From Ariolimax columbianus (taxonomy: Eukaryota; Mollusca; Gastropoda; Stylommatophora; Arionidae): a DNA stretch of 64,000 nt. The stretch spans positions 43,294,793 through 43,358,792 of the forward strand of contig JAVGWX010000004.1 of NCBI GenBank assembly GCA_036924085.1, in the 5' to 3' direction. Shown piece by piece: positions 1 through 64,000 of this stretch. A program made the position numbers and the translations under genes. The notes beneath the pieces were generated by a model. It saw nothing but the letters and a program-made list of their open reading frames with translations. It did no database searches and was not told the DNA's origin. Numbering within the stretch: position 1 is the first letter of the stretch; the number at the start of each line of letters is the position of its first letter.

Positions 1-1046
1 GCCACGGAAATCGTGTTCAACTCCGCAGAAACCGCAGATTTCAAATACCTGGTCATTGACAAAATAAAGCCCTCAATAAATTCGTCTGACCAAATAGTGA
101 ACGGGTGCTGGAAATAGATCATCTGAAGACAGGTCAGTTTTACCCTACAAATGACAGGGCGTTGCTACGGAAAACCAGCTCAAATCGAGAGGAGCCGCAG
201 ACACTTTGGTTCACGTACCAGGCTGATAAGCCAAGGGCGCGAGGCTACCATGTGGGGGATTACGGCCGAACCCTTGTAAGCCGCAATCCCGCCCAAAATC
301 TCAGCACCACTGCAATGGGAGGCTTCTACATGCTCGGGACATGGGGCTTGCGCCCCAGCCGTATCAGGTAGAGCCACAGTAAGAGGTCCTTGCCGTCCGC
401 AAATCAAAGCGGGCGGAAAACTGCTTGATACTCACCCTATACGGCGACGGGGTGCGAAAACACCAACCAAAGACTTAGTACCTGGTCGGGGTGTCGAAAA
501 CAGTAGAGCAGCCACCTCACTGTGAACTGTGAACTCAAACACTGACCATGAGAGTTGTCCGCACATCAGGCGAACAACATCTCCGTGACATTACCAAGCT
601 TGTCCCCTGGCTGAATGCACTCCGGCTACGATATCTACCTCTGTACGTTATCAGCCATATAACTATCATACTGGACGCAGAAGAGATGCAGACCAGCGGA
701 CATTGCACACCTGCCCCACTGTGTCAACACCCCAGGTGGCGGGGAATGTTAGGCGTACCATCCCTGCATAGAAGCCAAGAAAATAAAGGGAAAAAGAGAT
801 ACCCCACTCACATGCAAATGCTTCGTTTCTGGCAGGACGTGACGATCCTGGGATACAGACACACTGGACTGCCTCTCTTCCGGGTAAACCAGTCCATCTC
901 ATATATCATCACATATCATCATTGCACCCTATAGACACGAGTAGTGAAGACTCGATAGTCTGGTAAGACAACTTCCATAAGAGAGAAAACTGTGATCATA
1001 AACAACTGCTGCCTTGCAGATAGGCTGGGGACAGCCAAAGGCTAAG
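1..1046. other. Unclassified degraded repeat-like block
   Basis: The composition is more GC-rich than the flanking AT-rich DNA. I recognise no protein motif on either strand. Short open frames exist (for example 548-934 on + and 180-407 on -) but show no family signature. The style of the sequence, with GC-rich phrases such as CTCGGGACATGGGGCTTGCG near 334, resembles 5' untranslated regions of invertebrate LINEs. That is an impression from memory, not a match I can show inside the window. Confidence 0.25.
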
Positions 1047-1130
1047 GAGGGCATCCCTACAGAAACGCTTGTTGAAATCGGATGCACGGGGCCGCAAGCC
1101 TAACAAAACAGTGCAACGTAAATCACAGTA
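1047..1130 (+). repeat. Fragment of SINE family B (3' half)
   Basis: The stretch contains the phrase TCGGATGCACggGGCC followed by a spacer and an ACAGTGCAACG block, in the same order and spacing as the 3' halves of the two tRNA-headed SINEs at 26,735-26,975 and 27,375-27,640. The head is missing here, so this is a 5'-truncated or eroded copy. Confidence 0.5.
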
Positions 1131-3286
1131 TGATGGCAGAACTTTCAGATTTGCATTTAACATTTTCAAAAATGTTTCCGGTGTCCGGTCTAGCGTTTAA
1201 CAGGTTGCTGACACTGTTAGTCCTATTGTTTGTGATATGCTATCTGCTTCCATCGCCTGATGGGGATTCATAATACTATATCTATAGCAAACCACTAATA
1301 GTGGACCATATTAGGATAAGTTCTGTACACCGTGTCTATCATTGTACTGTTTAAAAAAACAATTACAACGAACACAATATTTTTCGTCTTAATATCGAAA
1401 AAGGGTGAGCGGGCATACACTAAAGACAACATCGTGGAACCGTTCCTGTATCCTGCTTTCACTTCTCGAGCGGGTTCATACAGTATTTATATGTCATACC
1501 ATCACTCAATAACCATAATAGAAATGGATTCGCGCATCGGATTTCATCAACTTGCTCAGTATGTCGTGTGGTAGTTATTTTAAACATTAAATATAATCTT
1601 TCCCAACGCTCCACATCGTGCGTTCCCGCCGGTTTGATGTTAACCTTAATTTAATGCTGAATGCCACCGTGACCTCGTCAACTATGCTCGCCTATCCACC
1701 AATATTACTAGAATGTTTCCTTACAAAGCCAGTTTTCATGGAGATATCATGTATAATTTCATGTTCCGGCTTCCTCATTAGTGCACTTATCCAAGGGGCA
1801 AACAATTTACAAGTAATCAAAGGGTAACGACGAAGGCAGATGGAGCAGTACAACAGCCGGACAAAAGTAGTGAAACCAACGACCCTGCTCAAGCCTAGCC
1901 TGCTGATCAGGAAAACGACGGCTAATGCCAACCCCAGAACCAACAGCCCATAGCTCCGGCATGACCGTGCGGGACAGCCTCAGGGGGCATGAACAATCCA
2001 ATCGTCCCTGGTCACTTTGTGACTAAACTACACAAATTGAGCTTGGGCTGGGGTCTGAACAAGATTAACTACATTGAACGGGTGGATTATGACTTATGAT
2101 ATGAATTTTAATAAGCAAATCTTGACCTAAATTCTATATTTTCATGCAAAAGTCGTTAATAAGATGTCACTTTCGGGGGTGCTAGCGATGAGTTACATCT
2201 ATACCCATTTCTTCTTTCAGAAAGTATGATTAATTAGCTCTTTTTATATTTTCTTGTTTCTCCGGCTGTATTGCATATTTGCATGTAATAGTTTCTGTAG
2301 TAAAAAGGTTGACCACGATTTCCTTCCTGAGTATGTGTCCAGTGATTTATAGTATTGTCCTTTTTACAAGTTTTTTAACGGTGTTATTTTCCAAATATTT
2401 TTGAGTACTATATTAGGAGCGAAGAGTAATCTGAGAAGCTTGGAATTGCATTATATAGGCAGAAGGACCCAGGTTCACCTGCTCAGGTACATCACGGGAT
2501 GTAATAATAGACACTTTAACCAGATACCAGAGAAAGATCGATACGAATTAACTCAGTAAGAGTAGCTTCGAATAATATTAATAACAACACCAACAACAAC
2601 ACCATGTGCACTATATTCTATTTTATTTCTTGGCTGTCCATGAGGTGAGTTGACTCTTCTCAGAAATCAAATTTTTGCTGCATCAATTAATATTTATATT
2701 TGTGTATTCATTGTCCAAGATTGAAATCGATAAAGCAATATTAGTTCTATAAAACATTACAAAATCCTGGCCACACAACCTCATTTTATGTTCCCGTTTT
2801 ACTTTCATCTCCACTGATGTCTTTATTTCTTTGGTATGCTTCTTTCTCGTTTACTGGCCTGGGTCGCCAGCCAAGTCCTGTGCTTCATTTGTGTTTGCCA
2901 TATTTCGCCTTCCGTTACGAGGGCTCCAATGTGTCTGCAGTTTTTATATTCCTTTGATATCATTTCATCTAAATATTCTAGCTATTTATCTATGGTTTCC
3001 CTTTTGATATGACCAGACAATAAAACGGGAATAACATATAATGATCGGTATAAATGGGCGATAACATACACTTTCACATGAGAATAATCATGCTTAAAAC
3101 TTTCTAGAAAATATAATTAAAAGTTACCAGATGAATTGTGGGTATTTCTGAATAGAAAGAGGGCACAATGCAATATAATAAATGGATTCAGAACTTCTTA
3201 CATGATGGATAGTGTAGGACCTATAATAGCAAACACGCACTCACACATTTAAATGCATGTGTGTGTGTGTATAAAGTATAAGTGGC
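1131..3286. other. AT-rich intergenic DNA, no gene recognised
   Basis: No coding signature is visible. The frames at 1332-1574, 1618-1827 and 1692-2001 overlap one another on both strands and look random. A lysine/glutamate-rich reading on the minus strand around 2,780-3,010 vaguely recalls RTE-type LINE C-termini but is too broken to call. A short CA/TG run lies at 3,255-3,272. Confidence 0.5.
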
Positions 3287-3400
3287 ATGTCCCTTACAGA
3301 ACGTCGCTTGTTACAACTTACAACTGCTAATATATTTGGCTGTTATAAATATCTTAGAAGTTGAAATATAGTTGGAAGGCTGCCATTATTGATTTTTATA
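3287..3400 (+). repeat. Dispersed repeat H, copy 1
   Basis: This block shares an ordered series of words with 27,202-27,300: a GCATGT-CC-TTACAGAACGT core, then CTTnTTACAAC, then TATTTGGCTGTTATAA, then a TTGCCATTA phrase. A related ACGTTCTACAAAGGACATG end motif occurs (reverse strand) at the 3' ends of the RTE-type LINEs near 43,290 and 49,885, so it may be a LINE 3' untranslated region. That link is inference. Confidence 0.45.
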
Positions 3401-3439
3401 AATATATATATATGAAGGACGCGAGTTAACGAAAGAACT

Positions 3440-3650
3440 TCAGAGACCAGCTCACACGCATATTGTTGCGTTCGTTAATTCAGGTCCTTCTTTAAACATC
3501 GTTGTCCAGTTCTTCACTTTTGTCTTCGACACACTTTTGTCACAATACACTGCCTGATGAACGTGAACTGGTCGACATCCTTCAACTGTTGGAAACAGAA
3601 TCACCGCTCGCTGATCAACTCTGGACGGATTCCGTATCATACCCACCATG
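3440..3650 (-). pseudogene. Mariner transposase, N-terminal HTH fragment
   Basis: On the minus strand the frame reads VDQRAVILFPTVEGCRPV followed by SKTKVKNWTTMFKEG. This matches the N-terminal helix-turn-helix region of mariner transposases, whose family pattern is roughly EQRAVIKFLxxEGxxPxEIH followed by V-x-W-x-x-x-F-K-E-G. The domain binds the element's terminal inverted repeats. Only about 60 residues survive. The catalytic DDD core is absent from the flanks, so this is a 3'-truncated relic. The rest of the reading frame towards 3,440 has no resemblance to the family. Confidence 0.7.
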
Positions 3651-4396
3651 TTTTCAACAGTCTGCTGAGAAAACTATGAGTCGGAGGATAATTCAATTTT
3701 GCAAACTTGACGGTTGGTATGTTCTGTTTACACAAGAAGTAATGTCTTCATGCGCATCGTACGTTTGTTCACTTGGTGCAGTTACGTCCGGTTTCATTTG
3801 AACACGCCTTATATATATTTATATATATATTACTCGTATAGGTTCTACACCATCCATCACACAAGTAGTACTTAATCCATTTGTTTGCTCTGGCGTTTTA
3901 TTGGCATTGGTTGTTGTTCAAGTGAGATTGTCAGCATCATCACAACCTTTCCTGATTGCCTATCTGTATATTGGTGTTGCCATGAAAGTCTCAATCAGAT
4001 GCGAAGAACACCTATATATGCATTGAACACTACAAGTTTACAGAACGCCTAAATCAAAGGTGTATACAGAGAATGTTTATCGATAAATTTGTTTTCCTTC
4101 AATGAACATTAAAGGCAAACTAATTATACAATATTTATTATCTGTATAACATATAGGAACAATTTATATCATTTTGTCAAACTCGATACTCCTCACGCAG
4201 AACATGTGTAAAGAAGTTCTGTCGGAAACTCTTCTTAAAGGACTAAACATATTGCTTGTACAACTAAAGCGGCTAGAGTGTCTGGCTCTCACAGAAAAGG
4301 AATTAGGCTTGTACCCATGCCGCGGTTTACTCCAGCTTGCTCACGACTAAAATGGCGGGTACTAGACTTTCAGTTAAGGAAGGTAAGACAGCTTGC
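3651..4396. other. Intergenic, no gene recognised
   Basis: AT-rich sequence with a short TA-rich stretch at 3,808-3,832. I see no conserved motif or tandem structure. Confidence 0.5.
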
Positions 4397-4656
4397 AATG
4401 GAACCCATCGCACATCTTTACAAACCTGGCACAATGGAACCCATCGCACATCTTTACAAACCTGGCACAATGGAACCCATCGCACATCTTTACAAACCTG
4501 GCACAATGGAACCCATCGCACATCTTTACAAACCTGGCACAATGGAACCCATCGCACTTTTTTACAAACCTGGCACAATGGAACCCATCGCACTTCTTTA
4601 CAAACCTGGCACAATGGAACCCATCGCACATCTTTACAAACCTGGCACAATGGAAT
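4397..4656. repeat. 36-bp minisatellite, 7 copies
   Basis: Seven head-to-tail copies start at 4397, 4433, 4469, 4505, 4541, 4577 and 4613, with a partial eighth at 4649. The unit opens with AATGGAACCCATCGCAC. Because 36 is a multiple of three and the unit lacks stops in several frames, it gives open frames on both strands (on +, a 12-residue repeat MEPIAHLYKPGT). These frames are by-products, not genes. Copies differ only by one or two bases, such as ACATCT versus ACTTTT, so the array is young. Confidence 0.95.
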
Positions 4657-5104
4657 CTTGTGGTTATTTTTAACTTTATTTAAGCAATATGTGCAGCTGC
4701 TAAAAGGATGTATTGCAGTAGCCTGACCAACATAGTTGGAGTCGACACTGATCTACCACGTAGTGGTAAATCTGCACTACACCCAGAAGGACACAGGACC
4801 ACCTTATTCGGTACGTTTTGTGATGTGAGAAGAGCCACTGTAACCCGCTACCAGACATAGTTCTTCAAGTCTGAAGAACTCAGAACCAAGCAGCTTTGCT
4901 AACAACAGTATTAGAACAACATACCCAAGATAGTGCGATTTTAAAATTTAAAAAAACTGAAGTCTGTTCAGTGCGTGGCCACTGCAGGGGCAAGCGGTCT
5001 TTATCCCTAATCCCTATAAATCCTCATGGTGGACCTCAGCACTGAGAATATATGTCGTACTAATAGTAACTAATAACGCTACAAGCAAAATTGTTACCGA
5101 TTAG
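4657..5104. other. Intergenic, no gene recognised
   Basis: Nothing with family resemblance on either strand. Confidence 0.5.
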
Positions 5105-5545
5105 TCAGGTCAGATCATCCTGTAACCGGTGAGGTCGTTGGAGGCACATATGAAGACATCCTCACAATATCGCGCTACGCTTCTCTGTCAGCGGCCGCTG
5201 CCTGTGCCTCTTCTGGTCGGAGATTGATTCATTCTTTTATGTTTTCCTCTCACCTCTTTTTTGACCTGCCTCTTTGTCGTCTGCCTGGCACCTTTCCGTG
5301 GAGGATCGTATTTGCAAGACCATTTGATCTCGATATGTGACCGTACCAAGCCAGTTTCCTTTTTTTTACAGTTGCCAAGAGGTCTTCAAAAGGCCCTATT
5401 GCAGATGGTATTATATCTCGCCTTTCCTCATTTGTAACTCTATCTTTGTACGTCATGTTTAAAAGTCTTCGGAAACATCTCATCTTCAAGGCCTGTATCC
5501 TCAGCTGAAGGTTTATTACAAATTGGGCAAATCTAAACAAAATCC
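5105..5545 (-). pseudogene. RTE-type LINE, C-terminal relic
   Basis: The minus-strand reading contains IQALKMRCFRRLLNMTYKDR, then VTNEE, then KRKLAWYGHISRS and a basic GKVPGRRQRGRSKKR tail. This order is diagnostic of the C-terminus of RTE-type non-LTR reverse transcriptases, downstream of the catalytic palm. Past the tail the broken frames can still be followed to about 5,105 (remnants of an A-A-D-R-E motif and of the terminal APTTxxG-like segment). A sister copy lies in the opposite orientation at 63,045-63,510 and ends in the same way. There is no RT core here; the copy is 5' truncated and dead. Confidence 0.85.
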
Positions 5546-5629
5546 TTGAAAAAAGAAGAAAAACAATTCAAACTAGCCGCAACTGTCGTGTCATTGGAGT
5601 AGTTTCCCATCACCCTACGGACGTAACAT

Positions 5630-6290
5630 AGGGTGTCCCACTAGCTACCGGCCCTTGGCTTTCCCTTTTAATTTTTAAACCAGTGAACGTATTTCAACAA
5701 AATTTGACATGGACATGCCTTGGTGTGATATAAGCATAATGATCTCATAGCAAATGTTGCAAATGGTTGCCAATTAGTATCAAGTCACCCCTGCAGATTC
5801 TTCTCCGTGTTAAGAAAAGTATTCACCAATAGATGAGGAGTCACAGACTATTTCCCGCCGAATGTTTTCTTGCAGCTTCCTGAGATTTCTTGGCTTGTTG
5901 AGATACATCTTCTTTTTCAGCATGCCCCATATGGAGAAATCAGTAGGGGTAAGATCAAGCGACCTTGGTAGCCAAAGTCCCCTAGAAATAACAAGATCTT
6001 CAAAGAAGTGCGCAATTTCTGCTATGCTGACATTTGAGGTGGGCGCGTACCCCCATCCTGATGAAAATAACAAGTGCTCATTTCCTTGCTGTCCAACTTG
6101 TTCATGGTATGTCCATGTCACATTTGATTGAATTGCGTTCATTGTTTTAAAAGTTATAAGTGAAAACAAGGAGCCAGCAGCGCGTGGGACACACTGTAGA
6201 TCCCGTTTAAACGCCAGTGTGGCACGTTGTGAATATCCTGCTAGGCCTATATATTTGTTTACCAACGGCATACTAGGAATTATGTGGTCA
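5630..6290 (-). pseudogene. Tc1/mariner-superfamily transposase relic
   Basis: The minus strand encodes the C-terminal half of a DDE/D transposase: an APTSNVSIAEIAHFFED stretch, then GLWLPRSLDLTPTDFSIWGM, then LKKKMYLNKPRNLRKLQENI. In the family these correspond to QDGA-xxHTSN, then the WPPRSPDLTPxDFFLWG box containing the third catalytic residue, then the KPRTLxELKxNI helix. The position of the second catalytic aspartate (QQDGA) reads SSGWGYA, so that residue is lost. An AGGGTGTCCCA-like end at about 5,631 resembles the terminal repeat of such elements, but I could not find the opposite end with confidence. Confidence 0.8.
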
Positions 6291-7080
6291 ATATCGCGAT
6301 GGCTATCATTACTTTCCCAGAATATTATGTATCCAATTTATGATGCTATGTCGTCCCACATGAATCGTTTTGCGATCGGAAAAAAATCACGCACAAGATG
6401 TGGAACGAAACTCCGATCGCTCGCCTGGGAAGTCAGTACACTAATAAACAATATTTTTTTTAATGCAGCAAAAACGGAACTAACTCACGATAGAACGACA
6501 ATTATTGTGCTATTGGATCAGTTTTCCGTCGCCCAGCGAACGTTATGATTAACTATATCGTTTCGGATCATATCTGTCAATTTTGGGCACTGAGACAGAG
6601 TGTCCATGTTCTTTCCCCATAGGGACTAACAGCAATTACCATTTCCTGCCTCAACAAATCTCAAAACACGCCAGGAATTACCGAGAACAAATTGATAGTA
6701 ATTCCGAAATAAGATGGCTGGATAAATTCCCACAAGGTACGTATACTCATTCTCACGAAACCTCTAAGGTAAATGAATTATTCATGGTCTAATCCACCCT
6801 ATAATATAACATTTGCCGAGGATTTTGCCCAGCTTTCTTTCTAATCCAGCAGGACAAACGCTTTTGATGATGTGTGTAATGGCATGCGTTATGGTACCCT
6901 TAACCACATAGAACAAGAGTTTACTGTTTAGGTCAAGGACTGTTTTAAAAGCTTTGACATTCGCATACCACTTCATAGAAGGTGAAAACACACACAAACC
7001 ACTGATTCAAAATATATTTTTACGAAACATATAAATTTTAATAAAAGTGTGGTTACATCTTGTCATTATAATGTTAGTAA
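6291..7080. other. Intergenic, possibly eroded transposon 5' part
   Basis: The first 250 bases could hold the eroded N-terminal half of the transposase at 5,630-6,290, but I cannot recognise the domain. The remainder shows nothing. Confidence 0.4.
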
Positions 7081-7525
7081 GTCCAGAGACTGGTGTTGGA
7101 GTCGTCTGATCATGTCACGCCACTGTCTTCCGGTAGTCAGTCCGGAGACTGGGTGTTGAAGTCGTCTGATCATGATCACGCCACTGTCCTCCGGTAGTCA
7201 GTCCAGAGATTGGTGTTGACGTCGTCTGATCATGTCACGCCACTGTCCTCAGTCAGTCCGGAGATTGGTGTTGAAGTCGTCTGATCATGTCACGCCACTA
7301 TCCTTCGTTAGTCAGTCCGGAGACTGGGTGTTGAAGTCGTCTGATCATGTCACGCAACTATCCTTCGTAAGTCAGTCCGGAGACTGGGTGTTGAAGTCGT
7401 CTGATCATGTCACGCCACTGTCCTCCGTTAGTCAGTCCGGAGACTGTTGTTGAAGTCGTCTGATCATGTCACGCCACTGTCCTCAGTCAGTCTTGAGACT
7501 GGTTTTGAAGTCGTCTGACCATGGC
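7081..7525. repeat. ~60-bp minisatellite, about 8 copies
   Basis: Units start near 7081, 7140, 7201, 7256, 7315, 7375, 7435 and 7489. Each carries GTCCGGAGACTGGGTGTTGA followed by GTCGTCTGATCATGTCACG. Length varies from 54 to 61 bases through small indels near the unit junction (CCGTTAGTCA versus CAGTCA). The open frame at 7232-7453 is made only of this repeat. Confidence 0.95.
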
Positions 7526-7699
7526 GGACATATTAAGTCACAGCTCAGCCTCCCCACCCAGCACGTAACAAAATGGAAATATTAATAAACACCGCAGCCA
7601 AAAATTACAGAAATAGTCTTTGCTCGGAGCATAGACTTAATTAGTCGTAACGAACTATATTGCTTGTTTTGACTAAGAAATTTGATGGTCAGGTATTTA

Positions 7700-8893
7700 T
7701 CTCCAGTGAACACCATTTTGCAGCAGACGATTTAAGGTTGTGTGTAGCCCCACTTGCATGGCGTAAAGTTCGTGGATCGAAATACTTCATTTGAGACCCA
7801 CAATTTTACATGGGATATTCTTCTTTTCGCTTTTTGTCCTGTTTGTGTCTTTCAACGTCAAGTGCTAGTATGTGCTTCGTACATGGGCAGATTTACTGCT
7901 ACTGTTATTTCTGCTTCCCATCTTTTGCGTGGTCGGCCATTGACTTTGTATCCATTTTATCTGTAAAGCATTGCTTTCTAACGGATACTATCTGGTGTTT
8001 TGCATGTCACGTGGCCGGACCATTTGATTTGCTCTTTTTTATGAGGTCTAGCACTGGTGCTATGCCTACTTGTCTCCTAATATCTCTGAAATAATAATGT
8101 GGTACCTAGCCGTATTTTTGTAAACATCGTGGATTTTCGTTCTCAAACTATGTCCCCATCATCAGCATCTACTATCCAGTTGTGTCGGTAGACGCTGTGG
8201 GGAGGTGTAGTTATTTCTCGAGTGTCAGATATGTCGCCTATGTTGTCGTCATCCTGTGTTTCTATAGTGCCTCACTGATTCCGTCTATCTATCGTCTTCG
8301 TGGCCAGCCTCTTGCTCTGCAACCCTGATGTCTGGTGTTGTAGATTCGCGCAGCTGGTAACTTTAATTGCACTCTTGTCAGGTGTCTGAACCATTTTATT
8401 ATCTGCCTTTAAATGCATTCCAAGCACAGTGTTGCAGCCACCTTCTGTTTGATTACTTTGTTTCATACTCTGTCCAGTCTTGTAAACCCGACAGCCTTTC
8501 TCAAACACCTCATTTCGAATACCATGGTGTGTCTTCCTTGTGCTTTGTGGGAGTCTATGTCTGACACTGGTAGCAGAGAGTTGGTATAAAAATACTATTT
8601 ATCTACAGCCTCTTTGTCTTTAGTAGGATGTGTTTATGTCTTAATAATGGTGACAACTGATAGGAAACCGCATTTGGTTTCTGTGTTCTTGATTCCACCT
8701 CTCTCTTCATCCTTTCATTTGTGTGAGCACGCAACCCAAATATTTGAATTCTCTTACCCATTAAATTCCGTGTTTTTCACTTGAATATTATTAGGTGTTT
8801 TCTCTATTCTGCTGATTTTCATTGCTTCTGTCCCTATCTTAATATGATATCTATCGTAGGCATTGCCAAGGCATTCCGGTGTTCTTGGAGGTT

Positions 8894-8905
<12 letters not shown>
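7700..8905 (-). pseudogene. RTE-type LINE relics, C-terminal regions
   Basis: Reading the minus strand from 8,905 down gives KISRIEKTPNNIQVKN (the thumb region before the FxYLG motif), then FEMRCLRKAVGFTRLDRV, then IKWFRHLTRVQ and a basic GCRARGWPRRR tail. Further on, around 8,100-7,800, a second set appears: IRRQVGIAPVLDLIKKSK and a VNGRPRKRWEAE tail in a shifted frame. The duplication of the same domain suggests two different LINE copies side by side, both on the minus strand and both missing the reverse transcriptase core. Numerous stops and frameshifts are present. Confidence 0.7.
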
Positions 8906-8936
<31 letters not shown>

Positions 8937-8961
8937 CGTGCGTGCGTGCGTGCGTGCGTGC

Positions 8962-8988
<27 letters not shown>
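8897..8988. repeat. Compound microsatellite (TC)n-(GCGT)n-(TG)n
   Basis: A TC run of about 35 bases passes into TGCG tetranucleotides and then a TG run. This yields spurious low-complexity frames on both strands. Confidence 0.97.
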
Positions 8989-8992
<4 letters not shown>

Positions 8993-9059
8993 TGACGTGA
9001 TAAGGTTGATAGCCCCACGCACAAACTTCTTTTAATCGTCCTTTACGACATGCTTGGAA

Positions 9060-9330
9060 AGTTGGGTACAATAGCGTAGTGGTAGAGTACTCGATATTCA
9101 TTGCAAAGGTACTGGGTTCAACTCTCGTTACCGACATGCTCCAGTCGACCCAACTACAAATGGATTCTTGACTCCCACTTTTTCTGAGGGAAAAGTAGCC
9201 AGGAAGGGAACATCCACTTTAAAACAGGCTATGGTGTCGTAGAATGAAGTCTCGTTACTTGCGTCTTAATTCACCCCAAACAGAGTTCCCCGGGTCTCCA
9301 TCGTACGTAACGGGACATTCCATTTCGGGT
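9060..9330 (+). repeat. tRNA-derived SINE
   Basis: The head has an RNA polymerase III type 2 promoter: an A-box-like TAGCGTAGTGG (matches TRGCNNAGYNGG-type consensus) at 9,072 and a B-box-like GGTTCAACTC (fits GWTCRANNC) at 9,114, spaced about 40 bases as in a tRNA gene. The stretch does not fold as a convincing complete tRNA and continues into a unique body with a GTTCCCCGGGTCTCC phrase near 9,285. It has no second copy in the window, so the 3' boundary is a guess. Confidence 0.6.
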
Positions 9331-9428
9331 TAAGGAGAGGACAGGTCGATATATTTTTTATTTTAAATAAATAATGTAAGGCTTAGAAACAGATAAACGT
9401 GTAGAAAAGATGGTTATAATCTGTTTTG

Positions 9429-9560
9429 CTAAGGGTTAGGGTTAGGTTTACGGTTGAGATTATGTTTAGGGTTAGGATTAGGTTTAGGGTTGGGGTTAGG
9501 TTTAGGGTTGGGGTTAGGTTTAAGACAATGGTTAGGTATAGGGTTAGGGTTATGGTTAGA
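9429..9560. repeat. Degenerate telomere-like (TTAGGG)n tract
   Basis: The + strand reads GGGTTAGGGTTAGG, then alternates GGTTTAGGGTTGGGG and similar. Hexamers are close to TTAGGG, with many TTAGGT and TTGGGG variants. The reverse complement gives a repetitive PNPNPK frame that is not a gene. This is an interstitial telomere-like tract or a minisatellite that resembles one. Confidence 0.8.
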
Positions 9561-9959
9561 TAACATATTCGTCATTACATCGTCTGACAGATGGGAAAAT
9601 GCCATATTGCTGTAGAAACTGGATGCTTCTCTCCTTATCACGGACCAACGTTGACAGATTCAAGAAATTAATTGCTAAGACGGTAGAAATAAGTTGATTC
9701 ACGATCGGAAATTCTCACCTATTCTCGCAGCATGTTTGAAATCTCCGAACAATTAAAAAGTGGAATATACTGTGACATCACTTCCTTCAGCACGGTCCTA
9801 AAAATATATATTTCTTTTGTTTGAGGTCAATTAAAACGCAAGTATCGAAGTGACAGCAGTGTCTGAAATGTTACTACCTTTATCTTTTTGTTTTGGGAGG
9901 TCACGTTCTTTGTATTCTTTCCAAACCGGCAACAACTCGGGTTGTTTGCCAACAGAGTA

Positions 9960-11178
9960 TAGAGTAACTCACCAGTGTTATAGACTAGAACACAAGACGG
10001 GACTACGAGAACTCACCAGTGTTCAAGACCAGGACAGACGACAGGATACCACAGGGCGCCGAGAACTCACCCAGTGTTCTAGACTAGAACACACGACGGG
10101 ACTACCAGAACTACCAGTGTTCTAGACTAGAACACACGACAGGACTACGAGAACTAACCAGTGTTCAAGACCAGGACAGACGACAGGATACCACAGGGCG
10201 CCGAGAACTCACCAGTGTTCAAAGACAGGACATACGACAGGACACACGACAGAACGCTGAGAACTCACCAGTGTTCTAGACCAGGACAGACGAATGGACA
10301 CACGACAGGACGCCGAGAACTCGCCAGTGTTCAAGACCAGGACAGACGACAGAACACACGACATGACGCCGAGAACTTAACAGTGTTCAAGACCAGGACA
10401 CACGACAGGACACTACAGGACGCAGAGAACTCACCAGTGTTCATGACCAGGATACGCGACACACACACGACAGGACGCTGAGAACTCACCAGTGTTCAAG
10501 ACTTGGACAGACGACAGATCACACGACATGACGCCGAGAACTTAACAGTGTTCAAGACCAGGACACACGACAGGACTCCGAGAACTCACCAGTGTTCAAG
10601 ACCAGGACACAGAACAGGACGCCGAGAACTCACCAGTTTTCAAGACCAGGACACAGAACAGGACGCCGAGAACTCACCAGTTTTCAAGACCAGGACATAC
10701 TACAGGATACACGACAGGAAGCTGAGAACTCACCAGTGTTCTAGACCAGGACACACGACAGGACACACGACAGGACGCCGAGAACTTAACAGTGTTCAAG
10801 ACCAGGACACACGACACGACTCCGAGAACTCACCAGTGTTCAGGACCAGGACACACGACAGGACACTACAGGACGCCGAGAACTCACCAGCGTTCAAGAC
10901 CAGGACAAACTACATAACACATGACAGGATGCCGAAAACTCACCAGTGTTCAAGACAAGGACACACGACAGGACGTCGAGAACCCACCAGTGTTCAAGGA
11001 CAGGACACACGACAGGACGCCAAGTACTCACCAGTGTTCAATACCAGGACACACGACAGGACGCTGAGAACTCATCAGTGTTAAAGACTAGGACACATGA
11101 CAGGACACACGACAGGACGCCGAGAACTCACCAGTGTTCAAGACCAGGACACACGACAGGACGCCGAGAACTCGAAGA
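9960..11178. repeat. 44-bp minisatellite, ~26 copies, variable
   Basis: The basic unit is GAGAACTCACCAGTGTTCAA followed by GACCAGGACACACGACAGGA and CGCC; adjacent units at 11,122 and 11,166 give a period of 44. Many units carry an extra or missing 12-base GACACACGACAG module, so unit length varies. The + strand frames (9850-11340) are composed only of repeat peptide (HDRTPRTHQCS-like). Confidence 0.95.
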
Positions 11179-11254
11179 CTAATCATCTCGTCAGCTGGGA
11201 CATGTCAACATCAGTACCACCGCCTCTGTTTTAAGGTCAGACCTCAGTCAGGTA

Positions 11255-11560
11255 GATGTCTAGGTAGAAGATACACAAACGATTTTGTTAAGGATCTCCG
11301 AGTAGAAGATACACACACGATTTTGTTAAGTGATCTCTAGGTAGAAAATACACAAACGATTTTGTTAAGATCTCTGGATAGAAAGTACACAAACGATTTT
11401 GTTACGAGATTTCTGGGTAGAAGATACATACACAATTATGTTATGATATCTCAGGCAGCAGATACACAAATGATTTTGCTAAGAAATCTACAGTTAGAAA
11501 ATACACAAATGGCTTTAATAAGAGATCTCTAGGTAGAAGATACACAAATGATAGTTTTAT
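11255..11560. repeat. ~39-bp minisatellite, 8 divergent copies
   Basis: Units share GTAGAAGATACACAAACGAT and TTTGTTAAGATCTC. Divergence between copies is higher than in the neighbouring arrays, which suggests an older array. Confidence 0.9.
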
Positions 11561-11656
11561 TCCACATGATGAGAACGTTAAAATATATGCTTCATTCCAT
11601 TTATGAATATTCTTCGAGTCCAAGAATGTGCAGCATTTATTTTGGAAACCGGTATG

Positions 11657-11742
11657 AACTTACCTGTAGACCTAACAAGGCCGCATGATGAAGTTAGCTG
11701 TAAACCTAACAAGGCCGCATGATGAAGTTAGCTGTAAACATA
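11657..11742. repeat. 34-bp minisatellite, left part
   Basis: About 2.5 units of GATGAAGTTAGCTGTAAACC plus TAACAAGGCCGC. The array continues at 13,045 after a mariner insertion. The final TA (11,741-11,742) is the left copy of the transposon's target duplication. Confidence 0.9.
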
Positions 11743-13044
11743 CAAGGGGTGTTCAAGTCAAACCGGTACTTCTTTTGCAAGGGGAAAAAAACTATGTTCA
11801 AGTAGTCAAAATGACATTTATTTTTTTATATAATCTACTGCAACGTATATGCACGTATTTCAGCATTTAAGTAATGTTTGAAAAGATATAGCGTAGAAAG
11901 ATTTTTCAGAATGTTTGAACCAATTTAAGACAGCCTGTTTCACTTCGTCATCAGTGCTGAATCGCTGACCTCCCAGAAATTCTTGTAGAAGTCCAAACAG
12001 GTGGAAATCGCTTGTAGCGAGGTCTGGGCTGTAAGGTGGATGTGGCAATACCTCCCAGTCTAGTTGCTACAGATGGCACATAGTGCGGTGAGTCGTATGA
12101 GGTCGAGCGTTATCTTGCAGGAGGAGGATGCCCTATATGATCAAACCAGGCGGTTTTTTCTGCAGACGTTTATGCACATCACTCAAAATGCGTATGTACT
12201 GTTCACTGTTGATATTGGCACCACGAAGTAGAAAATCGTCATGAATGATGCCAGGTTTGTTCTAGAAAACACTCGCCATTACTTTACCTACAGACGAATT
12301 GTCAGAAATGTGTTGGGTGGTGGGGTTTGCGCGTACTTCTACTGCTTGCATGTTCGTTTCTATTCAGGAATATAATGATGCGGCTTGGTTTCATCACATG
12401 TAATGATACGATCCAAAAAGTCATGCCTTTACATGTCAAAATGTTTCTTCAATTCAGTTCAGGCTTGAACCCTTCTCTGCCGATCAGAAGCGGAAAGCTG
12501 TCTTGGCACCTATCGTGGACTAACCTTCCGAAACTGCACATGTTCATGAAAAATAGTCTTCACCGTACCCAGAGAAAGACTTGCCTCTTGTGGAATTTTG
12601 TGACAGGTTATGCGTCGATTTTCCAGGATAAGGCGTTCCACAATCTGGATATTCACAGGAATGATTGTGGTGCATTGAGAACCACCACGGCTGGGATCAT
12701 CACACATGAATGTACGGAATTTTCTAAAACATTTACACCATTCAACTGTCTTACTGCGGCTGAGTGTCTCATCACTGCATTGTGGTTGCAGTCGTCTGTA
12801 AATTTCAGCAGGTTTCACGATTTCTGTCACAGGAAAATTCATCACAACACGCTATTTCATGCAAGCACTAATAGTGTTGCCTGTCATTTTTATTTATCTG
12901 TCTCTAGACTGGTTCTTGGCAAGTAGGCCAATAAGCAGTAATAGGACACAAGTGCCCCAAACAAATGTTAGTAGTTCTAGCACGCTACAGCCCATTCAGG
13001 TAGAACTAGAACAAAAAGTCCCGGTTTGATTTGAACGTCCCTCG
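11743..13044 (-). mobile_element. Mariner element, complete with TIRs and TA TSD
   Basis: The 1,302-bp element has terminal inverted repeats of about 30 bp. The left end reads GTTCAAGTCAAACCGGTACT. The right end, read inward, gives GTTCAAATCAAACCGGGACT. It is flanked by TA on both sides (11,741-11,742 and 13,045-13,046), the target duplication of the Tc1/mariner superfamily. Both flanks are units of the same 34-bp minisatellite; removing the element and one TA restores an intact AAACmTAACAAGG unit junction. Size and ends fit a full-length mariner. Confidence 0.93.
11860..12850 (-). pseudogene. Mariner transposase (DDD), broken
   Basis: Translated on the minus strand in order: an HTH region (PAEIYRRLQ, ETLSRSKTVEWCKCF, then a second helix set ERLILENRRITCHKIPQEAS); DFLDRIITCDETKPHHYIPE with the first catalytic aspartate (near 12,385); GIIHDDFLLRGANINSEQY; LLLQDNARPHTTHRT with the second aspartate (near 12,115); and PPYSPDLATSDFHLF with the third (near 12,005). 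The catalytic triad is therefore still readable. The gene is dead because of stops after the YIPE segment, after VF (a TAG where tryptophan is expected), after GLII and after CHL, plus a frameshift after FRKVSPR. The C-terminus ends FQTLLKC then stop, where a related copy continues LLKLWDECIKV. Confidence 0.92.
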
Positions 13045-13617
13045 TAACAAGGCCGCATGATGAAGTTAGCTGTAAACCTAATAAGACCGGATGATCAAGT
13101 TAGCTGTAAACCTAATAAGGCCGGATGATGAAGTTAGCTGTAAACCTAATAAAGCCGGAGGATGAAGTTAGCTGTAAACCTAATAAGGCCACATGAAGTT
13201 AGCTGTAAACCTAATAAGGCCACATGAAGTTAGCTGTATACCTAATAAGGCTGGATGATGAAGTTAGCTGTAAACCTAATAAGGCTGGATGATGAAGTTA
13301 GCTGTAAACCTAATAAGGCTGGATGATGAAGTTAGCTGTAAACATAATAAGGCTGGATGATGAAGTTAGCTGTAAACCTAAAAAGGCTGGATGATGAAGT
13401 TAATTGTAACCTAATAAGGCTGGATGATGAAGTTAGCTGTAAACCTAATAAGGCCACATGAACTTAGCTGTAAACCTAATAAGACCGCATGAACTTAGCT
13501 GTAAACCTAATAAGACCGCATGAAGTTAGCTGTACATCTAATAAGACCGCATGAAGTTAGCTGTACATCTAATAAGACCGCATGAAGTTAGCTGTACATC
13601 TAATAAGACCGCATTCA
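13045..13617. repeat. 34-bp minisatellite, right part, ~18 copies
   Basis: Continuation of the array at 11,657. Units contain GTTAGCTGTAAACCTAATAA and end GGCTGGATGATGAA or the shorter GGCCACATGAA, so two length variants (34 and about 30 bases) occur in homogeneous runs. This suggests local expansion of variants. Confidence 0.95.
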
Positions 13618-13654
13618 AGAACATTCAATTAGCTTCCTAATTTGTACATCCTCG

Positions 13655-13815
13655 TGCGGTTGTTGTTGTTGTTTCGAAGGCCCATAATGAGTAAGTTTAC
13701 TCTCTTGTTCGCCCTGAAAAGCACGTTAAGTGGCGAGTTGCAGTGGCTTTCCTTACATTCCGAGGGCGCTGATGAAAGTGGAGCGGAGTCCTCCAGGCGG
13801 TTATAGTGGCCTGTG
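13655..13815 (+). repeat. Dispersed repeat C, copy 1 (5' part)
   Basis: Shares GTTGTTGTTTCGAAGGCCCA, CCTGAAAAGCACGTTAAGTG, TTGCAGTGGCTTTCC and AGTCCTCCAGGCGGTTAT with copies at 27,860, 33,495 and 57,885. All copies have the same orientation. No coding capacity or terminal repeat is visible. Confidence 0.75.
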
Positions 13816-14669
13816 TCAAGAGCGGAAATTAACGTATATTTTATAATTGCATTATAACGATATCATGAGTTTAGGAAGAGTCACAATAACCCTTATGACC
13901 TACTAATGTTTCATTAGTGGCCCCGTCAGTCGGGGAAAATTATTTCATTGAATCTTCTTTTACTCTTTGGTGTTTTTAATTTGTTTGTTTTTGAAAATTA
14001 AAATTAAATTATAAAAGACGGGAGAAAAAAAATTTAAAAAAAAGATTTGTTCTGCAAAATTTTAATTAATTCTGAAGGCACACTTAATTGCCTACAAGGC
14101 CACTTCTGGCCAAGTCAGCAGGCTCCTTACCCCTGCTGAGTCAATGTTTTGTCACTGTTCAAGGGTTCATCAAAAGTATCTGAGCTTAGACGGAAAAAAC
14201 TAACTTGCTTATTTAATTCAAAACCTGACCATGGCCTGGTCTGATCCCCTCAAAATAAGCCCCAAAATGAGTGGACACATGTCTATCAGCGGTACTCTCA
14301 CCGCTTGAAATGAAACATATCTGAAAGTCATAAAAAAAAATATCCGTTAGACATTTCGTAGCATTTATCTTGATTTCTTCTATGTACTGAAATCGCGTCA
14401 TTTTGAGTGCTATCTTGGGTTTATGGAAGAAGAGAAAAATCACAGGGAGTCATGTCCAGAGAGTTGGGGGGTGGGGAGAGGGTGGGGGTTTGTGGCGAAT
14501 CTATCAATGCCGTGTTTCAGCATCAAATCCTGGATGAGGTGCATTGCGTGGGTAGGAGCATACATCATGTCGTGATGTATTCTCTGTATATCCCTATGGG
14601 AATAACAGCCAATTTCGTAATGCTCAGAAACTTCATAGTGAAGCTGTAAAGTATTCATCCAGGAAGTTT
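13816..14669. other. Intergenic, no gene recognised
   Basis: AT-rich, with a poly-purine/poly-A stretch near 14,010-14,045. Short overlapping frames around 14,213-14,658 on both strands show no family resemblance. Confidence 0.5.
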
Positions 14670-14681
14670 GAACGTGGGTGG

Positions 14682-15387
14682 AGCAATTTCAGAGCGGAGG
14701 CAGAGGCACTGAAGGCTGCAGTAAAAGCAATGCTGACAGGCGAAAGCAATGAAAGCCAGATAGTCCTGTTTATAGATGCCCTGGCCGTAGTTACAGCACT
14801 AAAAAGCCAGAAAATACCGAACTTAATGATTTAAGAGCCGTACTCTGTCAACTATGCCAGCAGGCCGCACCAAAAAGAGTAGTGGTACAGTGGGTTCCAT
14901 CCCACTGTAACATCCAAGGCAACGAGGAGGCAGACAGACTGGCAAAAGAAGGTGCAAGACTACCGCAACCAGATTCTAGTGTGACCTACGAAGAGTCAAA
15001 AAGGCTTATTAGGGCCAGGTACATGGCCAGATGGGAAACAGAACATACTGGCTACACAAAAAATGATACCTACTACCAGTTGAACAAAAGAGAGCAGGTC
15101 GTGGTCTTCAGACTCCGCACAGGCCACAACAGACTGAGGTACCATCTATTCAATAAACTGAAGCTAGGTGGCACTGACGAATGCACTTGTGGTACAGGGA
15201 AATTGACTGCTGAACATCTGCTGCAAAATTGCCCGACATACGAGGACCAGAGAAAGCACATGTGGCCATCACCAGTGCCAACACTAGACAAGCTCTATGG
15301 CAGTGTCGACAGCCTCAGGATGACAGCTGCTTTCTTCGAACAAATTCAAGTTGACGTCTGACAGCGTACGAAGAAGAAGAAGAAGAA

Positions 15388-15418
<31 letters not shown>

Positions 15419-15423
15419 AAGAA
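14682..15423 (+). mobile_element. Short LINE-derived retroposon (RNase H/CCHC), copy 1
   Basis: The insertion begins exactly at AGCAATTTCAGAGCGG and ends in a GAA-repeat tail of about 50 bases. It is flanked by a 12-bp duplication, GAACGTGGGTGG at 14,670-14,681 and GAACGTGGGAGG at 15,424-15,435 (one mismatch). It contains only the last part of a LINE ORF: RNase H without its first catalytic residue, then the cysteine-rich C-terminus. A second copy (41,362-42,060) starts at the very same base. The long copy at 35,581-37,766 shows that this point is internal to a bigger LINE. Confidence 0.9.
14700..15361 (+). pseudogene. LINE RNase H and C-terminal domain fragment
   Basis: The reading starts with AEAEALKAAV (RNase H catalytic glutamate), then VLFIDALAVVTAL (third catalytic residue), then after a one-base deletion near 14,815 a clean frame from 14,882: VPSHCNIQGNEEADRLAKEG with the last catalytic aspartate, a linker, and CTCGTGKLTAEHLLQNCPTY, a C-C-H-C knuckle typical of LINEs in the I/jockey superfamily. 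The frame ends at a TGA at 15,359-15,361. Because the YTDGS segment is absent, this cannot be an active RNase H. In the parent LINE, RNase H would remove RNA from the cDNA hybrid during target-primed insertion. Confidence 0.9.
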
Positions 15424-15659
15424 GAACGTGGGAGGTTTTATCGTTGTATTTCATTCACAGATAAGAGAACAATTCACGCCTTAGGTGTAAGTCTATGGAC
15501 ATTTTTAAGCTGCGCCCAACATTCTGGCGGTTCGTTCATCTTCTACGATTACGAGAAAGCAATAGAGAGAGGAAATGTTAGATAGTTTTGACAAGGAGAT
15601 AACAAAACGATAAGTTTCTAGAATGTTTGATTGTAAATAAACCGTTAGAACAAAGTAAT

Positions 15660-15895
15660 TGAAGACCGGTGTATCACGGTGATAGACGAATATGAATGTA
15701 TGGGCATACACGGTTGATGACACATGTGACTGTGGCGCATACAGAACCCAGACCACCTGATGACTTGCCCCAACCTCCAGGAAACATGCAATAGGTGCGA
15801 CATGCTGGAGGCAAATGATAAGGCAATCCATGCCAATGAATACTTGACGTATGCTGTATGACGTAGTGCTTGGATACGGAAAGTAAGAAGTAAAC
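15660..15895 (+). pseudogene. LINE family 2, C-terminal fragment
   Basis: Matches the end of the LINE at 29,640-30,135: GGTGTATCACGG, then a TGTGACTGTGGCGCA segment (T-C-D-C-G-A), then CCACCTGATGACTTGCCCCA, then GAGGCAAATGATAAGGCAAT and GTGCTTGGATACGGAAAGTA. In protein terms this is a C-x-C-G-x(5)-D-H-L-x-x-C-P cysteine/histidine motif followed by EANDKAIHANEY, a typical LINE C-terminus. The RT domain is absent. Confidence 0.75.
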
Positions 15896-16174
15896 AGGTA
15901 AGTAATTGAAAGTTTGGTTGCGAAAGAACAAACACGTTTCTGTCTCAAAATCTACATTATGAAAAACGGTAAGGTATGCAGGATTCACATTTCGCAACAA
16001 TACAGGTCAAATAAATACCATTTATGAAAGATCACTCCTAGCAGTTTCCAGAAGCAAATATTTAGATGAAGTAAGAGACATGTGTAGATAATGTTATTGT
16101 GTATGTAATTGAAAGATAGCTTAATGCCTATCATACACCTGCATATGACCATAGTATGATGAAACGAAATTTGC

Positions 16175-16515
16175 GGGATCAAGTTGCTGAGCAGCGCGTA
16201 AGCTGCAGTGGTCAGCGACCCATAGCTGACTTCTAGCGTCAGGGCCAGTGGACCAGAGCTGCCAAGACCCTTCTACATCTCCACGCGGTGATCCTGGATA
16301 ACAGGCTACAACAGAGCAGACTGGATAAGGAGAAGGGATCGAAGAGAGAATGCTAACCCGGTACTAAAAAAATGCTTGCTCAGTCGGATGTGTTGGATCG
16401 AAAGGTGCAAATATTGCAGTCAAGATGTAAACTACGCATTCTGTTCTCTGGACTAAATTCTGCTACTTAATCCCTTTCAGGGTTTGGTAGCGGGAGATTG
16501 AAAACGAACGAAGCC
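16175..16515 (+). repeat. SINE family A, copy 1
   Basis: Aligns over its whole length with 43,371-43,717: starts GGGATCAAGTTGCTGAGCAG, contains GCTGCAGTGGTCAGCGACCC (A-box-like), CTCCACGCGGTGATCCTGG, TAACCCGGTACT, GTCGGATGTGTTGGA and CAGGGTTTGGTAG, and ends GAACGAACGAAG followed by GCCAA repeats rather than pure GAA. No coding capacity. I found no convincing target duplication for this copy. Confidence 0.85.
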
Positions 16516-16834
16516 AAGCCAAGCCAAATGAAATGTACCACTTAGCAAAATGAAACGGCCATGTTGGCATAAGACATAGTTGACTATTGAAGAATGCTCA
16601 ACTCATATTCGTTACAAAATAGCCAGACAGCCTTGACTATTATAAACAGTTAAAAGGCTATATATTTAGGGAGTGAATTGATTGAGAAGATCTGTTCTTC
16701 CGTCCATAGAATGACCTCCTTGCCCAACCACATTCAATTTAGGAATGCATTCAATATAACAAATGGTACTTCAAAACCGAATTATTGTTCCTTGTAAAAG
16801 AGAATCATGCGACAAAGACATTTCATATTGACAA

Positions 16835-17000
16835 GCCTGCCGAAGACGGATGTTCGGACCGAAAGATGCAAATGTCGCAGTCAATCTGTAAACTAGCGAC
16901 ACAACGCATTCCGTTCTCCAGATTACATCCTGCTACTTGCGAAGTCCTGCTTAGGACTTGGTAAAAGGAGATTGAGAACGAACGCAGAAGAAGAAGAACT
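16835..17000 (+). repeat. SINE family A, 5'-truncated copy
   Basis: Only the 3' half is present: GCCGAAGACGGATGTTCGGA, CCGAAAGATGCAAATGTCGC, ACAACGCATTCCGTTCTCC, a GGACTTGGTAAAAGGAGATT variant of the terminal block, and the GAACGCAGAAGAAGAAGAAC tail. It lies 320 bases downstream of a full copy in the same orientation. Confidence 0.85.
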
Positions 17001-17149
17001 ATTGACAAGATAATCCTGGAACATGTCCATAGATGATTACCACCTCAACATTCATATATGTTCTTGGTGAGTTTCTGACAACAAATAACCATATTTTTAC
17101 ATGACCATATGCATAGTGAAACTCACTACTACTACTATTTTACACAACC

Positions 17150-17291
17150 CACTCACACACGCACGCACGTAGGTACGCATAGACAAATATATAAATACAT
17201 ACAAACACACGCACACAAACACACACACACAAACACGCAGACGTACACACACACACAAACACGCAGACGTACACACACACAAACACGCAGA

Positions 17292-17327
<36 letters not shown>

Positions 17328-17345
17328 CGGAAACGTACACACACA
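17150..17345. repeat. CA-rich microsatellite/minisatellite
   Basis: CA dinucleotides with embedded copies of ACACAAACACGCAGACGTAC (three tandem, one variant with GGAAACG). The overlapping low-complexity frames on both strands are not genes. Confidence 0.95.
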
Positions 17346-17814
17346 TTTGATGTATAACTTTCTCTTCGAAATCCGATAGAAACATTTACATAATAACAGC
17401 TGTCGTTCTACTTTATTCTCATTGCTAAGGTAGTCCAATTTTTTGTTTCCTTGTCAACAGGCAGTCATCGAAACCCATTCGGCCAAAGCTATTCATATCT
17501 TAATTTGAACTACCTGCACAAATATCCAAATATGGTAATTGAAGATACGCCTATGGGTTGTAAACATGCACTTTGTACAAATACAAAAAGTATATTTAAG
17601 AGGTACCAAATATTTTCGTTGTCGATAAAGATAAAAGAAAACCATGTGCTTTGATATAACGGTAGGGCCTTCATAATTGTAATTATCAATATCGTAAGGT
17701 TATAACAAAAATAAGACCACATGCCAAAAAAATCTTGACACGTTATTGAATTTTGGAAAAATTCGATATATTTTGAGTACATATATTTTTGAAAGAACTA
17801 TAGATGCTTTACAG

Positions 17815-18195
17815 TGATGTACATATGCCCGAGTGGTCTGCCGGGGACTTTGTGTATGACACGAACAAGAATAGCAGCACTGCCTCACAGAGAGCATGGT
17901 GTAAGAGACGACTAACTGTGTGATATGGCCTAAACCGGCCATGGCTTTGTTTAGAGCAGCTTAGATGGCGCTAATAGACTGCGGGTCTACTTTACTCTAG
18001 TGTTTGAGTCTATTAAGATGGACTCGCACATCGGTTAACCACCCATTGCGGCACTTGTCCGAGCGCAGCGGAGTATTAAGCTGCTTAAGCCTGACCCGCT
18101 AAGCAGGAAATCCTGGTTACATCTAGCTCATACCAGAGCTGGGACCTGCACAGGAGCATCTGCCCCTGTAGAAGTACGTCGACTAAGACAAAGAC
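17815..18195 (+). repeat. Dispersed repeat I, copy 1
   Basis: Aligns for about 380 bases with 49,490-49,868: shared GCACTGCCTCACAGAGAGCA, GTAAGAGACGACTAACTGTG, CTGCGGGTCTACTTTACTCT, ATTAAGATGGACTCGCACAT, CGCTAAGCAGGAAA, GAGCTGGGACCTGCACA and GTCGACTAAGACAAAGAC. Both copies are on + and non-coding. The GTAAGAGGCGACTAA phrase is one I associate with 5' regions of invertebrate RTE-like LINEs; this is recall, not proof. Confidence 0.85.
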
Positions 18196-18199
18196 ATAT

Positions 18200-18655
18200 G
18201 CGGCACTAACATACACAGAACAGGAAGTTTGTCGCGCGCATTTGAATACTCGAGTAAGCAGATACACAATAACAAAAAGATGTGGATTCATACAATGTTA
18301 TTAGCGACGTAACAGAAATGGCAATATGTTAACGGAAAAATAAAAGATTCAGTGTTGTTTAATCAGCATGTTTTGAGAAATTAAAAATTACGATGATTTG
18401 CAAAACACCAATGTTCAAATTTGTTGGAAGCATTTTTACGGGGACAAAATGCACATGAGAAATTCACGTGATGTCACATCGAATCGCATGTGCTGTCTTA
18501 ATATCTGTTCAGCACAAGGGATAGGTCCCACCATATTTCTAATGTAATCTTTCATTTAACCTTTCTTAACATGAGAGTCAGGTGCAAGATACTGGCCAAG
18601 AACTAATTAATGTCAGGGTCAGTTACCACATACTGATTAGAATACACATGGGGAG
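18200..18655. other. Intergenic, no gene recognised
   Basis: AT-rich DNA without visible structure. Confidence 0.5.
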
Positions 18656-18659
18656 AAAG

Positions 18660-18720
18660 AGAAAACGGAAGCGAGAGATATAGAGATAGAGAGAGAGAGA
18701 GAGTGAGAGAGAGAGAGCAA
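18660..18720. repeat. (GA)n microsatellite
   Basis: Imperfect GA run with ATA and GTGA interruptions. Confidence 0.95.
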
Positions 18721-19194
18721 CACAGGACGAAAGAGATTTACATCACAAATAGATTAATGGGAAACTTTCTTCTTTATATCTCTAGTAAAGTGATGCTTTA
18801 ATACACGGTTATGCCTAGCTTCATTATGGGTTTTACATTTACCAATATCCGTACACAACAACATTCTGATGATTGTCGAGTAGACAACTGGGTTTGAAGG
18901 AGTAGTAAGAAGAGTTAATCTCCTTTGCTGATTCCACGAATGACAGGTGGGAAGAGAAACGGACCATCTTTCTTTCAAACGATGTGGGCTACTTATTCGC
19001 AACGATCAGCTCGCTTTTGGAAACATGAAAAGTAAGATATGCAAAGTCATCATTTTGAAAATCTATTTCCCTTCAGGGATTATATGGCATTGTTTTCTGC
19101 TACGACAGACTGTCATTGTGGCGGTGGATATAGTATCCTCTCTATCACACAATGAGTTCTCATGGAAGCCATTCGGACTGGCCCATATATCTCG

Positions 19195-19555
19195 GGGCGT
19201 CAAGTTGTTCGCGCTAGGGTTAGGTATACCATTCTGATCAAGACCCCCACTGACGTCAGACTTAAGCACAACATGCTCACCAAGACTCCACGTGACGTCA
19301 GGGTTAGGTATCACTATTCTGACCAAGTCCCCAACGTAACGCCAGAGTTAGGTACACCGTACTAACCCAAGATACCGACTAACGTCTGAGTTAGGTACAC
19401 CGTACTAGCCAAGACCTCACCTAACACCAGAGTTAGGTACACCGTACTAACCTAGATACCCCCTAACGCCAGAGTTAGGTACACCATACTAACCAAAACC
19501 TCACCTAACGCCAGAGTTAGGTACACCGTACTAACCAAGATCAGGGTCAGTTGCA
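19195..19555. repeat. ~42-bp minisatellite, ~8 copies
   Basis: Units contain GAGTTAGGTACACCGTACTA, ACCAAGACCTCACC and TAACGCCA. The 5' copies (19,195-19,330) are more divergent (TCAGGGTTAGGTATACC), and the homogeneous part is 19,345-19,545, as expected if the array turns over from one side. Confidence 0.92.
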
Positions 19556-19579
19556 ACATGATGATCAAGCCCCAACCTA

Positions 19580-20035
19580 ACGTCCACTCTGTGGATCTAG
19601 AAAAAGTATGTTACAGCTATCGGTCCAAGATGGTGAGTATCACACACACTGGCTCGTTCTAGAGATCTTTTCATAAGTTGCTACTGAAAGGCAAAACAGG
19701 ATAAGCGAAACAAAGAAAGAAATAAGATGTTAGTCCAGCAATTTCATATTACATTCTATTCATACTGTACAATGCATTCATTTCAGACGTTTTTCTTGTA
19801 TTTTATAAGTCCTCTAATATTGTTCAGAGTTTATACTTATCTACTTTATCGAAAGCGTTTTCATGCTATATAAATTTTATATGTATTTGTTTGTCATATT
19901 ATAGTGTTCTTTCACTAAATTGTCTAAAGGTGAAAAAAACATCACTGCGTTCCATTCCCTTACGGAATCCAATTTAATGTTTGATCAGCGGAGATTAAAA
20001 CAACTCTTTATTATTGTGCGAGCATTTTCCCTTGT
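19580..20035. other. Intergenic, no gene recognised
   Basis: No family resemblance. A short phrase AGAGATCTTTTCATAA at 19,661 recurs at 25,066 at the end of a LINE relic, so a small LINE 3' remnant is possible here. Confidence 0.4.
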
Positions 20036-20195
20036 CGAACAGAGTGCCTATTCTTTGGCAAAAACACATTTAATTTTACATCTGATTGCAGTTATTGGAC
20101 AGAACAGCCGATCCACTGACAAAAACACTTATTTCATTTTGCATCTGATTGCGGTTATGGGACAGAAGAGCCTATTCTTTGGCAAAATCGCGTTC
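20036..20195. repeat. ~60-bp tandem repeat, 2.5 copies
   Basis: The block GCCTATTCTTTGGCAAAAAC, then ATTTTACATCTGATTGC, then AGTTATTGGACAGAA is repeated at 20,048, 20,108 and 20,168. The open frame at 19,920-20,201 runs through it, but its peptide resembles nothing I know. Confidence 0.85.
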
Positions 20196-20527
20196 GTGTA
20201 GTAAGTTATGTAACCTTTATATTTAAGTCAGAAGCTAGCATCAAGATAACTGGAGATGAGATACATCTTTGTAATAGATCAGTTCTCATCTCAAGTTGCT
20301 CATGCAGAACTTAACATGTCGTATCGTCCTTAATATATTAGTCAACATCAGGGGTACTCCACAGTGCATGGACATCCTCCAGTGTAATTCTCTGTCAGAA
20401 CGTTTGTATTTCATTATTATTATTTATTACGCCCTTAGAAAAGGTATTCCCAACTATCAAAATAAAAGAATAAGTCGCACATGCACAAAAGATTGTCCAT
20501 CCCTTATATGTATTATATAATTATTTG

Positions 20528-20713
20528 TTATCCAATTAGCATGAAACTAGAGACTCAAACATCCAACCTTGGTGATAGAGAAGTTGGTAAGTAATGACAG
20601 CCATAAATTAGTATGGATATATATCCAGACGAATCTATGGCCGTCATTACTTAAAAACTTTCCTATCAGCAAGATAAGATGTTTGGGTCCTAGTATCATG
20701 GTAATTGGATAAC
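20528..20713. repeat. 186-bp near-perfect palindrome (fold-back element)
   Basis: The left arm starts GTTATCCAATTAG at 20,528; the right arm ends CTAATTGGATAAC-like (GTAATTGGATAAC) at 20,713. The centre is GGATATATATCC between 20,620 and 20,621. Inner arms read GTAATGACAGCCATAAATTA against GTAATGACGGCCATAGATTC on the other strand, and outer arms pair CAAACATC with GATGTTTG. Each arm is about 93 bases with a handful of mismatches and small indels. Possible identities are a short fold-back or MITE-type transposon, or a hairpin transcript. No terminal target duplication is obvious. Confidence 0.9.
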
Positions 20714-20940
20714 CTGCTCCACCAGAATCGATTGTGACAGTTTATGATAAAATGCCCACACAGGGACATAGCCAACTTGAATTATAATTTGTATTATGCA
20801 TTAAATTATGTTCTATATCTGGTATTTGTGTTGAACTATTTAATTGATATTTACATTAATCTGGTATTTATATTGTGGTGTGTAATTGTAATAATTATTG
20901 CCCACCAGATGCGATGATGGCACAACATCACACGGTTTTT
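20714..20940. other. Intergenic, nothing recognised
   Basis: AT-rich connector between the palindrome and the 75-bp array. Confidence 0.5.
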
Positions 20941-21165
20941 ATCTTAATAATGTAATGTGCGCTGTATTTAGATTATAGTGAGGAAGTGAATGCGCTGGTC
21001 ATCAATCTGACTCTTATCTTAATAATGTAATGTGCGCTGTATTTAGATTATAGTGAGGAAGTGAATGCGCTGGTCATCAATCTGACTCTTATCTTAATAA
21101 TGTAATGTGCGTTGTATTTAGATTAAAGTGAGGAAGTGAATGCGCTGGTCATCAATCTGACTCTT
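20941..21165. repeat. 75-bp tandem repeat, 3 copies
   Basis: Perfectly spaced units start at 20,941, 21,016 and 21,091, each opening ATCTTAATAATGTAATGTGC and ending TCATCAATCTGACTCTT. The third differs by GCGTTG and TTAAAG. The unit aligns with the start of dispersed repeat D as seen once at 57,487-57,560. Confidence 0.97.
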
Positions 21166-21345
21166 ATTCCGTTACCTTGGACAAGCGGCCAGAGAATTGG
21201 TCGAGACAACTGGAGGTAACTCAGGATGCAGGCACTCTGGGCTTACCTCCCGTGAGACCAAAGGTCGCTTGAAATTTGCGGGATTCGATCGCCCGTTTCC
21301 GTTCATTGCTTTAAGAGGCGAGTGCTTTGATTTCTTGATTACAGC
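21166..21345 (+). repeat. Dispersed repeat D, copy 1 (body)
   Basis: Follows directly from the 75-bp array. Shares with 57,565-57,745: AACTnAGGATGCAGnCACTCT, a GAGACCAAAGGTCGCTTGAA-type block, CTCGATCGCCC-like and GTTCATTGCTTTAAGAGGCG. Non-coding. Confidence 0.75.
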
Positions 21346-21799
21346 AATCCCCAGTATAGTTGATATTTATATAAGTAATTTGATGAGCTTTTCCTTGCAA
21401 CGAAAGTATAAAATAGACACAAATAATATCACTGCAAACATGCCACGCATATTGAAGAGTATGACTGGGGAGAGGTGTGTACACGGCCGTCTACCTCATA
21501 CTATTTACAATTTGTTATGGGTTAAAAAGCCACGAAAACGTCAACATGTACAGTCCAGTCAGTTTAGAGGAAATTCTGGTCTTCTGCATTGCTATTCTAA
21601 GGTTGGCAGAGATACGGGGAACTGGAGTTGACAGATTAAAACTGAACCTAGGGGAGTTGCTACTGTCTTGCTATCACACTGGTATGGGTAGGTGCAGACC
21701 ATAGTGAAGGTGTGACCCTCGTGCTATTAAGGAGGCAGTAACGGCGTAATATAATGGGATACACTAGGACTTAGAATGATACCGACTACTTTTTAAACT
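21346..21799. other. Intergenic, no gene recognised
   Basis: The open frame 21,197-21,631 overlaps the dispersed repeat and has no family resemblance. Confidence 0.45.
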
Positions 21800-22128
21800 G
21801 TCAAAAAGAAGATAAAGATAAACATTATCAAATATTATTAACCAACAAATGACAAAGAAGACACAATGAAAGATGAATTTACTGAAGACTTAAAGGACAT
21901 CATGGATGAAAGACGAATGAAAGACATTATAATTTTGATGGCGATCGATTTAAAAAAATTGAGAACGATAATAGCGGTTTTGAAAAGATCATTTGCAAAC
22001 ACGGAATCGGGGCTACAAATGATAATGGAGTATTGCTAATGCACGTTTGTGTTTTCAATCAACTGGTAATTTATGGCAGCGTGTTTGCAAATAAAAGGAT
22101 CCACATAACACCAGATTTGACCACAGAC
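21800..22128 (+). pseudogene. RTE-type LINE, endonuclease fragment
   Basis: Reading the + strand across frameshifts gives KDIIILMAIDLKK (relic of the GDFNAK strand), then NSGFEKIICKHGIGATNDNG, then FNQLVIYGSVFANKRIH. In the apurinic/apyrimidinic-type endonuclease of RTE LINEs the order is GDFNAKIGxxNxGxExVMGxHGxGxxNxNGxxF, then NLVIGGxxFxHxxIHxxTW. The endonuclease nicks target DNA to prime reverse transcription. The fragment stops abruptly at about 22,128 where the mariner relic begins, so it may have been interrupted by it. I cannot find the continuation on the far side. Confidence 0.72.
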
Positions 22129-23300
22129 GAGGTGTGTTCAAATAGTATCCGATCTTTGAGCCAGACAAATACAATTACTCACTTGGAGGTTTGAAACCCT
22201 AATTCCCTTCAAAATACTTTTCTTTGAATTTCACACGCTTCAACCAGCGATCCGGCCATTGTTGGAAGTATTATCAGGAAGGACTTTTGGGAATGGAGTA
22301 CAGCTGGGTCGTCGCATTCTGCAAAATGTTTTCTTGTAAATCAAATCGGGTCCCTTTTAGCGGAATTTTCAGTTTCGGAAACAGCCACAAATCGTAAGGA
22401 GCCACGTCTGGAGAATAGGGAGCATGGCGAACCAGACGTCTGAATCAGGTGCGTCTGAATCAGTTGGGTGCCTTGCCATGATGGTCTGCAAAATCCCTGC
22501 TGTCCACAGGTCCAGCTGTTTGCGTCGATTATCATCACGAAGGCGACGGATGGCCTCTAGGTAGTGTTTTGACCTTGAAGTGCACACTTGTAATGCACAG
22601 CCTTACGCGAGTCAAAGAAAACGGTAAAAATGACTTTGACATTGCTGCGCACCTGCATCTTTTCGTTCTTGAGAGTGATGGATGTCTTCACTGTAGCTTG
22701 GTTTCCGGGTCGCAGCCATAAGTCTACAACACATTACCAGTTACCATAACGTCAATCGGGGTCGCGGTTTGCACAGTCCAGCATGTCCTGTGGGACTGTC
22801 AGACATAGTCGCTTCTGCTCCATCGTAAGCAGCTTCGGCATGAATTACCGGAACACTCTTCGCATAGTCAATTACTAGCTCAAAATGGAATGTACTAAAC
22901 CAACGCTTATATCCCTCCCCCCCCCCCACCCCCCCACCCCCACCCCATCATCTGGACGTTTTCGGACGGTGACACAACTGTTCGGTATGACCAAGGTCCG
23001 TACTTAGTGAATGATTTCATCATTTCCGCCTGCTGAGAACCAACGGGAACGTGCGCTGTGTGCGGCCATCTTTGTAGCAAATGAACCACTCCTTTATTTG
23101 TGTGATGCTCATAGCAATGTCACCGGAAGGTTGTTGATTCCTCCGAATGGTTTCCACTTGGGTATCGTCCAACTTTTGGCACAATTTGATGCAACACTGC
23201 TCATTTTTTTCCGTCATTTCATGGTGAATGAAAACCCGACGGGTGCTCACTACACCGTAACACTGAAAGACTGACCGCCAAAGACGGACGCAATTTACGG
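22129..23300 (-). pseudogene. Mariner (SETMAR-type) transposase relic
   Basis: On the minus strand, starting near 23,250: EKNEQCCIKLCQKLDDTQVE then ITQIKEWFICYKDGR, the N-terminal HTH of mariner transposases (IKFCVKLGxxxxET, then VFxWHxxFxxGR). Later EAIRRLRDDNRRKQLDLWTA matches the LRxxIRRKRPxLW segment before the HDNA motif, and further on LQENILQNATTQLYSIPKSP and YFQQWPDRWLKRVKFKEKYF match the C-terminal helices ending in YFEGD. The catalytic motifs are scrambled by frameshifts. A C homopolymer-rich run at 22,916-22,948 interrupts the middle. The left end GAGGTGTGTTCAAATAGTAT near 22,129 looks like a mariner terminal repeat; the right one was not identified. Confidence 0.75.
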
Positions 23301-23689
23301 ATGGGAAAAATTCACGAATGTGCGTGACGGTCCCTTATACTTCTCTGCCAAAAGAACAATATACATGTTTCATTTGTTTCCGCGGAATACAACTACGGTT
23401 GAATACATTTTGATTCCTCAGAAACAAGGTCATGCAAGATCAATTTAGAGTCTCGATATCATAAAGGTTTAATGTGCTATAACAGCTGGAAAAAGTAGAA
23501 GGAACGGAAAAACAAAATGTCAGACAAACAATATGTGAAACGAGGCTGGTGAAGAAATTATGGGGGTAAAGAGAACTGCAGCACATTAGCGAAGATAAAG
23601 GTATGAAAATTGAATAAAATAGAATTAACAACGTCTTTATACATATTTAGAAGACCGCAGAGTATGTATAAAACCAGCTTCTTTTATAT
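23301..23689. other. Intergenic, no gene recognised
   Basis: No motif or repeat seen. Confidence 0.5.
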
Positions 23690-23890
23690 TCACTTGATCT
23701 AAAAATAACTAGGGGCATCCAATCTATTCTTGAATGCTTTAATTGACCATGTCTCCACTATTTCCTGTGGCAATGCATTTCAAGCATTCATCACTCACCA
23801 ACTAGAAAAATATCTCCTGGTATCCGGGCCTTTCTTTAATTAAATAATTAAATTGTGGCTGTGTCCTCTTGTTCTTGTAGGTTGATTTAT
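23690..23890 (-). pseudogene. CR1/L2-like LINE, C-terminal relic
   Basis: The minus strand reads PDTRRYFFSSW, then VMNAWNALPQEIVETWSIKA, then FKNRLDAP. The order R-x-FF-S-x-R-V-V-N-x-W-N-x-LP-x-x-VV-x-A-x-S-x-x-x-FKNRLD is characteristic of the C-terminus of CR1- and L2-group non-LTR elements. Only this tail is left, with a stop in place of the R-V residues. Confidence 0.7.
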
Positions 23891-23999
23891 TTTAAAGAAA
23901 AAACTAACTTGTTTTAATCTAATTTATCCTTTCCGTTGATTTGAACTGCAGCATTACCATATATACCAGAGCCAAGACTGAGCAAATATATACTAGTCA

Positions 24000-25120
24000 A
24001 TAAAGAAGTTTGAAAGAGCATGATAAAAAGCAAGAGAAAATATAGTGACGAGTTGGCAAAAGCAGCAATAAAAACAGCAAAAAACTGAGGCAAAAGGAAA
24101 ACACGAAAGACCTGTATAGCAGAATGAAGAAACTCGCTTTCTTCTTTCTTTCTTTTGTACTACTGCCATTGCATCACTAGCCGGTGCTCTATTCGAACAA
24201 TAACCGGACTCTCAGCAAAGCCAATATCAAATCTGTAGCACGACAAGGGTGTGTGCTATTACCTTTGTTATTCATTAAATATGTAGACCAAATCTGTAAA
24301 ATAGCCAACCCAAATGAATGTAGCATCATTGGTGAACTCTTAAATGAACTTCATTTTGCTGACGATGAAGCAGGCATAGCAACTTCAGAGCTACAATTGC
24401 AGCAACAAATTGATCAATTAAATACATCATGTAAAGAATACAGCATGAAAATAATGTAGAAAAACAGAGGTCATGAAAATATCTAGAATAGCTGGAGACA
24501 TCAATATCGCCATTGAAAAACAGTAAATCAAATAGGCGAAAGATTTCACATACTTAGGGAGCACGTAATCAGCAAACGGAAGAATTACGGCGGAAATCCA
24601 ACAAAGATGCAATAAGGCAAACCAGATCATTGGACAATTAACTCCAATACTTAATTGCAAGCACTTAAACAATAACTACCAACAGAGCTTTGTTCAACAC
24701 GGTTTTCGTCCCAACACTATGCTATCAATGTAAAAACTGAACACATATCAAATGAACAACGCTACATCGTAACAACAGAAATGAAATGCCGGTGAAAAAT
24801 ATTGGGCATAACAAGGAGAGACAGGATCAGAAACGATGACATCAGGAGACTAGTGGGAACAATAGTAGTATTGGACTACATTAAAAGACAGCAGCTAAAA
24901 TAGTTTGGCCACGCAACAAGCCTACCACTACACAGAACCTCACAACAAACAATGCAATTTAGATTCAACGGCTTCAAAACCAAAGACAGACCACGAAAAA
25001 GGTGGCTTACAGAAATATGAGGCAGTAAATGCTGCTGTGCATGAGGCACACAGGCGGGCTCTTTTTAGAGATCTTTTCATAACCTGACACTGAAAGGCAT
25101 AACATAATAAGCGAAAAGAA
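24000..25120 (+). pseudogene. RTE-type LINE, RT core and C-terminus, broken
   Basis: On + in order: a linker ending NTKDLYSRMKKL (near 24,100); VARQGCVLLPLLFIKYVDQI with the R-Q-G-C motif; LLNELHFADDEAGIA, the catalytic FADD box (near 24,355); EVMKISRI and DFTYLGST, the thumb; a C-terminal KYWA/IRNDDIRRLVGT-like segment, LDYIKRQQLK-F-GHAT and a basic tail ending near 25,000. There are several frameshifts and stops, with an internal loss between about 24,110 and 24,180. The reverse transcriptase would copy the element RNA at a nicked target. Confidence 0.85.
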
Positions 25121-25249
25121 AGAAAACGAATAAAAGAAGCCATTGCCATACGGCGTCGCAGAGAGGTGGGATGCTTAGATTTCTTGTTATCGCCAAGTGG
25201 GAGGCTTGTGCTGTTGTTAGGTGTAACTTCCTGAGAGTGTCAGAGACAC

Positions 25250-25830
25250 CCTCGATCATTTGACGTCAAGCTCTTTATCTTGCTCGTGGACTGGAGACCT
25301 GCATATCATATACTATTGATGCATGCTGGTCATACTACATTCTGACTAAATGACCAAACCACTTGATTCGTTGAGAGTCAATGTAGGCACTGACTGGGTT
25401 TGTTGGGAGTCAATGTAGGTACTGACTGGGTTTGTTGAGAGTCAATGTAGGCACTGACTGGGTTTGTCTCCACTGTCTGCCTTAGCGCTGAGTTGCGTAT
25501 TCGGTCATGTATTGTCTTTCCGGCTGCACTTCTCACATAGGGCATGTAACAGCTCTGGATTTTACTCTTATTTTTTTCTAGGAATGATCAAGATTATCAC
25601 TGGTAACACAATGTAGAAATAAATAGTCCATTTATCAGCCTTCTCTTAGTTGAAACAAGCACTCGAGGGTGTATCAAAATCGACGCAATTTGATAGTGAA
25701 CACTGTTCGCCTTCTGAATTCTACATGCAATCTCTCTGTCCACTCCGCCCTCATCGAACATGCAATCTAAGTATTTGAATTCCCGTACTTGATTGATATC
25801 AATATCACTGTTGTGGTAATTTATCAAACC
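25250..25830 (-). pseudogene. RTE-type LINE, thumb/C-terminal relic
   Basis: The minus strand reads DINQVREFKYLDCMFDEGGV, DREIACRIQKANSVHYQIAS and TKRRLINGLFISTLCYQ, the thumb and connection of RTE-type RTs (family: EFKYLGCxFxExGxxDxEIxxRIxKAN, then IYIPTLCYQ). After a break it continues AAGKTIHDRIRNSALRQTVE, then NPVSAYIDSQ, and after a 32-bp triplication RIKWFGHLVRM. It lies tail to tail with the + strand LINE at 24,000-25,120. Confidence 0.85.
25370..25465. repeat. 32-bp triplication inside a LINE ORF
   Basis: Three contiguous units start at 25,370, 25,402 and 25,434, each GTTGAGAGTCAATGTAGGCA plus CTGACTGGGTTT, with one or two substitutions. The unit covers the codons for NPVSAYIDSQ on the minus strand. 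As 32 is not a multiple of three it shifts the frame. Confidence 0.95.
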
Positions 25831-25839
25831 AGATCCCGT

Positions 25840-26734
25840 GTAGATAAGATTACAAATAGAAACTCACAGGAAGATATAATCAAGTAAATGGTTTTATTAA
25901 AGTTTCGGTTTGAAAATTGCTGAACGATTCAAATGAGCATATGTAGAGATGGGCAGAAGATTTTATGGAAAAGGGAAAATGTTTAATCGAAACGACTTTA
26001 ACTGGGCATCGCCAAATATGATCAACCTCTTGCATTGCTGAAATGGCCGCCTCCTGAGCACGATTTTCCAAAATTTACTACTGACTTCGTCAGGAACCAA
26101 TTTACATGCGGTTCGACTGGAGGAAGCTGCAATATCATTGTAAAAAACTAAAGACACCCACCCCCCCCTTTTTTTTTCTAGACATTCAGTCGATAGAATT
26201 GGACCTACAAATTAATTGTGAGAAACTAGCCAAAAAATATGTCAAGAAAGCAATTTTGTTGCTGAACGTTGGTGAAGAACTGACACACCACCCATATAGT
26301 ATCTCTGTAGAAGCTATTAAAGCAGACATTCCCACTTCATGAGAGATACTTTACAAATTGCTTGGTAAAGTTTGAGGAAGACAAGATATAACCAGAAGAC
26401 TAGAAAGAAGGCTATGCAGTCATGTTGACGAAGAAGGGGAATCTGTATTAGTGTACGCATTGTATGGGAATGTTATATTCTGATCCTGAGAAGATATTGA
26501 ACAGAAACATGTTAGAGAATTTGTAAAACAGATCCAGTGAAGATAAAGTAACTACACTGTAGTTAATAGTTTAACAAATTACGGATTGGAACTCACGTTT
26601 TAACGGATATATGGATTAAGAAACGACATTTGACAGTTTAGATAGGGAATCACCGAGAAAGAGAATCACTTTAGAAGTTATCCAGTCACTAACTGAGGAT
26701 TGCTCTCGAAGTTCACTAACATAATTAAGAAAAC
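25840..26734. other. Intergenic, no gene recognised
   Basis: The frame at 26,106-26,342 has a lysine/glutamate-rich coil-like C-terminal half, but I recognise no family. Around it are short pyrimidine and purine runs (26,160-26,180). Confidence 0.45.
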
Positions 26735-26975
26735 CCATGGGTTTGACACAGCTCAGAACCCGAAGGTGCTAGGTTCCCTTCCACAACACAGCACCGGCCG
26801 TTACTCCAGGGAAGCAAACCCTTACAAAATGTAGGAGGAAGCAGACCCTTACATACAATGCATGCCGAAGTCGGATGCACCGGGCCAACAGGCGCAAAAT
26901 AAAAACATAGTGCAACTCATACCGCCTTGTGGAATAGAGAAATAAGGCGACGCAAAAAAAATAAATAAATAAAAC
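26735..26975 (+). repeat. SINE family B, copy 1
   Basis: Parallels 27,375-27,640: head relic GACACAGCTCAGAACCCGAA and GGTGCTAGGTTCCCTTCC (eroded B-box region), then GGCCGTTACTCCAGGGAAGC, AAACCCTTACAAAATGTAGG, GCCGAAGTCGGATGCACCGG, GGCGCAAAATAAAAAC, and an A-rich AAATAAATAAATAAA tail. Non-coding. Two copies in the same orientation 640 bases apart. Confidence 0.85.
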
Positions 26976-27201
26976 CCATGAAAATAAGTTGTAAAGTTCT
27001 ACTTGATGGAAAGCTTTCTGAATTCTTTGAGACAAGAACTGGTAGTACAAGAATTATTTCTTATCACACATTTCTTACTTCTGCTGGCTATTGACTGGAT
27101 TATCAGGAACACAACTTCACCAGACGAAAATAAAATAAAATTACATTTTACAATACGATCTGATGATCTGGATTTTGTTTCATGATCATGTAGTAAGTCG
27201 C

Positions 27202-27300
27202 ATGTTCCTTTTACAGAACGTAGCTTCTTACAACAACCACCTATTTGGCTGTTATAAGTTTCTTGGCAAGTGTGCAGTACGGTAGGTTGCCATTACTTTC
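27202..27300 (+). repeat. Dispersed repeat H, copy 2
   Basis: Shares GCATGTTCCTTTTACAGAAC, TATTTGGCTGTTATAA and TTGCCATTACTTTC with 3,287-3,400. It lies just upstream of a SINE B copy. Confidence 0.45.
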
Positions 27301-27374
27301 CATACGTGGAGGAGCATTCGCCGAGAAAAAACCCAGTGTCTGCCAAACTGGACACAAGTTCGAATCGAACCCGG

Positions 27375-27640
27375 AACAGGGGGCGGCGTTGCCTAGTGTT
27401 AAGTGATACGGCTCACAACCAGGACGTGCTGGATTCGATCCCCATCACAGCACGGGCCGTTACCCCGGGGAAGCAAACCCTTAGAAAATGCAGGAGGAAG
27501 CAGGCCCTTACAAAAAAGGCATGCTGAAGTCGGATGCACTGAGAAGACAGGCGCAAAATAAAAACCACAGTGCAACGCACAAGGCCTTGTGGATAAGAAT
27601 AATAAAGCGAACGCAAAAAAAAAAAGAAAAACAACCCGGA
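27375..27640 (+). repeat. SINE family B, copy 2 (tRNA-derived head)
   Basis: The head carries an A-box-like TTGCCTAGTGTTAAGTG near 27,388 and a B-box-like GGATTCGATCC near 27,431, about 40 bases apart. The body has GGCCGTTACCCCGGGGAAGC, GCTGAAGTCGGATGCACTGA, AACCACAGTGCAACGC and CTTGTGGATAAGAATAATAA, and the tail is A-rich at 27,617-27,632. The tRNA-like promoter marks it as a SINE that needs LINE enzymes for mobility. The open minus-strand frames at 27,399-27,705 are chance. Confidence 0.88.
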
Positions 27641-27859
27641 ACGTTGGGATTGTGAGAACCGAGCCAAGCAGGCTCGTCATGATCATGACTAGATGAAACA
27701 TACAATAATTATACTTATCGATTGGTCACACAAAATGGTCTTAGAATACACAGAGAAAAAAACCCAAAGAAAAAAAAACTAAGAATAAGAGAAAAAAAGC
27801 ATATAACAACAATAGGATTGCACTGGAAGACACATTACCTAGAAATGTTATTGCTGCTG

Positions 27860-28125
27860 AATGAGTAGACTTACTTTTTTTTTGCATCCTGAAAAGGACG
27901 TTAAATGGCAATTTTTTGTAGCTTTCCTCACATCCTGAGAGTGCTGATTAAGATAGACCAGAGTCCTCCAGTCGGTTGTGCTAAGCTTGGTTTCATCTGC
28001 GTGTAGCTCACTACTATGGGGATTACTTCAATTCCTCACTTCGTTAGCCAGGCTTCCAGAAAAAAGCCCGTTTCCAGGGAGGTCTACTGGGAAGTCTTGG
28101 CCAGTATATTTTGCCAGAGATGGAA
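27860..28125 (+). repeat. Dispersed repeat C, copy 2
   Basis: Shares CATCCTGAAAAGGACGTTAA, GTAGCTTTCCTCACATCC, GAGTCCTCCAGTCGGTTG, CACTTCGTTAGCCAGGCT, CCCGTTTCCAGGGAGG and GTCTTGGCCAGTATATTTTG with the copy at 33,495-33,855. A fragment absent from copy 1 (GCGTGTAGCTCACTACTATG) also occurs at 58,055. Confidence 0.82.
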
Positions 28126-29639
28126 TCATTCCTCTATCTTGATATCGATATAGACAAAATTGAAGGTACATAAACATCTCAAAATAATACAAAAAGGCAA
28201 GAGGGGCTTTCGTTGATTTGTGGGAATTTGTAGAATTGGATCTAAATTAATTCCCCCACAAAAATACAAATCGTCAATTCCAATGTTAAGTCCGTCTTAT
28301 TGTATGGTTGTTAACACGAGTAACAACGAAAACTACAACGAAAAATGTTAAGGCTTTCATTAATGGACGTCTGCACAGAATGGACGGAATAAAATGGTAT
28401 AATCAGTTCAGTTGCCCTTCCACTTATGCTGGTCTGACTCCGTGGGGAGCTCAGGTCATCGTTCTTGGCTCAAGTGTGTTGGTCACTTTAAGCCCGTGAA
28501 GTTTGTATCATCTATCCGTATACTACGGGATCTTCCTCGTGCCCTGTAGGAAAACATATTGCGTTATAAGCAGGATACTAGTAGTCTATCAGGGTGCATT
28601 CTCATGAGATGACTGAAGTAACGTGTGTTCTGTATTGGATGCATTCAACACAAAGGATAGTTTCCCATATATTTATAATGTCTTATTCGGATGATAAATT
28701 TGGGAGTGGCTAGGGGAGAGGGAAGAAAGCGTGTTCTGTCTGGAAAGATCAGAAAAACACGAAATCAACACCTTACACGGACTTGAGTATATATACGCTT
28801 TGCTGGCTGCTAGGACGGAGAACGGAGCACTTATGAGAATGTCCACCGCGTGATGATGTTGGTTTATAGAATCAATGTCGGCATCGATGTCATTTCTTAT
28901 ATATTTAATTTCCCAAGTTGTTATTTTCCTCTTCAGCATTTAATAAATATCAAGTCTGACACTTGGCGTACAAAGTTAGTATACATGTATCAAATCACTC
29001 TTTATCAGTTATTTAGTTGGCAAGATGATGTATGGGTTTTTAAGCAGTAGCGACAATTGATAAGATTCAGCGGACGCTCTCTGACATCGTGATACTATTT
29101 CTCTTTCAAATCTTCCTGAGAAAATACTCACACCGTATTTGAACTTCCAGTCCTGCTAAGTACGACATTGGTTACGCGAATAGTCAGTGAATCTTCTGTT
29201 CTGCTGATCTTTATAGACATTTTCTTTGATTCGCTCATTTTCTTATTATATCTTTCACAGGTTGTATCGCGTGCATTCATGTGATGCTACATTCACACTT
29301 CGTCGTATTATTTGAGTCTATAATCGTCGGCAAGGAATAGTTCACGCAATAATAACTGGATTACTGGTAAAGTGATGGCATACTGTAAGGAAGTAACGCG
29401 TAAGATACACGCAAGAAATAACATCATCCGAAAACTGACAGGCACGACAAGGGGAGTAGGATCATCAGTTATCAGGACAACGACACTTTCCCTGTGATTT
29501 TTCCTTAGTTGAATTCACCGCACTAGTCTGGTACATTCTGTTAATGCAAAACTAGTTGACTCAACAATACATGACGCGGGCAAGATAGTGTCAGGGTCCC
29601 TATAACCCACCCTCATCGATAATATTTGCTCCATAATTG
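28126..29639. other. Intergenic, no gene recognised
   Basis: The short frames at 28,308-28,499 and 28,673-29,050 overlap on opposite strands and look random. No tandem or inverted structure stood out. Confidence 0.5.
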
Positions 29640-30135
29640 GCATAGGGATTGAAAGAAGCGTCATAGCAGAAATTGAACGAGAAAAACAGGAACACGACTC
29701 AAGGCACCAAGTTTGGACACCAGATACAGAGCAAAAGACTCAAATCCAGACAGCTTCCTAAAATCAACAATGCCGATACAGTTAAGCCCAGAAAGTCGCG
29801 GTATCGAGAGATGGCACGAATTGATCCAGGCCCCAGAGATCGAACTTCGGGGGAGGAACCTGGCCCCGAACATCATCTGCCATACACAGCATGGCAGTCC
29901 CTAAACAGATTCCGAATTGGTGTATCACGGTTCAAAAAACACATGAAGAGATGGCAATGATCACACATGTGACTGTGGGGCAAGACAGGGCCTAGACCAC
30001 CTGATAACCTACCCAAACCTCCAGGAAACACGCAATAGGTGCAACATGCAGGAGGCAAATGACAAGACAATCCATATCGCTGAATACTGGATGAATGATG
30101 TATGACGTGGTGCTTGGACACGGAAAGTAAGTAAG
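29640..30135 (+). pseudogene. LINE family 2, C-terminal fragment (longer copy)
   Basis: The + frame reads GIERSVIAEIEREKQEHDSR, later LPYTAWQSLNRFRIGVSRFK, KHMKRW, then after a frameshift HTCDCGARQGLDHLITYPNL, QETRNRC and EANDKTIHIAEYWMND. The PW-x-x-W-x-x-LNRLR-x-G-V segment followed by a C-x-C-G...H-L...C-P cysteine/histidine motif is a common LINE C-terminus. It ends in an AAGTAAGTAAGT-type tail at 30,125. A second, shorter copy is at 15,660-15,895. There is no RT core. Confidence 0.78.
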
Positions 30136-30139
30136 TACT

Positions 30140-30404
30140 GAGTTATTGCATCAAATTGCTTAAAATGCTACACAAGGGTGTACAACTTGTATAGCGATTA
30201 GAGCGATATCACTTTCGCATACATGAAATCAGTTTCGTAACCTAGTCGATATAAGCTTACATTTAAGTATCTGTTGTTGTTGAGTTGAGTAAACGAAGTA
30301 TCGTTGGTTACCATGGCGCTACTTACTTCACGAATCGAGACAGTGTACCAGACTCCTGGCTGTAGTGCAGAAAGATGCTCCACAATAAACTGATCTGTAT
30401 GGGG
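30140..30404. other. Intergenic, nothing recognised
   Basis: No family resemblance in either strand. Confidence 0.45.
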
Positions 30405-30535
30405 ATAACTGTGTAGACCACTGCCTCATTAGCCCTACTGATGTGAGGCAAAGGTTTCCAGGAAACCCAACGCTAACGATAGGTGATGTGTTGACCAGTA
30501 TGTTTCACCTGACCTTAACTTTAGTCGTCGATTTC
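30405..30535 (+). repeat. Dispersed repeat C, 3' fragment
   Basis: Carries degraded versions of CTCATTAGCC, GGTTTCCAGGAAA, GACCAGTATGTTTCACCTGA and CTTTAGTCG in the order of the 3' third of repeat C (compare 33,705-33,850). Confidence 0.55.
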
Positions 30536-31154
30536 CTTGCCCATTTGTAAAAATTGGGAGGAAATCTGACCCTCTTCAGAAGACAAGACATACATAATTG
30601 GAACGGGTTGTCCTACATCATGAAGTGGAATATTTACCATAATATACTCTTCATTAATTCTTCCCCTACTCTTAGTACCAAACTCCTTTGGGATTTTCCC
30701 ACATTTTACGTAGTGGAACCACAAATGTAACATTTAATGAGACAATTCTAGGCAGATAATTGTAGCACTTACGCTGATGTGGTCCTAAATTATTTATTTG
30801 AAATATGAATAGAAAACCATTTCTCTATTGCTCTGAACTCGTTTTTCTGTTTACCAAATGTTTCTTCGTGCGCGAAGTGTTATATTTTGTTAAAATCACA
30901 GTTATCAAATTAACTTAGAACACACCATCAGTGCGTCAATTCGGCCTTTCTTTCCATTGATAAAGAACGTGCGATGTTGTTGTTGTGGTAGTGATTCGTA
31001 ATGAATTAATTGACACTTGACTTTTCTTGGTGGCTGGTTACAGTGGTTCTTCGTGCAGCCCTTGAAACATGAAAAATGTCTGATAGAACAGACTTTATTG
31101 GACCAGACACCCACATGTGCTTGGTCCTTTTCATTGCTGAAAGGGCTGACGATA
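30536..31154. other. Intergenic, no gene recognised
   Basis: Overlapping short frames only (30,521-30,733 and 30,905-31,229). Confidence 0.45.
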
Positions 31155-31320
31155 GAGCACACATTCTGTAGCTGCCGCGGGGCCTCCGACTTTGTTATCT
31201 ACCCATTTACAGTTGGGTCGACTGAGTGAAGCGGTCATAACATAATGAAAGCCACAACATGTCTGGTCTATCAAACCGTGTGCGACATGATTTGAACCTC
31301 GTCGGTTAGAATTGTAAACA
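31155..31320 (-). repeat. tRNA-like SINE, minus strand
   Basis: On the minus strand a B-box GGTTCAAATC (fits GWTCRANNC) lies near 31,300. Downstream lies the reverse complement of CCCATTTACAGTTGGGTCGACT, a phrase I know from a common metazoan SINE type with a CCCATTTACAxCTGGGTGGA tail. The short phrase GAAGCGGTCATnACATAATG recurs at 32,438. The A-box is not clear, so this is tentative. Confidence 0.45.
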
Positions 31321-33494
31321 AAAACTGACAACGCCCCCAGGCCACACAAACCTCCCGGACGTACTAGAAACAGTAGACGGGACTATCCTGACTAAGGTGT
31401 AATATCATGCTCCTCAGTAAGCTCACCTTTATTGGGATAACATTGAAGGAGTGGCCTGTGAGATTTATAGGGTTGAGAAATATTGGCCGCTTGCTCGAGC
31501 AGTCGCAGTAGAGTGTACAAGGTAGGTTTCTATTTTACGCCTGAGAGAAACAACAAAAAAACAACAACTGCCTAAGGTTCTGAACCTGTGTTCTCTTGAT
31601 CGAGTGACATATATTCTAAACGCTTGGCCAACAGATTCTAGTTCATCTTACTAAAATGTCTTATTGTGAACAGTGACTGTCTTCGCCAGATAAGTATTGA
31701 GTTTGTTGTCTCAACGGTTTGACTTCTACATCCGTGAAACACGAATACTCTTTATTTCCTTTATTCTGTTGAGGGCGTTCTGCATTTTCCCAGGGACCAG
31801 AATTGGATCGAATGCTGGATGAATTGAATTGATAGCGATAGACGGCACGGGGGTGGTACTAGTGGGGGGAAGAATATGTCCACCGTAAACTTTCAAGCAT
31901 TTTGTAAAAGCGACTAACGTAGATTGTGCATGGGATTAGCAACATCATCACGTAAAATTATTGAAACGGCCACTGTAGGATACTTGAATTCAGTCTTCCT
32001 GTAGTGAGGAGAACTGATGGTCGTGTGTTCACACGGGGCGGGAAGGCGAAATAAATTAAGCTGCAGGGTGGATAACCTTGATCAGGGTTTCACTTAAAGC
32101 TGTAACATATTTACTGAGTTTTGTTAGATGGCATTACTGCCATATTTCTTTCTTAAAAAAATAAGATTTTCAAACGTTTGCTAAAGATGTATCCCAACTA
32201 TTCCATAGAAGTAGATCAACAAAGTTAACAGCTAAAGTTGGTATAACATTCTATGACTCACGATACTAAAAAGACAGGAACTTTCGCTGCGCTTTGAAGC
32301 AGAAGGTGATGGTTTCATAGCAGGAATTATTACTGGAGATAAAAACCTTGGTTCACTGCAGCGAGTCTGAAATGTTTATAGGCTTCATTCCTTTTCTGCT
32401 AAAATACCAGATAACAGAATGCACGTCAATAGCTGGGTGAAGCGGTCATTACATAATGGTAGTAGTTGTTGTTGTTGTCAATAGTGGGGTGGCTATTTTT
32501 TTAACGGAAATTATGACTTCATGATGTTCGTCTGCACCGTGATGACACGTGCAGGACACTCTTCGAATCCATAGCAACCATTCTAACAAGTTACAATATA
32601 AAGGCATGGTTTTTCTCTTTTCCTTCCCACATTTGTTTCATTTGAAAACGCCCTAGAATTTCAGGTAACTAAAGGAAATATTTGACTTCCTTTGGCAGTC
32701 CAAGTTGGATCTTACATTCATTGATGAAGACCTTAACAAGATGAAACGTTAGTACTTGTCAATTACTGTCCTTTCCTCTACTACATTATAACGTTTTATG
32801 TGTGTTTTTTCAGTCACCAGTGGTATTCCGTTTTACTGTAATCCATAATAAATTCACCTCGATAAAAGAGTGTCTGACTGTTTAATTTCTGAAGTGTCCA
32901 TTAATTAATCTTGTTACAACCACGTTCCTGACTCCATCTTGACATACTGTAAAGATCGAACTGCTAAATGATTACTCAGACAACTCGACGAGACACGAGA
33001 GTGTCACAGTTACATTAATTAAAAGCGAACACGCCAACTTCTATTAGCGAAACTGTTCACTACGCCTAATCTGAGAGAAGAGACTCTCTGTGAAGTATAT
33101 ACAGTGAGAATAAGATATCAGATGTTAATTTGTTCATTTTAAGTGCGATGAACAAGGAAGTTAAAGATACAATGCAATAATTTCAACAGCGAAGATTATA
33201 ATTTGCTCTAGTGAAGTGAAGTATTTCAACTCTAAACGAGGTTAAAGGGAGTAGTAATAGTAGTAGTAGCCTATTCTCAGTCATGTCTGACTATAGGTTG
33301 ATGCGACCTTGGAGTAGCAACTCTCTACTGAGTTTTTGGTTTCTATTTTTCTTTCGGCGTTGTCTCTTGATTTTCTTTGTTGCATGAGCTTATTTTCGCC
33401 CAGTCATCAGGTTACATCTCCATTTGGATTGGTTTGTAGCTATGTCTTATCAAGATGTTAGATCCATATCCAAAGCCTTCATGTAATAAACTTA
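31321..33494. other. Intergenic, no gene recognised
   Basis: About 2.2 kb without coding signature. A GTT run lies near 32,462-32,478 and a GTA run at 33,250-33,270. A short phrase around 31,915 (GTGCATGGGATTAGCAACAT) recurs in similar form at 56,538, so small dispersed repeat remnants are present. Confidence 0.5.
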
Positions 33495-33855
33495 AGGGTA
33501 GTAGTTGTTGTTTCGAATGTCCACAATGAATAGGTCTACTCTTTTGTGCGCTCTGAAAAGGACGTTGAGTGGCGGGTTGCAGTAGCTTTTCTCACATCCC
33601 GAGCGTGCTGATGAAGATGGGCCGGGGTCATCCAGGCGGTTATGGTATGCTTGACCGCATCTTCACGTCGCTCTCTGCTACAGGAATCACGTCGATCCCT
33701 GACCCAGTTAGCCAGGCTGCCATGAAAACAGCCCGTTTCCTGAGAGGGCTACTAGGAAGCCGAAGTGAGGGTCTTGGCCAGTATATTTTACCTGATCCTG
33801 ACTGATATATCTGATCAGTATATTGTGCCTGACCAGACGTTAGTCTTCATCAACA
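33495..33855 (+). repeat. Dispersed repeat C, copy 3 (most complete)
   Basis: Runs from GTAGTTGTTGTTTCGAATGT through CTGAAAAGGACGTTGAGTGG, CATCCAGGCGGTTATGG, CCAGTTAGCCAGGCTGCC, CCCGTTTCCTGAGAGGG and GTCTTGGCCAGTATATTTTA to GACCAGACGTTAGTCTTCAT. An open + frame (33,569-33,805) is not shared by other copies and is probably chance. No terminal inverted repeat, poly-A tail or Pol III box was recognised, so its class is unknown. Confidence 0.85.
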
Positions 33856-34007
33856 CTTAAGGGTAGTAAACACCAATAATGGCTTGTTTAATGTTACATG
33901 CAATGTAACAACAGAATTATAGGCTATTTTTGTGTGTTCATCGGAGGTAAAATATAAACATAATCTACACACTGCTTGGTGATTGTAAGACTAGCGACCT
34001 TCATACT

Positions 34008-34013
<6 letters not shown>

Positions 34014-34068
<55 letters not shown>
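34014..34068. repeat. (TA)n microsatellite
   Basis: A pure TA run of about 55 bases. Confidence 0.98.
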
Positions 34069-34072
<4 letters not shown>

Positions 34073-34404
34073 CACAGAATTAAAGATTGCACTGCAATGA
34101 TAGCTTTTATATTCATTAGATATATTCAATCCAAAGAATATTTTTAACTAAACTTCTTCGTACTCTTTCAGACGTCAACTTGAACATTTGTACAGGAAGC
34201 AGTGGACGGTCGGAAACTAATGGTATTTCCATAGAGTTTATCCAGAAATTGTACTGGTGACAGTCATTAGTGCTTTTTGTGCTTGTCTAAGTTGGACTGT
34301 TAACAAATTTCAATATCAGTTAGATATATATCGTTTTACCGTAACACTGAGCCATGACCAATAAACTGTCATCTACATCATGTCATCCAGTGTTGCTTAC
34401 AAGG

Positions 34405-35160
34405 ATGCGTGTGACACGTGAATGTGGATACCGGATACACGACATGGGTGCTCGAAACACGAACGTTGATGCTGGAGACACAACCAAGAATAATGGAAAC
34501 ACAACATCGGAAATTTTAAAAAAGCACCTCGGATACTGGAGACATAACCGTGGATAAGGGAAATATGACCATGGATACTGGAAATACGACAACGGATACT
34601 AGAAACACGGCCGCATATACTGGAAACCCGTCTGTGGACACTGGAAACACGATCGCGGTTACTGGAAATGCGACAACGGATACTGGAAACACGACATGGG
34701 TGTTGTAAACAACCGGGGATACTGGAAACACAACCGCAGAAACTGCGGATACTGGATACTGGAAACACGACTGCGGATACTGGAGACACGACTGCGGATA
34801 TTGGAAACATGACTGTGGATACTGGAGACACGACTGCGGATACTGGAAACATGACTGCGAATACTGGAGACATCACTGCGGAAACTGGAAACACCACCGC
34901 GAAAACTGGGAACACGACTGCGGATACTGGAAACACAACTGCTAATACTAGAGACACTACTGCGGTTACTGGAAACACGACTCTGGATACTGGAGACACG
35001 ACTGCGGACACTGGAGACAACCACGGATACTGGAAACACGGCTGCGGATACTGGAGACATGACTGCAGATACTGGAGTCACGACTGCAGATACTGGAGTC
35101 ACGACTGCGGATACTGGAGACATGACTGCGGATACTGGAGACATGACCCAAGTGTTGGAT
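34405..35160. repeat. 21-bp minisatellite, ~36 copies
   Basis: The unit is GGATACTGGAAACAC followed by GACTGC, with GGAGACAC as a common variant. Period 21 is a multiple of three and the unit lacks stops in several frames, so it produces long open frames on both strands (+: a DTGNTTA heptapeptide; -: VSSIRSR). These are not genes. The 5' end (34,405-34,650) is more divergent than the centre. An isolated pair of units occurs at 38,188-38,235. Confidence 0.95.
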
Positions 35161-35314
35161 ACATGAACGTGAATGATGTTCGTCCATCACATGTGATGAT
35201 GGCCACATTCTCTGTGCAGTCTCTTATAAAATCTTCTCATTTTGCTCTGTCCGCTGAAATGGGCAAAAATATGTGACTTGCACAGGGATTTGGTTTCAAT
35301 TGGGGAAGTTTGCA

Positions 35315-35425
35315 CAATTTGTCAACCTCACTCTCTCGTCCTGAGCTACCTTTGGCAAATGACAAAACAGTATCTAGACAACTAGAGGTAGCACAGAATG
35401 CATATTTACTCCTGAAGCATTTCCG
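35315..35425 (+). repeat. Dispersed repeat D, fragment
   Basis: Contains GTCAACCTCACTCTCTCGTC, GAGCTACCTTTGGCAAATGA and a GACAACTAGAGGTAGCACAG phrase in the order seen at 57,550-57,620 and 21,165-21,230. Confidence 0.5.
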
Positions 35426-35580
35426 ATAAACAGGTATTCGCCAAGGCAGCGGGGGTATGAATGAAAGTCAAAGCCACCTACATACAAAACGCACTATGAA
35501 TAATCAGGTTTTCCTGAAACACACAAGCGGCAGGGAAGGTAATCCAGCAAAACCGTGAAGGTGTGCGGGAACCAAAGATA

Positions 35581-37766
35581 CTTCTTCTTCTTCTTCATCG
35601 TACGTAGTCAGACAGCAACCTTTATTTTTCGAAAAAAGCAGCGGTCATCCTGAGGCTGTCGACACTGCCATAGAGCTTGTCTAGTGTTGCCACTGGTGAT
35701 GGCCACATCTGTTCTCTCTGATCCTCGTATTTCGGGCAGTTTTGCAGCAAATGCTCAGCGGTCATTTTCCCGGTACCACACTGGCATTCGTCAGTGCCAC
35801 CTATCTTCAATTTGTTGAATATGTGGTACCTCAGTCTATTGTGGCTAGTGCGAAGTCTGAAGACCACGACCTGCTCTCTTCTGTTCAACTGGTAATAGGC
35901 ATCGTTTTTTGTGTAGCCAGTATGTTCGGTTTCCCATTTGGTCATGTATCTAGCTCTAATAAGCCGTTTTGACTCTTCGTATGTCATACTAGTATCTGGT
36001 TGTGGTAGTTTTGCACCTTCTTTTGCCAGTCTGTCTGCCTCCTCGTTGCCTTGGATGTTGCAGTGGGATGGAACCCACTGCACCATTACCCTTTTTTGGT
36101 GCGGCCTGCTGGCATAGTTGACAGAGTACTGCTCTTAAATCATTAAGTTCGGTATTTTTGTGGCTTTTTAGTGCTGTGACTACGGCCAGAGCATCTGTAA
36201 GCAGGACTATATGGCTTTCATTCCTTTTACCTGTCACAATTTCTTCTACTGCCGCCCTCAGTGCCTCTGCCTCCGCTCCGAAATTGCTTGTGTATTTTCC
36301 AGTAGCGAATGACAGTGTTATTTTTCTGCCATTTGTTAGGTTCAGGAATGCTCTTGCCCGTCCGTTCTGTGTTGTGTTTGTTACAGAACCGTCGGTGTAT
36401 GCATGGGTCCAGTCCATGCTTGTGTAGTTTTCCGTTATGTAGCTCAGTAGTATCTCTTCTTTCTTTTTCAGACTGGCAGTTTTTTTTCTAATACCTGGTA
36501 TATTTTCTACCACCTCTGGAAATATATGTTGCCTCCAGGTAGGTTTTCGTACAGTAGGGATGGGCTTTGGTGTTGTTAGTGCGTTCATTGGGTCTTCGTG
36601 CATCTTTGCTTTGGCTATTTCTGCAAAGTTTCTCCGATTTAGTTTCCCATTTCCGAAATTGTTTAGTCTCTGGTGCATTGGATGGTCAGTCAGTCTTCTG
36701 AGTTTCTCTGATTGCTGCTGGGCTCTGCAGTCTCTTCTGTCGATCATGTATTGCAGTTTTGTAATCTTTTCAAGTTCTACAATTGGCGTTGCCTTAATGC
36801 CTCCTGTTATAACTCTCATGGCTTGGTTTTGGAGTTTGCTAATATTATCGAAGTTCGCCTTTGCTGCTGTTGTCCATGCCGCAATGCCATACTCGAGAAC
36901 TGGTCTCACGCTTCCAGTGTACAGTTTCTAAAGTATACTTTCGTCTGCTCCCCAGCTTGTGCCAGCAAGTTTTCTCATGATTGCCATTCTTTCTCTGGCT
37001 CTCATTCGGTTTCTCTCGATCTGACATTTCCATGTCATGCGCCGATCCAATGTGACTCCCAGCTAGTTTGGGTTGTCGTTTGGCTGCAGGTATTAGCCGT
37101 TAAGACTTAATTTGGTGTTTTTAGGTTTGTTTGAAAGCGAGAATATTGTACATGTAGTTTTTTCCTCGTTTATTTTGACCAGCCATGAGTTCGCCCACTC
37201 TTCCAGCGATGTTAGGGCCTGCTGCATCCGATTTCTTGCTATGGTGAGATTCTTTTCAGAGGTCCACATAGCCAGATCGTCTGCAAACATTGAGCTATGG
37301 ACTCTTCTTGGTATATTCTCTGTTATATCATTTATATACACCAGGAAGAGTGTGGGTGACAATACTCCCCATTGCGGTACTCCCTGCTCAAGTGTCACCT
37401 TTTTACTCATCTGCCCTTGTACTTGAACTCTGGCCGTTCTGTTTTTGAGGTAGTGACTGACCCATTTATACATTTTCCCACAAACTTCACTTCTTCTTAG
37501 CTTATAGTCCCTCTTTCCAGACTTTGTCAAATGCCTTTTCCAGGTCCACCGAAACCGCTACTTGGTTTTTTTTCTCCTGATAGGCATCTTCTATTTCCTG
37601 GGCTATGAGGATGATCTGATCCTCAGTGGATCTGTGCTGTCTAAAGCCTGCTTGCTGTGGAATTAGTATGTGTTTTTCTTCCAGATGCCATATCAGTTTG
37701 GTGTTTATCATACGTTCCATCAGTTTGCCTACGCAGCTCAGTAGGCTGATAGGCCTATATCCATTT
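35581..37766 (-). mobile_element. I/jockey-superfamily LINE, 5' truncated, with TSD
   Basis: This 2,186-bp copy ends (low coordinate) in a CTT run, i.e. a GAA tail on the element strand. It is flanked by the 12-bp duplication GAACCAAAGATA at 35,569-35,580 and 37,767-37,778. It begins inside the reverse transcriptase domain, so endonuclease, ORF1 and the 5' region are missing. This is the longest copy of the LINE that also supplies the two short retroposons at 14,682 and 41,362, and it shows the sequence on both sides of their common start point (near 36,285). Confidence 0.93.
35625..37766 (-). pseudogene. LINE ORF2 fragment: reverse transcriptase, RNase H, CCHC
   Basis: Minus strand, in order: GYRPISLLSCVGKLMERMI (37,760) and VDLEKAFDKVW (RT motif with first catalytic aspartate, near 37,540); GVPQWGVLSPTLF (normally GVPQGG); SSMFADDLAMW, the catalytic FADD box (near 37,285); a thumb/connection with VRPVLEYGIAAW (36,900); RNase H with YTDGS (36,395), AEAEALRAAV (36,270), LLTDALAVV (36,190) and EADRLAKEG (36,030), i.e. 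all four D-E-D-D residues; finally CQCGTGKMTAEHLLQNC (35,780), a C-C-H-C knuckle. The frame is broken near 37,505 and 36,085 by frameshifts and by a TAG near 36,928. Confidence 0.93.
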
Positions 37767-37778
37767 GAACCAAAGATA

Positions 37779-38187
37779 CAAATCACAAACATGTCATCAA
37801 TAGTAACTGAATAACTAGTCGATAGTTGCCTGTACTCCATTTGCGCCATCTTGACTATGAAATGTCAAACGATTTGAGAATGCCAAGTATCACAGATAAT
37901 GTAAATAGCGTTACATTAGACAACCGTCAAATCCACACAATTGCTAAATTTTTATCAAATAATTATCAACGCATTAATCCGGATTACCTCTAAATGACGA
38001 AATATACAGCAACTGGTAATAATAAGCTTTCCTCCCTACTACACACCAGTGTTCAGAGTCTATATTTAAAGGTTGAATCATTTACAGTATATACCAAGAC
38101 TAACCAAACAAGTTGATTTTCAACTGTCTATTGAAGAGTACAAGAAAAGATACCGCTATCTTATTCGCTATGTGATGTTCCCTCAAA
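37779..38187. other. Intergenic, nothing recognised
   Basis: AT-rich sequence between the LINE insertion and the satellite remnant. Confidence 0.5.
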
Positions 38188-38250
38188 CCAGCTCGGATAC
38201 TGGAAACACGATCGCGGATACTGGAAACACACCCATAGATACATGAAACG
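38188..38250. repeat. Solitary units of the 21-bp satellite
   Basis: Two adjacent units, CGGATACTGGAAACACGATC and GCGGATACTGGAAACACACC, plus a worn third, 3 kb away from the main array at 34,405-35,160. Variant GATCG matches array units at 34,650-34,665 rather than the GACTGC majority. Confidence 0.85.
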
Positions 38251-38535
38251 CAACGACGGACCCTGTTTCGATGAGATGTGAAAATATTCGAACTACTTAC
38301 ATGCAACTGCATAACTATTATGTTTAATAAAGAAGAAACAGAACACAGACACGTACCAGTGGGAGGGGGGGGGGAAGGACACACACACGGTAGAACACGT
38401 TCTTCATGTATGTCAGCTACACGAGAAGGCAGAGTGACAGTTTGACACTCGTCGAACCTGACTAAGGGGTAAACTGAAGTCTGACGAGCGAAGTCTGAGG
38501 CAGATTGTCAAATTTATTAAAGAAAATGTGTTATA

Positions 38536-40726
38536 GTGCTTTTAATTCATGAACAAGGTCCGACGAAATTTTCAACTAAACTGCGTGTCAGATCCAAATG
38601 ATTTTTCTCATGCAGCCTTAGAATATCCATGAGGCTAAAACATTGACATTTTTGAGTCCATAGATGTTAAGGCATTTGCACATCGGCGAATGCTTTTGAT
38701 CTTTTAGGAGCATTGCAAAGAAATGACATTAAATTTAAGATTTTTCATTACGCAGTTTAATTTTTCGTCACATGTTGTTCATAGGCGTATCTCCTTAATG
38801 TCTTGATAGATCAATTGATTGTGTTTCCTTTTATGTACCATCGTAAAAATGGCACCAGTAGGCAACAGTTAGTACATCCCTTCGGTCACCCTTCGACCCC
38901 TAAGGTTGTATCAATTGCGCAGTTAATTTTATGTTGTATAACGCATTTGAATATTGAAATGTATTTGTTGCCATTGTATGTACACCTAATTGTTTTGATA
39001 AACATACGCTAATTCATCCAAGTCTGCTAATCAGTATGTCCAAAATATTATATTAATATTCCGAATCTGTCGATTCAAAGAGATAATTGTTACTGGCTGG
39101 ACAAATTGTAATCCATCTGGTTGCCAGCACTGTACTTCTTCCCGGAGCACATGTTCTTCCAGAATTGAATGTCTATTTTTGAAAACGACTCGCGTATCAG
39201 CACTTCAACACTACACATTTTAAATGTTCTGTTCTACAACTTGTCCTTTGACTTTAGCCCGCATAAGCTATGTAGGGTTTAGATGCGCATGATATGCAGG
39301 AAGTCGCAGACAAGTGTGATCGTACTCTTCAATGATATTGTCAATATGATACACATCTGTCTTATTTGTCTTCCTCATAAGCTACAACAACTTTCAAATA
39401 CGTGTCTTCGAAATTCACTTTTTCCTTATCTAGCCATGTTCTAATGTGAGCTTTTAAATTTGATGCAGTTGTATACATACTATATTGTGATAGAATGCAT
39501 CATCTATTACTAGACATGACGTTCTATCCAGAATTGGAAACAATTCATTGGTCACCCAGTGCCTCAAAATGTGTCCTTTCATTTCAGTGTGGTAGTCTCT
39601 ACCGTCGGTACTTTCTGTTTGGAAAATAAATTCAGCGTCATGGACAAGTCCGCCTTCACTGCTTCCGGCATACGTTAGTATAATGCGCTGCATTTGCTGC
39701 TTGGAATTTATATTTTCTATTCACCGTCAACCGAATGCCATTCTTTACCATAAGTGTGGTGAGCAATGACCTAGGATTCATCAAAATATACAATATAATA
39801 GCCTTGCCTACGCCGTTCACGTATCTGTCTCATGTATTTGCTTCGGACAGCAATCAAATGTGGCTTTTCACATATAAAATTCCTGCTGCCTGAAGTTTTC
39901 ATGAACGTAAAGCCGGCGGCTCTTACAATTTTCAAAAGAGTCCTTTTGAAAACTTCAAAACTGTAGTCGGATTGCAATGTTATTTTTAGTTTCAGCAGAG
40001 TAACACGTTGATTTTTAATCAACAGTTTCAATAACTCCCGTTTTATGACATCTCTGTCGAAATTGTCAAATATCCTTTTCCTACCTTGCTTGATATGAGT
40101 GCACTCTGAGTCCTGTCCAATTCACAACGGTTAAAGGATGATCTATCCTGACCAAGCGCCAATTGCGTTCGTTTCTAATGGTAAAGAATAAAATAATATA
40201 AATGACAAATCTTAGATTCCCTGCTGAAATTCTTTTATAGGAACACGGTAACATTCTGTGTGGTTTTAAATGCACACTTCAAACTCATTTTGAAATTTTG
40301 TCAATGTAACTTCTGAAAAAAAAACAGCTATATGTCACAATAACGACCCCACAAACTATGATATCTGGATACACCTATAACTGAACGACACGTTTCGCAT
40401 GAATGATCTTAGTTGTCTAATTGCGGCATGGGATAATCAGGAATTTATTTTTTAACTTAATGTATTTGAATGTCAAAATAACTATTTTTAAATCAGCACG
40501 ACTGAGTACGATGTACATGTTAAAATGATGTCAAATTCAGTGAGGTTGTTTGTAATATAGCCTAATGAATACATTTTTTTCAAAATACAACAACTGTTTT
40601 AGAGAAACAAATATTTACTCAACGTCATGGATATTCTAAGGTTGCATGCGAAAAATCATTTGGATCTGACATGCAGTTTAGTAAAAAAATTGCGTCGGAC
40701 CTTGTTTATGAATTAAAAGACGGAGT
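38536..40726 (-). mobile_element. DDE transposon with ~100-bp TIRs
   Basis: The left terminus (38,536-38,635) and right terminus (40,625-40,726) are inverted repeats of about 100 bp. Read inward, both give CTTTTAATTCATrAACAAGG, then TCCGACG, then ACTAAACTGCrTGTCAGATC, CAAATGATTTTTC and CCTTAGAATATCCATGA. A TA precedes each end, compatible with the Tc1/mariner superfamily's duplication. The transposase relic lies between them on the minus strand. Total length is about 2.2 kb, long for a Tc1-type element. The segment 38,640-39,190 between the left TIR and the transposase has no recognisable content. Confidence 0.88.
39190..40090 (-). pseudogene. Tc1-like DDE_3 transposase, inactivated
   Basis: Minus strand: RKRIFDNFDRDVIKRELLKL and TFMKTSGSRNFICEKPHLIA (N-terminal and pre-core helices), IVYFDES with the first catalytic aspartate (near 39,780), ILTYAGSSEGGLVHDAEFIF, TEMKGHILRHWVTNELFPIL, CLVIDDAFYHN with the second aspartate (near 39,505), TDVYHIDNIIEEYDHTCLRL, then PAYHAHLNPT and a stop. 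In the family the last box is PPYHxxLNPIELxWAxVKG, where the E of IEL is catalytic; here that codon is TAG. Another TAG replaces the tryptophan after FDES. The element is therefore catalytically dead. The family is a widespread invertebrate Tc1/IS630-like group. Confidence 0.88.
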
Positions 40727-40859
40727 ATATTAAGGAATGTACTGTGTGGTAGCTAGCAGCGATGTAGCCGGCCTTCTGCAGCAGGTCTCAGGGTATACAA
40801 GGTCATGAAAGCAGCTATCTGAGAAACCTGGTCAAGAGAGAACAAATTACTAGTACATT

Positions 40860-41050
40860 CAAACTACAGCAACAAAAGTCTTAGAAACAACAACAGCAGC
40901 AACAACAGCAGCAACAATCACAGCAACAACAACAAAAGCAATAACAGCAGCAACAACAGCACACAAATGTAACAATAGCGATAACAGCAACAAACCAACA
41001 ACAAGAACAGCAACAACAGCAACAAAAACAGCAGGAGCAACAACACTAGC
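40860..41050. repeat. (CAA/CAG)n microsatellite
   Basis: Mixed CAA and CAG trinucleotides over about 190 bases. On the minus strand this reads as a hydrophobic L/V/A-rich frame that mimics a membrane protein. There is no sign of a gene around it. Confidence 0.95.
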
Positions 41051-41361
41051 AAACACTGATGTGTATTAACGGTTCGCCGATATTTAAAAAAAAAAACGAA
41101 TGACAGAGATGAAAGGTAAATTATTCCCATAGCAGACACTGCTGTCATGAATGAAGTGTTAAAAATGTAATTGCACTGAGTCTCAGTATTTAATGAGAAA
41201 GCGTAGCCAGTTCCTTTCATCGCTGCATTTTACCCATAAAAGCAAGCCATGCACTCATTTACATTTGAGTTATTGGAGCATGTCTAGAGCTGGAATACAG
41301 CCGTGTACCTTTACTGTGAGCAGTAAGAGCTCTGATACAACGAATCTTGAGTGACAGAGAG

Positions 41362-42060
41362 AGCAATTTCAGAGCGGAGGCAGAGGCACTGCAGGCTGCA
41401 GTAAAAGAAAATGCTGACAGGCGAAAGCAATGAAAGCCACAAAGCCCTGTTTACAGATGCTTTGTCCGTGGTTGCAGCACTAAAAAGTCAGAAAAATACA
41501 GAACTTAATGATTTAAGAGCAGTACTCTGTTAACTGTACCAGCAGTCCGCACCAAAAAGAGTAGTGGTACAGTGGGTTCTATCCCACTGTAACATTCAAG
41601 GCAACGAGGAGGAAGACAGACTGGCAAAAGAAAGTGCAAGATTACCCCATCCAGATCCTAGTGTGACCTACGAAGAGTCCAAAAGGTTTATTAGGGCCAG
41701 ATAAATGGCCTAATGGGAAACAGAGCATACTGGCTACACAAAAAATGATGCCTATTACCAGTTGAACAGAAGAGAGCAGGTCGTGGTCTTCAGACTTAGC
41801 ACTGGCCACAACAGACTGAGGTACCATCTATTCAATAATTTGAAGATAGGTGGCACTGACGAATGCACATGTGGTACAGGGAAAATGACCGCTGAACATC
41901 TGCTGCAAAATTGCCCGACATACGAGGACCAGAGAAAGCACACGTGGCCATCACCAGTGCCAACACTAGACAAGTTATATGGCAGTGTCGACAGCCTCAG
42001 GATGACAGCTGCTTTCTTCGAACAAATTCAAGTTGACGCCTGACAGCGCACGAAGAAGAA
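41362..42060 (+). mobile_element. Short LINE-derived retroposon (RNase H/CCHC), copy 2
   Basis: Starts at AGCAATTTCAGAGCGG, the identical base as the copy at 14,682, and ends with ACGAAGAAGAA. It is flanked by a perfect 13-bp duplication GAGTGACAGAGAG (41,349-41,361 and 42,061-42,073). It encodes the same partial RNase H (AEAEAL onward) and the CTCGTGKMTAEHLLQNCPTY knuckle, interrupted by a TAA near 41,520-41,530 and others near 41,700. It shares with copy 1 bases that the long copy lacks (GACAGGCGAAAGCAATGAAA), which suggests a subfamily. Confidence 0.92.
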
Positions 42061-42073
42061 GAGTGACAGAGAG

Positions 42074-42945
42074 GAACAGAAAAATTACAGTTCTGGTAGT
42101 TTGACTTCTTTTTCATATTTACTTGAATATATCCTACACGCTATTTCTAGCTACATTAAACATGTTCAATTTATAATTTCAATCAATCACCCTGTAACAT
42201 TCAAAAGAGCATGGGCCTTCAACAAATAAGCTCCAAATGTTCCGATTAGTTATCCTTTAAACTCACTCCACCCTTTCTGCGCTAAGAATGTTCGATCCGG
42301 GCACTTTTCCCGCTAATGCCGATATCTGTCTCTCGTCTTTTCCTGTGGTGTACCCAGACTAAAGCTTGTCGTGTAATGCTATTTGAATGTCTCTATGACG
42401 TTTGTCCTTAGAGGCACCAGCATTTCCTTCCGATGACATTTTCGACAGTTCTGTTCAACATTCTTTATTAATGATCATATCATGACATCACCGGCTATCC
42501 GAAACAGGCAGCTATTAATTGAATGTCTGCACCTTTTTGTGTCAAGACTTTCAATGCACGCCATGTGTCGGGCTATATAATCACACGCTATTGACAAAGA
42601 GTTCACAATTTTAAATTTTTTCCGGAACCAATCACGCTCGATCTCTATAAACTCTCAAGATAGCGACATGAAGACATATCTTGCCTTTTGGACGCTTATG
42701 TCGATATAGATCCCATCACATGCCATCTATTCTGTCAATATTGATCACAAGACATCTGAAGGATTCCACATCTTGTACGTAATGACTTTCCATCACAATC
42801 CAATGGTCTTCAGAAGTCTTTATCATCTATACATTTGCTGTTTTTCAATTGGATGGAAATATGACAGCTTATGATTGCACATCAATCCTATTTAAGTTGC
42901 ATTACATTGTCTGTTTTCGTCGAACAGACCAGCTAGGTCATAGCA
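42074..42945. other. Intergenic, no gene recognised
   Basis: May contain the eroded upstream part of the LINE fragment that becomes readable at 42,950, but I see no motif. Confidence 0.4.
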
Positions 42946-42949
42946 AAGT

Positions 42950-43200
42950 CCAGATTTTCCACTGTTGTCAGCACGATCCTATATGGTAGCAAAACTTGGG
43001 CGACCTATGCCAAACTAGAGTACAGGTTCTATCTACGGCGTTAATAGCTTATATCTACCGCGCTTGCGTCTTGGAATTTACATGGAGGGACCGAGTGATA
43101 AATGTAGGCGTACACTCTCACAGCCAATGCAGGATTTTTATTTTGAGAGCAGGGGAACGATTAAAAAAGGGTTCATCGAATGGTCATAAATAAATTATAA
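42950..43200 (+). pseudogene. LINE family 3, C-terminal fragment (upstream piece)
   Basis: Plus strand, across frameshifts: TVVSTILYGSKTWATYAKLE, then FTWRDRVINVGVHSHSQC, then ERLKKGSSNGHK. The family pattern is VLxTLLYGCETWxTYxxxxxRL, then ISWxDxVxNxxVLxRAGIPSI, then LRQRRLRWLGHVxRM. The fragment stops at the GH of the GHVxRM motif. The following piece of the same family starts with this motif at 45,885. Confidence 0.72.
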
Positions 43201-43259
43201 CACCTATAATCGCCGTTTGTATGTACAGCAGTTGTAATTTTTAAATTCTGCATTCATTC

Positions 43260-44600
43260 ATATATCATCATCATCATCATGTAGCATGTCCTTTGTAGAA
43301 CATCGCTCTCCTCATAGCCAGCAGATATGCATCTCAGTCTGAAGTGAATCTTTCGAACTGCTCCATGTTCGGGATCAAGATGCTGAGCAGCACATGAGCT
43401 GCAGTGGTCAGCGACCCATAGCTGAGCTTCAGGGTCAGCGAACCATAGCTGTCAAGACCCTTCTACACCTCCACGCGGTGATCCTGGATAACAGGCTGCA
43501 GCAGGGCAGACTGGCTAAGGAGAAGGGATCGAGGAGGTAATGCTAACCCGGTACTCAAAAAATGCTTGCTGAAGTCGGATGTGTTGGACCGAAAGGTGCA
43601 AATATCGCAGCCAAGCTGTAAACTACAACACAACGCATTCCGTTCTCTGGACTACATTCTGCTACTAAAGCCCTTTCAGGGTTTGGTAGTGGGAGATTGA
43701 GAACGAACGAAGAAGAAGAACTGCTCCATGTTCATGTTTAGAGTATCCTTTATAATTTGTTTCCACCTTAGCCTTGGTCGATCCCTGCTTCGTCTTAAGT
43801 TATCATGCCTTCCATGACAGTTCTTTCCAGTCCGTCATTGCGTTTGACATAACCGAAAAAATGCAATTTCCGAAACATAACTGTTTATGAGCCAGTTTTT
43901 TTCAACATGCAGGTCTTATATAATAACTTTATTTGTCACTTTATTTATCCACGGAATTTTTAGGATTCTTCAGTAACATTTTGTTTTGAATGCTCCAATT
44001 TTCTTCCTTGCTGCTTGGGTCACAGTCTATGTCTCGCACCCGTACATTGCTACAGAGAATATGTATGTTCTCAGGATCTTCAGTTTTAGTTGCTTGTTAG
44101 TTTTATGTTATGGATTGTGCGTGTTGTTTAGCTTCTGCATCGCCATGGCCAAACGTTTTCTAATTTATTTTAAGCAGTCTCCGTTGTTCGATAACGTAGA
44201 GCCAAGGTATTCAAAATGTGTGACATTTTCGATTTCTTCATTATTAATAGCAATCTGGGGTTGTAGTCTTGTTTTGTCAGAGGTCACATTATCTTTGTTT
44301 TCTTCAGGAAAAGGTTCTGAGCTTGACTGTGCAGAACAAGAGCAGTCGTTCCAGGCCCCTGGCGCTGTTTGACGGCATGGTGGTGTCATCTGCATATCTT
44401 AGCTCTGGAATCTTCTTCCCTCTTATTGTGAATGGATCGAAATTCCCGTAGATGTCATCTGTTTTTACCTTTCGCGTGACGTTTTCTGCGTAGATGTTAG
44501 ATAAGTGAAAGTATGCAATCTTGTCTGACTCCCTTGAGAATCTCAAACCAATCTGTTGTATCTTCATTGGTTCTAACGGCGACTTGTCTACTACAGATTC
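43260..44600 (-). pseudogene. RTE-type LINE, interrupted by a SINE
   Basis: Minus strand from 44,567: FSRESDKIAYFHLSNIYAEN, IYGNFDPFTIRGKKIPELRY and YADDTTMPSNSARGLERLL (the catalytic YADD, near 44,390), then KTRLQPQIAINNEEIENVTH and FEYLGSTLSNNGDCLK (thumb, 44,165-44,260), then a decayed C-terminus to 43,740. The 3' end, with GTTCTACAAAGGACATG and an ATG-triplet (CAT on +) tail at 43,268-43,300, is split from the body by the SINE at 43,371-43,717. Confidence 0.83.
43371..43717 (+). repeat. SINE family A, copy 2, with 16-bp TSD
   Basis: A complete copy: starts GGGATCAAGATGCTGAGCAG, carries GCTGCAGTGGTCAGCGACCC (A-box-like) and CGCGGTGATCCTGGATAAC, then GCTGAAGTCGGATGTGTTGG, CAGGGTTTGGTAGTGGGAGA, and ends ACGAACGAAGAAGAA. 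It is flanked by a perfect 16-bp duplication GAACTGCTCCATGTTC (43,355-43,370 and 43,718-43,733) within an RTE LINE. The GAA-type tail equals that of the LINE at 35,581-37,766, which is a plausible provider of its retrotransposition enzymes. Confidence 0.93.
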
Positions 44601-45884
44601 TTTCTATTAGATGTATCAGGCATGTGGCAAAACCCATGTCCTTCATTAAGTGCCACTCATTATACATTTATGTATAGGTTTGGTCAATTTGATGGCAGAA
44701 TGTTAAGTTTTAACAAAATACAAGCAATCTTACCAATGCTAAGATGTTCAATACATTGTCCTCCATTACTTTTCGGTCACAACTTTTCGAACGCACAAGT
44801 TTATATTTTTCTATATAACCCTTTTGCGGATCTGTAGGAAAAATTAATTTACTAAAGAATTCGTTACTTTTTTTGAAGTCGACACGTTGAGTCAAAGCTG
44901 ATATATCATTGAATTACATTTTGTAGGGCTATCTAACAGTTGTATTTGTTTTTGTTTGTAATGCTATAAATTCAATGATATTTATTTTACTGAATTCCAA
45001 GCTCTCAAAATGTTTCAAATATTATTTCAGTACAGTTTTGTTTAGTTTTGCGATTGTGGTTTGAATTTTATTCTTTTATTGAGTTGCTTGCAGTTGTATC
45101 AAATTTGTGTTTTAATATCAGTCATGTTAAAGGATTTAGTAAAAATACAATTTAAAAAATAGGAGAGGCTGTAGACATCAACAATAATGTTTTCGATTCA
45201 GTTGACTTTAAAAATTTGTTTATTATGTTGATGCTTTGTCTTTTGAACAAAAAGTGCACCTGAAAAAAAAATGTCATGCAAAATTTACGCAGTTCAAAAA
45301 TTCTTTCTTGACAGTCAAATTCAAAAACGTAAAACACCTACCCTAAGGTATTTAGCTTTTATAACATTACACGATGAATTGGTAAATAGTTACAGCTCAG
45401 AAGACAAAACGGAAACCTTGCACTAATTATTGGCTTTCATTGCAGATAACGACCTCTAAACAGTGTATGAATAAACGGCAAGTTGCTGCAACTGATTCTC
45501 AGTATTCCATTGAGCTCGGTCAGTGCAGAACGTTCAATAAGTTCATTGAAAATAATTGAAATACATCTGCTTAATTCTATGACCAGTAATAGACTTTCCA
45601 ATCTGTCTACTATTTCAAAGGAAAAGGAACTTTCTTGAAAGTGCGCTCAAAATCAAGTGTTAAAGTAGGGTGTGATAGATATTTTTTTCATAATTGAAAC
45701 AAAGACGCCTAGAACTGATTTACAAGAAAATGTAGACAACTGTGATGAACTACGTCGACAGCATGAGTTTCAACTACTTATTCAGCACAAACACGAAGTA
45801 CTTTTCATCATTTTTTAGACATCTTTAAGTGTGCCTCTTTATGTTCATGACTCAGCTTAACCTAAAATTATCATCTCTCTTCGC
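44601..45884. other. AT-rich intergenic, no gene recognised
   Basis: Several T-rich and A-rich runs. No motif was seen on either strand. Confidence 0.5.
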
Positions 45885-46190
45885 TACTGATGACTTGGTC
45901 ATATTCGTATGGCAGATCGCATTTCCAAAGATGTCCTCTATGGACAGTTCGCTGATGGCCACAAATTAGTCGGTTGACTACTGCTATGGCTCACAGATGT
46001 TTTAAAGCGTGATATGAAGGCACAAGACACGAGTCTGACATCTTGGGAAAGCTAAGATGCAGACCGATCCAAGTGGAGGTGTACCCTGAAGGGCCATCTG
46101 ATTATGGGTTAAAAGTAGCTCTTGCAACACGAAGAAGTGAGCAAACAACGCCGCACGAAGAAAGCAAAGAGAAAAAAAATGGACTAGAGG
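45885..46190 (+). pseudogene. LINE family 3, C-terminal fragment (downstream piece)
   Basis: The + frame reads GHIRMADRISKDVLYGQFAD, GHKLVG, stop, LLLWLTDVLKRDMKAQDTSL, TSWES, stop, DADRSKWRCTLK, then a basic QRRTKKAKRKK tail. The family pattern is GHVxRMxDxRIPKxxLYGEL, GxRxxGRPxLRYKDVxKRDLKA, SWExxAxDRSxWR and a basic terminus. It starts at the motif where the fragment at 42,950-43,200 stops. Confidence 0.78.
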
Positions 46191-46264
46191 GCTAGTGTAG
46201 CCAGTCTTGACTGAAAGGGGCTACTATCAATCAATCGATCTATCATTCCTCCAGGCCGCCAGTC

Positions 46265-46405
46265 GGTCCGTCCATCCATCCATCCATCTATCTATCTTCA
46301 GTCCACTTATGTCGTTAGAAGGCGTGGGGAGGTATGACCTCCTTTGTTTCATTTTGTTTTGGCAGGTGAAAATCCACTAGTGACTTACCAGGTCAGTCAT
46401 GAAAG
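46265..46405 (+). repeat. Dispersed repeat F, copy 1, with CCAT microsatellite
   Basis: A CCAT/CTAT run (46,268-46,300) leads into CACTTATGTCGTTAGAAGGC, a T-rich block, then GGCAGGTGAAAATCCACTAG and TGACTTACCAGGTCAGTC. The same order is found at 58,478-58,600 (+) and, reversed, at 49,340-49,465. Too short and unstructured to classify. Confidence 0.7.
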
Positions 46406-47339
46406 GGGCTAATACTAGTTTTAAATGTGTATTCACCGATGACCCATTCTCTCAGGTGTTCCTCCCTGTTGTTCCCTGTTCCTCCCTGTTGTTCCAGGGA
46501 AGTGTTGGATTATGTGAACAACTGGTTCATAGACTGAAGTATCATGCAAGAGACGTTCATTCATTGACCTCAGAATGACACCTATATCCATTACCAATGT
46601 GCACATTAATGGTTCCTTTAATGCCAGGACGTCAACTGATTCATTGAATGTGTCTGGAGTTTCGTGGCGTTGTTTCTAACACAATGTAACCTTTTAAGAC
46701 GAAAGAAGTAATTAAAGATAAAAGTATGGCTTCATCCTCTAAATCGGCTGGACAACGAAGCTCTAGTAAGCCAGTTACACGTTAGTTACCGCAAAGGATT
46801 CTGAGCCTGTGCTGTACAATGAGCCCATATGGTAGTCTAATCAAGCCTATTGGACAAGTGTGTCAGTTCGGTTTGGGCACAAATACTAAAACAATTACAT
46901 ACCTTACGACCAAAGCGAAACTCTTTTCAGAACAAAAATAATACTCTCAATACAGCCTTTTTAATTTATGTTGTCTGCTGGGCGGGAGAAGGGAGGGTGG
47001 GGGTGTCCGCAGTGGGGAGGAAAGAGTCATATATAGGAATCGTAAATAAAGACCATTAGTCTCTATATGTGTGTATATGTTTATAACTATACACATATAG
47101 GGTGGAAATATAGAAGGAGAGAAACTAACACATATGGAGGAAACATGTGTATATGATGCAGTAAAAATTGAGAACTTATCTCACCCATGAAATTACCAGA
47201 ACAACAGACAGTAGTGTTTCAATAAATATATTGTACAAGTGTTATAACGTTGAACAAAATGTGACACTAAGCTGACTTTATATTTATACTGACCCATTGG
47301 TAATGGCCAATGTTGTCTTAATGATACTCATTCTATTTG
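46406..47339. other. Intergenic, no gene recognised
   Basis: There is a duplicated GTTCCTCCCTGTTGTTCC phrase at 46,456-46,495 and a small self-complementary TATA/CATATAT region at 47,060-47,100. Nothing coding. Confidence 0.5.
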
Positions 47340-47692
47340 TAATCATTACCCAGTGGTCTCGAAGAAAGGTGTTTGCCTCGGGTGCTGAAGGTCACGGGTG
47401 GGGACCAGGATTTTTTGACGTGGATCATTCGGTAAAAATGTTCCCTGATTTATTAAAAGTGAGATCAGACACCCGTGTGCAGTCGCGCACGTTAAAGATC
47501 CCTTAGTTGGAAATCGAAAAGATTAGGCTTAACGGCCATTGCTTGGGCAAAATTCAAATTAAAAATGTTAATCAAATTATTCTAGGAATTTTCGACCAGA
47601 AGAGAATATGTAAAAAAAAAGAGGACTGTGTGGCAATAACATCAGGTTTTGGTTATATGGTTAGCAGAGTGGCATATATGGCGCCTTACTGC
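47340..47692 (+). repeat. SINE family E, copy 1 (tRNA-derived)
   Basis: Head: CCCAGTGGTCTCGAAGAAAG, GTGTTTGCCTCGGGTGCTGA and AGGTCACGGGTGGGGACC, the layout of a tRNA-type Pol III head (A-box-like GTGGTCTCG, eroded B-box). Body: AAAATGTTCCCTGATTTATT, GATCAGACACCCGTGTGCAG, CGCACGTTAAAGATCCCTT, ATTATTCTAGGAATT, then AATAACATCAGGTTTTGGTT and GGTTAGCAGAGTGGCATA. It aligns for about 350 bases with the reversed copy at 58,611-58,975. Confidence 0.85.
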
Positions 47693-47694
47693 TG

Positions 47695-49240
47695 GTCTCA
47701 TCATCAATCAAGCTGGTTGCTCCCATCGGTACACAGACCATCGACAACATCTCGCCAGCGTACGCGGTCACGGGCTGCTGTTTCTGCCTCTCTCCAGGTG
47801 TAAGCATTTCATTTTAGCTCCTTCTCACATTCTCATCTCCATGTATTTTGGGGGTTTTTGCTCTCTCTCTCTCTTTTCTCCTGAGGATTCCATGCAAGAG
47901 CCTGTCTGGCTATGTTAGATCGTGCCTCCCGCAGCGTATATCCTATCCAGCCCCATTTTCTTTGCTTAATTTGTTGTTCCAATTACGGTTGTTGGCTCCT
48001 TTCCCACAAGTCTTCATTCCTCACCTCACCATGTCCTGCCACTTTATGCCCATTATCCTCCGTTGGCATCTCTTAACGAAGGACTGGAGTTTTTGTTGCA
48101 AGACCTTGGTCGTTCTCCATGTCTCCGCTCCATACAGCAACACCGACTTGACACTTGCGTTGAATATTCTAATATTGGTGTGAATCTTGATATCTTTGGA
48201 TCTACATATATTGTTTAGTGTCAGAAATGCCCATCGTACCTTTCCGATTCTGATCCTTACATCTGCATCTTTACCTCCTGATGTGTCTATTGTGCTGCCT
48301 AAATAGGTAAAGGTATCCACTTCCTCCAACTGCTCTCCCTCCAGCATATTTGGTTCTTTGCTGTTAGTGTTGAGTTTAAGAAGCTTGATTTTCTTCATGA
48401 TGACGTTCAGTACCAGTTTCGCCGATTGTTCTTTCACCCTATCAAGTTTCTCTTGCATTTCACTATTACTGTGTGAAAAAAGTACCAGATCATCTGCGTA
48501 GTCCAGGTCCTCCAATTGTGACAATAGTATGCACTGAATACCAGTTGTTTTGCCTTCGATTGATGTCTTCATTATCCAATCTATAGCCAACAAGAATGGG
48601 AAAGGTGAGAGCAGGCATCCCTTTCTCACCACTGTTTGCATCCCGAAGTTGTTAGTCAGTACTCCTTCATGTACCGCTCTACTAACTGTCTCTTTGTACA
48701 TATTCTGGATGAGGGTTGTGTACTTCTCTGGTATCCCATAGTGTCTCAACGGTTGCCATAGAGTACTTCGATCCATACTGTCAAACGCCTTTTCATAGTC
48801 TTTACAATTTGCGTATATGGATGATTTCCATTCAATGCTTTGTTTGACTATGATGCGTAGTGTAGCTATATGATCTGTGCATGATCTTCCTGGCGAAATC
48901 CTGCCTGTTCCTCTCTGAGCGTTTTGTCTACTTCAGTTTTTAATCTGTCCAAGATGATTATGTTGAATATCTTGCCGGGCACCAACATCAATGTAACCCT
49001 CCTATCATTGCTGAAATCTGCCTGGTGCCCCTTCTTAGGCAGTTTAATCAGAAAACCTTCTCTCCATTCTGATGGCACTCTTTCATCCTGCCAGATCTTC
49101 TTGAAACATTCTTGCAATGTATCAGTGGTGGCCTTAGCTATATCTGTCGTTATGGCTTCTGCGGTTATTCCATCTGGTTCTGCCGCTTTCCCCTCTCTTG
49201 AGTTTGGATATGTCCCTTTGGATTTCTATATTACTTAGTG
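47695..49240 (-). pseudogene. RTE-type LINE, RT to C-terminus, broken
   Basis: Minus strand: ECFKKIWQDERVPSEWREGF and LIKLPKKGHQADFSNDRRVT (RT start, 49,100), EEQAGFR (48,880), DYEKAFDSMDRSTLW (first catalytic aspartate, 48,790), VVRKGCLLSPFPFLLAIDWI, LEDLDYADDLVLFSHSNS (catalytic YADD, near 48,500), EEVDTFTYLGSTIDTSGGKD, SVLLYGAETWRTTK, then VRNEDLWE, KWGWIGYTLREARSNIARQA, WNPQEK, NTWRWE and RVRWRDVVDGLCTDG at about 47,720. The 251-residue frame at 48,021-48,776 is the largest intact piece. R-K-G-C replaces the usual R-Q-G-C. Frameshifts near 48,020 and 48,860 and stops downstream kill it. Confidence 0.92.
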
Positions 49241-49339
49241 GGTTTCGTCCAAGTTGGTCTTCATTGCTCTAATTTACGCTACCACCACCATCAGTCCTAA
49301 AAATAGTCGATCAAATATTCAAAGGACTACCAACGTAAC

Positions 49340-49465
49340 GGTTAATAAGAGATACTAGGATTGACCTGGCAAGTCACCAGCGGATTTTCGCCTGCCAAAA
49401 TATATGAAACAAAAGAGGTCACACTTCCCTAAAACGTTTAACTACACAAGTGGAATAAAGATAGA
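49340..49465 (-). repeat. Dispersed repeat F, copy 2
   Basis: Reverse orientation: GACCTGGCAAGTCACCAGCG, GATTTTCGCCTGCCAAAA, a GAGGTCACACTTCC block, and GATAGATAGA at the end. Matches 46,265-46,405 and 58,478-58,600. Confidence 0.7.
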
Positions 49466-49489
49466 TAGAATCATAACTCATTATCCCGA

Positions 49490-49868
49490 GGGGTCTGTCA
49501 GGGTCTTTGTTTGTGACAAGTACAAGAATACCACCACTGCCTCACAGAGAGCATGTCGTAAGAGGCGACTAGCTGTGTGACAACACCGGCCATGGTTAGG
49601 GGATTTGTTTTTAGAGCAGCATAGATGACGCCTAACAGGCTGCGGGTCTACTTTGCTCTAGTGTTTGGGTCTATTAAAATGGACTCGCATATCGTTTAAC
49701 CACCCTCTGTAAGCGCTTGTCTCAAGTCAGTGGAGTAATAAGCTGCTTGAGCCTAGCCCGCTAAGCAGGAAAACCTTCTCCCGGCTACATTCAGCTCACA
49801 CCAGACCTGGGACCTGCACATGGTCATCTGTCCCTGTAAAAGCACGGGTCGACTAAGACTAAGACTCA
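49490..49868 (+). repeat. Dispersed repeat I, copy 2
   Basis: Full-length partner of 17,815-18,195 (GTCTTTGTTTGTGACAAGTA, CACTGCCTCACAGAGAGCAT, GTCGTAAGAGGCGACTAGCT, AGGCTGCGGGTCTACTTTGC, GCTAAGCAGGAAAAC, GACCTGGGACCTGCACATG, GTCGACTAAGACTAAGAC). It ends exactly where the RTE LINE 3' end at 49,869 begins. Confidence 0.85.
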
Positions 49869-51260
49869 TTATCATGTATCATGTCCTTTGTAGAACGTCG
49901 CTTTTATAACAACCGATCTGTAAGACACTCGATCTCTAGCCAGAACTCCCGCTTCTGTCGTTATCTTCAGGACCTCCGAAATGTCTTCTGTGCATCTTCT
50001 CCTTAGCCTGCCATTGTGTAGCTTTTCACGCACCATACCGTTCATTATCAGTCTCTCCAAGCCATTTTGACGTTTGATGTGGCTAAAATGTTTTAGCTTT
50101 CTGGAAAAGATATTATTTACTAACCAATTTTCCTCGATATCCAGTTTTTGTTGGAAATCTGCATTTTCCCTCTTTCCATTGTTCACGGTATTTTGAGCAC
50201 CCTTCTGTAGCATTTTAGTTCAACAGATTAAATCCTTTTCTTAAGTGTTTGTGTGATGGTCCACGTTTCAGACCCCTATGTTGCCACTGGGAATATGCAA
50301 GTTCGCAGCAATTTTATGTTCGTCATCTTATTAGAGTTCTGCTATACGTTTTTCATTGTATTCAACCCCTGCAGTGCCATATCCCTTTGCGATCTTACTT
50401 GTTTCAGGCAATCTCCATTGTTTCCTATAATTGAGCCAATGTACTCAAAACTTGTGACTTTCTCAATTTTCGGTTGATCAAGAATAACTTTAGGTTTGGT
50501 CTTTGTCTTGTCAGTGTTCATTATTTTGGTTTTACTTATATTCTGTTACAGATTTTGGTCTTCGCTGTGTTGTTTTACAGACATGATCATCCGTTCCAGC
50601 CCTGCAGCGCTCTTTGAGAGAACAACAGGGTCATCTGTAAATCTGAGCTCTGGTATCTCGTTCCCACCGATTGTTAGCTTGTCACACTTTCCATCGTTTT
50701 GGACGTTCGTCATTATAGATTCGGCATATATATTGAATAGATAAAGGGAGAGTAGGCATCCCTGTCTTACGCCGATTTAAATTTCAAACCAGTCTGACGT
50801 TTCGTCGGCTATTCTGACCGTAGCGTGTTGTTCCTGGTGATTCGATAAAGTGAACCAAATGCGTTGGGTACCCCATGTCTCTCATCATGATCCACAACGC
50901 TTGGTGTTGCACACAGTTGAACGCTTTCGTGTAATTTATAAAGCAAGTGTGTACGTCCACACGGCACTCTCTACATATTTCTAAAATATTTCTTATGTTA
51001 AGGATGTGATCCCTCTTGCCCAAACCATTTCTAAAACCCGCCTGTGCTTCATGGACCTCCTGGGTGATCTTATTGTCTAGCCTCTTCATGACGATCCATA
51101 AAATGATTTTACTGATATGACTTATTAAAGAGATGGTTCGATAATTGGTGCATTGCTTCAAATGGTCATTCTTGGGAAGAGGTACATACACAAATCTTGT
51201 TCATACTGTTAGACACATTGCACTGTGCCAGACCTTTTTACAAAGTGCGTTAAAGATGCT
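49869..51260 (-). pseudogene. RTE-type LINE, RT N-terminal half plus C-terminus
   Basis: Minus strand: MYVPLPKNDHLKQCTNYRTI, SLISHISKIILWIVMKRLDN, EAQAGFRNGLGKRDHILNIR and CFINYTKAFNCVQHQALWIM (RT motifs; family FIDYxKAFDxVxH, so D is replaced by N in both places). A degraded palm follows, without a readable YADD. The C-terminus is at 49,872-50,213: LKHFSHIKRQNGLERLIMNG, MVREKLHNGRLRRRCTEDIS and VIKATFYKG. It ends in GTTCTACAAAGGACATGATA, the same 3' terminus as the LINE at 43,260-44,600. Confidence 0.88.
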
Positions 51261-51439
51261 GACACTGGCTTCCAATCCTGCTGGAATAAATCGAATAATG
51301 ACTACATTATTACTATGTGGATGAATTTCTTGTTTGTTATTGTCCTGCTGGTATTCTAGCTACATGTCTTATAAGTAGTTAAGCTTTCTTTTTGTCTTTG
51401 TATACATCATGTCCTCAAAATAAATATTTATCTCGCTCT
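51261..51439. other. Short connector, nothing recognised
   Basis: No feature seen. Confidence 0.4.
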
Positions 51440-51550
51440 CTTTAGCTCTCTTTATCTCTATCTCTCTCTCTTTTTCTCTTTCCCACTCTTTATATATATA
51501 AATATATGCGTGCGTGCGTGCGTGCGTGTGTGTGTGTGTGTGCGTGCGTA
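51440..51550. repeat. Compound microsatellite (CT)n, TATA, (GCGT)n, (GT)n
   Basis: CT-rich run, a short TATATAAATATA, then GCGT tetranucleotides and a GT run. It lies directly upstream of the left mariner terminal repeat. Confidence 0.95.
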
Positions 51551-51699
51551 ACTAAAAGTTTGGGTGGAGAGGGGAGAAGGATGGGGAGTTCCAATAAAAC
51601 TGATACTTTTTGTTCTAGTTATACCTGAATGGGTTATAGTGTGCTAGAACTACTATCATTGCCATGGACCAGCAACATAACAAATAAATAAAAATGGCG

Positions 51700-52360
51700 G
51701 ACAACATTGTTAGTGATTACATGAGACGGCGTGTTGTGACTTTGTTTCTTGTGAAAGAAAGCGTGAGTCCTGCAAACATTTACAAAAGACTGCAATCACA
51801 ATACGATGATGAAACACTCAGCTACATTAAGACGTTTTAATGATGTAAACGTTTTAGAGAAGATCATACATCCGTGAGTGATGATCCCGGCTGTGGTGGC
51901 TCTCAACCCTTCACAGTCATTCCTCTTTAATATCCAAATTGTAGAACGTCTTATCCTGAAAAATCGACGCATAACCTGTCGCGAAATTGCACAAGAAGGA
52001 AGTCTTTCTCTGGGTACATGAACACTATTATTCGTGAACATTCACATTTTCGGAAGTTTATTGCACGTGTGGTTTGATCAGAAACGGCGTCCTGCTCTGC
52101 AATATAGCGCTTGATCTCATACTGCTTACCGTAAGATGTGCCATCTGCAACCACTCGACTGGTAGGTAATACCACATCTACTTTACAGCTAAGACCTCGT
52201 TCCAAGCCATTTCCACCTATTTGGACACCAATTAGAATCTCTGGAAAGTCATTTCAGGACGTGAAACAGACTGTCCTGGATTGGTTCAGACATACTGACA
52301 CATTATTCTACGCTGAAGCTTTTCAAGCGTTACTCAAACTCTGGGATGAGTGTATAAAAG
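51700..52360 (+). pseudogene. Mariner transposase, deleted and broken
   Basis: Plus strand: MADNIVSDYMRRRVVTLFLV, ANIYKRLQSQYDDETLSYIK (HTH), VSDDPGCGGSQ, IVERLILKNRRITCREIAQE, EHSHFRK; then a deletion of roughly 430 bp removes the first catalytic aspartate. The reading resumes at LQYSA (family LQDNA, so the second aspartate is Y), then a shifted-frame PHPPYSPDL-like box, and finally DVKQTVLDWFRHTDTLFYAE, AFQALLKLWDECIKV, where the C-terminal codons run straight into the 20-bp array. Two in-frame stops lie near 51,838. Confidence 0.92.
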
Positions 52361-55300
52361 TTGGGATAAGTGTAAAAACTCTGGGATAAGTGTATAAAGG
52401 TTGGGATAAGTGTATAAACTCTGGGATAAGTGTATAAAGGTTGGAATAAGTGTATAAACTCTGGGATAAGTGTATAAAGGTTGGAATAAGTGTATACACT
52501 CTGGGATAAGTGTATAAAGGTTGGGATAAGTGTATAAACTCTGGGATAAGTGTATAAACTCTGGGATAAGTGAATAAACTCTGGGATATGTGTATAAACT
52601 CTGGGATAAGTGTATAAACTCTGGGATAAGTGTATAAACTCTGGGATAAGTGTATAAACTCTGGGATAAGTGTATAAACTCTGGGATAAGTGTATACACT
52701 CTGGGATAAATGTATAAACTCTGAGATAAGTGTATAAACTCTGGAATAAGTGTATAAACTTTGGGATAAGTGTATAAACTCTGGGATAAGTGTATAAACT
52801 CTGGGATAAGTGTATAAACTCTTGGATAAGTGTATAAACTCTGGACACTCTAAGTGTATAAAGGTTGGGATAAATGTATAAACTCTGGGATAAATGTATA
52901 AACTCTGGGATAAGTGTATAAACTCTGGGATAAGTGTATAAACTCTGGGATAAGTGTATAAACTCTGGGATAAGTGTATAAATTCTGGGATAAGTGTATA
53001 CACTCTGGGATAAGTGTATAAACTCTGGGATAAGTGTATAAACTCTGGGATATGTGTATAAACTATGGGATAAGTGCATAAACTCTGAGATAAGTGTAAA
53101 CACTCTGGGATAAGTGTATAAACTCTGGGATAAGTGTCTAAATTATGGGATAAGTGTATATACTCTGGGATAAGTGTATAAACTCTGGGATAAGTGTATA
53201 AACTCTGGGATAAGTGTATAAACTCTGGGATAAGTGTATAAATTCTGGGATAAGTGTATACACTCTGGGATAAGTGTATAAACTCTGCGATAAGTGTATA
53301 AACTCTGGAATAAGTGTATAAACTTTGGGATAGGTGTATAAACTCTGGGATAAGTGTATAAACTCTGGGATAAGTGTATAAACTCTTGGATAAGTGTATA
53401 AACTCTGGACACTCTAAGTGTTTAAAGGTTGGGATAAATGTATAAGCTCTGGGATAAATGTATAAACTCTGGGATAAGTGTATAAACTCTGGGATAAGTG
53501 TATAAACTCTGGGATAAGTGTATAAACTCTGGGATAAGTGTATAAATTCTGGGATAAGTGTATACACTCTGGGATAAGTGTATAAACTCTGGGATAAGTG
53601 TATAAACTCTGGGATAAGTGTATAAACTCTGGGATATGTGTATAAACTATGGGATAGGTGCATAAACTCTGAGATAAGTGTATAAACTCTGGGATAAGTG
53701 TATAAACTCTGGGATAAGTGTATAAATTATGGGATAAGTGTATAAACTCTGGGATAAGTGTATAAACTACGGGATAAGTGTATAAACTCTGGGATAAGTG
53801 TATAAACTCTGGGATAAGTGTATAAACTCTGGGATAAGTGTATAAACTCTGTGATAAGTGAATAAACTCTGGGATAAGTGTATAAACTCTGGGATAAGTG
53901 TATAAGCTCTGGGATAAGTGTATAAACTCTGGGATAAGTGTATAAACTCTGGGATAAGTGTATAAAGGTTGGAATAAGTGTATAAACTCTGGGATAAGTG
54001 TATAAAGGTTGGAATAAGTGTATACACTCTGGGATAAGTGTATAAAGGTTGGGATAAGTGTATAAACTCTGGGATAAGTGTATAAACTCTGGGATAAGTG
54101 TATAAACTCTTGGATAAGTGTATAAACTCTGGACACTCTAAGTGTATAAAGGTTGGGATAAGTGTATACACTCTGGGATAAATGTATAAACTCTGAGATA
54201 AGTGTATAAACTCTGGAATAAGTGTATAAACTTTGGGATAAGTGTATAAACTCTGGGATAAGTGTATAAACTCTGGGATAAGTGTATAAACTCTTGGATA
54301 AGTGTATAAACTCTGGACACTCTAAGTGTATAAAGGTTGGGATAAATGTATAAACTCTGGGATAAATGTATAAACTCTGGGATAAGTGTATAAACTCTGG
54401 GATAAGTGTATAAACTCTGGGATAAGTGTATAAACTCTGGGATAAGTGTATAAACTCTGGGATAGGTGAATAAACTCTGGGATATGTGTATAAACTCTGG
54501 GATAAGTGTATAAACTCTGGCATAAGTGTATAAACTCTGGGATAAGTGTATAAACTCTGGGATAAGTGTATAAACTCTGGGATAAGTGTATACACTCTAG
54601 GATAAGTGTATAAACTCTGAGATAAGTGTATAAACTCTGGAATAAGTGTATAAACTTTGGGATAAGTGTATAAACTCTGGGATAAGTGTATAAACTCTGG
54701 GATAAGTGTATAAACTCTTGGATAAGTGTATAAAATCTGGACACTCTAAGTGTATAAAGGTTGGGATAAATGTATAAACTCTGGGATAAATGTATAAACT
54801 CTGGGATAAGTGTATAAACTCTGGGATAAGTGTATAAACTCTGGGATAAGTGTATAAACTCTGGGATAAGTGTATAAATTCTGGGATAAGTGTATACACT
54901 CTGGGATAAGTGTATAAACTCTGGGATAAGTGTATAAACTCTGGGATAAGTGTATAAACTCTGGGATATGTGTATAAACTATGGGATAAGTGTATAAACT
55001 ATGGGATAAGTGTATAAACTCTGGGATAAGTGTATAAACTATGGGATAAGTGTATAAACTATGGGATAAGTGTATAAACTCTGGGATAAGTGTATAAACT
55101 TTGGGATAAGTGAATAAACTCTGGGTTAAGTGTATAAACTCTGGGATAAGTGTATAAGCTCTGGGATAAGTGTATAAACTCTGGGATAAGTGAATAAACT
55201 CTGGGATAAGTGTAAACACTCTGGGATAAGCGTATAAACTCTGGGATATGTGTATAAACTCTGGAATAAGTGTATAAACTCTGGGATAAGTGTGTAAACT

Positions 55301-55419
55301 ATTGGATAAGTGTATAAACTCTGGGATAAGTGTATAAACTCTGGGATAAGTGTATAAACTCTGGGATAAGTGTATAAATTCTGGGATAAGTGTATAAACT
55401 CTGGGATAAGTGTATAAAG
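52339..55419. repeat. 20-bp satellite array, ~154 units
   Basis: The unit is CTGGGATAAGTGTATAAACT, with variants (GGTTGGGATAAG, TTGGGATAAG, CTTGGATAAG, GGGATAAATG, GGGATATGTG). Read on + in phase with the transposase it codes L-W-D-K-C-I, the mariner C-terminal motif; the first unit still reads LWDECIK. The unit has no stop on the minus strand in any frame, so three-unit (60-bp) periods give very long minus-strand frames of repeated EFIHLSQ, SLYTYPR and VYTLIP. These are not genes. A marker variant, CTGGACACTCTAAGTGTATA, recurs at 52,841, 53,405, 54,129, 54,313 and 54,737, showing higher-order duplication. Confidence 0.97.
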
Positions 55420-55519
55420 GTTGCAAGAGATTATATAGAATAATAAATTGCATTTTGACTAATTGAAAAAAAAGAATGTACCTCTAAAAAAAGTTCCGGT
55501 TTGACTTGAATGCCTCTAG

Positions 55520-56944
55520 TATGCATTTTCATTGATATGTTGTTCGTTCCTTTTATAATTGTAAATCGTTCCACTAAGCTGAATACAATCTTGCAGTTAC
55601 TTTTTGGATCCTTAGGCCATTAATAGCTCTTCACGTTGTATACAATTCTTCGAAACATTTACAAAAGTAACAGAGCAATACGGATGGTGACCCTATGACT
55701 AAATTTGTTTGATATTTCGCCAAATCCACATGTGTGCTAACATGTGAGCTTTACGTTTGTCCACGTCACAGCACCATTAGGGCGCATTGCAGGACGGAGA
55801 AGAAGTGCAACGAAGATGTGAGACGGGTGAGGAGTGCGCGAGGTGATTTAAAAAACAAAAATTCTTGAGGAAAGATATTGAATGATGGGGGAATAGACTC
55901 TTGTTGATGAGGAGAGATGTGCAGTGGGGAAATCACAAATTACATTTCGAGGTTCGTAAAAATACATTTTTTTTTTTTGGTTGCCCCTAAAAGTGTGGGA
56001 TCTCTTTAAATATAACTGCTGATCTCTTGAGGGTTGACTCGCATTCCATGTTAAGAACCATTACCTTAGTAGGTGAACATGCTTATGAAATTACTATGAC
56101 TTCTTAATAACTTATGTGGGCCGGGTATTTCTCTGACGCTAGAACTGCTAGTCCACAACCAGTTGGAAGTAGACCACTCACTAATGTCCCTTAAACTCTC
56201 GTGTAGCCCCAATGGTGTAGGGGATGGCAGGTCAGTGACTTCATTGAACCACACATCAGCTCTTTAAAAGGTGAGGTGGCCAGTTCCATTCTCTCGCGTC
56301 TTTCCTTCTCAATCAACAAGCCAGGTAACAATTTACAAGTGAATCGACTTGAGCGAATCAATAAAGGGAAATTCAACAATTCTGCTACACAGGCGGTCTC
56401 TGTTGCCTGAGTACACCCGGAACAACTATTCAAACAGACCAATCAAACAATCCAAACCCGACTGATTCCAAGGCAGAGAGAATAGGTTCACCATGTCTCC
56501 TTCCTTGGTATATCGTTAAGTGTCGACTAAAGAAGGTTGTGCATGGGACTAGCACCCTCACCATGTTAAAAACCATCGACATGAAACCGCGCTGAAAATG
56601 ACTGAAATTAGTATTTCCTCAAAGAAGGTTAGGATACACCAAATGTAATGATGTATATGTGCATCAACCGATGACTGGAATCAGGCTTTGCTAAAAGATG
56701 GTTAGGATAAACTAAATATAATGTTGGATCTATACTTCAACATATGGAGCAGAGGAATATGTTTTTTCATTGATTGATCATACGACCACCGGCAAAAACA
56801 GAGCTCCACTAGACAGACAATAATGGGACTTTAATGGAATCAGGACAGACAACAAACAAGTACACAATCAGAACATTAGAGATTTAAAAAACACACCTAA
56901 AACAGAATCAAAATAATAACCAAAGGCAGAACAAATGTTGTGTC
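55520..56944. other. Intergenic, no gene recognised
   Basis: The minus-strand frames at 56,066-56,442 show no family. At 56,525-56,640 there is a short dispersed phrase (GTTGTGCATGGGACTAGCA) shared with 31,920. Confidence 0.5.
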
Positions 56945-57015
56945 TGTGTGAGTATGTGTATGTATTGTGTGTGTCTGTGTGTGTGTGTGTGTGTTTGTGC
57001 GCGCGCGTGTGCGCG
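56945..57015. repeat. (GT)n microsatellite
   Basis: GT-rich run passing into GCGC and GTGCGC. Confidence 0.95.
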
Positions 57016-57486
57016 TGGCCTGTCGTCGGTACTACTTACTTAGTTTGAGAATTGAAATTATGTTTAGCAGAAAAAGATGTTTCCGACAAATAACAGAAGC
57101 TGACTAAGTTTAAAAGCAATGGGGTTTCTTTCGTTCGCCTTTTTATGCTGAGGCGGATTGCGTGGTACTGTGTTTGGTGGCTTACGATTCAGTGTATCCG
57201 ACTTAGCAAACATAGGAAGCATAGCATCAAAAAATAGGATTATGACACTACCTTGCTGAGTCGAATCCAAACACACACCTGTATAGGTTGTGGGTCGTGT
57301 CACTAACCACCAATTTACGCATACTTTCCCCTACCCCCAATTCACACTCCCTTCCCTGCGAGGTTTGGGACAGTAGAGTGACATTTGAAACACATATCTT
57401 ATTTGTAGAAAATGTAGACACTAACTTGGAAGTTAATATAGTTAGTTGCTCATCGCAAGCAATGATATCGTAATCATCATAAAGTT
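57016..57486. other. Intergenic, no gene recognised
   Basis: Short overlapping frames at 57,064-57,303 and 57,248-57,493 have no family resemblance. Confidence 0.5.
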
Positions 57487-57750
57487 CTGGCATTGATGAT
57501 GTAACTTACACTGTATTTGGATTTAGTAAGGAATGAACTGCGCTGGTCATGAACCTCACTCTCTGGTCTCGAGCTACTTTAGACCAGTTGCAAGACGATG
57601 AGACGAATGGTGGTAAATCAGGATGCAGACACTCTGATTCCACCTTCCTTGAGACAAGGGGTGGATTGAAACCTGCGGAACTCGACCACCCACTGTTTCT
57701 GTTCATCGCTTTGAGAGGTGAGTACCTTACCTCTTGACTACAGCGACACA
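57487..57750 (+). repeat. Dispersed repeat D, copy 2 (single-unit head)
   Basis: The head TGATGTAACTTACACTGTAT, TTGGATTTAGTAAGGAATGA and CTGCGCTGGTCATGAACCTC aligns with one unit of the 75-bp array at 20,941-21,165. The body (TCAGGATGCAGACACTCTGA, GAACTCGACCACCCACTG, GTTCATCGCTTTGAGAGGTG) aligns with 21,166-21,345. Confidence 0.78.
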
Positions 57751-57884
57751 GATTAATATAATATCATAGATAAGAACTACATATGTTATTTATATAAAAT
57801 GTAATAACTAAATTGGAGGTTAATGTAATATCCCACATATGAATCGCATGTTTTTTCTGTAGGAAATGTAAAAACTAAATTGGA

Positions 57885-58265
57885 GGAGGTTGCTGTTGAA
57901 TGCCCACAATGAATAACATTCTTCTCTTATGCGCCTTGAAAAAAATGGAGTTGAGGCGAGTATTGCAATACCTTTTCTTACATGCCAAGCGTGTGGATGG
58001 AGGTAAACTGGGGTCCTTTGGATGGTGTTGCTATGTTTGGCTTCAACTGCGTGTCGCTCACTACTATGAGGATAACGTCAATCCCTCACCTCGTTAGCTA
58101 GGCAGCTATAAAACATTGTTTCCAGGGCGCTGCGAGAATGCGTGGCTGAGTTCTTGACTAGTATATTTAACCTGACTAACATGTCTAATCAGTATGTTTT
58201 GCCTGACCCTGATTAACATGTCTGATCAGTATATTTTGTCTGACCAAAACGTTAGTCTCCTCTTC
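57885..58265 (+). repeat. Dispersed repeat C, copy 4
   Basis: Carries TTGCTGTTGAATGCCCACAA, AATACCTTTTCTTACATGCC, GGGGTCCTTTGGATGGTG, GCGTGTCGCTCACTACTATG, CCTCACCTCGTTAGCTAGGC, TTTCCAGGGCGCTGCGAG and a duplicated 3' end, CTGACTAACATGTCTAATCA at 58,172 and CTGATTAACATGTCTGATCA at 58,209. It ends CCAAAACGTTAGTCTCCTCT like copy 3. Confidence 0.82.
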
Positions 58266-58477
58266 AAGGTTCATTATATGATATTTATGAACCAGCTATC
58301 TCAAATCTTGTGAAAAACACAATATAATCTTAGATTACACTATGAAGAACAATCATCATTATCATCAAGTGTCGCGGCAAACGTTGTTGACAATCAATTC
58401 ATTCTACTACAACATCTGCTCTTTAATAAATTTGCCCTTTCCGATGCTCACTATTTCCATCCAGTTTGTATTCTATC

Positions 58478-58600
58478 TGTCTATCTACCCACTTGTGGTG
58501 TTAGAAGTCGTGGAGACCAATGAACTCAGTTGTTTTATATTTTCTTTTATTTTCTTTGACAGGCGAAAATCTATTGGTGACTTGCCAGGCCAATCGTAAT
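58478..58600 (+). repeat. Dispersed repeat F, copy 3
   Basis: CTATCTACCCACTTGTGGTG, TTAGAAGTCGTGGAGA, GACAGGCGAAAATCTATTGG and TGACTTGCCAGGCCAATC match 46,280-46,400. It abuts the reversed SINE E at 58,611. Confidence 0.7.
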
Positions 58601-58610
58601 GTAGTCTGCC

Positions 58611-58975
58611 ATCTATGCCGCTCCGCTAACCACATAACCAAGACCTGATGTTATAGCCGCACAGTCCCCTTTTTGCGGCGTATTCTCTGTGGGCCTAGAA
58701 TCCCTAGAATAATTTGATAAAATTGTATCTTGACTTTTACACGACCATCGGTCGTTAAACCTACTCTTTTCGATTTTTAACTGCCAAGGAATTTGTAACG
58801 TGCGCGTCACTGCACGCGGGTGTCTGATCTCGCTTCTCAGAGACCAGGGAACATTTTTATTGGTTGTTCCAAGTAAAAAAAATCCCGGTTTCCACCGTGA
58901 TTTTTAACCCAAGACATCCAGCATCCGAGGAGAACACCTTACTTCGAAACCACTGGGTCCTCCAGTGTGTATTAC
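58611..58975 (-). repeat. SINE family E, copy 2 (tRNA-derived)
   Basis: On the minus strand: CCCAGTGGTTTCGAAGTAAG, GTGTTCTCCTCGGATGCTGG, ATGTCTTGGGTTAAAAATCA (eroded B-box, GGTTnnAATC), AAAATGTTCCCTGGTCTCTG, GATCAGACACCCGCGTGCAG, ACGCGCACGTTACAAATTCC, AATTATTCTAGGGATTCT and CATCAGGTCTTGGTTATGTG. Aligns with 47,340-47,692. Confidence 0.85.
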
Positions 58976-59796
58976 CATCCCAAATATTTGCGTCTCTGTT
59001 ATCCCATGTCTTTTTGCATTCAATATTTCATGTTATCACGCGATTGTGAAATACCTCACTGATATTGTGCTCAATGCAACATGCCGTCTGTCTTTGTATC
59101 TGTATATCCGTTAGCCCTGTTCTTTTGATATTGTTTTCTTGTAATATTTCTACGTACCATTTTGTATTTGCTATCTAGGGTATACGTAGAATTTCTAATA
59201 TCATATTTTCTTTTAAATAACAGACCAACTCTATTACCCGGCTTCACTCGGTAAAACGCATCATTTGCTAAACACACACATTTCTGTAGTAAATACTAGT
59301 GATTTGCTCATCTTCAATTTGTTGTATTTCGTAGTTTCTGAGACCGTCTCTGAAATCGGTATGCGGCTTACATATAATCATGTTTATACAATAAATTAAA
59401 GAAAACTTTAACAAATGCGAATTTTACTGTTGTCTGAATGATGTCAGTTTCTGATGCCAATTCATGGTGAAAATTCAGCCTGTCAGTATTTACCGATAAA
59501 CAATATTCATCGGAGAATCATAACTCCTGAAAGAAGCGAATAAATATCCATGCGCAGTTTTTAAGGAGATAACTTGTATTTTACAAATTCAGTTGGTCGT
59601 GTCTTCTGAAATATATACTATTACATACGTGGAATATAAAGAAATTATCGCATGCCCATCAATCACGAAAGAAAAGAAAAAGGAACTTGAAATAGTTGCA
59701 CTGATCTATAAATCCGCCATTGAATCTTTAGTGAAAATTTCAGCTGTCTTTCAGTTAGTGAGTTATAGCGTCTTCAGACATAATTCAAACTGTGAG
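58976..59796. other. Intergenic, no gene recognised
   Basis: The + frame 59,593-59,841 (82 residues, EKKKELEIVALIYKSAIESL in the middle) has an orderly helical look but no family I know. It runs into a tandem repeat at its end, so I do not call it a gene. Confidence 0.45.
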
Positions 59797-59925
59797 ATTA
59801 ATAATATTCGATTACAACAATACGTTACATATTTGTTTTAACAATAATATTCGATTACAACAATACGTTTCATATTTGTTTTAACAATAATATTCGATTA
59901 CAACAATACGTTACATATTTGTAAC
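59797..59925. repeat. 43-bp tandem repeat, 3 copies, then (AAC)n
   Basis: Units starting near 59,797, 59,840 and 59,883 each contain ATAATATTCGATTACAACAA and TACGTTACATATTTGT. An AAC run follows at 59,921-59,938. Confidence 0.93.
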
Positions 59926-59939
59926 AACAACAACAACAT

Positions 59940-60334
59940 TCAAATACTTTTCCATCAACTTGTGCCGTAAAGTGGCGTGAGGAGCTTAAGTTTCCTTTCT
60001 TGAGTCAAGTGTGCTGCATCGGTTGATATAAGCCCGAAGTGCTGTAGAATTAATTTAACCTCATATATTCATCTGCAACGAGGCCATCCCCATTCGCGTG
60101 TTAAATGAGTGATGATAGTTGATGTTACAGCAGAGACTAATTTACATTTCTCAAGCAAATATTTTCATCTTCTGTAAAAATACTTCCCAAGCATGTGAAT
60201 TCTTTCGTCTGTTTACGTTTCACAATGTTTCCGTGAATGTTAGACGAACCTGGTGTTCTGCAAATCTCCACGAGTTTCATCTTTGGCATGTTCATCTTTA
60301 TTTTGTCGATTCTAAGCGTCTGAAACCAGGATGC
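59940..60334. other. Intergenic, no gene recognised
   Basis: The frame at 60,119-60,469 starts in unremarkable sequence and ends in the 17-bp array. No family was recognised. Confidence 0.45.
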
Positions 60335-61168
60335 GTCTTACAATCGATGGTGTCTTACAGTCGATGGTGTCTTACAGTTAATTGTGTCTTACAGTCAATG
60401 GGGTCTTACAGTCAATGGGGTCTTACAGTCAATGGTGTCTTACAGTCAATGGTGTCTTACAATCGATAGTGTTACAGTCGATGGTGTCTTACAGTCGATG
60501 TGTCTTACAGTCGATGGTGTCTTACAGTCGATGGTGTCTTACAGTCGATGGTGTCTTACAGTCGATGATGTCTTACAGTCGATGGTGTCTTATAGTCGAT
60601 GGTGTCTTACAGTCGATGGTGTCTTGCATTCGATGGCGTCTTACATTCGATGGTGTTACAGTAGATGGGGTGTTACAGTCGATGGTGTCTTACAGTCGAT
60701 GGTGTTACAGTAGATGGGGTGTTACAGTCGATGGTGTTACAGTCGATGGTGTTACAGTCGATGGTGTCTTAAAGTCGATGGTGTCTTAAAGTCGATGGTG
60801 TTTTACAGTCGGTGTTTTAGTTGATGGTGTCTTACAGTCGGTGGTGGGTTACAGTCGATGCTGTGTTACAGTCGATGGTGTCTTACAGTCGATGGCGTCT
60901 TACAGTCGATGGTGTTTTACAGTCGATGGCGTCTTACAGTCGATGGCGTCTTACAGTCGATGGCGTCTTACAGTCGATGGTGTCTTACAGTCGATGGCAA
61001 CTTACAGTCGATGGTGTCTTACAGTCGATGGCGTCTTACAGTCGATGGCGTCTTACAGTCGATGATGTCTTACAGTCGATGGCAACTTACAGTCGATGGT
61101 GTCTTACAGTCGATGGCGTCTTACAGTCGATGGCGTGTTACAGTCGATGGCGTCTTACAGTCGATGGT
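60335..61168. repeat. 17-bp minisatellite, ~49 copies
   Basis: The unit is ACAGTCGATGGTGTCTT, with GGCGTCTT and GGCAACTT variants and occasional 14-base units lacking CTT. As 17 is prime to three and the unit has no stop on +, all three + frames stay open with the 17-residue cycle SYSRWCLTVDGVLQSMV. These are not genes. GGCGTC variants dominate the 3' half and GGTGTC the 5' half, so variants spread locally. Confidence 0.96.
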
Positions 61169-61199
61169 TTTTAACACCAAAAAACTTATATCTTAGATG

Positions 61200-62382
61200 G
61201 CACTTCAGTCTGCATTATGATTACTAATCAGATGTGCAAGTTTGGTAGTGGAACTTCACGTGTTCTTTTGTTATAATAGTATTGCCTCATTAAAGTTGTT
61301 TTCGTGTTGATCACTCTTTACCGTTCAAAACGTTGTTCGAAAGATTGCAAAACAAAGTCGCGTTGGAATAAATTGTTATTTTGTATACATACTAGCATGA
61401 TAAAGCAATAATATGGCATCAGTTAAGCACATGTTTGTAGCTCTAGAAATGACCGTAATCCCATATTTTCGAGAAGAAAAACAACCAAAGGCTTTACAGA
61501 GCATAAGAACGGCAGATTTTGACAAGTAGACAACGCTGTGATCAATAAAGGTTACCCATCACTTGTCAGGTATGCACTTGAAGGTCATAGAAATTGTCAA
61601 ATCCCTCTGTATAGATGAATCAATTTGCAAAGGCACAAGAGACTAGTGCGACACGCATATGCGCTTTGGCTGACTTTTAATTAGGAATCGAAGATTTATT
61701 TATAAAAAACGTCCTGCAGACTTTCAACAGAAATTGATTAACTTTCAATGACACGTGACCTAATTGCAAAATAGAAGAAGCTATGAGATTAATCAAAATG
61801 GAAACGCTGATGAAACCCGAGTCTTCGTCGATATGCCTCGAAATTACACTGTCATCGCTAAAATTGCTAAAGAGATCACAGATAATGTACAGGCTACTTA
61901 AAGCAACATATAACTGCGAAACGATGCATTACCGACGATGGTTGAAAGATGTCACCATATATAATTTTAAACCGCAAAACCATACCGAAGATTTAATGTT
62001 AACATAAGGTCTTAATATGCTTGCCTGAAAATAATGGATGGATGACCACAGAGCTTATTAAAGACTGGATACATTTTATGTGAAAAAGACGTCATGACAG
62101 TCTTCACAACCCACTTGGTATGCCAGGAAACATTTGAAATAACAGGTTAAAAAAAATAAGCTCGCGTCAGCATAGTGACATAGTTGTTGTACCTGGTGCC
62201 TGGCTAGTGAACTGCATATACTTGATGTGTCAGTCAACAAACCGTTTGATGATAACGGACTGACACCCTCCGGAACAAATATGAAAGCTCCTGCCCCAAA
62301 AAATTGTAGAATTTGGATAATATAATAAAATAGTGCAGCACTCATTAAATTAATGCCGCATCATTCACACTCTGAGTGTCTT
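61200..62382. other. Intergenic, no gene recognised
   Basis: The frames 61,783-62,007 (+) and 62,076-62,345 (-) have no family resemblance. Confidence 0.5.
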
Positions 62383-62790
62383 AGAATATAATATATTATA
62401 GAATAAGATCGATATCAAGACTCGACAAGTGATTCAGAAGAGTCAGAGTGAATACAATATATTATAGAATAAGGTAGATATCAAGACTCGACAAGTGATT
62501 CAGAAGAGTCAGAGTGAATACAATAGATTATAGAATAAGGTAGATATCAAGACTCGACAAGTGATTCAGAAGAGTCAGAGTGAATACAATATATTATAGA
62601 ATAAGGTAGATATCAAGACTCGACAAGTGATTCAGAAGAGTCAGAGTGAATACAATATATTATAGAATAAGGTAGATATCAAGACTCGACAAGTGATTCA
62701 GAAGAGTCAGAGTGAATACAATATATTATAGAATAAGGTAGATATCAAGACTCGACAAGTGATTCAGAAGAGTCAGAGTGAATACAAAGT
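62383..62790. repeat. 66-bp minisatellite, 6 near-identical copies
   Basis: Units of 66 bp run ATATTATAGAATAAGGTAGA, TATCAAGACTCGACAAGTGA, TTCAGAAGAGTCAGAGTGAA, TACAAT. Four units are practically identical; the first differs by AAGATCGA and one carries ATAGATTATAG. The low divergence shows recent expansion. No coding content. Confidence 0.97.
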
Positions 62791-63044
62791 TGACTCTAAT
62801 ATTAATTCAGAAGTAAGTGATATATACAATATAATCTAATAATGTTCTTAGTAAATTGGTTGACCTTACCCATCGCCTACTGTCTCACCAGGAAAAATCC
62901 CTTTAGAACGTCACATTCCACGGTCGACTAAACAAAACTCATATTATGTAAAGGTTTATTATAAAATAAAAACCACATGCAACAGCGGCGCTTACGAGTT
63001 TGAAACCCATAAGGCAGGATAAGCGGCTTGCCCTCAGCATACAA
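62791..63044. other. Connector, nothing recognised
   Basis: Short AT-rich sequence before the LINE tail. Confidence 0.4.
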
Positions 63045-63510
63045 GACTAATGCGCTCATTGGTGCTCTCAATATTTTTGTATACCTGTGAGACTTGTACC
63101 ATTAATGCGGATATCCTGTGTAAAATACATGCAATGGAAATGAGGTGCATTAGAAGACTCTTAAATGTTACATATAAGGATCGTGTCACGAACGTAGAAA
63201 TGGGGAAAATGCAATTGGACCATTTAATGATCTATTTTATTGTTTATCAAAAGGCGAAAGATGGCTTGATAGTGGCAGATCATGAGGTCCAGCGGAATTA
63301 AAAATTCGATATCGCAAGGTTCCGTACCAAGAAAGTGAGGGCGGGGACGTACAAAGAAGATATGGGCAGACAACATCACTGAGAGTGATCAAACCTTCGT
63401 CCTGGTGAGGCAGGACTAGCGGCAGCGGACATAGAGAGATGGCGTGGGATTTTGTGAGTGTCTTCAAGTGTGCCCCAACGACCTGATGGGTTACGGGATG
63501 ATCTCAACTG
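63045..63510 (+). pseudogene. RTE-type LINE, C-terminal relic
   Basis: Plus strand: LVLSIFLYTCETCTINADIL, HAMEMRCIRRLLNVTYKDRV, TNVEMGKMQLDHL, then a broken basic tail (63,330-63,365) and an AAADIERWRG-like end, VFKCAPTTxWVTG in shifted frames at 63,455-63,500. It is the opposite-strand sister of the relic at 5,105-5,545; both share the terminal CCnACGACCTnnnnGGTTAC stretch. The RT core is missing. Confidence 0.85.
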
Positions 63511-63514
63511 AACT

Positions 63515-64000
63515 GATCTGGTCTTAATCCTAAGTGCAATCTGAGAGGCTTTTCTAGACCATCTCCCTATGTTATCCACCGACTTAAAACGTTACCTGCC
63601 TCTTGAACAAGTGCCTTCCACCCTACCCTCTAGTATGGTCTTTAACAAGGAGGCATGTCTTGATATATGACCAAAATAACGTAACTGTCTAACCCTGATT
63701 TCGGTCATTAATTCTCACATTTCACACCCAACTTTTTCAATACCAGCAAATTTGTTCTCAGACATCTGTTGACAGAACCCTACAGTCTTCTGTCATTGCC
63801 TTTGGTCATCCTCCAGGTTTCCGCTCCATACAGCAGTAATGGCTACACATTTGTATTGAATATCCGTATTTTTGTCTTCCTTCTTATTTCCTTGGAGTCC
63901 CATAATGGTTTAAACATTACGAATGCAGCTCTTGCTTTTTGTATCCTTGTATCGAAACAAAAACTGCCAGACTGAAAAAGAAAGAAGAGATACTACCCTG
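63515..64000 (-). pseudogene. RTE-type LINE, C-terminal part, cut by window end
   Basis: Minus strand from 64,000: DTRIQKARAAFVMFKPLWDS, KEIRRKTKIRIFNTNV, a broken YGxETW region, then in other frames GLDSYVILVIYQDMP-like (family VRQLRYFGHISRH) and VGWKALVQEAG (family RVEGxRSRGRP). The RIQKAR-x-AF...KTKIRIFN motif belongs to the thumb/connection of RTE-type LINEs. It converges tail to tail with the + strand relic ending at 63,510. Confidence 0.78.

Follow-up and report, generated by a model that had tools for sequence, protein, structure and literature searches.

A 20-bp tandem array inside a mariner transposon of Ariolimax columbianus is probably one outcome of a recurrent process, in which minisatellites are born, mostly independently, between short direct repeats built into the transposase codons. 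The window (the whole stretch of DNA that was analysed, 64,000 nucleotides) contains two related mariner copies: M1, which encloses the array, and M2, in which the same segment occurs once. The position of the array, its seed, the single-unit relatives, the recurrence over many loci and the rank of the direct repeat are all observed. The features of the two copies are as follows.

51581..52335 (left boundary approximate), + strand: 5' part of M1, internal-deletion class D1 (BLAST to M2, translation)
52336..55418, + strand: 20-bp tandem array of M1, about 153 units of AAACTCTGGGATAAGTGTAT, with large internal block duplications (Tandem Repeats Finder, unit decomposition)
52336..52355, + strand: first (seed) unit of the M1 array, in the transposase frame (sequence, translation)
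55419..55519, + strand: 3' part of M1 with the 3' terminal repeat, TA at 55,520 (BLAST, terminal-repeat match)
11742..13044, - strand: M2, with a single mutated seed unit and TA on both sides, inside a 34-bp minisatellite (terminal repeats, TA)

The array within M1

Tandem Repeats Finder places the array at 52,336-55,418, with a period of 20, 153.1 copies, 90% matches, a score of 4992 and AAACTCTGGGATAAGTGTAT as the unit, in close agreement with the initial annotation, which had noted some 154 units at 52,339-55,419. The seed unit translates as K-L-W-D-E-C-I in the mariner frame. On the left the array emerges from ...AEAFQALLKLWDECIKV, and on the right GGTTGCAAGAGATTATATAGA resumes, followed by the mariner 3' end, where 21 of 27 bases match the terminal repeat and a TA comes next. 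The proposal that the array grows out of the transposase reading frame on one side and returns to ordinary mariner 3' sequence on the other is therefore borne out. The claim that both ends of the transposon are still recognisable stands for the right end only: on the left we found neither a terminal repeat above the threshold nor a recognisable TA, the left terminal repeat being degraded. According to BLAST, M1 consists of blocks corresponding to positions 4-81, 125-531 and 897 onward of M2. Since positions 537 to 898 of M2 are missing from it, M1 is a deletion derivative. The translated frames of both copies contain many stops, in M1 in every frame read.

Most of the array is made of one unit type. 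Minority types such as AAAGGTTGGGATAAGTGTAT are found towards the left end and within repeated blocks; AAAGGTTGGGATAAGTGTAT is the right-hand word AAAGGTTG joined to the unit body, as a first slippage product would be. Two exact blocks, 301 bp at a lag of 1,472 and 213 bp at a lag of 1,896, point to later duplication of many units at once. They could also mark false duplication, as long tandem arrays are easily misassembled. Nonetheless, misassembly is scarcely credible as the source of the M1 array or of its length: arrays of varied sequence and length are present in at least 34 other places and the unit variants change along M1, and on these grounds we rejected an artefact as the whole explanation. 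Antisense open frames of up to 467 aa cross the array (window 52323-55483, minus strand) and spell a 20-residue repeat. They exist because the reversed 20-bp unit happens to lack a stop codon, and they are probably incidental. A coding role for the array was rejected for the same reason, together with the stops on the sense strand.

Identity of the two mariners

M2 has both terminal repeats, each adjoining a TA. It sits in a 34-bp minisatellite (window 11654-13611) with array on both sides, the inverse of M1, which encloses its array. One of three M2 pieces matches the Transposase_1 profile (E 7.5e-8, above the Pfam cut-off), while the other two have no Pfam match; the same piece matches solved SETMAR and Mos1 chains with E-values from 5.4e-28 to 2.1e-21. 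In other words, a DDE transposase is recognised in M2 by profile, and M1 is assigned to the mariners through its DNA homology to M2. Likewise, terminal inverted repeats with a TA target site duplication are found in M2, and in M1 at the right end only. When the seed codons are read in a 60-residue piece of the single-unit copy L063, they align with RWQKC in SETMAR (E 8.7e-5) and with RWEKC in Mos1 (E 9.5e-5). It is thus within the codons for the conserved C-terminal RW-D/E-KC motif that the M1 array begins, as had been suggested from the unit alone.

M2 had also been read as the ancestral state of M1. It does carry the segment once, but across the matched pieces it shares only 74-75% identity with M1 and, as judged from sequence, is a diverged sister copy rather than an ancestor. 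Single-unit seeds better preserved than that of M2 exist elsewhere in the genome, for example in L054 and L063.

Array-free relatives

With the 788 bases that precede the M1 array as the query, we obtained 5,759 first-look candidates and scored 40. From these best 40 of 5,759 comes a sample of 29 array-free loci other than M1, picked by likeness to M1 and not at random. No array is present at the seed in any of the 29 close relatives read. A whole seed unit occurs once in 27 of them, and the other two (L060, L070) have small deletions within the seed. All 29 carry the deletion class of M1, D1. This single-copy state is what the direct-repeat model of Haber and Louis expects. Because the mariner flanks join the array at homologous codons, the 29 relatives read are array-free and the motif aligns with SETMAR and Mos1, the analysis supports a minisatellite born in place, from transposase codons, within the dead mariner copy M1. 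The initial annotation had proposed just such an origin; what changes is the number of events, since birth in place now looks recurrent across loci rather than single.

Array loci elsewhere in the genome

We compared the first 162 bases of the M1 array with its own genome (2,294,143,704 bases, 401 contigs). There were at least 146 matches, and 40 of 59 candidates were scored, likeness to M1 determining what was found; the counts of array loci are therefore lower bounds. Grouped by eye, the matches outside M1 fall into at least 34 regions (L009-L042). In 28 of these 34 an M1/M2-like mariner adjoins or encloses the array (BLAST). Both array boundaries lie at the same codons in 21 of the 28, as read by eye from the flanks and counting L029, which has a short deletion at the left array edge. 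The right mariner flank is lost in L021, L027 and L028 and the left one in L041, and in L020, L022 and L023 other sequence sets in some 15 bases before the array starts. Seven of the 28 loci (L009, L016, L020, L036, L038, L039, L041) match the terminal repeat at both ends in at least 19 of 27 positions, each end beside a TA, and the remaining 21 fail this two-ended test.

Array sizes in the loci seen, M1 included, range from about 100 bp to 3.1 kb and are spread over many contigs. At these sizes the loci do not fit a classical satellite, with its very long, homogeneous, heterochromatic arrays, and the 20-bp repeat is better called a dispersed minisatellite. At L021 (1994-6773) some 4 kb of other sequence separates two blocks of the same 20-bp unit; an insertion may have split one array. 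A dispersed repeat, which in places forms a tandem array with a unit of about 37 bp (TGACTAACATGTCTGATCAGTATGTTTTGCC-like), occurs in the window at 58171-58258 and near L009, L010, L012, L017, L023, L034 and L041.

Four of the 34 loci (L012, L030, L033, L042; periods 20, 20, 22 and 18) have no M1-family flank. Their right flanks contain codons like ...DKCINVGENYVKK, which makes a second mariner lineage their probable source, and their arrays, going by these codons, probably sit at its matching motif. A search with the L012 piece alone gave no Pfam and no PDB match. Among the six loci without family-A flanks, terminal repeats amounted to 12-18-bp inverted matches only, in a search run without a control. 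The last two loci, L026 and L031, carry a 21-bp version of the array (59 and 110 units), and no mariner was found beside either. Between the two loci the flanking sequence shows 98.7% identity along 1,050 bp and 98.1% along 360 bp; they are thus one locus duplicated with its array. They lie on two contigs, and each has neighbouring arrays of 33, 37 and 23 bp. Checking the flanks, as the initial annotation had recommended, accordingly gives 28 loci of the same mariner family, four of a probable second lineage and two that are mariner-free.

Mariner-free arrays are what one might see if a satellite that already existed had been captured by mariners, or copied into them through ectopic conversion; the authors who described Xenopus miDNA4 proposed capture for their own element, as reported in PMC12628747. 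Here such a history is very improbable, and we rejected it. The mariner's own coding sequence supplies the unit, which is homologous both to the single unit of the relatives and to the RW-KC motif in Mos1 and SETMAR, and both boundaries are at homologous codons in 21 of 28 loci.

A direct repeat at the seed

Birth in place leaves the question of why this segment and why 20 bp. In the well-preserved copies L054 and L067, the seed (codons for K-R-W-D-K-C-I and the next ones) reads AAACGCTGggataagtgcatAAACGTTGcagg. It contains two 8-bp words, alike in 7 of 8 bases and exactly 20 bp apart; in L054 the stretch is AAACGCTGGGATAAGTGCATAAACGTTGCAGG, with the word twice at the same likeness and spacing. 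We scored every position in a region that begins 660 bp upstream of the seed and ends shortly beyond it, at spacings of 12-60, taking the mean over 27 unexpanded copies (27 of the 29, as L060 and L070 with their seed deletions were omitted). With windows of 6, 8, 10 and 12 bp, the seed at spacing 20 ranks first among 32,634 combinations of position and spacing. Copy by copy the repeat is high, not always at the top, and moderately unusual (median p 0.04). Of the 29 single copies, 17 have an exact run of 5 bp or more at spacing 20, another 11 have one of 2-4 bp, and in the last it is 1 bp. On average, therefore, the unexpanded state shows the direct repeats of roughly 5-10 bp at the period spacing on which the Haber and Louis model relies.

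The duplication step, its timing and the number of independent births we infer along the following lines. The 8-bp words 20 bp apart would mispair during replication or break repair, so that the 20-bp segment is duplicated. Once at least two units were present, slippage, unequal exchange and block duplication would enlarge the array. Births of this kind would have been many and mostly independent, in different copies of the family after their insertion, and would probably have occurred also at the matching motif of the second mariner lineage. If so, arrays are born repeatedly at this stretch apparently because its built-in short repeat invites duplication.

One origin or many

The loci could also be explained by a single event, in which one mariner gained an array once, moved in trans together with it and seeded all array copies, the single-unit copies being either original or contracted. 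We regard this as unlikely, although part of the evidence fits it. The tree comprised 28 array rows (27 loci and M1; L022, for which columns were too few, was dropped) and 30 single rows (29 relatives and M2), with the seed columns masked. It is poorly resolved: 3 of 55 inner branches were starred and the bootstrap had not settled. A preceding tree, built from M2 and the 28 array rows, has 3.57 of its total length of 3.69 in terminal branches. Over this almost star-shaped tree the array-bearing copies are scattered instead of clustering as descendants of one array would. The array label on the larger tree requires 22 changes, compared with a shuffled mean of 19.6-19.7, and the starred branches alone force 3. 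Placing all array rows in one clade makes the lnL 63 worse, with an AU p of 0.053, a value by which the AU test does not formally reject it and which counts in favour of a single ancestral array. Uniting the ten D1 array copies in one clade against the 29 D1 single copies makes the lnL 37 worse (AU p 0.054; 7 changes). A single origin of the arrays is therefore disfavoured, with formal rejection not reached by the AU test.

Internal deletions also count against a single origin, since array copies span several deletion classes and the D1 class includes both states. The D1 gap is common to ten array copies (M1 and nine loci) and all 29 single copies, and its junction letters look alike in the ten array copies and in the 14 of 29 single copies compared. 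Other array copies have other deletions, similar in L009 and L036 and again among L014, L016 and L039, whereas the array copy L011 has no internal deletion in the part covered.

The units themselves point in both directions. Among 29 loci (28 and M1) there are 25 distinct unit consensus sequences, which argues against one ancestral array. Some loci do share a consensus (M1 with L011; L010 with L016; L009 with L015 and L019), as a single origin would predict; such sharing may result from ascertainment with the M1 query, and equally from exchange or common origin. L026 and L031 make it evident that copying can include an array together with the sequence around it. On the other hand, units are often less diverged than their host: the spread of units around the consensus is smaller than the terminal branch of the host copy in 20 of 28 rows (27 loci and M1), several of them nearly tied. 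For M1 the values are 0.046 and 0.15. In the other 8 of the 28 rows the units have diverged as much as the host copy or more. The simplest account is that births after insertion were numerous and that exchange or common origin may have played some part.

Other arrays and the host genome

Arrays at other sites of the same mariner family offer a further look at the direct-repeat idea, and the outcome is mixed, the sites being few and found after the fact. L017 and L025 have 24-bp arrays at the same segment, about 72 bp upstream of the seed. This is the third or fourth best distinct site with windows of 8-12 bp and drops to rank 90 with 6-bp windows; in M2 it shows an 8/10 direct repeat (p 0.009). 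At L011 (259-1499, + strand, locus coordinates) 44 copies of a 28-bp unit lie beside the 20-bp array in the same mariner. The 28-bp unit encodes the catalytic-site codons F-I-T-R-D-E-T-W-V, and the start of its array corresponds in M2 to a 9/10 direct repeat at spacing 28 (p 0.011). The site of a 39-bp array in L014 is unremarkable (6/10, p 0.11; 7/10 with another window). L040 has a 15-bp array at the D1 deletion junction, a site absent from the top 12 of each window in the direct-repeat scan.

Tandem arrays with a period of at least 10 occupy 9,719 of the window's 64,000 bases. For the 29 array-free loci the figure is 12,557 of 107,481 bases, of which the mariner bodies contribute 67 of 27,260. 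From this coverage the host genome seems to form minisatellites freely, and the mariner seed would be one well replicated case of it.

Significance and comparison with known systems

Minisatellites derived from transposons are already known; the new part is repeated birth at one coding seed. The starts of minisatellites are hard to study because each is usually seen only once. Here one starting sequence is present in many genomic copies (5,759 first-look candidates, 40 scored), and at least 28 loci beyond M1 have an array at or next to it. This amounts to a natural experiment with replicates, in which the unexpanded state and the seed are known and the effects of seed mutations on array birth can be counted. 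A protein-coding motif, by the chance of its codons, seems to serve as a satellite seed. It is tempting to go further and speculate that the conserved C-terminal mariner motif is an intrinsic, recurrent seed, at which different mariner lineages, perhaps in many animals, sprout arrays of 18-22 bp. We put this forward tentatively, as an idea that may well fail. If true, protein constraint on R-W-D-K-C-I-x-V-x-G holds two similar DNA words about 20 bp apart, and array birth at the motif has happened dozens of times in this genome. A scan of viral contigs with a two-unit pattern gave no matches. In a full-text literature search that covered few subscription journals, no title or abstract opening dealt with recurrent array birth at a mariner transposase motif.

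The closest parallels are found in other animals, and we compare them as far as the cited portions of the sources describe them. Ahmed and Liang (2012, PMC3389668) trace 7,276 human tandem repeats to transposons, AluS and LTR12 being hotspots; 300 of these repeats lie between direct repeats of 5-20 bp, in keeping with the Haber and Louis model. As in the mariner family described here, those minisatellites arise within inserted transposon copies and some regions are hotspots. The LTR12 hotspot may stem from a repeat already present in the source (PMC3389668), whereas the unexpanded mariner relatives have one unit. Unlike the human cases as presented there, expansion here recurs at one coding seed, which is also the top-ranked direct repeat of the element.

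Among Tc1/mariner-type elements, miDNA4 is a Xenopus MITE with an internal satellite (PMC12628747, PMC9659126). It resembles M1 and its relatives in having an internal array, of one unit or many depending on the copy, for which short direct repeats are invoked. However, miDNA4 is a MITE and its satellite is thought to have been captured (PMC12628747), whereas the unit of the present arrays is part of the transposase coding sequence, and their births look independent from locus to locus. Xenopus Xstir and the bivalve MITE satellites are likewise cases of transposon sequence amplified as a satellite; these are MITE-derived, and recurrence at a single coding motif is not mentioned in the cited portions of PMC12628747 and PMC9659126. 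Finally, in Mboumar of Messor ants a mariner is also physically associated with satellite DNA, according to the part of PMC9659126 that treats it. Mboumar lies inside the satellite, just as M2 lies in its 34-bp array, and in M1 the arrangement is reversed, with the array inside the mariner.
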